Source: Mycoplasma testudinis ATCC 43263 (GTDB lineage Bacteria > Bacillota_I > Bacilli_A > Mycoplasmatales > Mycoplasmoidaceae). From it: a DNA stretch of 64,000 bases. Location of the stretch: positions 1 to 64,000 of the forward strand of contig NZ_JHXT01000003.1 of the NCBI RefSeq assembly GCF_000687795.1. The letters are read 5' to 3'. The notes beneath the pieces are model-generated. The model did no database searches. It was not told the DNA's origin and was given only the letters and a program-made list of their open reading frames with translations. Positions 1-64,000 of this stretch are shown piece after piece (the stretch's first letter is position 1; every line of letters starts with the position of its first letter). The position numbers were made by a program, and so were the translations under genes.

Positions 1-277
1 TCCCTACTGATGAACTAACAGTTTTTTCAATGAAACCATTCCGGCGATTGGAGTTTTCAGAACGCTCGTATTCGCTTCTTCCTAAATGTTCATCCATTTC
101 GGCTTTAAGAAGTGCATTCAGTGGTTCAGAAAATACTTCTGTCATTGATTTAATTAAACTATTGGCACTGCTAGCATCAAAAATATCTGGGTTTCCTAGT
201 ACCAATTGGTTAAATTGGTCCATTACTTTTCGATAATTTTCAGATTTAGGTGGTTTTGGAGTTATTTTCTTTGCCAT
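1..277 (-). mobile_element. IS256-family (Mutator-type) transposase, N-terminal part
   Basis: The first 92 residues of a transposase lie here, and the rest runs off the left edge of the window. The translation carries the N-terminal pattern of IS256/Mutator-family transposases: an alanine/leucine-rich stretch, then KAEMDEHLGRSEYERS, then an asparagine-arginine-rich turn followed by RRNGF. Family transposases are about 390-420 residues with a DDE catalytic core, which is outside the window. The ATG at 275-277 is preceded by AAGGATG at a good Shine-Dalgarno distance. The outer end of the element probably lies between about 300 and 345, but no terminal inverted repeat can be confirmed because the other end is not visible. 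Confidence 0.82.
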
Positions 278-341
278 CTTGTTAATCATCCTTAATTAAT
301 TATTTGAATTTTAACACGATGCCAATTTAACACACTTATTT

Positions 342-878
342 CATTACTACCAACAAAAAATTTCTAAAGCTAAGGTTATTCCCAATTTTTTATATGGTTT
401 TGTTTTTGATAAAGAAAATGTTTTTATAGAATTAAAGATTCACGATTCAAGTTATCCTGAAGTTGTTTTTTTAGCAAGCATAACTTTGAATGGAATTCTT
501 TGCGATAAATTAGATCAAAACGAACAACGATGGTACGAATTAATGAAAAAATTACAAAAAATCGTTTGAATTGATTCTAAAAATGTTTTCATTGAAAAAA
601 ATTACAAACTTGTATTTAATAACGAAATTACTTCTGTATTAAATCCTTTGAATGATTTAATTAATAGTCATGATGAATCAGACCACAAGCAAACACTATT
701 AAGCGTTGTAGCAAACCAACTTGAAACTCAAGAAAAATTGCAGATTATTTCTTGTTTACCTGTTTACAAGAATGATAAATATCATTTTTTTGACATTTTA
801 TGCTGCTTAAAAAGAAACGAAATTTTGCAACCTTATTATCTCACTTGGGTTCGCTTAAGAATAACTAATATAAATTAA
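342..878 (+). pseudogene. Hypothetical protein fragment without a 5' end, beside the IS element
   Basis: A frame of about 178 codons is open from just outside the IS element to the TAA at 876-878, with one UGA-Trp codon at 567-569. It has no start codon or ribosome binding site at its left end: the in-frame sequence simply begins near the presumed IS boundary, and an in-frame TAA lies at 312-314. The visible residues are lysine-, asparagine- and isoleucine-rich, with no signal peptide, membrane segment or recognised motif. The simplest reading is a chromosomal gene cut by the insertion, with its 5' part beyond the element. An internal ATG at 648 could give a 76-residue product, but nothing supports its use. 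Function unknown. Confidence 0.55.
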
Positions 879-1067
879 ATTTTAAATTGTTTCATAATGT
901 CATAAAAGCAATTAAATTCAGGGGAATTGACAACTTTTGAAGACTAAAAATAAGTTATTTAACCGATTTGTTTTTAAATTTATTTTAAGCCGAAAATTTT
1001 AAAAGTTTTTTACCTTATTTTTTAGTGCATTATGTTATGATAAATCATCAATTAACAAGGTAAATGA

Positions 1068-1742
1068 ATGGAAAAATTTCGCTTATTATCAAATAGTCAG
1101 TTTAAAAGAACAAAAGTGTGGTTTATTACCGTCTATATTTTCTTTTTTGTTTTTTTATATTATTTGCTTGTTTGATTATTTCTTGGTGAAATGAATATTT
1201 CGGGTTTAAATTATTTAGTTTTTCAAGGTCATCCATTATTTCCTGTTAATGATATGCGTCAATTTATTGCAACATTTTCAGGTCCTTTAAATTCTCCACA
1301 GCTTTTTTTAGATAATATTCTCTTGTATTGATTATTAATTCCGTTAGCATTTCATGCGATTACAATTTCTTTAATTCATTATGCAACTAAACAAACCGCT
1401 TGAGATATGATCCCAATGGTTTATTCTTTTTCTTTGGGAATGCTTGCTTTAATCTTTGGTGGCGCTTTTACCAATGCTTGATCATTGTGGATTTTGCTTG
1501 GTAGAATTATTTTAATAGCTTCGGTTTTCTTTATTAGTTTCATCATTCTAAACTATAGTGTAAACCGTTTTATTATGAAAGAAAAATCTTCGTTTGGTTA
1601 TTTTGAAAATGCTTTAAATCAAGAAATAGCTAAAAAAGAATTAAAAGATTTATCAAGAAAAATGCGCTTAAATGCACATAGTGACATTATTGATGTAGCT
1701 CCTCAAAATATTTTTTTCAAGCGGAAAATTAAAAACATTTAA
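1068..1742 (+). CDS. Conserved membrane protein upstream of obg
   Basis: This 224-residue protein starts at ATG 1068 and uses several UGA-Trp codons. It begins with a short basic segment (MEKFRLLSN), followed by a hydrophobic helix, a loop of about 40 residues, and three more hydrophobic stretches around residues 80-165, giving about four membrane segments. The C-terminal 60 residues are charged and lysine-rich and probably cytoplasmic. It sits 26 bases upstream of obg on the same strand. A small uncharacterised membrane protein upstream of obg is also, as I recall, found in M. genitalium, so this is probably the lineage-specific orthologue. No transport or enzyme motif is visible and the function is unknown. 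A weak -10-like TATGAT lies about 30 bases upstream. Confidence 0.75.
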
Positions 1743-1768
1743 AAACTAGTTAAGGTAAAAATATACAT

Positions 1769-3064
1769 ATGCAATTTGTCGATAATTGTACTTTAAAAGT
1801 TGCTGCCGGAAATGGTGGTAACGGAATTGTAGCGTGAATGCGCGAAGCGCATTATGATAAAGGCGGTCCAGCCGGCGGTTCTGGTGGAGCAGGTGGAGAT
1901 ATTATTGTTGTGGCCGACCATAACGAATCTTCATTAATGCATTTAAAATATACAAAATTTATTAAAGCAACTGATGGTGAAAACGGAAAGCCTGATGTTG
2001 GTTCTGGTCGTAATGGCCCGCATAAATACATTAAAGTTCCGGTAGGAACCACGATTACTAATTTAGCAAATGATGAAGTTTTAATTGATTTAATTCACGA
2101 TGGCCAAGAATTCGTGATTTGCCACGGTGGTAAAGGCGGAAGAGGCAATGCAGCTTTTAAATCACCTACATTACGTGCTCCTGCGATGTATGAAAACGGT
2201 GATCTTGGTGAAACGTTAGATGTTAAATTAGAATTGCGTTATTTAGCTAATGTTGGAATCGTTGGCTTTCCTAATGCTGGGAAATCCACTTTAATTTCCA
2301 AATTGTCAAATGCTAAACCAAAAATTGCCAATTACCATTTTACCACTTTAGTTCCCGTTTTAGGAACTGTTCAATATCAAAACAAACGTTTGATTTTCGC
2401 AGATGTTCCCGGATTAATTGAAAACGCAGCTGAAGGTTATGGTTTAGGACATCACTTCTTACGTCACGTTGAACGATGTGAAGTTTTAATTCATTTGATT
2501 TCATTAAATCCCTTTGATCACGATGATGTGATTGTAGCTTATGACCAAATCATGAACGAATTAAAAAAATATTCGCAACTTTTACTTAACAAAAAAATGC
2601 TTGTAGTTGCTAACAAAAACGATGTTCCAGAAGCTCAAGAGCGTTTAAAACTTTTGAAAAAACATCTAAAAAATGTTCCAATAATTAGCATTAGCGCAAT
2701 CACTAATGATTTAAGTGATTTAATTCCTACCATTTTTAGAATGTATGAAGAAGTCCAACAATCACACGGAGCTAATAAATTTAATAACCCTATTGATATG
2801 GAACGTTTGTATACATATGAAGCCGAAGCTGCTCAAAGTAATGATCCTTTGAATGTTGTTCGTGATGATATGGGTCGCTGAATTGTTAGTAGTAAAAAAC
2901 TTGACTACTGATTTCGGAAAATTCCTCAAACTACAATGGATAACATTACTAGACTAGGACAAAAAATTAAAAGCATTGGAGTTGAAGATCAATTAAAAGC
3001 GATGGGCGCCAAAGCAAACGACGTTATAGTAATTAGCGATTATGAATTTCTAATAGACGAATAA
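1769..3064 (+). CDS. obg: Obg/CgtA family ribosome-associated GTPase
   Basis: This is the 431-residue essential GTPase of large ribosomal subunit maturation and stress control. The N-terminal glycine-rich Obg fold is obvious from repeats such as GGPAGGSGGAGGD and GGKGGRGNAAF. The G domain follows, with the P-loop GFPNAGKST near residue 165, switch II DVPGLIE, and NKND as the G4 motif. The C-terminal OCT domain comes after an in-frame UGA-Trp codon at 2879-2881, so the protein would appear truncated under the standard code. Length matches mycoplasma Obg proteins (about 430). It is followed by nadE after 11 bases, so the two are probably co-transcribed with the preceding membrane protein gene. 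Confidence 0.96.
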
Positions 3065-3075
3065 AAGGAGAAATT

Positions 3076-3975
3076 ATGAAAAAGGTATTAAAGCAAAAAG
3101 TAACAATTGATTCTAAAAAGCAAAATAAATTAACTAATTTAACAAAAAATAAAAAAAACCAAAAGAATATTTTAAGGAATCATAAATCCCCAAAAAAACC
3201 CCAAAACAAAACTGAACAAGTTGTTCAACCCAATTTTAACGACATCCCTTCTTATGCTAGATTTTTAGAAAACTGATTATTAGCTAACGTGTCTACTTCA
3301 AAAGCTAATGGTGTTGTTTTTGGTTTATCTGGAGGAATTGATTCAGCTGTAGTTGCTGCTTTAGCAAAACAAGTCTTTGGGCATAATCATTTAGCCGTAG
3401 TTATGCATATGAATAACTCCCAATTAGATGAAGAATGTACAACAAAAGCAATTGACGTTTTACAACTTAATGCAGTTCATTTAAATTTACTTCCTGCTGC
3501 CATTGAAATGGCGTATGCGTTAAACATTGACCCAAAATTACAACCAGAAATATTTGGAAATATCAAGGCTCGAATTCGAACTATAGCTTTATATAGCCTG
3601 GCACAAAAAAATAATTACTTAGTATGTGGTACAAGTAATTATGATGAATGGATGACTGGATACTTTACTAAGTATGGTGACTCAGCTTGTGATTTAGCAC
3701 CATTACGTAATTTATTAAAAAGTGATGTTTACGCCTTAGGCCGCCACTATTTAGTGCCTCAGAATATTATGCGACGTGCTCCGTCTGCTAGTTTGGTTGT
3801 TAACCAAACAGATGAGAATGATTTAAACTTAAAGTATATCGACCTAGACCAACATTTTTTAAATACCAAACCTTTAAAGGGCAATGATTTAAAACACTTT
3901 AACGATTTGCACGAACGCTCAAATCATAAACGAAACCTGCCACCAGCGCCAATGGGGATTTTTAAATTAAAATAA
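3076..3975 (+). CDS. nadE: NH3-dependent NAD+ synthetase with a basic N-terminal extension
   Basis: The protein adenylates and amidates nicotinate adenine dinucleotide to give NAD+, the last step of NAD synthesis. The PP-loop motif LSGGIDSAVV and the downstream GTSNYDEW...TKYGD block are intact, so it should be active with ammonia; no glutaminase domain is present. At 299 residues it is about 50 longer than typical NadE. The extra length is a lysine/asparagine/glutamine-rich, low-complexity N-terminus of about 50 residues. That start is supported by AAGGAG six bases upstream of ATG 3076. One UGA-Trp codon occurs near 3274. The 3' end overlaps the convergent small gene by 9 bp. It links functionally with nadD in this window (47600-48706). 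Confidence 0.95.
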
Positions 3976-4242
3976 ATTGCCTTTTTTAGTGTTAGTCATT
4001 TCACCAACGCTTAAGACAACATTGGATGCAGAGTCCACGATTGCATAAAAATTATAACGTTTAGGTATTTTGTAGTAATCATGACCGTTGTTTGAAAATT
4101 CTGGAACCAGTCCTTCCAAAATCTCATTGATTTTGTCATCAATTTCAAAATCAAGTGTAGCCTTGATATTTAAGCGTTGTTTAATTCGGACTCTGGCATG
4201 ATCACTAACTTTAAATTTGAGTCCTTTTTTGTAGTAACTCAT
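3967..4242 (-). CDS. Small hypothetical protein downstream of udk
   Basis: This 91-residue protein has an N-terminal SDHARVRIKQR segment and a beta-rich C-terminal half (YKIPKRYNFYAIVDS). The pattern loosely recalls small domains of the DUF4258/RelE-like type with a His-Ala-Arg-x-Arg opening, but this is only a resemblance. Its ATG lies one base after the udk stop codon, so it is almost certainly translated from the udk transcript. Its 3' end overlaps the end of nadE by 9 bp in convergent orientation. As I recall, M. genitalium also has an uncharacterised gene next to udk. No membrane segment or signal peptide is seen. Function unknown. Confidence 0.7.
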   Translation of the reverse strand: MSYYKKGLKFKVSDHARVRIKQRLNIKATLDFEIDDKINEILEGLVPEFSNNGHDYYKIPKRYNFYAIVDSASNVVLSVGEMTNTKKGNLF

Positions 4243-4243
4243 T

Positions 4244-4894
4244 TTATAATCCCTTTTTGAGACGCTCTACAAATGCTTTGATTGCTCCGTTGATTGTATC
4301 AGTGGCAATATTATTCATTAAATACCACGGAATAATGATATCCGCCTTTTCTTTTTGGGCTTCAACAAATTGCCGGTGCATCAATCGAACAGAACCACGT
4401 CATTGCTTAATGATTGATTGAATTGTCCGACCTCTTTGCAAATTATCGCGTTCAATCCGCCGAATTAAACGTTCATCACTTGGTGTATCAACATAAATTT
4501 TTAGATCTGCTATTTTATTAATTTCTTCTTTTCAAAAAGTTATTAATCCTTCAAAGATAACGACATCTACAGGCTCGACTTTTTTTGTTTGCAAACTAGA
4601 TGTATATTCTGAATAATCATAAATAGGGGTATTGACCGCTTTCCCTTTTAATAATTGTTTTAATTGTTTAATCATCATTTCTCAATCATATGACGAAGGG
4701 TGATCGTAATTAATTTTTTTTCTTTCGGATAGAGTTTTTTCTTTAAAAGGCAGATAATAGCTATCTTGACAAATAATAGTGCTTTTAAATTTTTTTGGTA
4801 ATAATTTAACCACAGAATCGGCAATTGTGGATTTTCCAGAACCGCTGCCTCCGCTTACACAAATTAGCACAGCTTGTTTTTTATTTGAAGTCAT
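4244..4894 (-). CDS. udk: Uridine kinase
   Basis: The 216-residue protein phosphorylates uridine and cytidine in pyrimidine salvage, which mycoplasmas depend on because they lack de novo synthesis. The P-loop SGGSGSGKST is at residues 14-23, followed by the substrate region CQDSYYLPF and the NYDHPSSYDW block, where the Trp is encoded by UGA. DVVIFEGLITFW and RLIRRIERDNLQRGR fit the uridine kinase family. The length equals the family norm. AGGATTAG upstream of the ATG serves as the ribosome binding site. The small hypothetical gene follows after one base. The 300 bp upstream, shared with the divergent arginine deiminase homologue, would hold promoters for both. Confidence 0.95.
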
Positions 4895-5194
4895 ATTATT
4901 CTAATCCTGGTTTATCTAGTTTATTTGAATTTGTTCTATCGAAAATTTGTTAGTATCTAAATTTTATCAAAACTATTTTTTAAAAAAGGGTTTTATTTTC
5001 GGATGGTGTATTTGAAGCAAATTTAATAGCTCAATTTAAAAAGATGGCATAAATGTTTCAAAACAAACCCGTTTACTTTAAAAACTTCTTGCAGCAGATT
5101 GATTTCGTTAATATAAAATTATATAAATACTTAAGTAAATTTATTATATAGAAGATTAATTAACGTAAATTAAATCTTCTGTTGGAGACAGTCA
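4895..5194. other. Intergenic region between divergent udk and the arginine deiminase homologue
   Basis: This 300-bp gap separates udk (minus) from the arginine deiminase homologue (plus). It is very AT-rich with no convincing open frame. On the plus strand it holds AT-rich -10-like sequences around 5110-5150, then an inverted repeat at 5150-5180 and the GGAGA ribosome binding site at 5184-5188. No tRNA-like or known RNA fold was recognised. Confidence 0.5.
5150..5180 (+). repeat. Inverted repeat in the 5' leader of the arginine deiminase homologue
   Basis: AGAAGATTAATT is followed, after a short loop, by AATTAAATCTTCT, giving a stem of 12 pairs with a single bulged base. It ends a few bases before the GGAGA ribosome binding site and about 14 bases before the GTG start. 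No T-run follows, so it is not a simple terminator. It could affect mRNA stability or access to the start. Confidence 0.5.
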
Positions 5195-6583
5195 GTGGCT
5201 AAAAAAACAACAATAAAAAGCAAACAAAAAACTGTGGCTAAAACATCCATTAATTTTAAAAAAACAAAAAGCTCATTAAGTGTTGTTAATGCTCAACCAT
5301 CTAAAAATGAAATAATAAGCAATAATTTTGGTTTTAATATAGGCGTAAATGTAAAAAATGAAATCAATAAACTGTCAGAAGTTATTGTTCATCGTCCAGG
5401 ATATGAAACTGAACGACTAGTTGGCAAATTGCTAACTAAAAATAACTTTGAAGGAAACATGCATTTAGAACGGGCCCAACGTGAACACGATTTGTTTGTT
5501 AATGTTTTACTAAAACAAGGTATTAAAGTTTATTACCTTGAAAAATTAGTAGCCGAAGCATTAGAATTTGCCGGCCCCTTTGTGAAAGACCAATTCATCA
5601 AACGTTTTGTAAGTGAAGCAAAAGTTAAAAGTGTTAGTGCATATGAAACTTGTGTAAACTATTTTCGAAGTTTTAATTCAACTGTTGATATGATTAACGC
5701 CATGATTGCAGGCGTTAAACAAAACGAAGTACCACCAATTCCGTGAAACCGTTTTAGCGATGTTTCTTTAAGTTCCAATCCATTTTTAATTAAACCTTTA
5801 CCTAAAATGCTTTTTCAACGAGACGGCTTTTTAAGTTTGGGTTATGGTATTAATTTATTAAAGTTAGGAAATCAAGAAAAAGATCGACAAACTTTATTTC
5901 AAGAATATTTGATTAAATTTCATCCTCGATTTGATAATTTGAAATTATATTTCAATCGGGACTTTGAAGATTGCAAAATTTCTGGGAATGATATTTTATT
6001 GATTAATGAACAAAATTTGTTAATTGGAATAAGTGATCAAACCGACGTAAGCGGCATAGAAACCTTAGCTAGAAACGTTTTCAACGATTTAAAAAATCCA
6101 ATTCAACGGGTAGTGGCAGTTAATATCAATTCTTTTAAACAATCCAAAAGACCAATCAATTTATTACAAGCATTTAGTATGGTCGATCGGGATAAATTTA
6201 TTATTGATCAAAACTTATTAAACGCAAATGAAATTTTCGAAATTACGCCATCACCCGAAAAAGACATTGATGGCATTGGAAAACTAAAATTCAAACAATT
6301 GCAATTATCATTTAGTCAAACAATTGAAGCAATCATTAATAAGCGACCCAAGTTCATTATCTGTGGCGGTGGTGATGATGTTCGCGGCGAACGCGAACTT
6401 GCAGATTACGGAATTAGTGTTTTAACAATCGCTCCGGGTGAAGTAATTGCTTATGATCGAAATCGTTACACTAATGAATTACTAACAGAACTTGGAGTTA
6501 TTGTACACACGATTCCTTCGGCCGAATTATCTCGAGCACCTGGTGGACCATTAAATATGTTGTCAACATTATGGAGAGATTAA
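5195..6583 (+). CDS. Arginine deiminase homologue lacking catalytic residues (probable pseudoenzyme)
   Basis: The 462-residue protein aligns by eye with arginine deiminase over nearly its full length: SEVIVHRPG, FQRDGF, GISDQT, SMVDRDKF, CGGGDD, IAPGEVIAYDRN and ELSRAPGGP are the family landmarks. The catalytic positions are changed. The cysteine of the GGPRCMSMP motif is Asn454 (GGPLNML). The histidine and aspartate of MHLDTVFT are Asn322 and Leu324 (INLLQAF). The EGGD glutamate region reads SGND. Only the FxRD arginine-aspartate pair (209-210) is kept. Hydrolysis of arginine to citrulline is therefore unlikely. The frame is intact, which argues against decay and for a retained non-catalytic role. 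A lysine-rich extension of about 45 residues precedes the domain. The start is GTG after GGAGA. M. pneumoniae also, as I recall, has an arginine deiminase gene beside udk. Confidence 0.85.
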
Positions 6584-6625
6584 TTTAAAATACTACATTA
6601 GATTTAGTAAAATCTAAATCTTAAT

Positions 6626-6701
6626 GCGCCAGTAGCTCAGTGGATAGAGCACACGCCTTCTAAGCGTGTGGTCGCGGGTTCGACTCCCTCTTGGCGCGCC
6701 A
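6626..6701 (+). tRNA. tRNA-Arg (anticodon UCU)
   Basis: The 76-base sequence folds as a full cloverleaf. The acceptor stem is GCGCCAG with UUGGCGC, the anticodon stem is CACGC/GCGUG with loop CUUCUAA giving anticodon UCU, and the T loop is GGUUCGACUCC-like. The 3' CCA is encoded at 6699-6701. It reads AGA and probably AGG codons and lies between the arginine deiminase homologue and a strong terminator. Confidence 0.95.
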
Positions 6702-6710
6702 TTAAAAGTA

Positions 6711-6745
6711 AAACGCATTCTATTTGACTAGAGTGCGTTTTTTCT
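6711..6745 (+). terminator. Rho-independent terminator after tRNA-Arg
   Basis: AAACGCA pairs with TGCGTTT and the inner TTCTA with TAGAG, around the loop TTTGAC. Six Ts follow directly. It ends the tRNA-Arg transcript and separates it from rpmG. Confidence 0.85.
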
Positions 6746-6804
6746 TTTGACTTAGTTTTAAAAACTTATGTATTAATAATTTTTTCTCGTTACGTTTGTA
6801 AAAA

Positions 6805-6838
6805 TGATTGATTTTTATAGTAACTTATATAATATAAT
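6805..6838 (+). promoter_or_regulatory. Candidate promoter for rpmG-pepP
   Basis: Two overlapping TATAAT hexamers lie at 6828-6833 and 6833-6838, about 45-55 bases before the rpmG start. TTGATT-like sequence is present about 18-22 bases upstream. TAGGAGA provides the ribosome binding site. This is the only likely promoter before the genes running to about 8949. Confidence 0.45.
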
Positions 6839-6883
6839 TATTTATTATTATTTTTAAATACACATTCATTTAGGAGAAACATA

Positions 6884-7045
6884 ATGGCTGTTAAACGTGG
6901 TACACGAATGAGTTGTTCAGATTGTTCTGAAATTAACTATATTACACATAAAAATTCGAAAAAAAATCCTGACAAATTAGAACTTAACAAATTTTGTTCA
7001 AGATGTCGTAAAGCAACAGTTCATAAAGAACTTAAAAAGAAATAA
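6884..7045 (+). CDS. rpmG: 50S ribosomal protein L33
   Basis: This 53-residue protein (MAVKRGTRMSCSDC...) is a large-subunit protein. It keeps the zinc-ribbon form of L33 with CSDC at residues 10-13 and CSRC near residues 38-41, and it ends in a lysine tail. The start is preceded by TAGGAGA at good spacing. It is followed after two bases by an aminopeptidase gene, the same pair that I recall in M. genitalium. Confidence 0.93.
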   Translation: MAVKRGTRMSCSDCSEINYITHKNSKKNPDKLELNKFCSRCRKATVHKELKKK

Positions 7046-7047
7046 TT

Positions 7048-8148
7048 ATGCTTCAAATTACTAAAAGCAAAGCAGTTGTCAATAATTCGGCTGATTTCAA
7101 ATTTAAACATCAAGCAGTAATTGAATTATTAAAAACCAAAAAAGCAGATACATTACTCTTAACATCAGATCAAAACCGTCAATGATTTACCGATTTTAAG
7201 GGAACCTTTGGTTTTTTATTTATTACTAAAACTAAATCGGTTTTGTTAACGGATGCCCGTTATTATGAAGCGGCTTGCAAGACGATTAAAGGTACAGAAG
7301 TAATTTTGTATAATTCAGCTAAATTAGTGTCAGAAATTGCTAAGAAATTGAAAGTGAAGCATTTGCTGATTGAGTCTGAATATTTGACTTATACTTATGA
7401 TGCATTAATTAAAGAAATTAGTGAAAAACAAACTATTGTTGAAACTAAATTACTTCGGGCTGCTAAAACTGCTGCAGAAATTGAAAAAATTAAAAAAGTC
7501 ATAGATATTACTGCAAAAGTTGGAAATAAGCTTCCTGAGTGGATTAAACCAGGGATGACTGAAATAGATTTAGCAAAAAAGATTACAATTGAATTAATTA
7601 ATGCTGGTGGGGATAAAAATTCGTTTGATCCGATCGTAGCTTCTGGTCCTAATGGTTCAAGCCCACATCATCATCCTACTAGTCGCAAAATGTTATCTGG
7701 AGATTTTGTAACTTGTGACTTTGGTACAACATATGATGGATATTGCTCGGATATTACCCGGACATGAGTTGTTGGTAACAAACCCAAAAATACTCGTTTA
7801 ATAAATGCTTATAAAACAGTTGATGCTTCAAACACCAAAGGAATCCAAAAAGCTCGCGCCGGAATCATTGGCAAGGATTTAGACTTTGTTTGTCGGGATT
7901 ATATTAATCAAACTGAATTTGCTAAATTTTTTGTTCATGGTACTGGTCACGGAGTTGGACTAGATGTCCACGAATTACCAAACGTTTCTTCTGGATACGA
8001 TCGGGAATTAATGACTAATGCAGTCGTTACTATAGAACCTGGTATTTATCTTCCAGGTATCGGAGGAATTCGGATTGAAGACATGGTTTTAATTAAACCG
8101 AAAAAGTCGATTTGATTATCAGAAAAGATCAAACGCTTAAAACTATAG
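7048..8148 (+). CDS. pepP: M24 family Xaa-Pro aminopeptidase
   Basis: The 366-residue protein is a metallopeptidase that releases N-terminal residues next to proline, helping to recycle peptides imported by this auxotroph. A creatinase-like N-terminal half precedes the pita-bread catalytic domain. The metal ligands are recognisable: DFGTTYDGYCSDITRT (two Asp), HGTGHGVGLDVHE (His), TIEPGIY (Glu) and GIRIEDM (Glu). Several tryptophans are encoded by UGA, including one directly after the DITRT motif, so the gene looks split under the standard code. It follows rpmG by two bases and is followed ten bases later by a membrane protein gene. Confidence 0.92.
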
Positions 8149-8157
8149 GAGTTTTAA

Positions 8158-8949
8158 ATGACCGGATGAACTAATCAACTTGAAGATAAACTTCTTAAAC
8201 TTCAAGCTAATTATGGACCAAAGGATTCACCAACGCCTAACGCTTTTTTAACTCGGCGAGTTAAAGGTTTTGTGATTTTAACAGCAGTTGGATTTGTAGT
8301 TGTTTCTTTTATTGGGATGTTGTTAATTGCTGTAGCAATTTTATCACCAAACGTTGTGGCTTTTGGCACAGATCAAAGTTTAAGTGCAACGCGTTTTTGG
8401 AATTATCAGGCTGCTCCAACTCCAGCGCTTGGAATTGTTGTTGGTAATAATACTTATCAAATTACCGCTTATGGAATTACGGCAACTGTTTTTCCAGTCG
8501 TTTCTATCTTATTGTTAATTTTTCATCTTTATGGTTTTTTTAAAGATCCATATTTCATTAGTCTTGATAAACAAATGAAAAAGTCATGAATCAGTTTATT
8601 AATTTCTTCTGCTTTAGCTTATTTTGTTTTTTTGATCATTGGTGCTGTTAGTGTCAGTATTAATAACCAAGACTTATTTCCATCTTCTTTTAGTGATTTA
8701 AATGCAATTGCTATTGGCAATAATTTTGGCCTAAGTTTTAGAATCGCTAGTACAGAAAGCGTGAATAACGTTACTTTTATTCACCTAGATGCAACTGGTT
8801 TTGGAATTGCTAGTTCAGTTTTACAAATCTTAATGGTCTTGAGTTTTGTTTTTTGATTTTATGGAATAAATTACCAAATTGACTTTAAAAATTTCAAAAA
8901 TAGTTTCACTTTTACTAAAAAAACAAAAAAATCTAAAAAAGCTAAATAA
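8158..8949 (+). CDS. Four-helix membrane protein, function unknown
   Basis: This 263-residue protein has a cytoplasmic-looking start of about 35 residues and four hydrophobic segments (around residues 38-65, 105-125, 142-165 and 218-240). Between them lie two external loops of about 40-50 residues rich in Asn, Ser and Thr. The tail is lysine-rich (TKKTKKSKKAK). It begins nine bases after pepP with the stretch TAGGAG before the ATG, and ends two bases before the metallo-hydrolase gene, so all four genes from rpmG form one transcription unit. It shows no lipobox, transporter motif or recognised family. Confidence 0.72.
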
Positions 8950-8951
8950 AA

Positions 8952-9611
8952 ATGAGTGATGACTGCAAAGTTTTGAATGAGTCGATTAGTTTAATCATCA
9001 ACCAACGAATGAGTAATAATTCATTCATTTTGCACCAAAACAACCAGGCGGTAGTTATTGATCCGAGTTGAAATGCAATTGCTATTAAAAAATGATTAAT
9101 CCAAAATAATTATGTTCTTAAAGGAATCATTTTTACTCATAGTCATTTTGATCATATTGGTGATAGTCAAATATTACAAAAATTTTATATGTGCCCTTTT
9201 TATATTCACAAAAAAGGTAAATCCATTTTGCTGAATGGTTATAACAGTCCGGCTTTTGCCTATGATTTTGTTTTTCAATCAAAAGATATAAAAACGTTTG
9301 ACACAAATCAAGATTTAATGATTGATTCCATGAAAATTGAAACATTGTATGTTCCAGGACACACTCCTGATAGTTGCTTATTTCGTTTTGGGAATTATGT
9401 TTTTAGTGGTGATCATCTTTTTATTGACTCAATTGGACGAACCGATTTTCAATATAGCAATATAAATGACATGAATCAAAGTTTGAAAATTGCTAAGCAT
9501 TGAATTCAGTTAGATAATATCTTATGCCCGGGTCATCAATTTAGTTTTAAAAAATTCTCGTTAGTCTTAAAAGAAAATAATTTTTTAAATGGAACATTTA
9601 ATCTATTATAG
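8952..9611 (+). CDS. Metallo-beta-lactamase fold hydrolase (glyoxalase II-like)
   Basis: The 219-residue protein has the complete metal-binding signature of the superfamily: HSHFDHIGD near residue 60, PGHTPDS, FSGDHLF and a late CPGHQ histidine. The length and motif spacing fit the small glyoxalase II-like group that hydrolyses thioesters such as hydroxyacyl-glutathione. The true substrate cannot be read from sequence, and mycoplasmas generally lack glutathione synthesis. Several tryptophans are UGA. The gene overlaps neither neighbour and lies two bases after the membrane protein gene. Cytoplasmic, with no signal peptide. Confidence 0.85.
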
Positions 9612-9712
9612 TAATATTTTGAATAGTCGTTGTTTGAATTAAGGATCTAAACAAATGTTTTTAGTAACAAGTTTTTAATTAAATTAATTAATAACAAGAA
9701 AAGGTTTTAGTA

Positions 9713-10765
9713 GTGAAAGATTGAACATCAGTTATAAAAAAAACAAAAGAAAATCAAACTAAACTTATGCCAACTAAACCAGTTGCACTTAAGCCAACAT
9801 TTGTTCCGTCCAGTTCTTCAAAAAGCCCATTGAAGAAACCATCTCCTTTAAATGCAGATAAGAAATCGTCTGATGCTAATTTGTTTACAACATCATCTAA
9901 ACCTAATCCTACAAAGACAATCAAAACTAAACTTAATGATTCTTCTGCAAAACCTAAAGTTGCTAAAGTTAAAAAACCAAAAATTTCAAAAGAACATAAA
10001 TTATTTAAGAAAGTTAATTTAAAAGTTTGGTTTGGAACATGCGCTACATTTGCAGCTATTGGTTTTATTGTGCCAATTGTTTTAGTATCTACAATAGATG
10101 CAAATCCTTCAAATGCAGATTTACAAAGCGACCTTGATACAAACACTGCAGCAAATCCGACGACTGAAAACCCTTTTCCAAATAGTCGCACTCCATTTGT
10201 AGTTACTAACTTTAGTGATACCAAATCTGCGATAAATTCATTTCACACCCTTTTTAACCAAAGTGGTGTTACGGGAATGGTTTCGTATTTTACAGACGTG
10301 ACTAAAGCAAACCAAATTTTATTGACAACATCTTTAAAAATTGTGAATCTTTTAGATTTAAATTCTTGGTTTACAGCTTTTTTGAATTCATCAGATAACA
10401 CCACTCCGTTACAGCAAAACTTATTTAGTTCACCGATTGTTACTGATTCTATTACTAATCAAGGAGATAATCGCTTTCAGGTTTTAACACAAATCACATT
10501 TCCTTATAACGCTAGTAGTGCAACCCCCCAAGTTGTTGTACTTAGTGCTAATTCCACATCCACTTCAACAAGTATGAATTCAACTCCAGGTAGATTAACT
10601 GATTCATGAAGTTCGCAAATATCAGTTACACTCCAAAATACAGGAGCAAGTGGAACACCTACCATGATTAAACAAGAAAATTTAAATATACCTAATCGAA
10701 GTATTCCGCTTGCTGATTATTGAATCCGTTTGTATTTGTCTAATTTTGAAAATTTGATTTCATAA
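9713..10765 (+). CDS. Single-pass membrane protein with a proline/lysine-rich cytoplasmic head
   Basis: The likely start is GTG 9713, eight bases after AAAAGG, giving 350 residues with several UGA-Trp codons. Residues 1-100 are rich in Lys, Pro, Ser and Thr, with repeated SSKP/KPT-type words and no hydrophobic segment. One membrane helix follows (around residues 104-126, WFGTCATFAAIGFIVP). The remaining 220 residues are Asn/Thr/Ser-rich and mildly hydrophobic, which suggests an external domain. No lipobox is present. The protein is alone on its transcript, between the metallo-hydrolase gene and the infC leader. This topology is common in mycoplasma surface or cytoskeleton-linked proteins, but no family is recognised and the function is unknown. 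Confidence 0.72.
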
Positions 10766-10803
10766 CTAAATTAAAATATTTTTATAGAAATATATTTTTT
10801 TAT

Positions 10804-10959
10804 TATAATAATGAGGTTCAAATTAACATTTGTTTGAATAATATTAAGCAGTTTCGACTCGCCTCAAATCACTTTAAGTGTATGCAAAGGCTAAATCAAT
10901 AATTATCAGAATATCTTTTGATTTTATTCGTCGCAGCTCTTTATATGCGACTTTTTTTT
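10804..10959 (+). promoter_or_regulatory. infC leader with promoter and intrinsic terminator (candidate L20-type attenuator)
   Basis: A TATAAT -10 box at 10804-10809 is followed by a leader of about 165 bases. The leader ends in a terminator: GTCGCA (10930-10935), a ten-base loop, TGCGAC (10946-10951) and eight Ts. A terminator before infC-rpmI-rplT is the arrangement of the L20-controlled leader in Bacillus, where excess L20 binds and stops transcription. A smaller CACTT/AAGTG hairpin lies earlier in the leader. The match to the L20 leader is by position and organisation, not by recognised consensus. Confidence 0.55.
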
Positions 10960-10981
10960 ATTATCTTTTATTAGGAGACAC

Positions 10982-11614
10982 ATGAACAACAACGACCGAA
11001 ACAACAATCGCGATCGTGCCCGGCCGCAACGTGCCCAATTACCCCCAATGAATGAAACTATTCGATTTCCTTCTTTTGTGGTAATCGATGAAAATTCTAA
11101 CAATCTTGGAGAATTAGTTCGCGCTGAAGCCTTACGATTAGGTGAGCAAAAAGGATTAGATGTAGTGATTATTTCACCGAATGCTAACCCTCCAATTGCC
11201 AAATTAATGGATTACGGCCGTTTTTTATATGAACAAAAACGTAAAAAACGCGAATCAAAGAAAAAACAAACAGTAATTCGAGTTAAGGAAATCAATGTTA
11301 AACCAACCATTGGTGCTCATGATTTAAAGTGAAGAGCAGACAATGCTAAACGTTGATTAGACGAAGGATTTCATGTTAAATTTACAGTAAAAGCCTTCAA
11401 CCGAATGATTACTCGAGACGACATTATTAACAAACTGTATGAATCATTTATCGAAATGATCGGTGAACACGGTGAAGTTGAAAAAGGTTTTACTAGATCT
11501 GCATCAAATATGTATGAAGCTAATATTATCCCCAACAAAAACCATAAACCAAAACCTGCTACTAAACCAATAAGTGATATAAATTCAAGCCAAGGAGGAA
11601 CTGAGCATGCCTAA
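10982..11614 (+). CDS. infC: Translation initiation factor IF-3
   Basis: The 210-residue factor prevents subunit joining and checks the start codon. The N-terminal domain contains the [22 protein letters not shown] block, followed by the lysine-rich linker ([14 protein letters not shown]) and the C-domain with [19 protein letters not shown], where the Trp is UGA. The protein begins with an Asn/Arg-rich head of about 20 residues and ends with an extra tail of about 30. It starts at AUG, unlike the AUU/AUA starts of many infC genes, after an AGGAGA ribosome binding site. It overlaps rpmI by 8 bases. Confidence 0.95.
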
Positions 11615-11801
11615 AATGAAAACGAAAAGTGCTGCAGCAAAACGCTTTAAAGTAACTAAATCTGGAAAGATCAAAAGAAAACACGCGTACACTTCACACT
11701 TAGCTCCAAATAAGACAACTAAGCAAAAACGCCAATTACGCAAATCTGGTACTGTTCATTCAACACAAGCAAAGTCAATGAAGACTTTACTACAAAATTA
11801 A
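11607..11801 (+). CDS. rpmI: 50S ribosomal protein L35
   Basis: This is a 64-residue, strongly basic protein with the L35 pattern: [20 protein letters not shown], then KRKHAYTSH. The length equals the family norm. Its start overlaps the last codons of infC, with AAGGAGG inside the infC 3' end as ribosome binding site, which suggests translational coupling. rplT follows after 26 bases. Confidence 0.95.
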
Positions 11802-11827
11802 TTTATTAAAAATAAGGAGAAGATACA

Positions 11828-12199
11828 ATGCGAGTAAAGGGTGGACCCACAACAAAACAACGTCGTAAAAAATGATTAAATGAAGCCGAAGGGTCGTTCG
11901 GTACAAGACGAGCGTCTTATAAAACTGCTAAACAAACTGTTATTAAATCAGCAAAATATGCATTCCGTGACCGAAAAAACAAAAAAAGAGAATTCCGTGC
12001 TTTATGAATTACTCGTTTAAACGGAGTTCTTCGTGAATCTGGAATAACTTATTCTGTTTTTATGAATAAGCTACGTAAAAATAAAATTGCTATTAACCGT
12101 AAGATGTTATCTGAAATGGCGATTCAACAGCCAGAAGTCTTTAAAGATTTTGTGCAAACAATTATTCGGGCCAGCGCAAATGACATGGGATCTAAGTAA
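11828..12199 (+). CDS. rplT: 50S ribosomal protein L20
   Basis: The 123-residue protein binds 23S rRNA early in large-subunit assembly. MRVKGGPTTKQRRKKWLNEA, FGTRRASYKTAKQ and the WITRLNGVLRESGITYS block are characteristic. Three tryptophans are UGA codons. AAGGAGA precedes the ATG. In Firmicutes L20 also represses its own operon through the leader upstream of infC, and a candidate leader is present here. The dUTPase gene begins inside the 3' end (20-bp overlap). Confidence 0.95.
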
Positions 12200-12665
12200 T
12201 TTACTTGAATTGCAAGCAAAACTAGATATAAACGTTTTTAAAAAATGTAATCAATCATATGCTAGCACAATCGAAAAAAGACAAATGGCTCTGATTATCG
12301 AACTTGCTGAACTAGCAAATGAATTACGTTTTTTTAAATTTTGGTCCAAAAAAAAGCAAAGTCCAGATGAAATAGTTTTGGATGAATTAGCAGACGTTTT
12401 TCATTTTGCTTTAACTTTTGCAGTGCAATTTAAATTAACGTGCAAGTTCGAAATTGTTAGTTCTTCAAAAGAATTTAACATCATTGCTTCATTTAAAAAA
12501 TTGATGGTTGATGCACAAACAATTAAAGATGAAAAATCTACGCTAAATTATTTAAAATATTTACTTACAACAGCTGTAAATCTAGGGTTTTCCAAAAAAC
12601 AAATTGTTGCTGCTTACATGAAAAAAAATCAAGTTAATTTGGAGCGTGCGGCTTCAAATTACTAG
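12180..12665 (+). CDS. Dimeric all-alpha dUTPase
   Basis: The 161-residue protein belongs to the MazG-like dimeric dUTPase group, which hydrolyses dUTP to dUMP and pyrophosphate and keeps uracil out of DNA. The signature is clear: LLELQAKLD near the start, ELAELANELRFFKFWSKKK with its metal-binding glutamates, and the later DELADVFHF with the second acidic pair. The start chosen is ATG 12180, because an upstream in-frame ATG would lie deep inside rplT. The dUMP made here feeds thymidylate synthase (21002-21868). It is translationally coupled to rplT through the 20-bp overlap. Confidence 0.85.
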   Translation: MTWDLSNLLELQAKLDINVFKKCNQSYASTIEKRQMALIIELAELANELRFFKFWSKKKQSPDEIVLDELADVFHFALTFAVQFKLTCKFEIVSSSKEFNIIASFKKLMVDAQTIKDEKSTLNYLKYLLTTAVNLGFSKKQIVAAYMKKNQVNLERAASNY

Positions 12666-12683
12666 TATGTTGGTTAACTAATA

Positions 12684-13385
12684 GTGAGTTTAAAAAACAA
12701 AATTGTTAAATCAATTTACTTGAACAATCAAATGCACACGTATTCAATTGTTTACAAACCATTGAAGAATATGTATTTACGATTGGACGAAAATAATCAG
12801 TTATTAGTTAATGCGCCATTAGCTATTTCTGAAAAAAAGATCAACGATTTTGTAGGTGAAAACTTACTTAAAATGTTAAAACGAAAAAACTTAAAGTTAA
12901 GCAATAGTTATCTAAGTTTGAATTCTCAAGTTTTTTGCTTATTGGGCGAACGTTTAAAATTACAGATAGTTCACACAACTTCTAATGTCACTAAATTTAG
13001 TTTAGAAAACGATGTTTTATCTCTTTGATTTAATCCGCAAAAACCCGAATCATGAAAGAATTTGATAAAAAAATTTTATTTAAAAAAAGCACAAGAATTA
13101 ATTCCAAATGTTGTTTACGAATTCGCTAAAAGTATGAATACAACCGTTAATAACGTAAATTTTAGATGATTAAAATCGCGATGGGGTTCTTGCGCTTACC
13201 GAACTAAAACTTTACTGTTCGCAGCCCAATTAATTGCCTTTCCTCCCGAATATATTCGTTATGTTGTAATTCATGAACTAGCCCATACGTTTCACCCTAA
13301 TCACTCAAATGATTTTTGAAATTGCGTAAGTACTTATATGCCTGATTGCTTTAAGATTAGAAAATTGTTAAAATTACAAGGGTAA
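12684..13385 (+). CDS. YgjP-like zinc metallopeptidase domain protein
   Basis: The 233-residue protein contains the zinc signature HELAHTFHPNHSNDFW near the C-terminus: HExxH, with a third histidine a few residues later. It is preceded by WLKSRWGSCAYRTK. This combination (RWGSC, HExxH, HSxxFW) is the hallmark of the YgjP/UPF0758-style M48-related family. The substrate is unknown, and related proteins are often near restriction or DNA-processing genes. Five tryptophans are UGA. The start is GTG 12684 with no strong ribosome binding site, so the exact N-terminus is uncertain; an in-frame ATG 48 bases downstream is possible. It follows the dUTPase by 18 bases. Confidence 0.8.
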
Positions 13386-13407
13386 TCAAATTAAAGAAAG
13401 ACAAATT

Positions 13408-14433
13408 ATGAATAACAATTATTTAGATTCACAAGAATTATTAGCCAAACTAGCTGATCGTATTAAAAACATCACTCAACCTAAATTATTAGTAGAAACC
13501 AAAAATATTTTTCACAAAGAATTTGTCAAACCTTTTTTTGATTCGTTACGTAATTTAAAGGATGTCAGCGCTAAAAAAGCACTCGGCTCTGAATTAAAAA
13601 TTTTACAAGAACAAATAGAAAATCTCATTCAATCAAAAAAAATTGAATTAGAACAAATGCAAGAAAAAATCGACAAGCCAAATTATGATTTAATGCTCCC
13701 ACCAAGTAATTTAAAGGCCGGAAGCAATCATGTTTTGCAATTAATGATTGATCAGGTGATTAACTTTTTTAAGCAATTCAACTTTAAAATTATTAATTTA
13801 CCAGAATTAACTTCCACAAAATTTTGCTTTGACGATTTGAATGTCCCAAGTGACCATCCAGGTCGTGCTGAAACCGATACGTTTTATATTGACGATTACC
13901 AATTGTTACGAAGTCAGTGTACGGCCGCAACAGTTCAAGCAGCAGCTAGTTTAAATAAACTTCGAGATATTCGGGTTTTAAGTTTTGGTAATGTTTACCG
14001 TAACGATACAACTGATGCCACTCATTCGCACCAATTTATGCAAGTTGATTTTATGTGGATTAAAGAAAATATGTCTTTGGCAAATCACAAGTGATTTATT
14101 CAAAGTTTCTTAAATTACATTTTTGGTAGTAATTTAAAAAATCGTTTTCGGTTGTCATATTTTCCATTTACAGAACCTTCGTTAGAAGTTGATGTGGAGT
14201 GCTGAAATTGCCAAAACGGGTGCACATTGTGTAAGTTTACAAAATGAATTGAAATCCTTGGCTCAGGGATTTTGCATCCTAATGTTATTAAAGCTATTGG
14301 TTTGCCAAAAAAAATGCGTGGCATTGCAGCCGGAATTGGAATTGAACGTTTGGTAATGTTAAAGCACGGGATTACTGATATGCGTGAAATCTATAGTAAC
14401 GATTTCCGTTTCAATGAACAATTTAAGGATTAA
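13408..14433 (+). CDS. pheS: Phenylalanyl-tRNA synthetase alpha subunit
   Basis: This is the 341-residue catalytic subunit. An N-terminal coiled region precedes the class II core, with [13 protein letters not shown], the [13 protein letters not shown] motif 2 region, [18 protein letters not shown] and the motif 3 segment [11 protein letters not shown]. Tryptophans after HK and in the CWNCQNGC stretch are UGA. In most bacteria pheS begins DHP.HP-like; the second half of that motif reads PGRAE here, as is usual for the family. pheT follows three bases later. AAAGA upstream is a weak ribosome binding site. Confidence 0.96.
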
Positions 14434-14436
14434 ATT

Positions 14437-17052
14437 ATGATTTTATCAAAAAAAATAATTAGTAATTTCATTCCAACAATTAACCAAATTGACAATGAAA
14501 AAATTGTTGAAGCACTAATCGCTATTGGCGTTGAAGTTGAACAAGTGATGCATTTTCCACAAATGGATTTTTTAAGAATTGGTAAAATTGTTGCTATTAA
14601 AAAACACCCTCATGCAGCACAATTAACAATTTGTAAGGTGCAATTAGGTGAAACACAATTTAATGAAATTGTTTGTGGAGCTAAAAACGTCGCTTCTGAT
14701 GATGCTATTAATAAATATGCAATTGTGGCTTTAGAAGGGGCCGAATTCCCAGATGGTCGGATTATTGCAGCAAAAAACATTCGAGGTGTCGTATCTGAAG
14801 GAATGCTTTGTGCTTATGAAGAATTAAACGTTAATTATAAAAAGTATGTTGCCACTGAAGATTTAGATGATGTCATTTTGCTTGAAGACGCCAAACCTTT
14901 TGATACAGATATCTCTAAATATATTAATTCTGATGATACGATGTTTGAAATCAGTCTGCCATACAACCGTCCTGATTGACAAGGAGTTCGGTTTATTAGC
15001 CTTGAACTGGCCGGTTATTTAAAGCAAAAATTTGTTAAAAAAATAACTTATTTAGGTGAACATAAATTTATTAATTCACCAATTGATGCAATCAACAACG
15101 CTGATCGCTTTTGTAATTATTTTGGTGGAATTTATTTAAGAAATTGGCAAGTTAAGAGTTCTAGTTGAAACCTCAAAGGATTATTGATTAACAACCAAAT
15201 CCGTCCGATTAATGACATCGTTGATTACATGACGTTAATTTCACTATTAACCGGAAACCCAATTCATGTTCACGACGCAGATAAAATCAACGGTGCAATT
15301 AAAGTTGAACAAGCAAAAGAAATGATGCAAATGGTTGGGTTGGACAATAAAACTTATGACATTATGCCAGGTGATTTAATCATAACAGACGATGAAAAAA
15401 TCTTAGCCTTAGCAGGTGTTATCGGATCTAAAGCTAGTATGGTTTCAAAAGAAACAACTAATTTCTTTATTGAGATTGCTAACTTTTCGCGCCACGAAAT
15501 TCAAAAAACGGCAAACCGTTTAAAACTTAGTACATTAGCTAGTCAAATGTTTAGTCGGGAAATCCCTTTGTATGCGACCCAGTTAACCTTTGATCACGTT
15601 TATGAATATTTGACGAAAAATATTTTGCCGCAGCAAATCTCTCGTCCAACTAAAAAACTTAATTTAGATGAATACAGTAAAGAAATAGTTGTTAATTTCC
15701 AAAATATTGTTAATTTGCTTGGATATACTAAAAATTTATCTGAACTAAAAATGCGTTCAATATGAAATTCTTTAGGATTTAATGCTAGTAGTAATCGGGT
15801 TTTAATTCCGGCTTATCGTAAAGATATTAATGTTTGAGAAGATTTGGCTGAGGAATTAGTTAAAATTTTAAACATTAACTCTTTTGAACCAGAACCTATT
15901 TTAGCCAACTATATCTTAGATCAAGACAACAAGAATTATGAAATGATTCAAAGTCTTTCATCAAAGTTACGTAATTTGCAAATTTCCAACGTTCACACTT
16001 ACAATTTAACATCATTATCTAAAGCCAAGCAATTTGATTTTTTTAATCATGGTGAGCCAATGCGGATGCGCCATTCTTTATCAAGTGATCGCGAATATTT
16101 TAGGTTGAATGTAATTGGAAATTTACTGGACGTTTTACAATACAATAAAGTGCGTAAAAACGGTCTACAAGCCTTATTCGAAATTCAAAATTTGGTTTCT
16201 TTAGAATCAGCAAATATGCACATTGGAATAGTTGTTCCGGTTCCGTTATTTAAAACTAGTTATAATTCCCAAGCAATTCCTAGTAACTTATTGACAATGA
16301 AGGGTTTAAGCGAACTAATTGTTAATAATTTTGGATTCAATTGTAATTATGAACCAGTTGAAGAATCCCGTTATTTGTCTGAAAATGATGCATTAAAACT
16401 CGTTGTTTATCAAGAAATTATCGGTTTTATTGGTAAGATTCGTCCTTCATTATTAAAAGCTTATGATTTACAAGATTTAGATGTTTATGTTTTGGATATT
16501 AATTTGGAACCTTTGATTAAATCTTTAAATCGAATTGAGTCTGTTTATGAACCGATTAGTAAATTGCAAAATATTGAACGAGATATCACTTTGCAAATTT
16601 TAAAAGAAAATAATTTTGAACATTTTGTAAAAGCAATTGCGACTGTCAACGAAATTAAAAAATGAGAATTGATTTCAGTTTTCAACCCACCAGAAAATAA
16701 CACTCCTCTAAAAGAAGGAATCAATTCTTTTTTAAGCAATCTTTATACAATTCGAAATGCTCCAGTTTTATTGCCGGGAATTAATATCAATTACGAGTCA
16801 TCAACGCCAAAAAACATTAATGTGACAACCAGTCCTAATGTTCCAACCCAAAATATTTCAACTTTAAAACCACAGGTTGAATCAAGTGAATTCATCGACA
16901 AGTCAGAATTAGACAAATTTGCCCCAACTCGTTATACAGTTCGTTATTATATCAATCAAGGTGACAAAACTTTAACTCTTGAAGAAATTAATGAAATTAC
17001 GAAAAAATTGCTTCGTGTGTGCAAGTCAAAAAACATTTTTATTCACGAGTAA
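14437..17052 (+). CDS. pheT: Phenylalanyl-tRNA synthetase beta subunit
   Basis: The 871-residue beta subunit carries editing and tRNA-binding functions. In order: the N-terminal tRNA-binding fold (IGKIVAIKKHPHAAQLTICKV, residues about 47-70), the B3/B4 editing region, the B5 region, the catalytic-like core and the C-terminal anticodon-binding FDX-ACB domain (RYTVRYYINQGDKTLTLEEI). Five or more UGA-Trp codons interrupt the frame under the standard code. It is somewhat longer than mycoplasma relatives of about 800 residues. Its stop lies one base from the stop of the convergent RNase HIII gene, with no room for a terminator. Confidence 0.95.
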
Positions 17053-17053
17053 A

Positions 17054-18040
17054 CTAAACGGATAATTTTCGTGATTTAATGATTTTTTCAGTAAAACTGA
17101 AGTGTATTTTTACTGCTTGATTTAAGCCGTTAATTCCATATTTTGCATATAGTTCTTTAGCCACGATTAAAACATTAGGATTGCTTGAACCAAGAAATAA
17201 AGGAATCTTAAATTTGGTTTGAATTTTTCGCGTTTGAGTTAATCATGCATCTCGAGCTAAAATTGAAGCAGCAGCAACACTAATATATTTGCTTTCAGCT
17301 TTAGTTTCAAAAATATTGATTTCGACCGGATCTAAAATCAAATTATCTTTTAAGTATTTGTTATAAAGTTTTTGATTAACATATTGATCCATAATGATAT
17401 TTGTATCGACCAGTTTTATTGTTTTATCTGTAAGCAAATTATTTAGTGCTTCGTTATGTGCTAAAGTTTTTAACACATTACCGTTTTTGTATTTTGCATA
17501 CAAGTCATTGTAACTTTTTGCGTCATAATTACAAATTGCATATTTTATATTTAAATCTGATTTCATTTGATTTGCAAGTTTAATGATTTTATCATCGGTT
17601 AAATTTTTTGAATCTTGTATGCCAAAGTTTACTAAAAGTTTTTTTTGTTCTTCATTGATAAAACAAGCACATGTTGTGATTCCGCCAAAGTAATCACCAA
17701 CTCCTACTTCGTCACAACCAATTTCATTCGGTCGTGCCGCAAACAAACCCAACTGAATATTTTGATGCTTTGGTTTCACAATATTGAAGTGTTTAACTTC
17801 GTTTTCTTTATTTTCGACTCGTGGAATCGCTTCATTTAAAACAAGTTTAACTACTGCTTCACTATTGTTTCCTTGAAATAAAATAGTTCCACTATGATAT
17901 AAAGAAACCGTTACTCCATCGTATTTAAAAGCGAAGAAAATATTAGGATTAGTTGAACTAATTCTAAAGTCCGTAAAGCGTTCTTTAATTTGTAATAGTT
18001 GCTTTTGGTTGATGCGTTTTGTAAAAGTTTTTGAGTGCAT
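17054..18040 (-). CDS. rnhC: Ribonuclease HIII
   Basis: The 328-residue enzyme cleaves the RNA strand of RNA-DNA hybrids. The type 2 RNase H core begins with CDEVGVGDYFGG near residue 115, the DE-G-DYFG motif of RNase HIII, and includes DSKNLTDDKI and the late AAASILARDAW block, where the Trp is UGA. An N-terminal TBP-like substrate-binding domain of about 100 residues is present, typical of HIII but not HII. ATG 18040 is preferred; an upstream in-frame Met at 18079 would add a hydrophobic stretch overlapping the palindromic promoter. The gene converges on pheT with a one-base gap. Confidence 0.92.
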
Positions 18041-18073
18041 ATAGTTATTAATATATAATACTATAGTATTATA
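18031..18073. promoter_or_regulatory. Promoter for the divIVA-like operon within a perfect 20-bp palindrome
   Basis: TTGAGT (18031-18036), a 17-bp spacer and TATAAT (18054-18059) form a near-consensus plus-strand promoter reading to the gene at 18143. The -10 box is the left end of a perfect palindrome (18054-18073) whose right end is TATAAT on the minus strand, facing rnhC. The -35 box overlaps the rnhC start region. Both orientations could fire from one palindrome, or it could be an operator. Confidence 0.6.
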
Positions 18074-18142
18074 AATCAATGAGCGTTTATTAGATGCTTA
18101 TGTTTACAAGTATCTTGTATTGCGATTACCACTAGGATGATT

Positions 18143-18544
18143 ATGGAAACTAACGAAAATAGTAAAATGGTTAAAGTTTCTGCAAAAGCAGTTACTGAAA
18201 AAGAGTTTTTACGAACTGAAGCAGCAGGTTATGATCCAGATGATGTGGATCACTTTTTGGATTTAGTGGTTGATACTTTAAAATTTTATGAATTTAATTT
18301 TCAAAGATACCAAGCTTCTAAAGCCAATTTTGAATCATTAATCAGTAAATCTAAAATGCAAGAATCAGTTATTGATAAATTGCGCAAAGAGTTAAATGAT
18401 ATGTACAGTAATGGCTATAGTAACCAAGCTATGATGCGTCGGGTCCAAAATTTAGAAGCAACCAAGAATAATATGGCCGATGTTGAAAATCGTTTGGCAA
18501 ACATTGAACGATTATTGAGTCGTCTAATTAAAAATCCAGTCTAA
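18143..18544 (+). CDS. DivIVA/GpsB-type coiled-coil protein
   Basis: The 133-residue protein has the short DivIVA N-terminal motif: EKEFLRTEAAGYDPDDVDHFLDLV, where family members read F-x-x-x-x-x-GYDxxEVDxFL. It binds negatively curved membranes. It is followed by a coiled coil of about 80 residues ending in a second short helix (NIERLLSRL). ATG 18143 is chosen because AGGATG lies 7-9 bases before it; the ATG six bases upstream has the same AGG immediately against it. The next gene starts eight bases later. A role in cell division or polar organisation is inferred from the family. Confidence 0.82.
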   Translation: METNENSKMVKVSAKAVTEKEFLRTEAAGYDPDDVDHFLDLVVDTLKFYEFNFQRYQASKANFESLISKSKMQESVIDKLRKELNDMYSNGYSNQAMMRRVQNLEATKNNMADVENRLANIERLLSRLIKNPV

Positions 18545-18552
18545 AGTTATCC

Positions 18553-19815
18553 ATGACACAATTATTGAATTTTTTTGCAAGTTTAGAAATTTCTCGAAAT
18601 GGATTTGGTGCCCCTTTTCTCGTTTGGGGGATTTTTATTGTTTTGGTAATAAGTATTTTTACCATCGGTTTTACGTCCGGATTTTTTAGTGCTTTTTATT
18701 TTGGTATTTTTAATTTGGTTGCTGCAATCATTTTCTTTTTTAGCGCCAATCAAGTGACAGCCGCAGTTAAAGATCTTTATCAAAATGATGTCTCGCAATT
18801 TTTTAACACTCCTTTTTTAGGTTCAAATCAAAGTACAACGATTTTATTTGCAAGTGAATTAATTAAACCGATTTATCTAGTGATTTTGTTTATAGCGATG
18901 AATTTAGTATTATCATTCGCTTACTATTTACCAATTAAAACAAAAATCAATAAATCCAAAAAGACATGAACGCTTAAAATGCTTTTAAAACGTCATTTAT
19001 GAAATTCTAAAACCGGAAACACCATTCAACTTCCTTTGGGATTTGATATACATCAAAGTGTTGTCATCCCATTAAACTACGGTGATCAAGAAGTTAATTT
19101 TTTAAAACAACCATCTGCTACAGTTAAATATTTATCAAGATTTTCTGGCGGTATTATTTTTTTAATTTTGTGTGCTCCGTTGTTTTTCGGTTTAACATCA
19201 ATTGCTTTCGATGTTTTTGGCGATCAGTTTTCAAATACTTTAATCGGCGAAAACACAACCCAATTTTTTCGTTTAGGAAACCAATCAATCGATAAATTCA
19301 AACATTTTTTGTTTTTAGATCCCTCTCTTGAATCACGGGGTGTATCATTAGCTTATTTGTCTATTTTCCAATCCTGGGGTTCGCAAAATAATTCACAATT
19401 CTTCAATGCTTTAAGTAATGTAATTAATAACAACACTGAGAATATCACTGGAACGTTGAATTCTTTGGATTTTATATCAGTAGATCGTTCTTTAACGCTT
19501 TTGGCATCTTCTGCATTAACTCAACCATATCTTCAATCAATTGTGGCATACAGTTTTACTAACGCTGGGTTTAATACAGCAACTAACCCAATTACAGAAC
19601 AACTATTAACAAACATTACTAATTTTAAAAATAGTGCTAATATAACAACTGCGCTATTTGATATTAATGCTTCGCAAATAGTAGATCCTGGCGTTCGCGA
19701 AACCGTTAATTCTGTTCTTGCTCAAAGTTTTGCAAATTTACATTATGCTGCTGATTCAAACACTGATAATAGTCTAGCAACAAATTTAATGAACGCTTTT
19801 TTCGCATTGCGCTAA
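18553..19815 (+). CDS. Conserved membrane protein between divIVA-like gene and acpS
   Basis: This 420-residue protein has three hydrophobic segments in the first 140 residues (roughly 20-45, 50-70 and 105-130), a basic cytoplasmic linker and another at about 195-220. A polar tail of about 200 residues follows, rich in Asn, Ser, Thr and Phe and probably external. Two UGA-Trp codons lie near 18967 and 19000. The context (divIVA-like, this gene, acpS, plsC) matches the MG210-MG212 region I recall from M. genitalium, whose corresponding gene is also of unknown function. The topology and position next to phospholipid genes suggest an envelope role, not more. Confidence 0.75.
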
Positions 19816-19831
19816 TTTAGGAGAAACGAAA

Positions 19832-20167
19832 ATGATTTTAGGTATTGGAATTGATGTTGTTAACATTAAACGAATTGCTAGTAAGAAAAATTTGGATTTT
19901 GTTAAAAAACTTTTAACGGCAAGCGAATTTAAGAAATATCAATCTTTAACTTCACCCACCAATGAAGATATGTTTTTGGCGGTGCGTTGAGCTTTAAAAG
20001 AAGCAATTTACAAATCTTTGAAAACCAAGCAGTATTTTTCGGATTTAGAAATTAAAAAAATTAATGGACTCTACGAATGCTTTATTGACGATACATTACA
20101 ATTGCATTTATCTGTTTCTTATGAAAGCGACACAGTAACAGCAATCTGTCTTGCAGAAAGGATTTAA
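19832..20167 (+). CDS. acpS: Holo-[acyl-carrier-protein] synthase
   Basis: This 111-residue enzyme transfers 4'-phosphopantetheine from CoA to acyl carrier protein. It opens with the GIDVV motif holding the magnesium-binding Asp, and contains FLAVRWALKEAIYKSL, matching the family W/F-x-x-KEAxxK pattern. The Trp is UGA. GGAGAAA precedes the ATG. The gene lies in a tight run with plsC (three bases later) and thyA (another three bases). Confidence 0.93.
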
Positions 20168-20170
20168 CAC

Positions 20171-20998
20171 ATGCAATTTTTACTTCGTTTTTTACAAATA
20201 CTTTCATACCCTTTTTTAGCAGTCGAATTTATTTTCAGATTTCTTTCAGCCTTAAACAAATCCCGAAAATATGTTAAGAATCCAGACAATTATCCAGCTG
20301 ATTCGCGTTTCAAATCGGTTTATATTCTTGCTAGCAGAATTCGCTATTTTAAAGGAATTAAAATTATTGAAAAAGGAATTGAAAACATTCCTAAGAAAAA
20401 ACCGGTATTGTTCGTTGCCAATCATAAATCCAATTTAGATGCTATTGTTTTGCTCAATGTCATCAACCATCACAAAGAAATTGAATCATTAGTTACATTT
20501 GTAGCTAAAAAAGAACTTTTAAAAAAATCAGTTGGAAAAATTTTACGGTTAATCGATTGTGTTTTTATTGACCGCGAAATGTCGCGCAAAGCGATTGAAG
20601 AAGCTGTTGCTGCTTTAGAAGCACAAAAAAATCATATTCGAAGCAACGTTTCATTAGGTATTTTTTCTGAGGGTACTCGTGTCCCTGGAGACAAATTGGG
20701 AGAATTTAAGGGCGCTTCAATCAAAGTTGCGTATAAAACTTTTAGTCAAATCATTCCAGCTGCAATTTACGGAACGGAAGGAAAAATGGATCATTCCTTA
20801 GCTTCTAATGGAAAGCCATTTAATAAGATTAAAGGTCGTAAGGTTTATATTGAATTTTTAAAACCCGTGATGCCGATAAACATTATGAATATCGAATCGA
20901 ATAAATTGGTGGCAAACATTCGGAATGATATCCAAAGTGCGTATTTGAGACTTAAAAAAGAACACGAAACTCCTAAATCAAAAAAGAAAGATAAATAA
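20171..20998 (+). CDS. plsC: 1-acyl-sn-glycerol-3-phosphate acyltransferase
   Basis: The 275-residue protein makes phosphatidic acid from lysophosphatidate. The NHKSNLDAI catalytic H-x4-D motif near residue 85 and the FSEGTRVPGDKLGEFKGA motif near 165 are both intact. An N-terminal hydrophobic segment of about 20 residues likely anchors it to the membrane, and the C-terminus is lysine-rich. It sits between acpS and thyA with three-base gaps on both sides, so translation is probably coupled. Confidence 0.94.
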   Translation: MQFLLRFLQILSYPFLAVEFIFRFLSALNKSRKYVKNPDNYPADSRFKSVYILASRIRYFKGIKIIEKGIENIPKKKPVLFVANHKSNLDAIVLLNVINHHKEIESLVTFVAKKELLKKSVGKILRLIDCVFIDREMSRKAIEEAVAALEAQKNHIRSNVSLGIFSEGTRVPGDKLGEFKGASIKVAYKTFSQIIPAAIYGTEGKMDHSLASNGKPFNKIKGRKVYIEFLKPVMPINIMNIESNKLVANIRNDIQSAYLRLKKEHETPKSKKKDK

Positions 20999-21001
20999 TT
21001 T

Positions 21002-21868
21002 ATGAAACAATATCTTGCAGTTTTAAAGGATATTTTAAAAACTGGAGTTTTAAGTTCTAATCGAACAGATACCAAAACTTTAACATCTTTTGGGAAACGA
21101 ATGGAGTTTGATTTAAGTGAAGGTTTTCCATTAGTAACAACTAAAAAAGTTTATTTTAAAGCAATTGTCCATGAACTATTATGGTTCATAAAAGGTGATT
21201 GTAATATTCGTTATTTAATTAAAAACAAAGTTAATATTTGGAACGAATGACCTTTTGAAAAATTTACTAAATCAGCTTTATATAAAGGTCAAGATATTGA
21301 ATGGTTTAAGGATCAAATCCTTCAAGATACAAAATTTGCTAAAAAATGAGGTGAACTAGGACCTGTATATGGTCACCAATGAAGAGATTTCAATGGTTTT
21401 GATCAACTCACCTGATTGTTAAATGAAATTAAAGTTAATCCTTCATCACGAAGATTAGTTATTAGCGCTTGAAATCCAAATGACATTCCTAAAATGGCTT
21501 TACCGCCATGTCATACTTTGTTTCAGTTTCAAGTCTCGCAAAACAAATTAAATTGTCAATTATACCAACGTAGTGCAGATTTATTTTTGGGTGTCCCATT
21601 TAATATCGCTTCATATGCTTTATTAACTAATTTGATTGCGCATGTTAGTAATTTAAAACCAGGAAAATTTGTGCATGTTATGGGAGATGCGCATATTTAC
21701 GAAAATCACATTGATCAAGTTAAAGAACAAATATCCCGTGAACCAAAAAAATTAGCTAAATTAAAACTTAATCCTAAAATTAATAACCTATTCGACTTTA
21801 AAATTGATGATATTGAACTATCTGATTATGAATCGTGACCAAAATTAACCGGAAAGGTTGCAGTTTAA
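21002..21868 (+). CDS. thyA: Thymidylate synthase
   Basis: The 288-residue enzyme methylates dUMP to dTMP with methylenetetrahydrofolate. Recognisable blocks are [20 protein letters not shown], the [12 protein letters not shown] region, the catalytic-cysteine motif [12 protein letters not shown], and [19 protein letters not shown]. At least seven tryptophans are UGA. The next gene starts three bases later and begins with dihydrofolate reductase, which regenerates tetrahydrofolate, so the two make a functional pair. The dUTPase in this window supplies dUMP. Confidence 0.96.
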
Positions 21869-21871
21869 TCT

Positions 21872-23413
21872 ATGGTTAAAATGATTTGGTGTGAAGACAA
21901 AAACCATGGTATTGGAAAAGATAATAAACTACCTTGGCACCTTCCAGAGGAATTAAAGCATTTTAAGGAAACAACGTCTGGTGGCGTTGTTTTGATGGGC
22001 TATAATACATATCTTTCAATTGGCAAGCCGCTGCCAAATCGGACCAATGTTGTTGTTACTAGAAAACACAAGGATGCCGATATTAAAGGCGTCGTTGTTT
22101 ATTCCAATTTAAAAAAAGCAATTAAAGATTTTGCAAAAAACGATTTGTTTATTATTGGTGGAAAAACCATATTTGAACAAGCTCTAAAAGATGCGGATGA
22201 ATTAATTGTGACTTACTTGCTTGATGATTACGAATGTGACGTTAAATTAAAAATTAAACTAGATGATTTTGATGTTACAAAAACCGATGAATCAAATAAA
22301 CAATTTAAGATCATTTATTACAAAAGAAAACCTGAAAAATTGACAAATATCTCACAAGATGATGCAGATGAAATGATGCATCAAGTGGGAACGATTTTTA
22401 ACCTTAAATTTGAAAATTTTTCTGGCCCTTTTGATTTGTTATTAAGTTTAATCCAAGAAAAGAAAATGGACATCATGCAATTGGATTTAGCAGCGTTAAC
22501 TGAGCAATATTTGGCATTTATTAAAAAGAATATCAAAACAGTTGACATTGAACAAATAACTGATTATTTAGTGATGGCTACTTATTTAATCGAACTGAAA
22601 TCAAAAAAAATAATTCCAGTAGATGAAAATCAAGAAGATATTGATATTGAGAATAACAAAGAACGTGATCGTTTAGTTAAACGTTTAATTGAATATAAAC
22701 GTTACCGAGAGATTTTGCCTGAATTAGAACAATTTCAATTGCGTCGTTTAGGACTGTTTGGTAAAGAGCCAGACGATTGAAAAGCGTTTCAACCTGATGC
22801 TTCAGTTATTCCTGAAGCTCCATTACCTGACTACATTAATCCGATGCGCCTTTATCAGGCTATGAAGAAGGTTTTTGATCGGATGCGCAACAAAGTACCA
22901 ACGATCCAAAAAATTGTAGTCCAAGAACTTTCAATAGAAGACGTTCAAGCTGAAATTTATGAAATAATTAAAAACGCTAAACAAAAGCGAATTTCTTTAA
23001 CTCGAATTTTGAATTCTGTAGATACTTTAAAAGTAAATACAATGTATTTTGTAACTTGTTTTGTTGCTCTTTTAGTTTTGGTTAGATATCAAAAAATTGA
23101 TTTGTTTCAGTCTGGTCCAAATGCTGAAATTTATGCTGAATTAACCGATCCAAAAAGACTTGAAGAAAAAGAAGAATCCCCAGAAGAAATGATTAAACGT
23201 CATGAAGAATTTAAAAAAGAAGCAGAAATTTATAAAAAGCAAATGGCAAAAGAACGAGCCGAAGCATATTTTAAACAACGTGAAGAATTTTTAAAGAAAA
23301 AATATGGTGATGCGTATGTTTCTCGTGAAGACTATAAAAAGATGACAAATGAACAAAAAGCAGCATTAAAAGAAAAACAAGCTAAAATAAACAGCCAAAA
23401 AGATGCAAAATAA
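21872..23413 (+). CDS. Dihydrofolate reductase fused to segregation and condensation protein ScpA
   Basis: One frame of 513 residues joins two domains. Residues 1-155 are a full dihydrofolate reductase: MIWCEDKNHGIGKDNKLPW, HLPEELKHFK with the active-site acid, VVVTRK, and the FIIGGKTIFEQAL turn. From about residue 170 the kleisin ScpA begins (FENFSGPFDLLLSLIQEKKMDI), the family's SMC-neck contact, followed by YLVMATYLIELKSKKI and the C-terminal winged helix at about 330-420. A charged coiled tail of about 80 residues (Glu/Lys-rich) extends past the usual end. There is one UGA-Trp near 22779 and no stop or ribosome binding site between domains. The gene lies three bases after thyA, and scpB follows. 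The fusion could reflect read-through of neighbouring genes, or a separately started ScpA. Confidence 0.88.
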
Positions 23414-23455
23414 ATTAAAACTCCTATTGATGAGTCAAGCAAGGAATAAATAATT

Positions 23456-24391
23456 ATGGGAAAAAATAAATTACAAACGAAACCAAAAACCAATGATCTT
23501 AAAACTAAACCCCATTCTTCACAATTAAAATCTGCACAATCTTCAAAAGTAAATTCCAAAATTGCAGCAGCTACAGAAAAATTAAATGCCCAATTGCAAG
23601 TCCCAGATAAAAAAAGAAAACCAAAGTCAACTTTTAACGATGTTGGAATAAATGAAGGCCAAATCGAAAGTAATAAAGTCAAATCAAAAAAATCGCAGCA
23701 AGAAGTTGAAACTCTTTTTACAAATAGCGAATTCATCAGTTCTAAAGAAGAAGCTGTAAACCAAGAAATTACCATTAATGCTCCAAAAAAGAAAAATACC
23801 GCTGAACAAGACGGTCCCCAATTGAGCATAGCCGCAATTTTACAAGGAGCATTATTTGTTGCTGGTAAAGATGGTATGACTTTGATTGAATTGCATAAGA
23901 TTTTACCTAAGTCTTCTACCGAAGAAATACGCCGACACTTATTAATCATGCAAGATAAATACGAAAAAGATTCTGATATGGGATTAACTTTAAAAGAATT
24001 TGGCGGACGTTATAAATTGTTAACTAAATTACAAATTAAAAAGGAAATGCAACGCTTTGCTAATCTTAAATTCCGCAACCCTTTAAATTCGAAATTGATG
24101 GAAGTTTTAGCGATCATTGCATACAACCAACCTTGTACAAGACCACGGATTTCAGAAATTCGGGGAACTGATTCGGCACCACTTGTTGATATTTTGATGG
24201 AAAAAGGTTTAGTCGTAGAATTAGGGCGTGCTGATACTTGGGGTCGTCCGTTTATTTATGAAGTGTCTGAAAAGTTTTTTGATCTTTTTGGAATCAATGA
24301 TATTAAAGAACTTCCCGAAGTACAAAATTTTGATGTTGAGTCGTTTTCAGATGGAAGTTTTTTCGACACCAACCGCTATGAGGACAATTAG
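23456..24391 (+). CDS. scpB: Segregation and condensation protein ScpB with disordered N-terminal extension
   Basis: ScpB forms dimers with two winged helices that clamp ScpA on the SMC complex in chromosome condensation. The core from about residue 125 shows LSIAAILQGALFVAGKDGMT, then LTLKEFGGRYKLLTK, ILAIIAYNQP-like segments and IRGTDSAPLVDILMEKGLV with the GRADTWGRPFIYEVSEKFF ending. At 311 residues it is about 110 longer than usual. The extra part is a Lys/Gln/Asn-rich N-terminus without predicted structure. It follows the DHFR-ScpA gene by about 40 bases and ends at a strong terminator. Together they place both ScpA and ScpB on one transcript. Confidence 0.92.
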   Translation: MGKNKLQTKPKTNDLKTKPHSSQLKSAQSSKVNSKIAAATEKLNAQLQVPDKKRKPKSTFNDVGINEGQIESNKVKSKKSQQEVETLFTNSEFISSKEEAVNQEITINAPKKKNTAEQDGPQLSIAAILQGALFVAGKDGMTLIELHKILPKSSTEEIRRHLLIMQDKYEKDSDMGLTLKEFGGRYKLLTKLQIKKEMQRFANLKFRNPLNSKLMEVLAIIAYNQPCTRPRISEIRGTDSAPLVDILMEKGLVVELGRADTWGRPFIYEVSEKFFDLFGINDIKELPEVQNFDVESFSDGSFFDTNRYEDN

Positions 24392-24416
24392 TTCACTTTA
24401 GTTTTTAATTTTTGAA

Positions 24417-24450
24417 AAATCGTTTAAGTGTTTTGCTAAACGATTTTTTT
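24417..24450 (+). terminator. Terminator after scpB
   Basis: AAATCGTTTA pairs with TAAACGATTT across a ten-base loop, followed by a T run. It ends the transcript that likely begins at the divIVA-like promoter (18031). Confidence 0.85.
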
Positions 24451-24715
24451 ATGTCGAATATTTTGTATTTTAAGCTACTTTAAAATGATAATAATGAAAT
24501 ATCTTAGTTAAACGAATTAGCTTTTTATTTACGGGTTTTGATTTTTTCAAAAAAGGTTTTATTTTTTGACGTAAATCCGAAGTCGATTTTGCATCGTTTG
24601 TCGGCTTTTAATTATTTTTTTATCGTATAATCTCTGTATCTATATATTTATATAAATAAATATACGAATGCATATTTATCAAATAATGTGCAGTAATTTT
24701 TAATGGGGTTCATTA
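24451..24715 (+). promoter_or_regulatory. Intergenic region and candidate promoter of pfkA-pyk
   Basis: This AT-rich gap has no gene. A TATAAT at 24626-24631 is the best -10 box, giving a leader of about 80 bases. A TTGACG at 24566-24571 is too far upstream to pair with it. No structured RNA was recognised. The GGGG at 24703-24706 is the only Shine-Dalgarno-like sequence before the pfkA ATG. Confidence 0.35.
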
Positions 24716-25765
24716 ATGGAAAGAAAAAAAACAATGCCTACAAAAAAGAAAACAGAAAAAACTGTTTCTAAAAAAAATAAACGAATTGCAGTTTTAACTT
24801 CTGGTGGTGATTCACCAGGAATGAATTCAGTTATTCGTGCAGTAGCACGACAATCGATTTATCATGGATACGAATGCTTTTTAATCTATGAAGGATATAA
24901 AGGTTTAGTTGAAGACAACTTCCGAGAAATCGATATTAACGAAATTGATTCATTAGCTGCAAACGGAGGAACTTTTATTTATACTTCTCGTTTGCCTGAA
25001 TTTACCGAAGTTGCAGTTCGTCAAATTGCTGTTAACAATCTTAAAAAAAGAAACATTGATGCCTTAGTGGTTGTTGGTGGTGATGGTAGTCTTAAAGGTG
25101 CAAGCGCTTTAAGTTTAATGGGAGTTAATTGTATTGCTTTACCTGGTACTATTGACAATGATATGGGATCATCAGAATTTACAATCGGTTTTTATACGGC
25201 TTTAGAAACTATTGGAAAAGCCGTTCAAGAAATTCGCAACACTTGCATTTCGCATAACCGAATTGGTTTAATTGAAGTCATGGGTCGTTATTGTGGAGAT
25301 TTAGCGCTTTATGGTGGAATCGCATCAGGTGCTGATTTGATTATTACGTGTGAAAACTATATGACTCCGACACAAATATCTGATGCCATTGAACGCGCTT
25401 ATAAGAAAAACCCAGAACGTCGAACATTTATCATTATTGTTAGTGAAATGTTGTATGGTGCTGGAAAAAACCCAACTTTAGAATCAATTGCTGAAGTTAT
25501 TCAAACAGTTAATAAAAAACGTACTAATGTTTCTCGTCTTGGTTACATCCAACGTGGTGGAATGCCAACAACGATGGAACGGGTTTGAGGAACATTAATG
25601 GGAATGCACGCTGTTGATATCATTCACGATGGCAAAAAAAATCGGGTTGTTGGACAAAATCACAATAATTTAATTGACTATTCAATTGCTGATGCGATCA
25701 AAATGAAAAATCCTCCACGGATTGAAATATTAAAGAAAATAAACCGCTTTAGTTCGGTTCGGTAA
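24716..25765 (+). CDS. pfkA: 6-phosphofructokinase
   Basis: The 349-residue enzyme commits glucose to glycolysis by phosphorylating fructose-6-phosphate with ATP. The motifs TSGGDSPGMN (ATP phosphate binding), VVGGDGSL, PGTIDNDM with the catalytic aspartate, and GYIQRGG are intact. The first 20 residues are a lysine-rich extension. A UGA-Trp codon follows ERV near 25586. pyk comes six bases later, so the first and last regulated steps of glycolysis are co-expressed. The same pfkA-pyk pair follows scpB in M. genitalium as I recall it. Confidence 0.95.
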
Positions 25766-25771
25766 TTAATT

Positions 25772-27337
25772 ATGAAAAAAACAATAACAAAGACAAACAA
25801 AAATACTAAAAAATGTGCTATGTTCAATCACTTTAAGAGAACAAAAATTATTGCTACTTGTGGTCCATCAATTACACAAAAGCTTTGATCATTAGAAGAT
25901 TTAGAAAATCCAAAGAATGCTGAACTTAAAAAATTGGCATACGAAAATATGCAAGCAATTATTGAAAAAGGTGTTACTGCAATTCGTTTAAATTTTAGTC
26001 ACGGAAATCACGCAGAACAATTAGTTAGAATCAAAATTGCCCGGGAAGTAGCAGCTAAATTAGGTATTCCAATTTCAATCGTACTTGATACCCAAGGTCC
26101 AGAAATTAGAATTGGCCAAGTTGCTCCAGAAGGATGTAAAATTCTTCAAGGTGACACCGTTAAGATTTATACGCGTAAAAATATCGTTGGCTCAGGAAAA
26201 CAATTCTATGCTACTGATGCCAGTGGTAAATACAACATGATTGACGATTTAAAGATCGGCTCTCATGTTTTGGTTGACGACGGAAAATTAAGTATGGAAG
26301 TTATCGAATTAAACAAAAAAGACAACATTCTTGTATGTAAAGCATTAAATTCTCATACGGTAATTTCACATAAACGAATTAATCTTCCCCACGCTGATTA
26401 CTCAATTCCCTTCCTATCCGAAAAAGATATTGGAGATTTGAAATTCGGAATTGAAAACAAAGTTGATTACGTTGCAGCTTCATTTGTAAACAGTGGTGCT
26501 AACATTAAAGAATTACGCAAGATTTTAGATGATAACGGTGGCAAGGGAATTAAGATTATTTCTAAAGTTGAATCTACTCAAGCAATTAAAAACATTGATG
26601 ACATTATTAATTTATCTGATGCTGTGATGGTTGCTCGAGGAGATTTATCTCTTGAAATCCCTTATTATGAAGTTCCTCATTGAGAACGTTACATTATTAA
26701 AATGTGCCGTTTTAAAAATCGAAGAGTAGTGGTAGCAACTCAAATGTTGGATTCATTAGAAAAAAACATTCAACCAACTCGGGCCGAAGTTACTGACGTT
26801 TATTTTGCGGTCGATCGCGGAGCTGACTCAACTATGCTGTCTGGTGAAACTGCTAATGGCTTATACCCAATTGTTGCAGTTGATGTAATGAGTACTATTA
26901 ACAAACAATCTGAAGTTTTATTTGATTATGAACGCGCAACAAAATATTACTTTCCGAAAAGTCCAGTTTCAAAATCGTACTTTGGTGAATTAGTTGCTAA
27001 AGTTGCTAAAAAAACTTGCCCACCCCGATTAGTTGGTAACAAGGGTTTTGGTTATGATTTTGTAGTTCACTTTACAAACAACATACGCGAAATTTATGCA
27101 CTTGCCAATGCAAGAATTGCAGCATCTGTAATTATCGTTACTGATGACGACAAAATTTATACCGGTCATGGAATCGATTACGGAATTTTAACTTATAAAG
27201 TAGATGACTTAAAAGCTGCCAAAAATGAATACGCTAAAGTTGCAAAACAAGCAATCAACCGATACAAAGAATTTGGTAAAATTAAATCTGATTTATCAAA
27301 TTTGGTTATTTTTAATAACCGTGTTAACAAATTGTAG
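25772..27337 (+). CDS. pyk: Pyruvate kinase
   Basis: The 521-residue enzyme transfers phosphate from phosphoenolpyruvate to ADP, a main ATP source in a fermentative mycoplasma. Landmarks are RTKIIATCGPS, IRLNFSHGNH, VLDTQGPEIRIG, the active-site lysine segment IISKVEST, VARGDLSLE and the LSGETANG region. It starts with a basic head of about 20 residues. Several tryptophans are UGA. No C-terminal PEP-utiliser domain is fused. groES follows after 18 bases with GGAG in between, so chaperonin genes may be partly expressed from the glycolytic transcript. Confidence 0.95.
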
Positions 27338-27355
27338 GAGAACTTTAAATTATTT

Positions 27356-27646
27356 ATGATTAAACCATTACATGATAACGTTTTAGTTGAACCATTAGTT
27401 GAAGAAAAAGTTTCTAATAAAGGGATTATTCTTTCAACTAATAATGATGAAAACCAAAACACTACCAAAGGAAAAATTGTGGCCTTAGCAGATGGTTTTC
27501 TATACAAAGAAAACAAACAATTCAATTTTGATATTAAAGTTGGAGATATTGTTTATTTTAAAGAATATAGTGGAACCACTGTTGTTGATGACAATAAATC
27601 ATATAAAATGTTGACTTACGACGAAATTGTCGGAATTAAAAAGTAA
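27356..27646 (+). CDS. groES: Co-chaperonin GroES
   Basis: The 96-residue lid of the chaperonin is recognised by IKPLHDNVLVEPL at the start and by a mobile-loop region, here unusually Asn/Glu-rich (SNKGIILSTNNDENQN). It ends with the KMLTYDEIVGIKK strand. Not all mollicutes keep GroES/GroEL, so its presence fits the pneumoniae cluster. I found no CIRCE element upstream. The gene follows pyk closely and precedes groEL by about 55 bases. Confidence 0.92.
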   Translation: MIKPLHDNVLVEPLVEEKVSNKGIILSTNNDENQNTTKGKIVALADGFLYKENKQFNFDIKVGDIVYFKEYSGTTVVDDNKSYKMLTYDEIVGIKK

Positions 27647-27671
27647 TTCAATCAATTTAACTAAAATATAA

Positions 27672-29306
<1,635 letters not shown>

Positions 29307-29383
29307 TTTAAGATAAACCAAGATGTAATCAACCAGAACTTTTTTTGTTTTTGGTTGATTTGTCTTAATTTAAGGAAAAAAAT

Positions 29384-30721
29384 ATGAAATATAACGTTAA
29401 AGCTACCAAAGTCAACAAAATTATTGTTGCTAAAGTCGACCCAAAGAATGAAAAAACCGGCGTTGAGTCAAAAGTTGATTTGCCAAACACAACAGTCGAA
29501 TATTTAGTTAAAAAATCATTTGAAAGTGCAGATTTTTTTAAGCAATTGCGCGAATACTTATCTAAACAAACTGAAACTAATGTCATTGACTTAGATTCAT
29601 TTATTGCGCTTGATAAAGTTAACGCAGAAAAAATGGTGCAATGAGTTGTCAATGCTGTTGAATTTGCTGAAGCAATTCCTTTTTCTAAAAAAACTAAAAA
29701 ACAGCCAAAACCTGAATTTATTTTACAAGTAGACAAGAAGTTTGAAAAAACAATTAAAGAAGCAAGTGTTGTCGCTAAAGCAACAACCCTTGTTCGTGAA
29801 CTTCAAGATACTCCTTCAGATGTTTTATATCCCCAAACTTTTGTTGAACGATTCTTAAAAGAATTTAAAGGTATAAAAAACGTTAAGATTAGTGTTTTAG
29901 ATAAAAAGCAAATTAAAGCCAAAAAAATGGGAATGATTCTAGGTGTTAACAAAGGTTCAATTCACGAATGTAAGTTGTTAGTTGTTGAATACTTAAACAA
30001 TCCATCTTCCAAACAAAAATTTGCTTATGTCGGTAAAGGAATCTGCTACGATTCTGGAGGAATGAATTTAAAACCAGGACCTCACATGCGAACAATGAAG
30101 TACGATATGTCTGGTGCAGCGATTGTAACCGGAACTGTTTTAGCATTAGCTAAAAATAATGTTAAAACAAATGTTATTTCGGTTGCACCTTTAACTGAAA
30201 ACTTGTTGAGTAACCAAGCACAACGTCCTGACGATATTGTAATTGCATACAATGGTAAGAGTGTAGAAATTGACAATACTGATGCTGAAGGCCGTTTAGT
30301 TTTAGGTGATGCTATCACATACGCAGCCAAAGATTTAAAAGCAACTAGAATTTTTGACGTAGCAACTTTAACAGGGGCGATGATTTATGCTTTAGGGCAC
30401 ACTTATACAGGTGTATGAGCGACAAATGATGCTCACTGAAACGAAATTGATGTTGCTGGTAAAAATGCTGCTGAAGCATTATGACGGTTACCACTTCACA
30501 ATGACTATTTAAAAATGCTAGATAGTCCAATTGCTGATATTATGAATTCAGTTTCTCGACCTGAAGCAGGATCTAGTCGAGCAGCAATGTTTTTAACCCA
30601 ATTCCGTGAAGGAGTAGATTTAGTTCATATTGATATTGCAGGAACAGCTAATAGTTCTTCAGGAACTGGTGAAGGAGTTGTGCTGCGAACTTTATATGAA
30701 CAAGCTAAACTTCTTAAATAA
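29384..30721 (+). CDS. pepA: Leucyl (M17) aminopeptidase
   Basis: The 445-residue metallopeptidase removes N-terminal residues from imported or misfolded peptides. The catalytic domain contains VGKGICYDSGGMNLKPG, the lysine-bearing MRTMKYDMSGAA and NTDAEGRLVLGDA with its metal ligands, so it should be active. The N-terminal domain is degenerate compared with longer bacterial versions. Four UGA-Trp codons break the frame under the standard code. It follows groEL, the same order that I recall in M. genitalium, and is followed by a perfect terminator. Confidence 0.94.
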
Positions 30722-30762
30722 AGCAATTTAAGGAAATTTGATTTTTAACCCAATATTTAATT

Positions 30763-30788
30763 TAACACTAGTTATCTAGTGTTATTTT
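30763..30788 (+). terminator. Terminator after pepA
   Basis: TAACACTAG and CTAGTGTTA form a nine-pair stem around TTAT, followed by TTTTATTG. Confidence 0.75.
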
Positions 30789-30883
30789 ATTGATTTAAAG
30801 TTCGCAAATAATTTTAGTGTTAAAAAATAAAAATCATATACAATATGGGTAACTAAATCTAAATAAAAGAAAAGAGATAATTT

Positions 30884-32380
30884 ATGGAAAATAACGTTCG
30901 TGGTAGTTTTAAAGTTAATTTCAACGGTTCAACCATTGATAATTTGGTAGGCCAATTTATGGAAGAAAACGGTGTTGACGGATTAGCTTTATCAATTGTT
31001 CAAGCACCTTATATTAGCCGGGTTGTTAATTACGGAAGTGCTGGAGTTAATTTAAATGGCGAAAAACTTGTTTCAGGAAATACAGTTTTCCCCATCGGTA
31101 AAATTTCCCAAGGATATATGGCAATTGCAGTCATGCAAGCATATGAAGAAGGGTTATTGGATTTAAACGATCCCATTACTAAATTTTTCAAAGGTGCTGA
31201 CCAAATTTTTAGTTCAATTACAATTAAAAACTTGTTACAGCACACTAGCGGATTAGTTGACTTTACAAAACTTTCAACTTATAACTTGTACAACTCATAT
31301 GAAAAAATTGATATTTTAAGAATGATTTTAGGTCACCTTCCGGTTTTTGATGTGAACACCAAAATTGCTCGTAACCCTTCTAACTTTTATTTATTGTCAT
31401 TAATTATTGATCACGTTACTAAAATGCCTTATGAAGAGTATGTGACTAAAAATCAATTTGAAAGATTACGATTAAAAAATACTTTTTTTGCAAAAGATAA
31501 ACAAGCTAAAGAAATCCAAGAAAACTTAGCCGAAATCAAAAAACACGAAAATTTTAAACACGATATGAATTTTATCGATGGTTATGAATTTGCTGCAAGT
31601 CAAGATAAGAACGCTTATTTAGATTTAAATTTAAGAGGTTATAGCGATGTTTATGCTTCTGCTTACGAAATCAGTTTCTGGGATATTGCTTTAGCAGGAA
31701 CAATACTTGTCAAAGAAGCAAACAACCGCAAATTTATATACAGTAGTTTTAATTTAAACGGGCAAGAGTATAACGCTTCTTGTGGTTGACAATTTACCCG
31801 TTCTAAAGGATTTATGGATATTTATGATAACGAAGCCGGTTATACTACTTATTTATCCCGTTTTACAGCCCCTGAAGATTTAGTATGTGTAACGATTCTA
31901 ACTACTAAAGGTGGTTTGCATGTAACTGAGCTTGCGCGTCAAATTGCTGCTTGCTTCAAAACGGATTTAAGTATCGCTGCTAATCAAAATGATTTCATTA
32001 GCGTTGAATCGCATTTACCTGCGCAACTGACTTACGAAAAATTACGAAAATTAATTTTGTCCAAGAAAAATACAATATTTGCCGAAATTGATCATCAAAA
32101 GAATGCTAAAGGCGCTAATCTTGAATTAGGATTTAGCAAAGTTGTGGTTTTTGGAAACCCAGTTGCTGGAACCCATTTAATGCAAGAACACCCATGAATG
32201 GCAACGCTTTTGCCGCTTTCAATTAGTGTTTATGAAGATCTTAATAAAAACGTTTGAGTTTCATGTGATAATATCAGTTCTTTTGCCGATAAATATCAAC
32301 TTCAAAACAAAAAAGAAGTTCTTAAGAATATAAAAAATGTTGTTAATGAAATAATTAATAAAGCAACCAGTGTTTATTAA
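30884..32380 (+). CDS. Inactivated serine beta-lactamase-fold domain fused to DUF302
   Basis: The 498-residue cytoplasmic-looking protein has no signal peptide. Residues 20-320 follow the class C beta-lactamase/D-Ala-D-Ala peptidase fold: TVFPIGKISQGYMAIAVMQA, ITIKNLLQHTSGLVDF and a YLLSLIIDHVTKMPYEEY segment. The catalytic motifs are lost. The SxxK site reads Lys73-Ile-Ser-Gln76, YxN reads Pro-Ser-Asn, and the late His/Lys-Gly region reads DNEAGY. Residues 400-480 match DUF302, with ELGFSKVVVFGNPVAGTHLM and PLSISVYEDLN. The organism has no visible cell-wall synthesis, so a classic target is absent. It is transcribed alone between two terminators, with GAGA before the ATG. Confidence 0.85.
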
Positions 32381-32450
32381 TCGTTAATCACTAATAATTA
32401 ATTTGTTATAATTCATTAATACTTTAATCCTCAAGGAAAACGCTTTCAAG

Positions 32451-32879
32451 ATGTCAAATCAAGATGAACAAAATGTAAATGCTTCTAAACCAGAAGTTGA
32501 AGACGCTAACATTTTTAACGAAAGTGTAGTTGTTCAAACGTCCGAATTAAATTCCATCGAAGCCGAAATTCCATCGATTCCTCTATCTGAAGCACCAACT
32601 GATTTAGCTCAAGATGTTAATTTATCAAAAGCCGATGTTAATAAATTTCAAATCGTTGATAAAATTTACCAATACCAAAGTCACTCTAAATTAGATCGGT
32701 TACCAACTTGATCACGAATTTTAATTTCAATAGTGCTAATTATTATATTAATTGGATTAGTGGTTGGTGGAGCCTTTGCTATTAAAGCAGTTAACGATAA
32801 GAATCGACAAAGTCAGCCTGAACTGCAAAGTTCATTAGTGATAACCACCAGTAATGATAATCATCTAACGCATATTTAA
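32451..32879 (+). CDS. Small single-pass membrane protein, function unknown
   Basis: The 142-residue protein has an acidic Asn/Glu/Ser-rich head of about 85 residues, a UGA-Trp, one strong hydrophobic segment (about residues 90-113, ILISIVLIIILIGLVVG) and a short external-looking polar tail. It has no cysteine lipobox. It lies 70 bases after the beta-lactamase-like gene and is followed by a strong terminator. No homologue is recognised. Confidence 0.65.
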
Positions 32880-32902
32880 AACTATTTTTTTAAAAAATAA
32901 TT

Positions 32903-32928
32903 CCTAGAGAGTTTCTCTAGGTTTTTTT
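32903..32928 (+). terminator. Terminator after the small membrane protein gene
   Basis: CCTAGAGA and TCTCTAGG pair around GTT and are followed by seven Ts. Confidence 0.88.
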
Positions 32929-33119
32929 GGTATCAATCCAGATTTGCTTTAGTCTTTTTTATTTTATAGCTGTTTGTGTTTATATTTTTTTTAAAAAATG
33001 ATATTTTTTATAAGTTTTTTTGTACACTATAATAATTTGAAAATGTTAGTAAATTATCTAACTATTCAAATTCGTTGATTTCAAAGATTAAACGTAATTT
33101 TAGATAAGGAGAAAAAAAC

Positions 33120-34079
33120 GTGAATTTTAACCTTTCAGGCTTAAATCCCATTTTGTCTGATTTAACCTTCCGCACGAGCCCTGCAAATGCTGATTCAAGC
33201 AACTTTACTTTTAGCTTATTACCTTCTAATAGTGCTCAGGTAGGTGGATTATATGATATCAGTGTAAGTTTTCTATCAATTGGATGAATTGCTGCAATTC
33301 TGACGATTCTAGTTGGTCTGCCACAACTGGTATATATTATTAGAACTAAAAATGTCAAAGGGATGTCATTACCATCGTTTTGATCATTTTTTGTTTCATT
33401 GATTTTTTTCTCACTTCTGGGGTTGTTGCTCATTAATGATCAATTAGCTTATACAGAATTTATTGCTGCTGTAGTATTTGGAATTCAGATGGTATTTATT
33501 ATCAAGTATTGAACATTTAAAACTCATAACAAGATTAAAAAAATAGTTGCTTATGCATTTAGTGCTTTGTTTGTTGTTATTAATATGATTTTTATGATTT
33601 TGCATATCGAACGTGTTTTAGGTGTAAATGTTGCTGATATTCCCACATCTGTAGCTGATTTTAGACAATTCGTTTCTATTGTTGGTCCGATTATTTCAAT
33701 GTTATCATTCTTACCACAAACAATTAAGGGAATTAGAACTAAGCAGTTATATCACCTTCCTTTCTCGTTTGTGTTTGTTCTTGCGGCATTTAATGGTTTA
33801 TGAATTGTTTCATGGTTATTAAACGTTGGTTATTATGCTAATTTAACAAATTATTGACATAACCCAGGGCTGGTTGACGGATTTAAAAACAATGTTTTAA
33901 ACGAGATCCCAAATTATAGTTTTGATAGTGTCTTAGCCACCAAACTTGATGGTTTCCACGATAGTATGACAACTTACATTATTAATACAGTTTTCCAAAT
34001 TGTTGGATTTAGTGTATCTGCGACACAAATTTTCTTTTGAGCTAGACAAGTTAAAGGCAAAAAAATTATCTGATTTTAA
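33120..34079 (+). CDS. PQ-loop repeat (SWEET/cystinosin-like) membrane protein
   Basis: The 319-residue protein starts with GTG 33120 after AAGGAGA. Two PQ-loop motifs are visible: LVGLPQLVYIIRTKNVKGMS around residue 65-85 and MLSFLPQTIKGIRTKQLYHL around residue 200-220. Each lies in a hydrophobic helix set, giving about seven membrane segments. The PQ-loop family carries sugars, amino acids or vitamins across membranes by three-helix bundles. The substrate cannot be told, but an unlinked vitamin or amino acid transporter is possible. Several UGA-Trp codons occur. It stands alone between two terminators. Confidence 0.82.
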
Positions 34080-34106
34080 TCTAATTTATTCAAGATATTT
34101 AACCCA

Positions 34107-34145
34107 AAAAAACGGCTTACGGTTTTTATCCAAAGCCGTTTTTTT
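34107..34145 (+). terminator. Terminator after the PQ-loop gene
   Basis: AACGGCTT pairs with AAGCCGTT across a 14-base loop, followed by a T run. It isolates the division cluster downstream. Confidence 0.85.
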
Positions 34146-34343
34146 CATTTAAGTAACGATAAAACATCCTATTAAAATACATCACATAACTAGTTATTTG
34201 AATTACATATATAATAAATATAACTATAGTATACAGTACTATTTAATTTATATAACCCTTCTTATCTAACATTCCACCAGATCTCCAATTATTTGGGATA
34301 AATGGTTAAAAATACAAATATTTCTTATTTTTGACAAAATTGA

Positions 34344-34372
34344 TTGATTTTTTCATTTTTTTGTTGTAATAT
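34344..34372 (+). promoter_or_regulatory. Promoter of the mraZ-ftsZ cluster
   Basis: TTGATT (34344-34349), a 17-bp spacer and TAATAT (34367-34372) make the best promoter before mraZ. The start of transcription would be near 34379, just upstream of the MraZ operator. Confidence 0.5.
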
Positions 34373-34387
34373 ATTTGTGTGTGTTTA

Positions 34388-34414
34388 AAAGTGGGAGAAA
34401 GTGGGACAAAGTGT
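34388..34414 (+). promoter_or_regulatory. MraZ operator: three direct repeats
   Basis: AAAGTGG, AAAGTGG and AAAGTGT stand in direct order with exact 3-base spacers (GAG, GAC). This is the arrangement of MraZ binding boxes known in mollicutes. The last repeat ends four bases before the mraZ ATG, so the site also replaces the usual Shine-Dalgarno region. MraZ is expected to control its own cluster here. Confidence 0.85.
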
Positions 34415-34418
34415 TAAT

Positions 34419-34850
34419 ATGTTTTTAGGAACTTATGAACTTAATCTAGATTCCAAGAATCGTCTTAGCCTTCCTAGTCGATTACGTTCGAAGATTTCTT
34501 CTGGCGTAGTCATTAGTAAAGGGTATGAAGGTTGTTTAGAATTAAGAACGCCAGAAGAATTCGAAAAATATGCAAAATCCTTAACTGATCTTTCAAACAC
34601 ACGCAAAGATAGCCGTTTAATTGTTCGCCTTGTTTTAGCTAACTCAATAGATTTGGAATTAGATAGCGCTAATCGTGTTCTTATTCCTGCCAACCTAATT
34701 AAAGAGGCAAATCTAAAAAAAGATATCACAGTAATTGGGTTAGGTAATAAAGTCGAAATCTGAGATAAGAGCAGTTTTGAAAAATATAAAGCAGAAAGCG
34801 ATGGCGAATTCGAAAACGTTGCCGAACGCCTAGACAATGGAAACGAATAA
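34419..34850 (+). CDS. mraZ: MraZ transcriptional regulator of the division cluster
   Basis: This 143-residue DNA-binding protein has two SpoVT/AbrB-like halves: MFLGTYELNLDSKNRLSLPS at the start, and a second half with LDSANRVLIPANL. Both contain the DxxxR motif of MraZ. The ATG at 34419 is chosen because the family starts at exactly this residue; the in-frame GTG 18 bases earlier lies within the operator. One UGA-Trp lies near 34761. It overlaps the methyltransferase gene by 14 bases. It probably controls the cluster through the AAAGTG repeats just upstream. Confidence 0.95.
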
Positions 34851-35778
34851 TATTCATATTCCTGTATTATTAAAAGAAATCTTACAATCACTAGATCCAG
34901 TTAATAATCCAGGAACTTATTGTGACTTCACAATTGGTTATGGCGGTCACGCTAGCGCGATCTGAAAACAGCTTGATCAAACAAAAAGTAAATATATTGG
35001 TTTTGATCGAGATCCCGTTGCATATGAATGATGTTTAAATAACTTGTCTATCAAACCATTGCAATTAGTTAACGATAATTTTGTTAATTTTAAAAAATAC
35101 TTTCATCAATGAAGAATTAAGGAAGTGAACGGTGCGTTATTAGATTTAGGTGTTTCAAGTAAACAATTAGATGATCCAAGTAGAGGATTTAGTTATCATC
35201 ACGACGGACCATTCGATATGCGTATGAATCAAGGCATTGGTTTATCAGCAACCGAATTTGTGTTGAAAACCCCGTTACCCAAACTTATTAAAATTTTTAA
35301 AGAGTATGGAGAAATAAAAAATCCTGTTCACATTGCCTTATTAATCAAAAAGTATGTTGAAAAAAATAAAGAACAAACAACTACTATTGCAATTGATGAG
35401 TTGATAAAACAAAACCTTCCAGTCAAACAACTATATGAAAAAAAACATCCCTCACGTTTATATTTCCAGGCCTTACGGATTGCTGTTAATGATGAATTAT
35501 TATCCCTATCAAAGTTTCTAAACGAGTTTCCTACTTATTTAGCTAAAAACGCTGTTTTGTGTGTGATTACATTTCATTCGCTTGAAGAAAAAATAGTTAA
35601 AACTTGTTTTCGAAAACTAGTTAACACACCTCCCTTGATGGGGGTTCCTATCAACCCTGTAAATTTGAATCAATTTGAATTAGTTACTAATAAAGCCATT
35701 ACAGCTTCTGAAGCTGAATTACAAACTAATCGCCGTTCACGATCCGCGAAATTATTTGTTCTTAAAAAAAAGGAATAA
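34837..35778 (+). CDS. rsmH: 16S rRNA (cytosine-1402-N4)-methyltransferase
   Basis: The 313-residue enzyme, formerly MraW, methylates C1402 in the ribosomal P site. Its SAM-binding opening TIGYGGHASAIW, GFDRDPVAY and LLDLGVSSKQLD are family signatures, as are DDPSRGFSYHHDGPFDMRM and the ITFHSLEEKIVK ending. Four UGA-Trp codons are present in the first 100 residues. Its start lies within the mraZ end, the standard order of the dcw cluster in mycoplasmas. Confidence 0.96.
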
Positions 35779-35782
35779 CCTT

Positions 35783-37057
35783 ATGTACAACCTAACGAAA
35801 GTCTATGCCGCAGTTTCTCTTACTCCAAAAGCATTTAATATTGTTGTAAGTGAAAACGCTAACGATAGTTTTAATCTTTTGTGAAGTGATTCGTTTGCTA
35901 ACGAAGGATATTACGACCAAAACCGTATTTTACTGGCGACGCAGTTTAAGTCCAAGATTAAAGAAGTTTTAGGACGTGCTTCAGATATTTTAAGCAACAA
36001 AATAGTTAAGGTAATCGTCTCTTTTGAAGGTTTACTTGATGACTTAGAAATTAAAGCTGCTAGGACAAAACCAATGACGTTCGTGAACAAATGAAATCTG
36101 ATTTACAAACAAATAAATAGTTTTGCTAATGAAATTTGCGCGACAGATCAATACCTTAAAAATACAAATGTATTTTCTTGAAAAGTTTTAAATTTCACTT
36201 ATGCAAATAGTAAACAAGTAGCAACCGAATTAGAAGCAGGAAAAAATTATGTAGCAAACGTTCAAATTTATTCGTCTCGAAGCGATTTAGTTGGCGAAGT
36301 TAATGGAATATTTTATTCTCTCGGATACCAAATTTTGAAAAATTCATGCACTGAACTAGACTTTCACAGCATGATTAAAAACCCCGAAATAGATAAAATG
36401 GTTATTGATATCCAAGAAAATAAAACAAATTTTGCAACTTATCAGAATGGTGCTTTAATTAGTTTAACATCGACTAAATTTGGAGAAAAAAATATCTTGG
36501 AATACATTCTCAATAAATCTCAGTCAACTAATATAACTTTAAAGCAAGTTAAAGAAATGATCAGTAATCAATTAAATAATGCTAACTGTGAACCAATCAA
36601 TTTAATTTGCAAAACAAACGATGAATTTTTAAATATGGGTTTTGTTAACACCGCTCAGTTAAAGAATTTGATTTTACAAGCTTTGTCACCAATTGCTGAT
36701 GCTTTAAATTTAGAAAGAAAAAGAGTTGGCCAAAAATACCAATGTAACATTCAGCAAGTAGCTGTTTATGCAAAAACTTCTGCTATTGCAAGTGTGGCCG
36801 AAAAACTAACACGCCTAGTTGATAAAAATGTGGACATCTTTGCATACAAAAATATGTTCACTTTCTTGGAATACCAATATTTTTTAACTGGTTTAACAAT
36901 TATGCGTCAAGTTCATGAAGACCACTTGAATAAAAGTGATGAAAGTTGTATCGAAGTCTTTTATTCTGAAACCTTTAATAAGAAATTTGATCGTAATTTA
37001 GCAATCTTGAATTTAACAAAAGATGTAACTCATTTAGTTCAAAAAATAATTAAATAA
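35783..37057 (+). CDS. Probable divergent FtsA (actin-fold) homologue
   Basis: The 424-residue protein lies exactly where FtsA sits in other dcw clusters, between rsmH and ftsZ, and corresponds by position to the uncharacterised MG223 of M. genitalium. Some segments align with FtsA. The opening VYAAVSLTPKAFNIVVSE resembles the phosphate-1 strand-turn-strand. MVIDIQENKTNFATYQNGAL (about residue 198) matches the phosphate-2 pattern DIGGGTTxxAxYxxGxL. The later SVAEKLTRLVDKNV resembles GGGAxLxGxxExLxxxLxxPV. The nucleotide-binding glycines are replaced (GGGT to QENK), so ATP binding is doubtful, and no amphipathic C-terminal membrane helix is obvious. Two UGA-Trp codons lie in the first third. 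Confidence 0.6.
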
Positions 37058-37085
37058 TCAAAACTTAGAAAGGAGCTAAATTTTT

Positions 37086-38846
37086 ATGAAAAAACTAAAT
37101 CGCATGAATCAAGTTTTGTTCAACTTTGAAACTGATCAACCACGCTTATTTAAATCTGACGTTTTAATTGAGCCCAAAAAAAATAAGAAATATCCAATTC
37201 AAGAAAGTTTCACTGTCGAACAGGTTCATAAAAATTTATTATTTGTTCCAACCGATGAAACAGTGTATGAACAAGAACTTGATCAAGATATTGCTTTAAC
37301 AAAACTTTTAGCCGAAGAAGATTCAACTCCAATTGTTGAAAAAAAGAAAACAACAAAAGAAATGCTTGACGATCAAGTTCAGGATTTTGACAGTGCTGCA
37401 ATTGATCTTAACCTAATGTATCCCAAAATTAACCAAAACGATAATATTCAAGTTTCTGATGATAATTCTAATACCCAAAACAAAATAATAAATCAAGTTG
37501 AAATTAATAAAGATGAATTAACAGACGATACCGTAAACTTTCCGATTATTAAAGTGATTGGAATTGGTGGTGCAGGAAATAATATCGTTGAATACGTCAC
37601 TAATTCAAAATCTAATTTGGCAATTCATGAAGCGGTAAATTTTTATCAACTAAATACTGATTCCCAACATTTGAAATCGTTAAAATATTGTAAAAATCGA
37701 TTTCTTATTGAATCTGATTTAACTAAGGGAATGGGTTCAGGAGGTAATCCTGAATGCGGCAAAAAAGCAACTGAAGATTACGGACAAAAAATTCGTGATA
37801 TTTTAAAGGGAACTGATGTCTGCATAATTGTTGCAGGAATGGGTAAAGGGACCGGAACTGGTGGTGCACCTGTAATAGCTAAAATCGCTAAAGAATTAGG
37901 TATTTTAACTCTTGGCTTTGTTACTTTACCAATGCATAATGAAGGTAGCAAAACAGCTGATAAAGCATTATCGGGATTACGTGAATTAAATAATTATGTG
38001 GACGCTGTTTCTTCCATTAGTAACGATAATGCATTAAGTATTCAAAACACTCAAATGAGTGCTTTTGGAATGTTTAAAAGTTGTAACGAGCAAATCGGTT
38101 TAGCAATTAAAATGATTACTGACATAATTTTGGTTCCAGCTTTCTTAAACATTGATCTAGCTGATGTACGAAATTTCTTTGCACGACAAAACCATATCAA
38201 ATCATTTCTTCCTTTCCAAGTAAATTTTAATAATCAAGATATTTCCAAAATCAGCGACTTGATTACTAAAGAAATAAAAAAGTCAATTTATGATCAAGAT
38301 TTAAAGAATGCATCTAACGCTATGATTTTATTTAGAGTAGATGATCAGACTCCAAATTTGCTTGTAGAAAAAGGAATTAGCGAATTGAAACGACTTGTGA
38401 AAAATGAAGATTTAAACATTATGTATGGAGTTCGTCAAATAAATGAACTTGAAAATTCCGTTGGTTTTGACGTAATTGCTTTACAAGACAGTGCAATTAC
38501 AGTTGGTACGCCAAGAGTTTTAACGAGCCGAATTGATTACCCAATTTCGCGTTACCAAGTCGCCCAAATTGATGAACCAACTGAAAGAAAACACACAGTA
38601 GGTGATCGCAGTCGCTTCTTAAAAAACAAAAATACCAAACTTAATACAGGAACCACGTTGGTAAGCTATAGCATTATGGAAGATCAAATTGAAGATCTAC
38701 TAGAAACTAAAAAACCCGAAATTGATACTGATAAAATGAGTAAAATCGTTAGTGCCTCGTTAAAAACCTTTTTCCAAGCAACAACAAAAAAAGATTATCA
38801 AAAAACTTCAACAGGATTCCGGGATTCAAAACTTTTTGAAAACTAG
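37086..38846 (+). CDS. ftsZ: Cell division protein FtsZ with a long N-terminal extension
   Basis: The 586-residue tubulin homologue has its GTPase core from about residue 150. Landmarks are IGIGGAGNNIVEYV, LNTDSQHLKSL, GMGSGGNPECGKKATED, the tubulin signature as GKGTGTGG near residue 254 (family GGGTGTG, so one glycine is lysine), and the T7 loop NIDLADV with its Asn and Asp residues. A second C-terminal domain and a 100-residue tail follow. The 150-residue N-terminal extension is acidic, Asn/Asp/Gln-rich and unlike other FtsZ. AAGGAG precedes ATG 37086. It ends the mraZ cluster, and no separate ZipA or FtsA is seen. Confidence 0.92.
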   Translation: MKKLNRMNQVLFNFETDQPRLFKSDVLIEPKKNKKYPIQESFTVEQVHKNLLFVPTDETVYEQELDQDIALTKLLAEEDSTPIVEKKKTTKEMLDDQVQDFDSAAIDLNLMYPKINQNDNIQVSDDNSNTQNKIINQVEINKDELTDDTVNFPIIKVIGIGGAGNNIVEYVTNSKSNLAIHEAVNFYQLNTDSQHLKSLKYCKNRFLIESDLTKGMGSGGNPECGKKATEDYGQKIRDILKGTDVCIIVAGMGKGTGTGGAPVIAKIAKELGILTLGFVTLPMHNEGSKTADKALSGLRELNNYVDAVSSISNDNALSIQNTQMSAFGMFKSCNEQIGLAIKMITDIILVPAFLNIDLADVRNFFARQNHIKSFLPFQVNFNNQDISKISDLITKEIKKSIYDQDLKNASNAMILFRVDDQTPNLLVEKGISELKRLVKNEDLNIMYGVRQINELENSVGFDVIALQDSAITVGTPRVLTSRIDYPISRYQVAQIDEPTERKHTVGDRSRFLKNKNTKLNTGTTLVSYSIMEDQIEDLLETKKPEIDTDKMSKIVSASLKTFFQATTKKDYQKTSTGFRDSKLFEN

Positions 38847-38945
38847 TTGATTAAACTAAGTCCGCGCCGTGAAATTAAGTTTTTGATACCAATATTTTTA
38901 GTAAACTAAGATATCTTTATATAAAAGGTATTTTATTTTTCTTTT

Positions 38946-38954
38946 TGTTATAAT
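38946..38954 (+). promoter_or_regulatory. Extended -10 promoter of the topJ-like gene
   Basis: TGTTATAAT is a TGn-TATAAT extended -10 box about 95 bases before the ATG. No good -35 box is visible, as is common for extended -10 promoters. Confidence 0.5.
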
Positions 38955-39050
38955 TTATCTTATATATTTAAATAATAGGGCAAAACTCTCTTTTTTTGTC
39001 TAAAATATTTTGTGCGATGTAAATGTTAACTTTAGGGAGTTTCTTTTAAA

Positions 39051-42041
39051 ATGGCTGAAGAAAAACGCGATTATTATGAAGTCTTAGAATTAGACCGTGA
39101 ATGTGACGAAAATGACATAAAAAAATCATTCCGAAAGTTAGCAAAAAAGTATCACCCAGACCGTAATAGTGCTAAAGATGCTGCAGCAAATTTTGCTGAG
39201 GTAAATGAAGCTTACGGGGTTTTAAGTGACCCAGAAAAACGCGCTAATTACGATCGGTATGGCCATGAGGGAATTGACGGTGCGCCAGGTTTTGGATTTG
39301 CCGCCGAAGAAGTTTTTTCATCATTTTTTGACACAATAAATGAATCAGGTGCTTTTAATGACTTAGGTTTTGATGAAGATAAGCCCAAAAAACGAAAAAG
39401 TGATGACGACGATAGTGAAGGTGGCAATCGTTGAAAACAACGCCGTGAAAAGAGAAGAAAAAGCAAAGAAGAACCAGAAGTTCAGCCAGAGCAAGAACCA
39501 ACTCCTGTTGAATCTGTTGAAGAACCAACTTCGACTTTTGCTGATGAACCAAGTGTTGAACCCGAATTAACTCAAGAAACTTCTGAATATCAAGCTGATT
39601 ATGATGAGCCTAATTTTGATAGTGGCTTAACATCAGAACCATCTCAGGAATTTGCAGATGATTATGATGAACCAAGATTTGATGCGGATTTACCTGAACC
39701 GCATTTTGACGATGGTTTAGATGAGCCCCATTTTGATAGCGGATTGCCTGAATCTTCTAAAGAATTTGTTGACGATATTGATGAACCAAGATTTGATGCT
39801 GATCTGCCTGCAACTGATGTAACAGATGCAGTTGTTGATGATTCTATGACTGACATCAATGATCAAACTGCTACAACTGATGTGGTTACTGAAAACGTTT
39901 TGGCTCCAGAAGGATCAGATGATTCAGAAGAAGAAGGTAATGAATTCTGAAGACAATATATTAATAATCCTGATTATGGTCACACCGAAAATGAGGAATG
40001 AGTATGGGATGGATATTTTGATGAAAATCAAGTATGAGTTCCTAATGAGACATTATCTGAAGATGCTAACCAAGCAACTGAAGAAGTTCAATCAGATCAA
40101 GATCCATCAACAATTCAAGAAGAAGTTGTTGAAGATTCTGTAGAATCTACAACTGAACCAGTAGAATCTGAAAATTCAGATGATCAAAACACGTCATCTA
40201 AAAGTACTGGGAATTATGACTTATCGTTCTTATTTAATAAATCCAAATCTTCACAATCAACACCAACAGAAGAACAAAAAACAAATACAGTTAGTTCAAT
40301 TGATAACATTGATGATTATGAACCCTCCAAGACCGTTGATGGTTCATTTGATGAATCAAGTGATTCAGAAGGTCAAGGCCTTGAGGATGGTGGCTTAACA
40401 AGCGAAGATTTGTTTCGAAGTTCTGACACGGGAAGTGAACATTCTCCAACACAATCAGCAGAAGATAACCGAGATCGTACAGTATCTAACCAAAACACGG
40501 AAGAATTAGATATTAAAAAAGATACCAAGAAAAATAAAAAAGGTCAAAAAACAGAAAAAATTGAAACGAAAAACAAGCCTGAATCTTCTGAAACTGAAGA
40601 ATTAGCTCCTTTGTTTATTGATTCAAGTGATGCAATCAAAGATAAAAATGTTGATAAGACAGAAGAAATCTCAACCAAAAATTTGAAAAAACAATTACAA
40701 GATAATTCTGATACCACAGTTGTTGAAGATTTCCGCAATGTTTGACGCAATCAAAAACCAATTAATTACTCAACTACAAGAATAATTGAAGATGATTTTC
40801 AAAATATTGACATTAAATCAAAAAATGATACCAATTCTTCTTCAGATGAAAATCAAATTGGTGTAAATAACAAGATTAGCGAAAGCAAAACAACTGTTAT
40901 CACAAAAAATCTAGATGAAGATAATTCAACCCAAAAAATTCCGGTCGTTAATGCTAAAGTGTCAAATTCAAAAACGAGTGAACTTGATAGAATTTCAACT
41001 GAGGAAATACCCGAAAATTATGTCTTGCAAATTAGTCAACAGCAAGATTTAGACATTATTTATCAAGCCCGAATTCCGCAAATTTTATTGTTCAACAATT
41101 CAACTAGAAGATTAAGCTATTTACGGAATATTCCTTGTGAAGTATGTGATGCTACTGGAGCTGACATCAGTGATCCTAACGCTTTGCGAATTTGCTTCAC
41201 TTGTCATAATAAAAAAGCTCAAGTTGAAAACTGCATGACCTGCAACGGCTATGGGCGTTTAATTAATAAGCCTTGTATTAAATGTAAGGGTAAATCATAC
41301 TTAAAAGAACAAATTATTTTAGACATTAACTTACCGATAACAGATAAGTTAAAACTAAAAGTTAATTATCCAGGTTTTGGTCATATTATTGATGACAAAA
41401 CAAAAGGCAATTTAATAGTTAACTTTATCGTTAGCAAAAGCAAATTATTTAAACTTGACAAAAATAACATTTGGACAATGACTTTAATCAATAACAGTAT
41501 TTCAACTAAAGGCGGTGAAGTATTTGTTCCTACATTAAAACAATTAATTAAAGTTAAATTAGATCCAGGAACAAAAGTAAATGATCAGTTAATCATTAAA
41601 GAACAAGGTTTACCTGCTCGCTATGATGTCGTAAGCAAAACGAAATATAAACAAGGCGATTTAATTATTCGAGTAATTGAACCAAAATTGAAAAATAAAA
41701 ATGGTCGCCGTCAAAGCTTTGATTCATACGTTAAAGAATTCTGTCGAATTGCCCAAAGGGAATTAGATTATTTAATTGCCAATGACAATAAATTAAAAAC
41801 AGATACCCCGGCTAAAACAATTGAGCAATTAAATCAAAGTCGTTCACATATTAACCAAAATAATTTTAAAAAAGAAAACAATTCCAAAAAATCACAAGTA
41901 AAAATCGACATCTCAAATTCTAAGAAAACTAAATTAGAACAATTGAACAATAAAAACAAAACAAACAATGAAAAAAATAACCATGTAGCTCCGCCTACAC
42001 CTACTAAAAAAATAGGTAGAAAGCCGAAACGAAGACGCTAA
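39051..42041 (+). CDS. TopJ-like J-domain co-chaperone with EAGR-like box
   Basis: A single frame of 996 residues, broken by seven UGA-Trp codons, joins: a J domain (residues 1-75) with the HPD motif YHPDRN; an acidic proline-containing region of about 500 residues with repeats at about 180-255; an aromatic box near 298-334 that includes EEWVWDGYFDENQVWVP, the EAGR pattern of terminal-organelle proteins; and the C-terminal DnaJ part with a zinc domain (CEVC, CFTC, CMTC, CIKC around 695-755) and the substrate-binding fold. The tail is lysine-rich. TopJ (MG200/MPN119) has the same plan and supports gliding and adhesion. The start follows TAGGGAG. Confidence 0.88.
39585..39810 (+). repeat. Coding repeats of the EPxFDxxL motif
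   Basis: Five copies of a short unit (D/E-EPxFDxxL, as in DEPRFDADLPEPHFDDGL) lie in tandem within the acidic region of the TopJ-like protein. Nucleotide copies such as the two DEPRFDADLP segments are close to identical, so the repeat count could vary between strains by slippage or recombination. Confidence 0.7.
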
Positions 42042-42067
42042 AATGGTGTTTCTGAGTAATAATGTCT

Positions 42068-42076
42068 TGGTATAAT
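42068..42076 (+). promoter_or_regulatory. Extended -10 promoter immediately upstream of grpE
   Basis: TGGTATAAT (TGn-TATAAT) is followed directly by AAGGAG and the grpE ATG, so the leader would be very short, about 7-8 bases. It lies in the 47-bp gap after the TopJ-like gene. Confidence 0.45.
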
Positions 42077-42088
42077 TAAGGAGTAATT

Positions 42089-43006
42089 ATGGACAATTTA
42101 AAAAATAACTTTAACGAAAAGCTACGAAAATTTAAGAAATTCGTTAGTGAGAACAATAACCAAAAATTAAAGTCTTTGACTTCAGGATTTGAAACTAATT
42201 TTAAAGATCTTGAAGAAGCTTTTAAAGGCGTTATTGAAGCTTATGACAACGAATTAGCTAAAATGCCCAATGTTCAAAAAATGAACGATGATTACTTGAA
42301 AAAGATTGTAGCGATTCAAGATGATGCTTCGAAAAAAGTGGCTGAAAAAATTGAAGAACTAACAAGTAAGAAAAAAGAAGAAATTGAAGAAGCAAAGAAA
42401 TATGCGATTGAAAAAAGCATTATGTCTGCAATTAATGTTTTAGATCAATTAGAAATTGCTTTAAGTTATGCTGTAATGGATCCTGCAGTTAAAAACTACG
42501 TTAGTGGTTTTAGAATGGTTTCTGATATGTTCTTACGTTGATTAAACGAATTAAACATTCAAAAGATTCCGATGGAAGCAGGCGATCCCTTTGATGAACA
42601 AAAAATGAGTGCATATGAAAAAGTTCCTTCTCATTTGCCAAAAAATCACGTTGCTAAAATTTCTAAATCTGCATATACCTTACACGACCGAGTGATTCGG
42701 CATGCAGTTGTTTCAGTTAGTGATGGTTCATTAGCTGATTACAATAATGCTGGTCAGCAAACGAAAACAGTTGCTATTACTCCGCACGCTGTTACCCAAG
42801 CCATTACTCCCTCTACGACTAACGAAACCCATACTGAAACTCAACAAATATCCCGACCAACCGTTCAAAGTATTCCACCCCGTGTTGTCCGTCAACAGCC
42901 TACTCAACAAGTTTTGCATCATGTTGAGCCGCAACGGGTGACCCAAACAATTTCCCAACACCCAACTCATGAAGTTGGTTCAGACCATAACACTAAGAAG
43001 GTTTAA
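42089..43006 (+). CDS. grpE: Nucleotide exchange factor GrpE with extended C-terminus
   Basis: The 305-residue protein releases ADP from DnaK. The long N-terminal coiled coil (residues about 40-115) is rich in Lys and Glu, followed by the four-helix and beta-wing region with LDQLEIALSYA and the GDPFDEQKMSAYEKVPS motif of GrpE. The C-terminal 90 residues (Thr/Pro/Gln/His-rich) go beyond the usual GrpE length and have no recognised fold. Tryptophans are UGA. Its neighbour is a J-domain gene, as expected for DnaK-system partners, and hrcA lies close downstream. Confidence 0.92.
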
Positions 43007-43012
43007 TTACAT

Positions 43013-43405
43013 ATGTCCGATTCAAAAAAAATATCAATAACTATTAACTTAGTTCCCGAACTTGTTGAAGAATTAAAAGCTAACTTAAAATCTCTTCAAG
43101 GCAAGCAAATCCCCTTTGATACAAGCTTAGAACAATTAATCGAATTAATCTTAAGTAATTACATTAATAGTTCTAAAGCAATGGAAAAAATGAATTCTGG
43201 TTTTTTACAAGAACTTCAAGAAAAATTTAGTAACGCTATGGGTGGAGAGGCTGGATCTACAGATTTTTATGCTAATTTAATGAAAAACTTTAAAAATATT
43301 TTTGATCCATCCCAAATGGGTGGAAATCCTTTTGAAGATCCTGCTGATTCTAAAAAAGAAGAACCAGCAACAAAACCAACTGAACACAAGAAAAAATTAG
43401 ATTAA
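43013..43405 (+). CDS. Hypothetical protein after grpE
   Basis: The 130-residue protein starts six bases after grpE. It has no membrane segment: a helical first half (LVPELVEELKANLKSLQ) and a low-complexity, Lys/Pro/Glu-rich tail. No domain is recognised. As I recall, M. genitalium also has an unknown gene (MG202) just after grpE, so this is probably its orthologue. It ends before a strong bidirectional terminator. Confidence 0.72.
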   Translation: MSDSKKISITINLVPELVEELKANLKSLQGKQIPFDTSLEQLIELILSNYINSSKAMEKMNSGFLQELQEKFSNAMGGEAGSTDFYANLMKNFKNIFDPSQMGGNPFEDPADSKKEEPATKPTEHKKKLD

Positions 43406-43431
43406 ATATTGTTCATTAAGACAAAAAAAAG

Positions 43432-43466
43432 AAATACCCGGTTCACGCATGAACCTGGGTATTTTT
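43432..43466. terminator. Bidirectional terminator between grpE operon and tRNA-Thr
   Basis: AAATACCC pairs with GGGTATTT and inner GGTTCA with TGAACC around CGCA, with one bulged T. Five or more Ts follow on the plus strand, and on the minus strand the stem is followed by a T-rich run. It can end the grpE transcript and the tRNA-Thr transcript coming from the other side. Confidence 0.88.
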
Positions 43467-43482
43467 GTAACTGTTTGTTTTC

Positions 43483-43556
43483 TGGTGCCGAATACAAGAA
43501 TCGAACTTGTCTCTAGTGCTTACCATGCACTTGTTTTACCACTAAACTAAATCGGC
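43483..43556 (-). tRNA. tRNA-Thr (anticodon GGU)
   Basis: The minus strand folds as a cloverleaf. The acceptor is GCCGATT with ATTCGGC (one U-U mismatch at the sixth pair), the anticodon stem is AGTGC/GCACT with loop ATGGTAA giving anticodon GGU, and the T arm is ACAAGTTCGATTCTTGT. CCA is encoded. It reads ACC and ACU. Confidence 0.9.
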
Positions 43557-43831
43557 TTTATAAACGAATTGACACTTAAGATTTGGCATAATCTTCAAAG
43601 CGTAAATAAAAGTTTAATAGCATCATAATAATGCCTAACTATTATAATTTAAAAGTGCTGTAAATACATTGAAAAATATTATTTTCAAACCAAAAGTTCA
43701 TTTATAACTATTTTTAAAAGAAAAAACGGGTTTGACTTCATATAAAATTTATATAATGTTATATTAATAATATAAATCTTTTACTGGTTTAACAACCAAT
43801 TATTTTATTCATGCAATATCGGGTGTAAACA

Positions 43832-44875
43832 ATGGAATTAACAAAACGACAATCCAAACTAATTAAGGCAATAATCGATGAATATACAGCTACTGCTGCT
43901 CCGGTTGGTAGCAAATTATTGATGTCTAAATATTTTAAAGATTTATCAAGCGCAACTATTCGAAACGAAATGTTACAACTGGAAAAATTAGATCTTGTTG
44001 AAAAAACTCATACTTCTTCAGGAAGAGTGCCATCTTTAAAAGGATATCACTATTACGAAAAGAATTTACTATCGCCAATTGTTGATGATGAAATAAGAAC
44101 AAAATTACGAAAAATTCTTTCAGCAAGAGTTAATTCAATTGACGAAGTAATTGAAGTTTCTGTTGACTTCATTAATCAAATTACAAATCTACCGACAGTT
44201 ATTACTTCTTTTAAAACAGACGATCGTCTGTGTCGTTTAGATTTGGTTAAATTAAACGATACAAATGGACTTGTTTTGGTAGTCTCATCAAGTGGCAATG
44301 TCATTAAAAAGACTGTTCAGTTCGGATCAGAAAATCAGTTCGTAGATGTTGCAACATGTATTAAGGTTTTTAATGATCGATTAGTTGATACTAAATTTTC
44401 TGAAATTCAGTCAAAATTAGGAGCATTAAAGGTGATTATTAAAAAAATGGTTCATCAATATGAATATATCGTCCAAGAAATTGTTAACCGAATTTTCGAA
44501 TTTAATGAAAATAATCAGACTAATGTCCGAGGAACTAAAAATCTAATTGCCCAACCAGAATTTGCAGATCGTGATAAATTACTTAAAATTATGAACTTAT
44601 TAGAAAACACTTCGGTTTGGCAACAAATTTCATACAATCACCAAAAAACAGGAAAAACAGTTATTACGTTCGGAGACAGTTTAGGAGTCGAAGGTGTCTC
44701 AGTTGCTTCAACGATGATTGAAACTGACAATAAAAAGCACCAAATTGCAGTTGTTGGTCCAACCCGGATGAATTATGAAAAAATTAAAGGACTGTTGATT
44801 TTGTTAAAAGAAGAGATTGAAAAGATAGGACGTCACAATGTTAAAACCGAAAATCACATTGAAACCAATAACTAG
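43832..44875 (+). CDS. hrcA: Heat-shock repressor HrcA
   Basis: The 347-residue repressor binds CIRCE operators of chaperone genes. The N-terminal winged helix (KRQSKLIKAIIDEYTATAAPVGS, then SSATIRNEMLQLEKL, then THTSSGRVPSLKGYHYY) is typical, as is the C-terminal domain ending in GPTRMNYEKIKGLL. It is preceded by a TTGACT/TATAAT-like sequence at 43732-43757, whose 14-bp spacing is suboptimal. No CIRCE sequence was found in this window near groES, grpE or hrcA. The next gene begins 38 bases before the hrcA stop, so the two are coupled. Confidence 0.95.
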   Translation: MELTKRQSKLIKAIIDEYTATAAPVGSKLLMSKYFKDLSSATIRNEMLQLEKLDLVEKTHTSSGRVPSLKGYHYYEKNLLSPIVDDEIRTKLRKILSARVNSIDEVIEVSVDFINQITNLPTVITSFKTDDRLCRLDLVKLNDTNGLVLVVSSSGNVIKKTVQFGSENQFVDVATCIKVFNDRLVDTKFSEIQSKLGALKVIIKKMVHQYEYIVQEIVNRIFEFNENNQTNVRGTKNLIAQPEFADRDKLLKIMNLLENTSVWQQISYNHQKTGKTVITFGDSLGVEGVSVASTMIETDNKKHQIAVVGPTRMNYEKIKGLLILLKEEIEKIGRHNVKTENHIETNN

Positions 44876-45491
44876 AATTGTAAATGTTGCTAAAAAAGCA
44901 ATAGTTATCAATTACGTTGACGTTGGCCTTCAAAAAGAAGTTTCTCAAAAAATCGTTAAGCAAAAGATTTTTGATAATTTTATAGCACTAGTCCTCATTT
45001 TTTGAGCCTTTCGAGATAAAAATATTTTGACTGAAAAAGTTGAATGCTGAAGTTTAAAAATTAACGATGTCGATCAACTTCAACCAGTCTATAAACTAAT
45101 TGGAGAACTTTTTTTAATCGGCGTTAAAAAAATTAACGAAAATAAGGATTACTTTGAAGAACAAGACAACTTCGTCAAATTAGCTGAAGAATACGCCGAA
45201 AAAATAATGGTTGAAATAGCAAAAAATAGCTCAAAATCTAAAGAAGATAACGACGCTTTAGAAAGTGTTCTAGAAGTTTTATTAAACTTTAATTTTATTG
45301 ATTTATATACTTTTAAAATTGAGGTTGCAACTAACCAGAAAGAACTTGAAATTTATAAGAAATTAGTGAAATTAATTGAAGTTCAAATGTCTTATTTAGA
45401 TAATTCGTACGAAATGTTTCGCTGTGTAAATTCTGTTAACTTTAATACTTTTTTTAAAATTATTGTTTCCTTGAGAAAAAGTTTAATTTAA
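44838..45491 (+). CDS. Hypothetical protein overlapping hrcA, upstream of dxs
   Basis: The 217-residue protein starts inside the hrcA end with AGGA as ribosome binding site. It is charged and helical, with no clear membrane segment apart from a short hydrophobic piece (NFIALVLIFWAF) around residue 50. Two UGA-Trp codons are used. No known motif is visible. Its place directly before dxs recalls nusB and other small helical genes beside dxs in Bacillus, but the sequence does not let me call it NusB. Confidence 0.6.
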
Positions 45492-45494
45492 ATT

Positions 45495-47492
45495 ATGGAA
45501 AATAAAAACGACTTAAGTAATTTAATAGGCAAATATCCACTTTTAAACCAAATTGATAGTTACGCCGATTTCAAAAAAATTCCCAGTTCTCAATTAACTC
45601 AATTAGCCACTGAAGTTCGTAATTTTATTATTGAATTAGCAAAAAACAAAAGTATTCACCTCGGAAGTAATTTAGGAGTTGTTGAATTATCGATTGTTTT
45701 ATGTCGGGTTTTTGATTTAGACAAAAACATTGTATTTTATGATACCGGACATCAAGCTTACGTTCATAAAATTTTAACCGGAAGGGCAAAACAAATGCAT
45801 ACCATTCGTGATACGAATGGTTTGTCCGGAATGCAAGATATGAATGAGTCTAAATACGATTTTTATTCAGGTGGTCATTGTGGGAATTCTTTATCAGTGG
45901 CTCAAGGGTTTTGTGAAGCTGATGGAAGTGAAAATGCGTTGATTTCAAATAAATGAAAAAAAGCACTTTTTCAATTGTTAGAACACGAGATAAATCCTTC
46001 TAAAATAAAAAAAATTACCAAGTTTCAAAATAAATTTAAGGTTAAGAAAAAATATATTGTCCCCGTGATTGGAGATAGTTCCATTTCAAATGGAATTGCT
46101 TTAGAAGCATTAAATGATTTAAGTTTTCGAAAAACCCAGCCTATCGTTATTTTGAATGACAACGGGATGTCAATTTCTAAATCAGTAGGATCATTAGCTA
46201 AAGCTGTTTCTAAAATTAGAGTGAACAAACTTGTAACCTTTATCGAAAAAATTCTTTATAAGATTTTGTGAAACACAGAATTAGGAAAAAAGATTTACCG
46301 CTTCATGTACAAAATTTTTCATGGAGTGGGTAAACGAGTTGCGGGAGCAAATATTTTTAGTTCGCTAGGATTTCAATATATTGGGCCAATTAATGGTCAT
46401 AATATTAAAGCTTTAAATAATGCTTTAGAAAAAGCAAAATGATACCAGCAGTTTCAGCCAGTTATTGTTCATATAAAAACAATCAAAGGTTTTGGTTTGG
46501 ATAATGCTATTAAAGATACGATCGGAATGCTTCATAATTCTATTGTTGAAAATGATACAACTAAACTGACAGGTGAGCATTTGAGCAATTATTTAAACCT
46601 ACTGATGGCACAAAATAAATCAATTAGAGTGATTAATCCAGCAATGACTTTAAATTCTGGTTTCTTGCAATTCAGTTTAGATCATCCGGGTTATTATTTT
46701 GATGTTGGAATATCTGAAGAACATGCTTTGAGTTTAGCAAGCGGGATGGCGCTTAAAAAATTATCACCAATAGTAATCATTTATTCAACTTTTTTACAAC
46801 GTGCTTATGATCAATTAATTCACGATTTCGCAAGGCTTAAATTAGGATTAACTCTTTTAATTGACCGTGCCCAAGTATCGGGTGCTGATGGTAATTCTCA
46901 TCACGGAATTTTTGATGTCAGTTTACTCAAAACAGTACCATTTACTATTATTAGTGCTCCCTGTGATATTTATCAAGCAAAATTACTTTTAAACGATTCG
47001 ATTTATCATTCAAAAAATGTTATTTATGCAATTCGGTACCCTAAAAAATTACCGGAAACACAATACTCCCAACAGCAAAAAACCGAGCTGGAAAATAACA
47101 TCAAAAATAAAAACTGACAAATGGTTATTCGCAATCAAAATAAAACTAAAAAACTAGTTATAACTTATGGTAATTGAGTTAATGTTTTTAAAAAGACAAT
47201 AGGTGACAATAATTATCAAGTAGATTTAATAAACGCTTTATTTGTTCATGGCTACAACGCAAGACAATTAGAAGCTATCATCAATGATTATGATGAAATT
47301 TTAGTTTATGAAGAAATCTATGGGCCCCAAGGGTTATATAGTGACTTGAAGACTGCTGCAAAACCAGGCAAAATTATTATTGGAAAACACTTCACAAATT
47401 TTCCAGGATCTGGAAACAACAATGATATTTATGACGCAAATGGATTAAATGTCAAAAAATGCTTAGAAGAATTTTTAAAAGTTAAATCTTAA
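45495..47492 (+). CDS. dxs: 1-deoxy-D-xylulose-5-phosphate synthase
   Basis: The 665-residue, thiamine diphosphate-dependent enzyme joins pyruvate and glyceraldehyde-3-phosphate, the first step of the MEP route to isoprenoids. Family features include IHLGSNLGVVELSIVL, FYDTGHQAYVHKILTGR, GDSSISNGIALEALNDL (family GDGxxxxG), LNDNGMSIS, EEHALSLASGMAL with the catalytic glutamate, and the GADGNSHHGIFDVSLL histidine loop. Eleven or more tryptophans and interruptions are UGA-coded. It is distinguished from transketolase by the HLxSNLG and GHQAY context. It lies three bases after the unknown gene and is not followed by other MEP genes here. Confidence 0.92.
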
Positions 47493-47599
47493 AAAGCAAT
47501 AAATTTTTTCTAGGCATTTTTTCAGTTTTTTTTTGCTAATAGTAAGGCATTAACTAAAGATATTCGTTTATACGTTAATAGCATCTGCTTAAATAAAAT

Positions 47600-48706
47600 T
47601 TAATTATATTTTATCTTCGTTTTTTTCAAGAAAAAATCTAATGTAATTTTGTAAATTTTTTTAAATGCTTGATTTACATTTTTTAAAGCAAGTTTTTGCA
47701 TAATGTTAATATCAAAAAGTTGTCGTTCTTTATCTTTTTTTCTTCCTGGTTCAATTTTATCTGCTACATAAATAATTTTATCAAGAACGGTTAATTTTTT
47801 TTGAATTGGTTCAGTATGACGATAAACGGCATTCAAAATTGTTTCATTATCAAATAAATAATCATGTTTCATAATGTAGTATGCTGCAAAGGGATGAAGG
47901 GTTTTGATTGACGTAAATTTTTTAATATTTAGTAAACTTGCATATTTAAGTAAATCATCTTTAGAAAGCTCTTTGGCTAAATCATGAAACAGACCAGCCA
48001 CATAAGCTTCATTAGGATTTTTATAGTTACAAGATCTTGCCAAACGTTTAGCAAACCTTGCTGTTCTTAAACAATGCTGCCATCGTTCGTTGCTCAAACG
48101 TTCTTGAATTCTTTTATTAGCGTAAACGCAATTGTCATTTATATATTTAATAACTAATGGATTCATTCATTTCTTAATTGATTTTCTTCTTAATGTTGAA
48201 GAGCTGATATCAATTAAAGTTTCGCCAATTCTTTGCATTTTGAATTTTTTAACATTTTCATGAACAACAGGAAAACCGGGACGATCTAAATATATAATTT
48301 GACTGTTTTTACTAATTCATTCAGCGTTTTCTCATTTGTCGAAAGTGCTTAAGTGATCAGATCCAATTAGACTAAATAATTGATCGTTTTTGAAACGTTT
48401 TTTAAAAGCTTTAAGCGTCTTATAAAAATAAGAATTTTTGTTTTTGATTTCGTCCAAACTGATTTTTATCTTAGAAAATTGTTTAGTTGCTATTTTTATC
48501 ATCTGAATCCGGTGATAATTCGAGGCATTTATGCGTTTTTTAAAGGGCGATAAATGAGAAACAATTAAATATAAAACATCAGCATTTATTGCTTTCAAGG
48601 CCATTTGAGCCGATTTTAAATGACCGGCATGAAAGGGATCAAAACTGCCACCATACAACACGATTTTTTTAGGGATTACGTTTTTTTTCTTATTATATTT
48701 TTGCAT
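47600..48706 (-). CDS. nadD: Fused nicotinate-nucleotide adenylyltransferase and YqeK-like HD phosphohydrolase
   Basis: The 368-residue protein joins two domains in one frame across UGA-Trp codons. The NadD domain (about residues 10-190) has YGGSFDPFHAGHLKSAQMAL and the SLIGSDHL region and makes deamido-NAD from nicotinate mononucleotide. The HD domain (about 200-368) has HCLRTARFAKRLA, AGLFHDLAKEL, a later YRHTEP, and ends near a lysine tail; YqeK-type HD proteins hydrolyse diadenosine tetraphosphate. The same fusion is known to me from M. genitalium MG240, of equal length. ATG 48706 is chosen over the in-frame TTG at 48712. It overlaps yqeH by 14 bases. Confidence 0.9.
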
Positions 48707-49847
48707 TGTCAAAAAAGATTGGTTTAATTATCTTATTAGGTATTTCAAGTTTAATTGATTTTATATTTTTTAAACTAATAATCCCAAGGCCATATAAAAC
48801 TAAAAAGCATTGTTTTTCTTGAGAAGTAAATCAATACTGATTGAATTCAAGTTTCTCAGAATTAAATTTGTTGCCAAATAATTTATCGTGATTCAGTTTC
48901 AAGCGTTCGCTATTTTTGATAGATGATTTATGTACTTTCAGATTTTGACTAAAATAAAAAGTTGCCGATCCTTTAGTTGCGTCATTTAATTCAAGTTCGC
49001 ATCATAACAAATTTTCTCCAATAAATAACTGGTTACTTGTTAATTGAAAGGTTTTTGGTTTAATTGTGTTGATTCCAACTATATTTTTTAATTGTTGCAT
49101 ACTCATTAACGACTGGAAAGTATCGTGGCGTTGAACCCCAGGAACATCAATCAAAGTAAAATCTCGAGTTTTTATTTGTTTTAACCCTTGGGTTGTATTC
49201 AAAAATGGACTTGTAACTAACAAGTTGTGATTAATTCTTTCACGTTTTAAAATTCAATTAATAATGCTACTTTTACCGCTATTTGTAAGTCCAACAAAAC
49301 AAGCTTTCAAATGATCTTGACTAACTTGATATAAAGCGTTTTGCAATTGTAAGTAGTTAAGGTTCTGTTTAACGGATGTAAATATAATTTGACTGTCATC
49401 AAGATCTAATTCAAGACGATCGACATATGTAAATAAACGTTTTAATAACAATTCTCAATTTTTTGTAGATACGATTAAATCAATTTTAGAAATAACTAAA
49501 TAAAATGCTTTTGCTTGTTTTGCTAATTGTTTAATTTCCTTTACTTCAAAAGGAATACTAGACAAGTCACAGACATAAAATAACGCGTTTTTTTCGTATT
49601 GAAAATCTTTTAGTGTTGCACTAGCGCTACTTTTTGCAACAGTATCAACTATTTTAGTTTTTCCGTAATGTTTTATTTGAAAACAACGTTGGCAAAGAAT
49701 CGCCTTATTAATCACTGGTGTAAATCCGGGATCATTTTGATTTTCACTTAAGATTGCACCACAACCACCACATTTTTTATTAATGGTTTTTATCTCTTTT
49801 GTTTTTTGCTGTTTATTTATTTTTTTTGTTGTTTTATAAGATTTCAT
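48693..49847 (-). CDS. yqeH: Circularly permuted GTPase YqeH
   Basis: The 384-residue GTPase assists 30S subunit assembly. A zinc finger (CGGCGAIL and CQRCFQIKHYG, four cysteines near residues 30-65) precedes the GTPase, whose motifs occur in the permuted order G4 (SKID near 125), G1 (GLTNSGKSSIIN near 200), then G3 (DVPG near 240). That order is the family hallmark. Tryptophans next to the G1 motif are UGA. ATG 49847 is preferred because GGTGGAG lies just before it. The start lies inside yqeG and the end inside nadD, with 14-base overlaps at both ends. Confidence 0.92.
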
Positions 49848-50439
49848 TTGCTCCACCAATAAAGTCCTCGTTTAAGACATCAATGTTTAAGAAGTTATTT
49901 TGTTCTAACCTTGAATAAATAAAACGTTCTAAAAATAAGCGAATCCGTTTATTCCCTAATTTAGATTCATATACAATATCCATTAATGAACTAACTAAAA
50001 TTGATTTGCACCCTAAACGGTTGGCTGCAAGAATGTCAGTAATTAATTGGTCTCCCATAAAAACAATATCCGCTGGTGCATAATGATGTTGTTTCATATG
50101 TTTTTTAATTTTATTAATTAAAGGTTTTTTTGCGTTGGCAATAAATCCATTAATTAATTCTTGGTTTAATAGTTTTTCGCTAAATTCTGAAACCCGACGT
50201 GTTGAATTATTTGAGACTAATCAAACAGCAATTTTCTGGCTCTTTAAAAGCTTTAAGAAAGCGATAACATTCTGGGTTGGTTTGCGACTGAAGTGGGGCA
50301 CTAAAGTATTGTCTAAATCACAATACAAAACCCGAAATCCCTGTTGTTTGAGAGCAAAGATGTTTAATTTTTCAAAATTAGTTAAATAAATACTAGGACG
50401 AAAATAGTTTAAGATCGTACTACGACGGTGTTTCAGCAT
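49834..50439 (-). CDS. yqeG: YqeG family HAD-type phosphatase
   Basis: The 201-residue protein carries the HAD nucleophile motif CDLDNTLVPH near residue 41, SNNSTRR as motif II and GDQLITDILAANRLG as the late acidic motif, so a phosphatase of the YqeG group is clear. The substrate is not known in this group. One UGA-Trp occurs near 50219. In Bacillus the same genes stand as yqeG-yqeH-...-nadD-yqeK, which fits the overlapping order here. The start lies 20 bases inside parC, so translation is coupled. Confidence 0.9.
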
Positions 50440-52906
50440 TGTTAAATAAATTATTTGTTTCGTTTATTATAGTTTCATCTACGATTAATGGTGCATAAAC
50501 TTGTTGTTTAAAAACAGCACTCATTCGGGAATCAAGATCCATCACGGGAATGATACCGACCTTTACAAAGTTTAAATTTCCTTCATTATCAGCAATTAAA
50601 ACAGGTTGGTTTACTTTAGCAATAAATCCATAAGTTATTTTATATGGTTTTGATTTTACTTGTTGCAATAACGGTTTCCCCATTGTTGAACGACTTAAAC
50701 TATCGATATCATGGATTCGAACTCTTTTTGCATTCCCATGACTAGCTAGTAAAGTTAAGTATTCGTTTTTATCAGAAACGATGACGCTGCTAATTAAATT
50801 ATCATCGGGACGTAATTTGATTCCCCTAACACCCATTCCTTTTAAACCGATGGCAGTTACTTCGTCAATATTAAAACGAAGGCCATAACCATTTTTAGAA
50901 ATTAATAAAACTTCGTTTTTTTCGTCGTGAACGTTTTGAACATCAACTAATAAGTCATTTGCTTTTAAACTCATACAAACACTTGGACGAGTACTTTTAA
51001 ATGACATAATGTCGTTAACGAAAATCCGTTTGACCATTCCATCTTTACTGGTTAAAAATAAAGTTTCATTTGTTTCATTTTGATTGGCTTTAATGATTTG
51101 ACTATAAATAATTTTTTCATTATCACGTAAAGTTGTGATGCTATTGATATGAGCACCTTGTTCTTTTAAACGGCTAGGTTTAATTTTATGAACGGGTAAT
51201 ACTAAGAAATTACCATAAATTGTGATTAACAAAAGCCGATCTAAACTATCAGCCGATTGAATGTTTATGACACTATCACCCTCTTTTAGTTTAGCGGTTT
51301 TGATCGCTTCAATGGAAACTGTCTTTGGACTACATAATTTCAAATATCCATCACGAGTTACAACAAGAGTGTTAGTTTTGTTTTCAATCACGTCAGTCGC
51401 TTCAATGACAATTTTTTCAACAGCACCTGCTACTTGCGACTTACGGGCATTACCAAAGCGTTTTTTATAATTGCGTAAGATATTTTTTAAGTAATTATTA
51501 CGATGTACTTCATCATCTAATAATGCTTGGAGCTCTTCAATTTGGGCTTGGAGTTCTTTAGATTCATTCATCAGTGCTTGAACATCGGTATTAGTTAAGC
51601 GATACAAGCGTAATTGGACGATTGCTTCAGCTTGAATTTCGCTTAATTTTAAGGCTGCAATTAGTTTTTCTTTAGCATCATTTTTATCATTGGCAGAACG
51701 AATCAATTTAACTACTTGATCAATAACTGAAGTTGCTTTGATTAAACCAACCACAATTTCTAAACGATGTTTGGCTTTCTTTAAATCAAAATTGGTACTT
51801 TTGATAATGACATCAACAGCATGACTTAAATAACTATCTAAGTAGCCAATTAATCCCATTTGGACTGGTTTACGATGATCAATTACAATTGTATTAATGT
51901 TGAAATTGATTTGTAATTGGGTTGTTTTGTATAAATATTTTTTAATAGCTTCTGCAGCTTTTTCGTCGCCCTTATATTCTAAAACGATCCGAATTCCATT
52001 TTTATCTGATTCATCGCGAACTTCTTCTAAATATGGTAACTTGTTGTCAACAATAATTTCTTCAATCGAACGAATAATTAAGGCTTTATTAGTTTCAAAT
52101 GGAATTTCACTAATGATTAGTTTATTTTTTCGTTTATCGTTTTCAGGACCAATTTTAGCCCGAATGACTAATTTACCGCGACCGGTTTCAAAAGCTTCTT
52201 TAATTCCACCATCATCATGAATTATTCCGCCGGTTGGAAAGTCTGGTGCCGGAATAACTTTCATTAAAGAATCCAACCGACAGTTAGGCGAATCAATGCG
52301 CATAATAATTGCATCTATTAACTCATTTAAATTGTATGGTGGGATATTAGTCGCATAACCTGCAGCAATTCCAGAAGCTCCGTTCACCATCAAGTTAGGT
52401 AATAAACTTGGTAAAACAGTAGGTTCAGTTTCAGCATCATCAAAATTAGGCACAAACTTAACCGTTTCTTTTTCCAAATTAGCTAACATTTCATATGCAA
52501 AGGGTGATAACCTAGCTTCAGTATACCGCATTGCTGCAGGACTATCGCCATCGATTGATCCGTTATTACCTTGCATATCTATTAAACGAATGTTATTTTT
52601 TCATGGTTGACTCATTCGCACCAATGCTTCATAAATTGAAGAATCACCATGCGGGTGGTATTTACCGATAACTTCTCCGACCGTACTTGCTGATTTTTTA
52701 TGCGGACGATCTGGAGTTAAATTTAAACGACTCATCCCGTATAAAATTCGTCGTTGGACCGGTTTAAGTCCGTCGCGAATATCAGGTAAAGCCCGATCTT
52801 GAATGATGTACTTGGCATATTTGGCAAAACTATCAGACATAATTTCGCCAAGAGAACGTTTTCAAATGCGTTGGAGTTGACTGTCTTTATCTTTTTCGTG
52901 AGCCAT
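50420..52906 (-). CDS. parC: DNA topoisomerase IV subunit A
   Basis: The 828-residue subunit cuts and rejoins DNA to unlink sister chromosomes. The N-terminal core has [40 protein letters not shown] (quinolone-resistance region, Ser-Ser) and the catalytic [12 protein letters not shown] tyrosine. The C-terminal blades include [20 protein letters not shown]. Features such as [23 protein letters not shown] and [15 protein letters not shown] fit ParC rather than GyrA. The start ATG is at 52906, where the family [21 protein letters not shown] begins (two UGA-Trp codons nearby). It follows parE by three bases. Confidence 0.92.
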
Positions 52907-52909
52907 ATT

Positions 52910-54877
<1,968 letters not shown>

Positions 54878-54920
54878 TTAAAAATAAAAAAATAATTAGT
54901 TGAATTAATAAAAATTCAGA

Positions 54921-55250
54921 CTAACTATTTTTTTTGTGAACTGAACGACTAGTTTCTAAAACCGCTTCAGCAAAAGCACGAGAAACAACGAACCGAACTC
55001 GCTTCTTAGCTGGAATTTTTACTTTTTGTTTAGTAAATGGATTAATTCCATTCCGTGCTTTTACTTTTTGGACTTTAAATTTTCCTAAGTCAAATAAGCG
55101 AATGATACCACTTGTTTTTAATTCTAATTTTAAAACGTGTTGAATAGCAATCACAACATCTTTAATTGCGTTACCTTGAATATTAGTTAATGCGCTAATT
55201 TGACGAATTAATTCACTTTGCGTCATTGGTTTTTTAGGACTAGCAGCCAT
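54921..55250 (-). CDS. HU-family DNA-binding protein
   Basis: The 109-residue nucleoid protein has the HU fold: MTQSELIRQISALTN helix pair, LGKFKVQKVKARNGINPFTKQKVKIPAKK (the beta arm with the proline and arginine region) and an RVRFVVSRAFAEAV end. It is slightly longer than HU by about 15 residues at both ends. The ATG follows GGAG at good spacing. A perfect inverted repeat stands a few bases upstream of that site. A basic, DNA-bending role is expected. Confidence 0.92.
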   Translation of the reverse strand: MAASPKKPMTQSELIRQISALTNIQGNAIKDVVIAIQHVLKLELKTSGIIRLFDLGKFKVQKVKARNGINPFTKQKVKIPAKKRVRFVVSRAFAEAVLETSRSVHKKNS

Positions 55251-55264
55251 ATTTTACTCCGATT

Positions 55265-55283
55265 CTATCAGATTTTCTGATAG
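55265..55283 (-). repeat. Inverted repeat in the HU leader
   Basis: CTATCAGA and TCTGATAG form a perfect eight-pair stem around three bases, ending about five bases before the GGAG ribosome binding site. There is no T run. It may stabilise the message or control access to the start. Confidence 0.55.
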
Positions 55284-55402
55284 CGTTATTTCTTAAATTC
55301 ATTTAAAATATTTTAAATTGTTTTATTTAAAAATAGCATATTTTCGTTAAGTTTTCCACAAAAAAGGCTTATTTTGTGCATAATTTTGGTTTTTTTAGAA
55401 TT

Positions 55403-56215
55403 TTAAGTTCATTCTTGGCGTGTCTTTTTTTGAAAACTGTATTGAAAGTCCTTTACAAAATATTGCTCTACTAACTTAAAATTTGACGCCGGTTTTTTAA
55501 ACATTCCATAAATTAATAACGTTATTGCAATTTTTGAAAGATAATCACTATATGTAAAATAATAATTTTTAGTTTGGTTTTTTTCTTGCTTAGTTTCAAT
55601 TCTTTTAAGCCGTGAGCGATACAAACTTAAAGTTAAATCAAACGAGCGATTAATTCTTCCACCAAGATTTCTAAACGCATCATGTCAAGCTATTAAATCT
55701 ATTGGTTTAGCATTTTGAATTTGATTAAATCATTCGTTTAAAAAAATATCATTCACATTTTTGATTGAAAGATAAAGATCATAAATCATAAAACCAACTC
55801 AAATTAAAACACTAATAATATAAAAAACGAAGTACGTAACAAACCGGTTGATCACAATCAGATAAACAGCATTTAATATAAGGTTGGAAAAATTTTGATC
55901 ATATCCATTAGGCTGATTAACTTTGACTTTGATTTGATTAAAAATTTCATACATTTGTTTAAATTGCGTCCCACATAAAATTCCGAAAAAAACCGAGACG
56001 AAAATAAGTAAAAAAAACTTTCTTAAAACAATTGTTGTAACTGATAAATGATTAATTAAAAAAATGGTTGTATGTTTTTTGATGAAGCGAATATAAACAT
56101 ACCGAAAGACTAAAGTTGCAATTAATAAAAGAAAGATTCCGATGTCAAAAGGAATTATCCCAACATAATTCTTGATGGAAAATAAATCGTATTGTTGTAA
56201 TTCTTGTTCAAGCAC
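55403..56215 (-). CDS. Membrane protein of a possible paired family, downstream of the riboflavin genes
   Basis: The 270-residue protein begins with GTG after AAAGG. It has a short N-terminus, hydrophobic segments around residues 22-40, 60-85 and 115-150, and a basic cytoplasmic part with a hydrophobic helix near residue 235. The C-terminal region, with YFTYSDYLSKIAITLLIYG and a tail VEQYFVKDF, resembles in layout the last part of the next protein (56246-57010). The genes are 30 bases apart. Three tryptophans are UGA. No flavin transporter motif (RibU, RibM/PnuX) is evident, so the function is unknown. Confidence 0.65.
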
Positions 56216-56245
56216 TATTAGTTAACCTTTAATTAAAATTTAATA

Positions 56246-57010
56246 TTACATAAATTCATTTAAATAATAACGCACTAAATTTAACCCAAATTCATAAAAA
56301 TGGGTAGCCGTTTTTTGATTTTTCAAATTAAATGACTTTCAGGTGAATAAAAAATAAGTAGTCGCAAAATAAATGTGTTTATAATCTGTTTTCTTTTGTA
56401 TCATCAATTTCATTAAACGGTATTGAAAATTATTAGCAATTCTTGTATCAAAAGCACTTTGATATTCACTTCCAATTACCTTATAAGCTTTTAAAACTTC
56501 TTCCCAATTTAAATCATATAGTTCACGCTTAAAGTTGTTAATAAACTCATTGGTTACTTTTGTTTTAACCAAAACTAAATTGAAAATAAGAAAAACAGAA
56601 GTTAACAAAACCAAAACAAGGTTGATGGCTATTGACGCATACAAATGAACGTTAGCATAACGAAATAGTTCATTCTTTAAAATCGTAAAATCATCACCGT
56701 TAATTATTGGGTGTTGATTTTGAATACTAATAACAGGATCACCCCGTGAACTAACCAAATACCCACCCAATAATCAAACCGATACAAAACCAATTACAAC
56801 AGCTGTAAAAAATGGCCATTGCATCCATTTAATGATTGATCCACTGTCGTAATAAAATCTACGGTTTCCATATTTTTCATAAATCCGGTAAATAATATAG
56901 CTGATGAAAATTAAATAACTAATCGTTAGGATTGTTGCAAATCAAAAGGTTCCATCGACTTGAGAATACAAATTGACTCCAGGAATCTTTTCTAAAACTT
57001 GTGCTAACAT
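56246..57010 (-). CDS. Membrane protein following ribH, function unknown
   Basis: The 254-residue protein has hydrophobic segments around residues 20-45, 65-80 and 120-145, with external loops of about 40 residues, then a cytoplasmic region of about 100 residues containing YFATTYFLFTWKSF and an end NLVRYYLNEF. Its ATG lies 25 bases after the ribH stop, with no terminator in between, so it may be part of the riboflavin transcript. Overall layout resembles the neighbouring membrane protein (55403-56215), suggesting an old duplication, though identity is low. Four or more tryptophans are UGA. Not recognised. Confidence 0.68.
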
Positions 57011-57035
57011 TTATCACTCGTTTTAAAATCAATGT

Positions 57036-57506
57036 TTATTTATCGATTGTTCTTAATAAATTAATCATTTCGATTGCGCCTTGAGCACTTTCGTAACCTT
57101 TGTTACCGGCTTTAGTACCCGCGCGCTCAATAGCTTGTTCAATGGTTTCAGTTGTTAAAACGCCAAACATTACAGGAATTAAATTGTTTAAAGCAACATT
57201 GGCAATTCCTTTAGAAACTTCGCTGCAAACATAATCATAATGACTAGTACTGCCGCGAATCACTGCTCCCAAGCAAATAATTGCATCATACTTTTTTGAT
57301 TTAGCAACCTTTGCAGCTACTAGTGGAATTTCAAATGCTCCAGGAACCCAAAGAATATGAATATCTTTTTCAGCTACTTCGTGGCGTTTTAAATTGTCTA
57401 AAGCGCCTTCTAAAAGCTTGCTAGTGATAAAGTCGTTAAAGCGTGCAACTACAATTGCGATTTTAATGTTTTTGGTATTAAATGTACCTTCGTAAATTTT
57501 CATCAT
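57036..57506 (-). CDS. ribH: 6,7-dimethyl-8-ribityllumazine synthase
   Basis: The 156-residue enzyme condenses 5-amino-6-ribitylaminouracil with 3,4-dihydroxybutanone phosphate. Signature stretches are [28 protein letters not shown], and [22 protein letters not shown] with the catalytic histidine. The length is the family norm. The start follows AAGGAG and lies one base after the ribBA stop. It completes the four-gene pathway encoded here. Confidence 0.95.
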
Positions 57507-57507
57507 T

Positions 57508-58716
57508 TTATAATTTCTCCTTTAAGTTTAAAATGTGTCCCATTTTTTTCTTTTTCGTTTTTAAATATGCGTGATCATTCTGGTTTGGTTTAATTTCAAT
57601 TGGTAAACGTTTAATGATTTTTAAACCATAATCTTGCAATTGATAAATTTTATCAGGATTATTAGTTAATAAACGCATTGTTTTAATACCTAAATCCCTT
57701 AAAATTTGTGCGCCGATATAATAATCACGCATATCGCCTTTAAATCCTAATGCTTCGTTAGCTTGTAATGTATCAAGACCTTTATCTTGCAATTGGTAAG
57801 CTTTTAATTTGTTAATTAAACCAATTCCCCGACCTTCTTGGCGCATGTAAAGTAGAACACCACTTTGGTTTTTTTCAATAATTTGCATTGCGGTTTCGAA
57901 TTGATCTTTACAATCACAGCGTAAGGAATTAAAGACTTCACCTGTTAAACATTCAGAGTGTACCCGACATAAAATATTGTTGCCTTTTGTAATATCACCC
58001 TTAATTAAAGCTACGTGGTGTTCATCATTAATTTTATTAACATAAGCTTTAGCAATAAAATTGCCAAATTTTGTTGGTAATTTAACAGTCGCTACACATT
58101 CAACTAAACAGTCCTTGATTTTCCGATATTCTTGAATTTCTTTAATTGATAAATATGGGATTTGATATTTTTTAGCAAATTCTTTTAATTGTTTGCCGCG
58201 CATCATAGTGCCATCTTGTGCCATAATTTCACAACATAAACCGCATTGTTTTAAACCAGCTAATTTCATTAAATCAACAGTTGCTTCAGTATGACCATTA
58301 CGAATTAACACGCCTCCTTCTTTAGCAACTAAAGGAAACATATGACCAGGACGCCGAAAATCAATGGCTTTAGTTTTTGAATCTACACACATTCGGGCTG
58401 TCAATCCACGTTCTTGTGCTGAAATTCCGGTGGTAGTAGAAATATAATCTACTGATACTGTGAAAGCAGTCTGGTGATTATCAGTATTATTTTTAACCAT
58501 CGGGGTGAATTGTAATTCGGTGGCGATAGTTTGAGACATTGGCATGCAAATTAAACCTTTAGCATGAGTTGCCATAAAATTGACGTTAGCAGTTGTTGCG
58601 TATTGTGCTGCACAAATCAAGTCCCCTTCATTTTCGCGGTCTTCGTCATCAACTACTAGAATTAATTTCCCTTTTTTAAGTGCTTTTAAAGCATTTTCAA
58701 CAGCGCTAAATTTCAT
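57508..58716 (-). CDS. ribBA: Bifunctional 3,4-dihydroxy-2-butanone-4-phosphate synthase / GTP cyclohydrolase II
   Basis: The 402-residue protein makes both starting compounds of riboflavin. The N-terminal RibB domain has [16 protein letters not shown] and the [11 protein letters not shown] motif. The C-terminal RibA domain begins around residue 205 with [19 protein letters not shown] (zinc cysteines), then [18 protein letters not shown]. All catalytic residues that I know for both domains are in place, and there is no stop or UGA. AAGGAG precedes the ATG, 15 bases after ribE. Confidence 0.96.
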
Positions 58717-58730
58717 TTTAGATGCTCCTT

Positions 58731-59393
58731 TTAATAACCGTGTTTTTGTAAAAAATCTTTTGTCACTTTTTGTGATTTTGTTTCTTTAGAATCAATTTCA
58801 ACAGTTTTTGAAAACAATAATTTTTCAACATACTTTCCAATCAAATCATTTTCTAAATTAACTAAATCTTTTACTTTTTTAGTGTGTAAATTAGTATTTG
58901 AAAGAGTGTGAGGAATTAGTGAAACACTAAAGTCTGAAGTACTAACCTTAGCAACAGTTAAACTAATTCCATCAATGGTAATTGAACCTTTTTCTATAAT
59001 ATATTTAAGAATTGAAGGTTCACAAGTGATTGTTAATCAAACTGCATTTGCGTCTTTTTTAATTTTTGAGATTAGCCCAGTCCCATCAACGTGTCCTGCC
59101 ACCATGTGACCACCTAAACGGGCATTCATTTGCATGGCCCGTTCCAAATTAACTAAACTTCCAATTTTAAGTGTTTGAAAAGATGAACGATTAACAGTTT
59201 CATTCATCACGTCAGCACTAAATTCATTCGTCTTAAAATGAGTGACTGTTAAACATGTACCATTAACAGCAATACTATCACCAATTTTAGTATCAGCCAA
59301 AACTTTAATAGCACTAACTACTAATCCGGTTTGATCGCCTTTTTTAGTGATCGATTTAATTTTTCCTACTTCTTCAATAATTCCGGTGAACAT
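58731..59393 (-). CDS. ribE: Riboflavin synthase alpha chain
   Basis: The 220-residue enzyme turns two lumazine molecules into riboflavin. It shows two repeated lumazine-binding domains: [20 protein letters not shown], then [11 protein letters not shown], and the second copy with [10 protein letters not shown] and a C-terminal helix. One UGA-Trp codon lies near 59036. The start overlaps ribD by 28 bases. The product order ribD-ribE-ribBA-ribH equals that of Bacillus subtilis. Confidence 0.95.
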
Positions 59394-60493
59394 TGGTATG
59401 AAACCTCGCTTTCAATAATAATATCTTCGCCATACACCATCGGTTTTCAGTCTTTCAAAGCAAATGCTTGTTCTACTTCATCAATACCCAAACCACTAAT
59501 TGGTGTTTTAGCTTCTTTGCCACCAAAAATTTTTGGTGCTATATCAATATGAACAGCATCAACGATTTGATTAGCTAAAGCGCTTCAATTCAAAGTTGCA
59601 CCACCTTCTAACAAAACTGAATCAATTTGTCTTTTGCCAAGTTCAAGCATTAACTCTTTTAAGTTCAGATGATTGTTTTTATAGCCCACTACAATTAACT
59701 CACAGCCAGCATTTACATAAGGCAAATGTTTGCTCACATCTGTTTGACAAGTTGCAATGATGGTTTTAATTTGTTTAGCAGTAGTTACGACTTGTGATGT
59801 TAATGGTGTGCGTAATGAACTGTCACATATAATGCGAATCGGATTTTTGCAATTACTTAAACGACACGTTAATAAAGGGTCATCAACTAAAACTGTATTG
59901 ATTCCAACCATAATTGCTGAATAATCATGTCTTAAATGATGAACTAACTCTCTAGTTTTTTCACTTGATATCCATTTCGATTTACCTGTTCTAGTTGCAA
60001 TTTTACCATCAGCTGTCATTGCGTATTTCATTAAAACATATGGTTTTTTTTCAAGCATGAATTTTTTAAAAATTTTGATGATATCTTGACATTCGCGTTC
60101 ACAAATGCCAACGCTTGTTTGGATGTTATTTTGCTGCAATAATTTAACGCTATTCCCTGCAACTATTGGATTAGGGTCCACTGTTCCAATAACAACTCGT
60201 GCGAACTTTGATTTAATAACCGTATTGACACAAGGTGGAGTTTTGCCTTGATGACAACAAGGTTCTAAAGTGACATACAAAGTTGCTTTTGTGATGTCTT
60301 CAGTGGCATTTTTGATTGCTTCAATTTCAGCGTGCGGCATTCCAAATTTAGTGTGGTATCCTTGACCAATAATTTTTCCATTTTTAACGATTAGTGCGCC
60401 TACCATTGGATTAGGATTAACTCAACCACTACCTTTTCTGGCAAGTTTTATGGCCAGATTCATATATTCTGTATCGTTCAATTTATGCTCCAT
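59366..60493 (-). CDS. ribD: Bifunctional pyrimidine deaminase / reductase of riboflavin synthesis
   Basis: The 375-residue protein has an N-terminal zinc deaminase (VNPNPMVGALIV, HAEIEAI, EPCCHQGKTPPC) and a C-terminal NADPH reductase (MKYAMTADGKIATRTGKSKW, then GINTVLVDDPLLTCR and LLEGGATLNW). Together they carry out the second and third steps from GTP. Three tryptophans are UGA, including the one in SGWVNP, which shows that the operon has fully adapted to the mycoplasma code. The ATG at 60493 lies about 60 bases after the terminator of the FMN riboswitch. Confidence 0.95.
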
Positions 60494-60552
60494 AATTTAT
60501 TTGTAATATTAAATAAAATCAAGGCTTCATTAATTGATTTTGTAAATTAATT

Positions 60553-60585
60553 AAAAAACTCTGAAATGACGCATCATTTCAGAGC
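60553..60585 (-). terminator. Terminator of the FMN riboswitch
   Basis: On the minus strand CTCTGAAATGA pairs with TCATTTCAGAG over a four-base loop, followed by six Ts. It lies between the riboswitch and ribD, so FMN binding would be expected to favour termination and switch off the operon. Confidence 0.88.
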
Positions 60586-60610
60586 AAAATAAACTTAAAA
60601 AAGTTTATTC

Positions 60611-60717
60611 ATCTTCTTTCATCCAGACTTTACTGTCGGCTTTGGAGTCAAACCAAATCATGCCTTACGGCTCGTGGGCTATACCACCGGTAGGGAATTA
60701 CACCCTGCCCTGAAGAT
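60611..60717 (-). ncRNA. FMN riboswitch (RFN element)
   Basis: The minus strand matches the RFN consensus closely: the P1 stem ATCTTC/GAAGAT, GGGCAGGGTG, TTCCCTACCGG, TATAGCCC, GAGCC, GGCATGATTTGGT, CTCCAAAGCCGACAG and AGTCTGGATGAAAGAAGA. All six helices can be drawn. It lies in front of ribD with a terminator between them, the classical transcriptional form. Promoter hexamers upstream (around 60740-60780) were not pinned down. Confidence 0.96.
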
Positions 60718-60869
60718 AATTATTTAATGTGATTATTATATTCTAAATTTCTTGTTTTGTATAAAGATAAAATTTGATAAGAGACAATTAAGTAAATTCC
60801 TTATCCATAACAAAATAGTTTATTAAAATTAATCCATTCATTATTTATTTTAAATATAAGAGGCATCAG

Positions 60870-61142
60870 ATGGGTTTGTTGACTGAAACCGAATTAACCG
60901 AAGACGAAAATATAAACTTACCTCCCGGGTTAACAGAAATAGCAAAAGATAATTTTGTGAATGCTGCTATTCAAAGAGCTTTTGAAAAATTAAAAGTTGT
61001 AGTCATGAAATATCTTCATGATTTTACAAAACGCTGGTATATAAAAGAACAACCATACATTGCCTCTATTGATTCCCGACCTGATTTTTATGGGGGAACT
61101 GATGTAAGAATTATTGTGAAATGCGTTCTTGATTTATGATAA
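60870..61142 (+). CDS. Small hypothetical protein
   Basis: The 90-residue protein starts with ATG 60870 after AGAGG and ends in a UGA-Trp codon followed by TAA. It has an acidic head, then a central charged helix (NAAIQRAFEKLKVVVMKYL), and no membrane segment. It stands alone between the riboflavin operon and the surface-protein gene, both on the other strand, and converges on the latter. No homologue recognised, but the regular codon use supports a real gene. Confidence 0.6.
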
Positions 61143-61178
61143 AAATAACTATTTCGAAAGTTTGATTTACTTAGTTAT
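61142..61178. terminator. Possible shared terminator between convergent genes
   Basis: AAATAACTA and TAGTTATTT can pair over a loop of about 18 bases with Ts/As on both sides, in the 37-bp gap between two convergent stops. It is weaker than the other terminators listed. Confidence 0.45.
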
Positions 61179-61179
61179 T

Positions 61180-63798
61180 TTATTTATTTTCAAGTTTTGC
61201 TAAAGCTTTTAAGCGTTTAAATTTAAGTGGCAATCCAACTGCTAACCCAATTATCACAATTAATACAATAATAACAACAGGAACAACAACCATAATAATT
61301 TGTGTCGAGTTTGGAAGCGCTTGAAATCCACTTACTTGAGCTTGGTTAAATTCTGTTGAATTTTGAGATGAGATTGGAGTATATAGCCCTGTCAAGGGGT
61401 TTTTTGCTTGGGCCTGTAATGTCATTGTTTGATTAGCTTCATCATAACTAGTGACTAATAAGCGCCAGTCTGTTTCATTATTAAAATCAGGACGGTTTGG
61501 TGGAGTGAAATCAAAAAACTCACTTCGATATTGAGGATCAATAATTCGAATATTCCCGGGTTGTGTCAAAGTTATTGTTTGAATTGATTTTGTGAAAAAA
61601 TCATGGTTTAGTTCTTTCGAAGTTTTAAAGCGTCCAAATCCAATGGCATTATTTCTACGATCGATGGAACTTTGTGCTGAAGTGTCAATACTTAAAGTAT
61701 TGTTGCTAAAAGTTAAAGGTTTTAAATTAGTATCAGTCCCACTTTGGACATCTGCTTGTAAATTTGCGTTAGTAGTTAATACAGCATTTAAATTGGTAGC
61801 AGCAAGTTTGTTTAGGCTTTGAGGAATTAAAGAATTCCCACCAAAATTATATGTCGGTCCTGTAACTTGACCTGCAGCACTTGCAAATGCAGTAACATTA
61901 TTTGTGGGAGTATTTAAAGAAGTTAAATTTTGGTAATAAATTCCGCTTGATCATCCAGAACCTATAATTGTAGTATCACCAGATGAATGGGTATCAGCCC
62001 CTATTACAAAGCTCCCTTTAAAATCGTTTCAGGAATAATTTGCACTTCCAGAGCTTCCGTTTGTTGTTATGAAATCACCTGAACGATCGCTAAAGACAAT
62101 TATTGGGGATCGGTTTGGTTGGTTATATGATCCATCAGGTTGGTACATTTTGATTAATCATGATCCAAATTGGAAATAATAAGAGCGCAATCCTGCATTG
62201 TTTCCTTCAGGATCATTAGTTTTACTATATGGAATTAAATTCCCTACATCACGAGGACTGAACCCACCAAAATTAGCCAAAGAATACATTAATTGCATTG
62301 CATGTAAAGGTTCTGCAGAAGTTCCAGATGGAACTGTTCATGCAAAACTTGCAAGACCATTAACAAAGCCATTAGAATTCGTCATTATTGATGTGAAATC
62401 AGTAGGATTTGTAGAAGGTTTTAAATCTTCTAAAGCTGATAGTTTAAGGTATGTTCCAAACATAGTCTGAACGGTATAACTGTTTCCGGAAGCAGCCGCC
62501 GATGATAAAACCGAAGAAGTGACAAAATTGCTTCCTACACGGCTATTAGTTGGAGTAGGATAGCCTGCATTTCCAGTTCTAGTTGCAGGAAAAGCCGAAG
62601 AATCTTGATCAGCATTAGTTCCAATTGTAATTGTCCCGACAATACTTAAGTTATTAATTGATCCTAATGATGGATCACTACCAGAAACTAATCCAGAAAC
62701 AGCTATTCTTGGAACGTAATGAAACTGTGAATCTTGACCCATTGGGAGATTAAAAAGTTGCTGTGGTGATGAAGTGGGTGTTGGAGTACTTGTCATTCCG
62801 CTTAAAATCAAAGCGTATGGAAAACCCTCTACTGAATTACTAGCTGTTTGATTTGTAGCTAAATTAAAATTGATCCGGAACATTCCCATTGAAAGCACGT
62901 CATTATCAGTAGCAGAGTTAAAAATAGTTCCGTTACCACCAGCCATTATTAGTGTTCCGTTATCAGCGTACATATTTCCTAACGAAGTGATATAAACTTT
63001 TCAAGGTAAAGAAATCGCTGACGTTGATCCACTATCATAATAATTGGGGTGATTTGCTGCAGTAAATGATCCATTTGTAACTGAACCTTGACTAGTCCAA
63101 GAAGACGGATAATTTTTAATCATGTCATCTGGAGTGATGTTTGCTACATTAATAATTCCGTAAGGACTTTCTTGGTTGACAAGGTTTTCAGCTAACACAA
63201 CAACAGTTCCTTGTAAAGCTACATTACTATTGATTTCAGACACATCTGGAACCGTTGTTGGATTCAAATTAGTTGGTAAAAGTAATAAATAGAAAATGTT
63301 GGGATGACTAGCATCTTGTCTTGCTTCGACAACCATTTTGTTTTCGATGCTACTTTTAAAAACGTCGTTAACTCCAGGTGAAGTTGAAATCAAATTTCCG
63401 TTAGAATCAATTTCCCCACTAACTAAATCAGTAGGAATATTAGGATCAAAACTTCATAAAATATTTCCGAAATAATCAGTGCGGCTAATTCCAGTTCCAC
63501 TGATATTACCGTCTGCATCAGGGTTTCCAGTAAGAACTAATTGTCCACCTGTTGGTCCTGCAATGTTAAGGCTACTAAAGCTTGTGTTTTTATAGACCCG
63601 AACAGATCCGATTGGAGCTGTTGTTGCGTTAGAATGATTAATTAGTTTTAAATCTGATTGGTCATTTATTGAATTTGTAATTGATTGGTTTTTTGAAAGA
63701 GTCGTAGAGGTTCCAACTACTGTTGCAACTAAAATACTACTGGCCATAAAAGTACTGCTACCAAAATAAAGCCACTTTCGAATATTGCGTTTAATCAT
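61180..63798 (-). CDS. Large membrane-anchored surface protein, adhesin-like
   Basis: The 872-residue protein is one frame using about ten UGA-Trp codons. It starts with MIKRNIRKW and a hydrophobic segment (about residues 10-30) that looks like a signal anchor without a lipobox cysteine. It then has about 780 residues rich in Asn, Ser, Thr, Gly and Pro, with short words such as GNGTIF and GSGWSSG, and ends in one strong helix (IIMVVVPVVIIVLIVIIGLAVG, about 835-857) and a short basic tail. This plan is shared by P1/MgpB-P40/P90 cytadhesins and related surface proteins, but no family motif is certain. AAGGAAAA precedes the ATG. Confidence 0.72.
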
Positions 63799-63852
63799 TT
63801 AACTTTTCCTTATCTTAATCGTCCAGTTGTGTCGATTGTATATTCTTTATAA

Positions 63853-63858
63853 ATTATA
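63853..63858 (-). promoter_or_regulatory. -10 box of the surface-protein gene
   Basis: TATAAT on the minus strand, about 55 bases before the ATG. No clear -35 box is seen. The rest of the region to the window edge is AT-rich with no recognised gene. Confidence 0.4.
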
Positions 63859-64000
63859 TTTTATTATCTTATTAGTTTGTACATTATGTATAGATATATA
63901 CCTAAATTTCGGTGACAAAACGAGCTATTTTGAAAAATATTTTCTAAAAATGTCTTGTTTTTAAAAATTTATGCAAATTTTAAAACATTTTCCAAATTAC

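Follow-up and report, generated by a model that had tools for sequence, protein, structure and literature searches.

The window, i.e. the whole stretch of 64,000 nucleotides of Mycoplasma testudinis ATCC 43263 that was analysed (contig NZ_JHXT01000003.1), contains a gene for a paralogue of arginine deiminase (ADI) that is predicted to be catalytically dead and is here called pADI. The gene order comprises a gene whose product belongs to the MPN565 family (NCBIfam; 1068-1742), obg, nadE, a small ORF, udk on the reverse strand, pADI, a tRNA-Arg(UCU) gene, a small gene (~6884-7045), and a gene for an M24-family peptidase. The features of the locus are summarized in Table 1.

Table 1. Features of the pADI locus, and pADI residues at the active-site positions of ADI (window coordinates; reference residues in M. 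arginini-type numbering)
Feature	Position	Strand	Evidence
udk (uridine kinase), divergent neighbour, conserved beside pADI in the genus	4244..4894	-	NCBIfam, locus comparison
GGAG, Shine-Dalgarno-like, 7 nt 5' of the pADI GTG start	5184..5187	+	sequence reading
pADI, predicted catalytically dead ADI paralogue, 462 aa, GTG start	5195..6583	+	ORF reading, family and structure alignments
Lysine-rich N-terminal extension of pADI, residues 1-47, predicted disordered, pI about 10.6	5195..5335	+	model and composition
Lys204 in place of substrate-binding Asn155	5804..5806	+	98-ADI alignment
Asp210, equivalent to catalytic Asp161, retained	5822..5824	+	98-ADI alignment
Ser263 in place of catalytic Glu213 of EGGD	5981..5983	+	98-ADI alignment
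Gln282 in place of substrate-binding Arg232	6038..6040	+	98-ADI alignment
Asn322 in place of catalytic His269	6158..6160	+	phmmer and 98-ADI alignment
Leu324 in place of catalytic Asp271	6164..6166	+	phmmer and 98-ADI alignment
Asn454 in place of catalytic Cys398; Asn in 8/8 orthologues	6554..6556	+	98-ADI alignment
tRNA-Arg(UCU), 42 nt past the pADI stop	6626..6701	+	locus comparison
Terminator-like hairpin, first after pADI, beyond the tRNA	6710..6741	+	weak; 1 found vs 1.2 expected by chance
M24-family aminopeptidase/dipeptidase gene (pepP/pepQ-like), conserved downstream neighbour	7048..8148	+	NCBIfam, locus comparison

Gene, locus and the arginine pathway

Read with genetic code 4, the pADI frame comprises 462 codons with one TGA (Trp) and no internal stop; that it is intact over 462 codons had been stated in an earlier, sequence-only reading of this DNA. 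The product covers positions 5-377 of the 377 positions of the PF02274 profile (E=9e-97), i.e. a full-length ADI domain, and residues ~50-455 were aligned end to end with ADIs of the PDB (4bof, 4e4j, 1s9r) by phmmer. The score against TIGR01078 is 303 bits, below the equivalog cut-off of 489; this cut-off alone is not decisive for pADI, because the canonical ADI of the same genome, whose active site is intact, also falls below it (394 bits). The GTG start and a basic, lysine-rich N-terminal tail (pI about 10-11) are found in all eight pADI orthologues, and the lysine-rich extension that had been pointed out in the window is thus a common property of these proteins.

The gene order of the window is shared, except for nadE, by M. 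imitans, M. bradburyae and one further genome of the genus (G001). In M. amphoriforme, pADI has different neighbours, yet tRNA-Arg(UCU) still lies 42 nt after its stop codon; this tRNA gene is found directly 3' of pADI in five of five loci (window 6626-6701; L034:7435-7510; L035:7286-7362; L036:7287-7363; L143:5644-5720). No terminator-like hairpin was predicted between pADI and the tRNA gene in the window or in M. amphoriforme, the next one being located past the tRNA, and co-transcription of the two genes is possible as judged from this arrangement. The linkage is a weak sign of function and may represent ancestral gene order, since tRNA-Arg(UCU) is located near udk also in genomes that do not carry pADI. 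For uridine kinase itself, no match was obtained in M. amphoriforme (G005), though it was found in the other genus genomes searched.

A 91-aa protein is encoded beside udk (3967-4242, reverse strand), overlapping the end of nadE in the window; it has no NCBIfam match and is conserved in the six genus genomes that were checked (window, G001, G002, G007, M. imitans and M. bradburyae). The nadE product (NAD synthetase; 3076-3975) is extended at its N-terminus by about 55 residues, rich in lysine, ahead of the conserved domain, and the peptidase-like protein adjoining pADI in M. amphoriforme (L034:2371-4632) likewise has a lysine-rich N-terminal extension; tails of this basic kind seem to be common in this lineage.

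pADI is not placed together with arcB/arcC or an antiporter gene, its neighbours being udk, the tRNA-Arg gene and the peptidase gene. A second arcA with an intact active site, which the sequence-only reading had suggested looking for together with arcB and arcC, is present on contig C17 (GTG start, 399 aa) and adjoins two APC transporter genes (L003:2604-6305). The search for the other two genes was successful in part: arcB is located on contig C31, and TIGR00746 gave no arcC match in the 92%-complete draft genome. The genes of the arginine pathway are scattered, and the pathway may be incomplete in the draft.

Replacement of the active-site residues

The active site was compared in an alignment of 98 ADIs (eight pADI orthologues, including that of the window, and 90 other ADIs) at seven positions: N155, D161, E213, R232, H269, D271 and C398. 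All seven are invariant in the other ADIs (90/90), and none of the eight pADI orthologues retains Cys398, His269, Glu213, Asp271, Asn155 or Arg232; the arginine-contacting Arg180 is also kept in none (0/8) and is Lys in the window. The replacements of the catalytic cysteine, the catalytic histidine and the next acidic residue by Asn454, Asn322 and Leu324, as well as the change at the glutamate of the EGGD region, had been recognized in the sequence-only reading, and the former three proved exact both in this alignment and in the phmmer alignments to ADIs of known structure; the latter is the replacement of Glu213 by Ser263. The loss extends further into the pocket than had been noticed, as the arginine contacts Asn155, Arg180 and Arg232 are replaced too. 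Misalignment was ruled out, and no shifted but functional Cys or His is present, because the alignment is firm and gap-free around the flanking motifs PSAELSRxxGGPxN and DRDKF.

The loss is concentrated at the active site. Canonical ADIs share 48 positions with a conservation of at least 95% (7 active-site, 41 other); all eight pADIs have lost 6/7 of the active-site positions vs 9/41 of the others (Fisher p=0.002). Residues such as D216, E345, Y364, N367, T370 and R405 are still present in the pADI orthologues.

Within the pADI clade, the former catalytic positions are variable in part. The Asp271 position is Leu, Ser or Asn, the His269 position is Asn in the window and Ser or Arg in the other orthologues, and the Asp161 position is Asp only in the window, Glu in M. 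amphoriforme and Lys or Arg in the remaining orthologues. The residues at 155 and 161 are oppositely charged, with the signs exchanged from one sub-clade to the other (K/D or E vs D/K or R); this pair may plug the old pocket structurally, a weak reading because only two states are seen. Asn454 and Gln325 are new and invariant in the clade, Asp266 is kept, and there is a clade-specific insert around residues 356-363 (K-D-x-D-G). As far as can be judged from the aligned residues, these losses show that the pADI clade cannot operate by the known ADI chemistry.

Distribution, origin and selection

When 320 genomes of the order, including 11 of the genus, were searched with a profile, pADI orthologues were found in eight of the 11 genus genomes (750-862 bits), M. 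amphoriforme, M. imitans and M. bradburyae among them; the next matches were ordinary ADIs with at most 291 bits. Three genus genomes do not contain the gene, and no pADI was found in the genomes of this search outside the genus. Identity to the window pADI is 67-69% for M. amphoriforme and about 45% for M. imitans and M. bradburyae; all eight species have an intact frame, even at 43-47% identity. The best active-type relatives share up to 38-39% identity with the window pADI, and the canonical ADIs of the pADI genomes 28-32%.

In a maximum-likelihood tree, the pADIs form one clade (100/100) beside the Bacilli-type ADIs, with a long stem (1.38 changes per site) and a weakly supported exact sister group (81/7). 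The canonical mycoplasmal ADIs of the same genomes form a separate clade (100/100); the two ADIs of the genome are therefore not recent duplicates, and an origin of pADI by recent duplication of the genome's own arcA was ruled out. The pADI clade has a single origin, apart from the canonical ADI.

Among close species, dN/dS is 0.06-0.14 for pADI and 0.05-0.14 for canonical ADI; pairs with the window pADI were left out, their synonymous sites being saturated. For M. imitans vs M. bradburyae, the values are 0.07 for pADI, 0.06 for obg, 0.06 for udk, and 0.11 for pepP. A sequencing error or decay in a single genome was ruled out by the occurrence in eight species together with these ratios.

An AlphaFold2 model of pADI has the ADI fold (pLDDT 80, pTM 0.79), with residues 1-47 disordered. 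TM-scores of the model against 4bof are 0.79/0.89, and those to target for the ADIs 4bof, 4e4j and 1lxy are 0.85-0.91. Because of the single-origin clade, the low dN/dS and the predicted ADI fold, we hold with high confidence that pADI is a genuine, selected pseudoenzyme that retains its fold by prediction. That selection keeps a non-enzymatic protein here had already been proposed from the letters of the window, and the eight intact frames and the fixed Cys-to-Asn replacement support it as well. pADI very probably does some non-enzymatic job.

Proposed function and comparison with known systems

pADI descends from a Bacilli-type ADI (the 'GRGGPRCM' lineage), distinct from the working 'GMGSARC' ADI of the genome, in which the catalytic residues (Cys, His, Glu and Asp) and the arginine-contacting Asn and Arg were lost. 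This loss took place once, earlier than the divergence of the amphoriforme-like from the gallisepticum-like species, and purifying selection has since kept the protein in its predicted fold. Since catalysis is absent and the tail is basic, we propose that pADI could be a binding or scaffold protein, soluble and cytosolic, whose ADI fold offers a surface for interactions, and its disordered, polycationic N-terminal tail might touch a polyanion (RNA or the ribosome, DNA, or acidic lipid); its work would be independent of the ADI pathway and of arginine binding in the old pocket. For this explanation as a whole, a pseudoenzyme with a binding or scaffold role, we estimate a probability of roughly 0.7; the specific mode of binding is guesswork, to which we would give somewhat worse than even odds. 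Several observations count against the proposal: the Asp161 position is still acidic in the window and in M. amphoriforme, i.e. the pocket has changed unevenly across species; three genus genomes do without the gene; the probable counterpart in M. pneumoniae, mpn560, is apparently dispensable in culture; and lysine-rich tails are present also on other proteins of these genomes. A more specific version, in which the polycationic-tailed pADI acts on tRNA-Arg(UCU) or on the translation of arginine codons, draws on the apparent co-transcription with this tRNA gene and on their linkage even in the rearranged locus of M. amphoriforme; we consider it very improbable.

Many pseudoenzymes regulate active paralogues, and a canonical ADI accompanies pADI in all eight genomes, so that pADI could be an arginine sensor, or a regulatory subunit that co-oligomerises with the normal ADI and tunes arginine catabolism. 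This is unlikely, because the arginine pocket is erased (Asn155, Arg180 and Arg232 replaced in 8/8) and because pADI persists without arcB, five gallisepticum-group genomes having no arcB and all retaining pADI. Moreover, the two ADIs belong to different sub-lineages (28-32% identity), which makes a common oligomer interface unlikely, and in M. pneumoniae MPN560 is reported to be intact where the other arcA is split (PMC7737663). A pocket remodelled for a different reaction or ligand would agree with the invariant new residues Asn454 and Gln325, the retained Asp266, the insert, and the swapped charges at 155/161; positions 271 and 269 vary, however, unlike a strongly constrained active site, the cysteine has no replacement nucleophile, and the charge pair is equally explicable as a structural plug, and we regard such a new enzyme as rather improbable.

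Mycoplasmas commonly have moonlighting enzymes on their surface, and the sequence-only reading had considered a surface-exposed, host-binding role, for which the basic tail could serve by binding acidic host polymers. No signal peptide, lipobox or membrane segment was found in pADI (maximum 19-residue hydropathy 1.13), and dN/dS is at the level of housekeeping genes, without the variation typical of exposed proteins; a role of this kind would seem unlikely. The lost catalysis, the long stem branch and the three genus genomes without the gene would also fit a decaying pseudogene that is open by chance, which is hardly credible in view of eight intact frames at identities down to 43-47%, dN/dS of 0.06-0.14, and a fold that is still predicted as that of ADI.

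A literature search on ADI pseudoenzymes returned nothing relevant, and neither the residue losses of pADI nor its genus-wide clade was found described in the literature searched. Annotation pipelines and metabolic models count genes like pADI as arginine deiminase, and the retention of a dead enzyme by selection makes such reduced genomes a clean system in which to learn the function of a pseudoenzyme.

The reference for comparison is ArcA (EC 3.5.3.6; PF02274, TIGR01078), with structures e.g. from Streptococcus pyogenes (4bof), M. penetrans (4e4j) and M. arginini (1lxy). pADI resembles ArcA over its whole length, in its predicted fold and in its Bacilli-type lineage; unlike ArcA, it does not have the catalytic Cys, His, Glu and second Asp or the arginine-contacting Asn and Arg, it carries a basic N-terminal tail, and its gene is located apart from arc genes. 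A non-catalytic member of the pentein (guanidino-modifying) fold is eIF6, which uses the fold as a binding surface without catalysis, as we propose for pADI; unlike pADI, eIF6 did not arise from ADI, and its sequence is very distant.

In M. pneumoniae, the gene order is MPN561 (udk), MPN562 (nadE) and MPN563 (obg), and from this order and the MPN565-family gene of the window, MPN560 is probably the counterpart of pADI. MPN560 is reported as a second, complete arcA that is expressed and apparently inactive (PMC7737663), and it remains intact where the other arcA of this species is split. No variants were found across 15 strains, and its origin is unlike that of MPN304 (PMC4537597); the gene is also counted in the arginine fermentation pathway (PMC6084303). 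As the mpn560 locus has served as the site of the puromycin-resistance gene in an engineered strain (PMC9834763), the gene is apparently dispensable in culture. MPN560 thus resembles pADI as a full-length second ADI, reported as apparently inactive, with its place beside udk, nadE and obg, and if it belongs to the pADI clade, this would explain why M. pneumoniae has an arcA that is intact, expressed and invariant, yet inactive.
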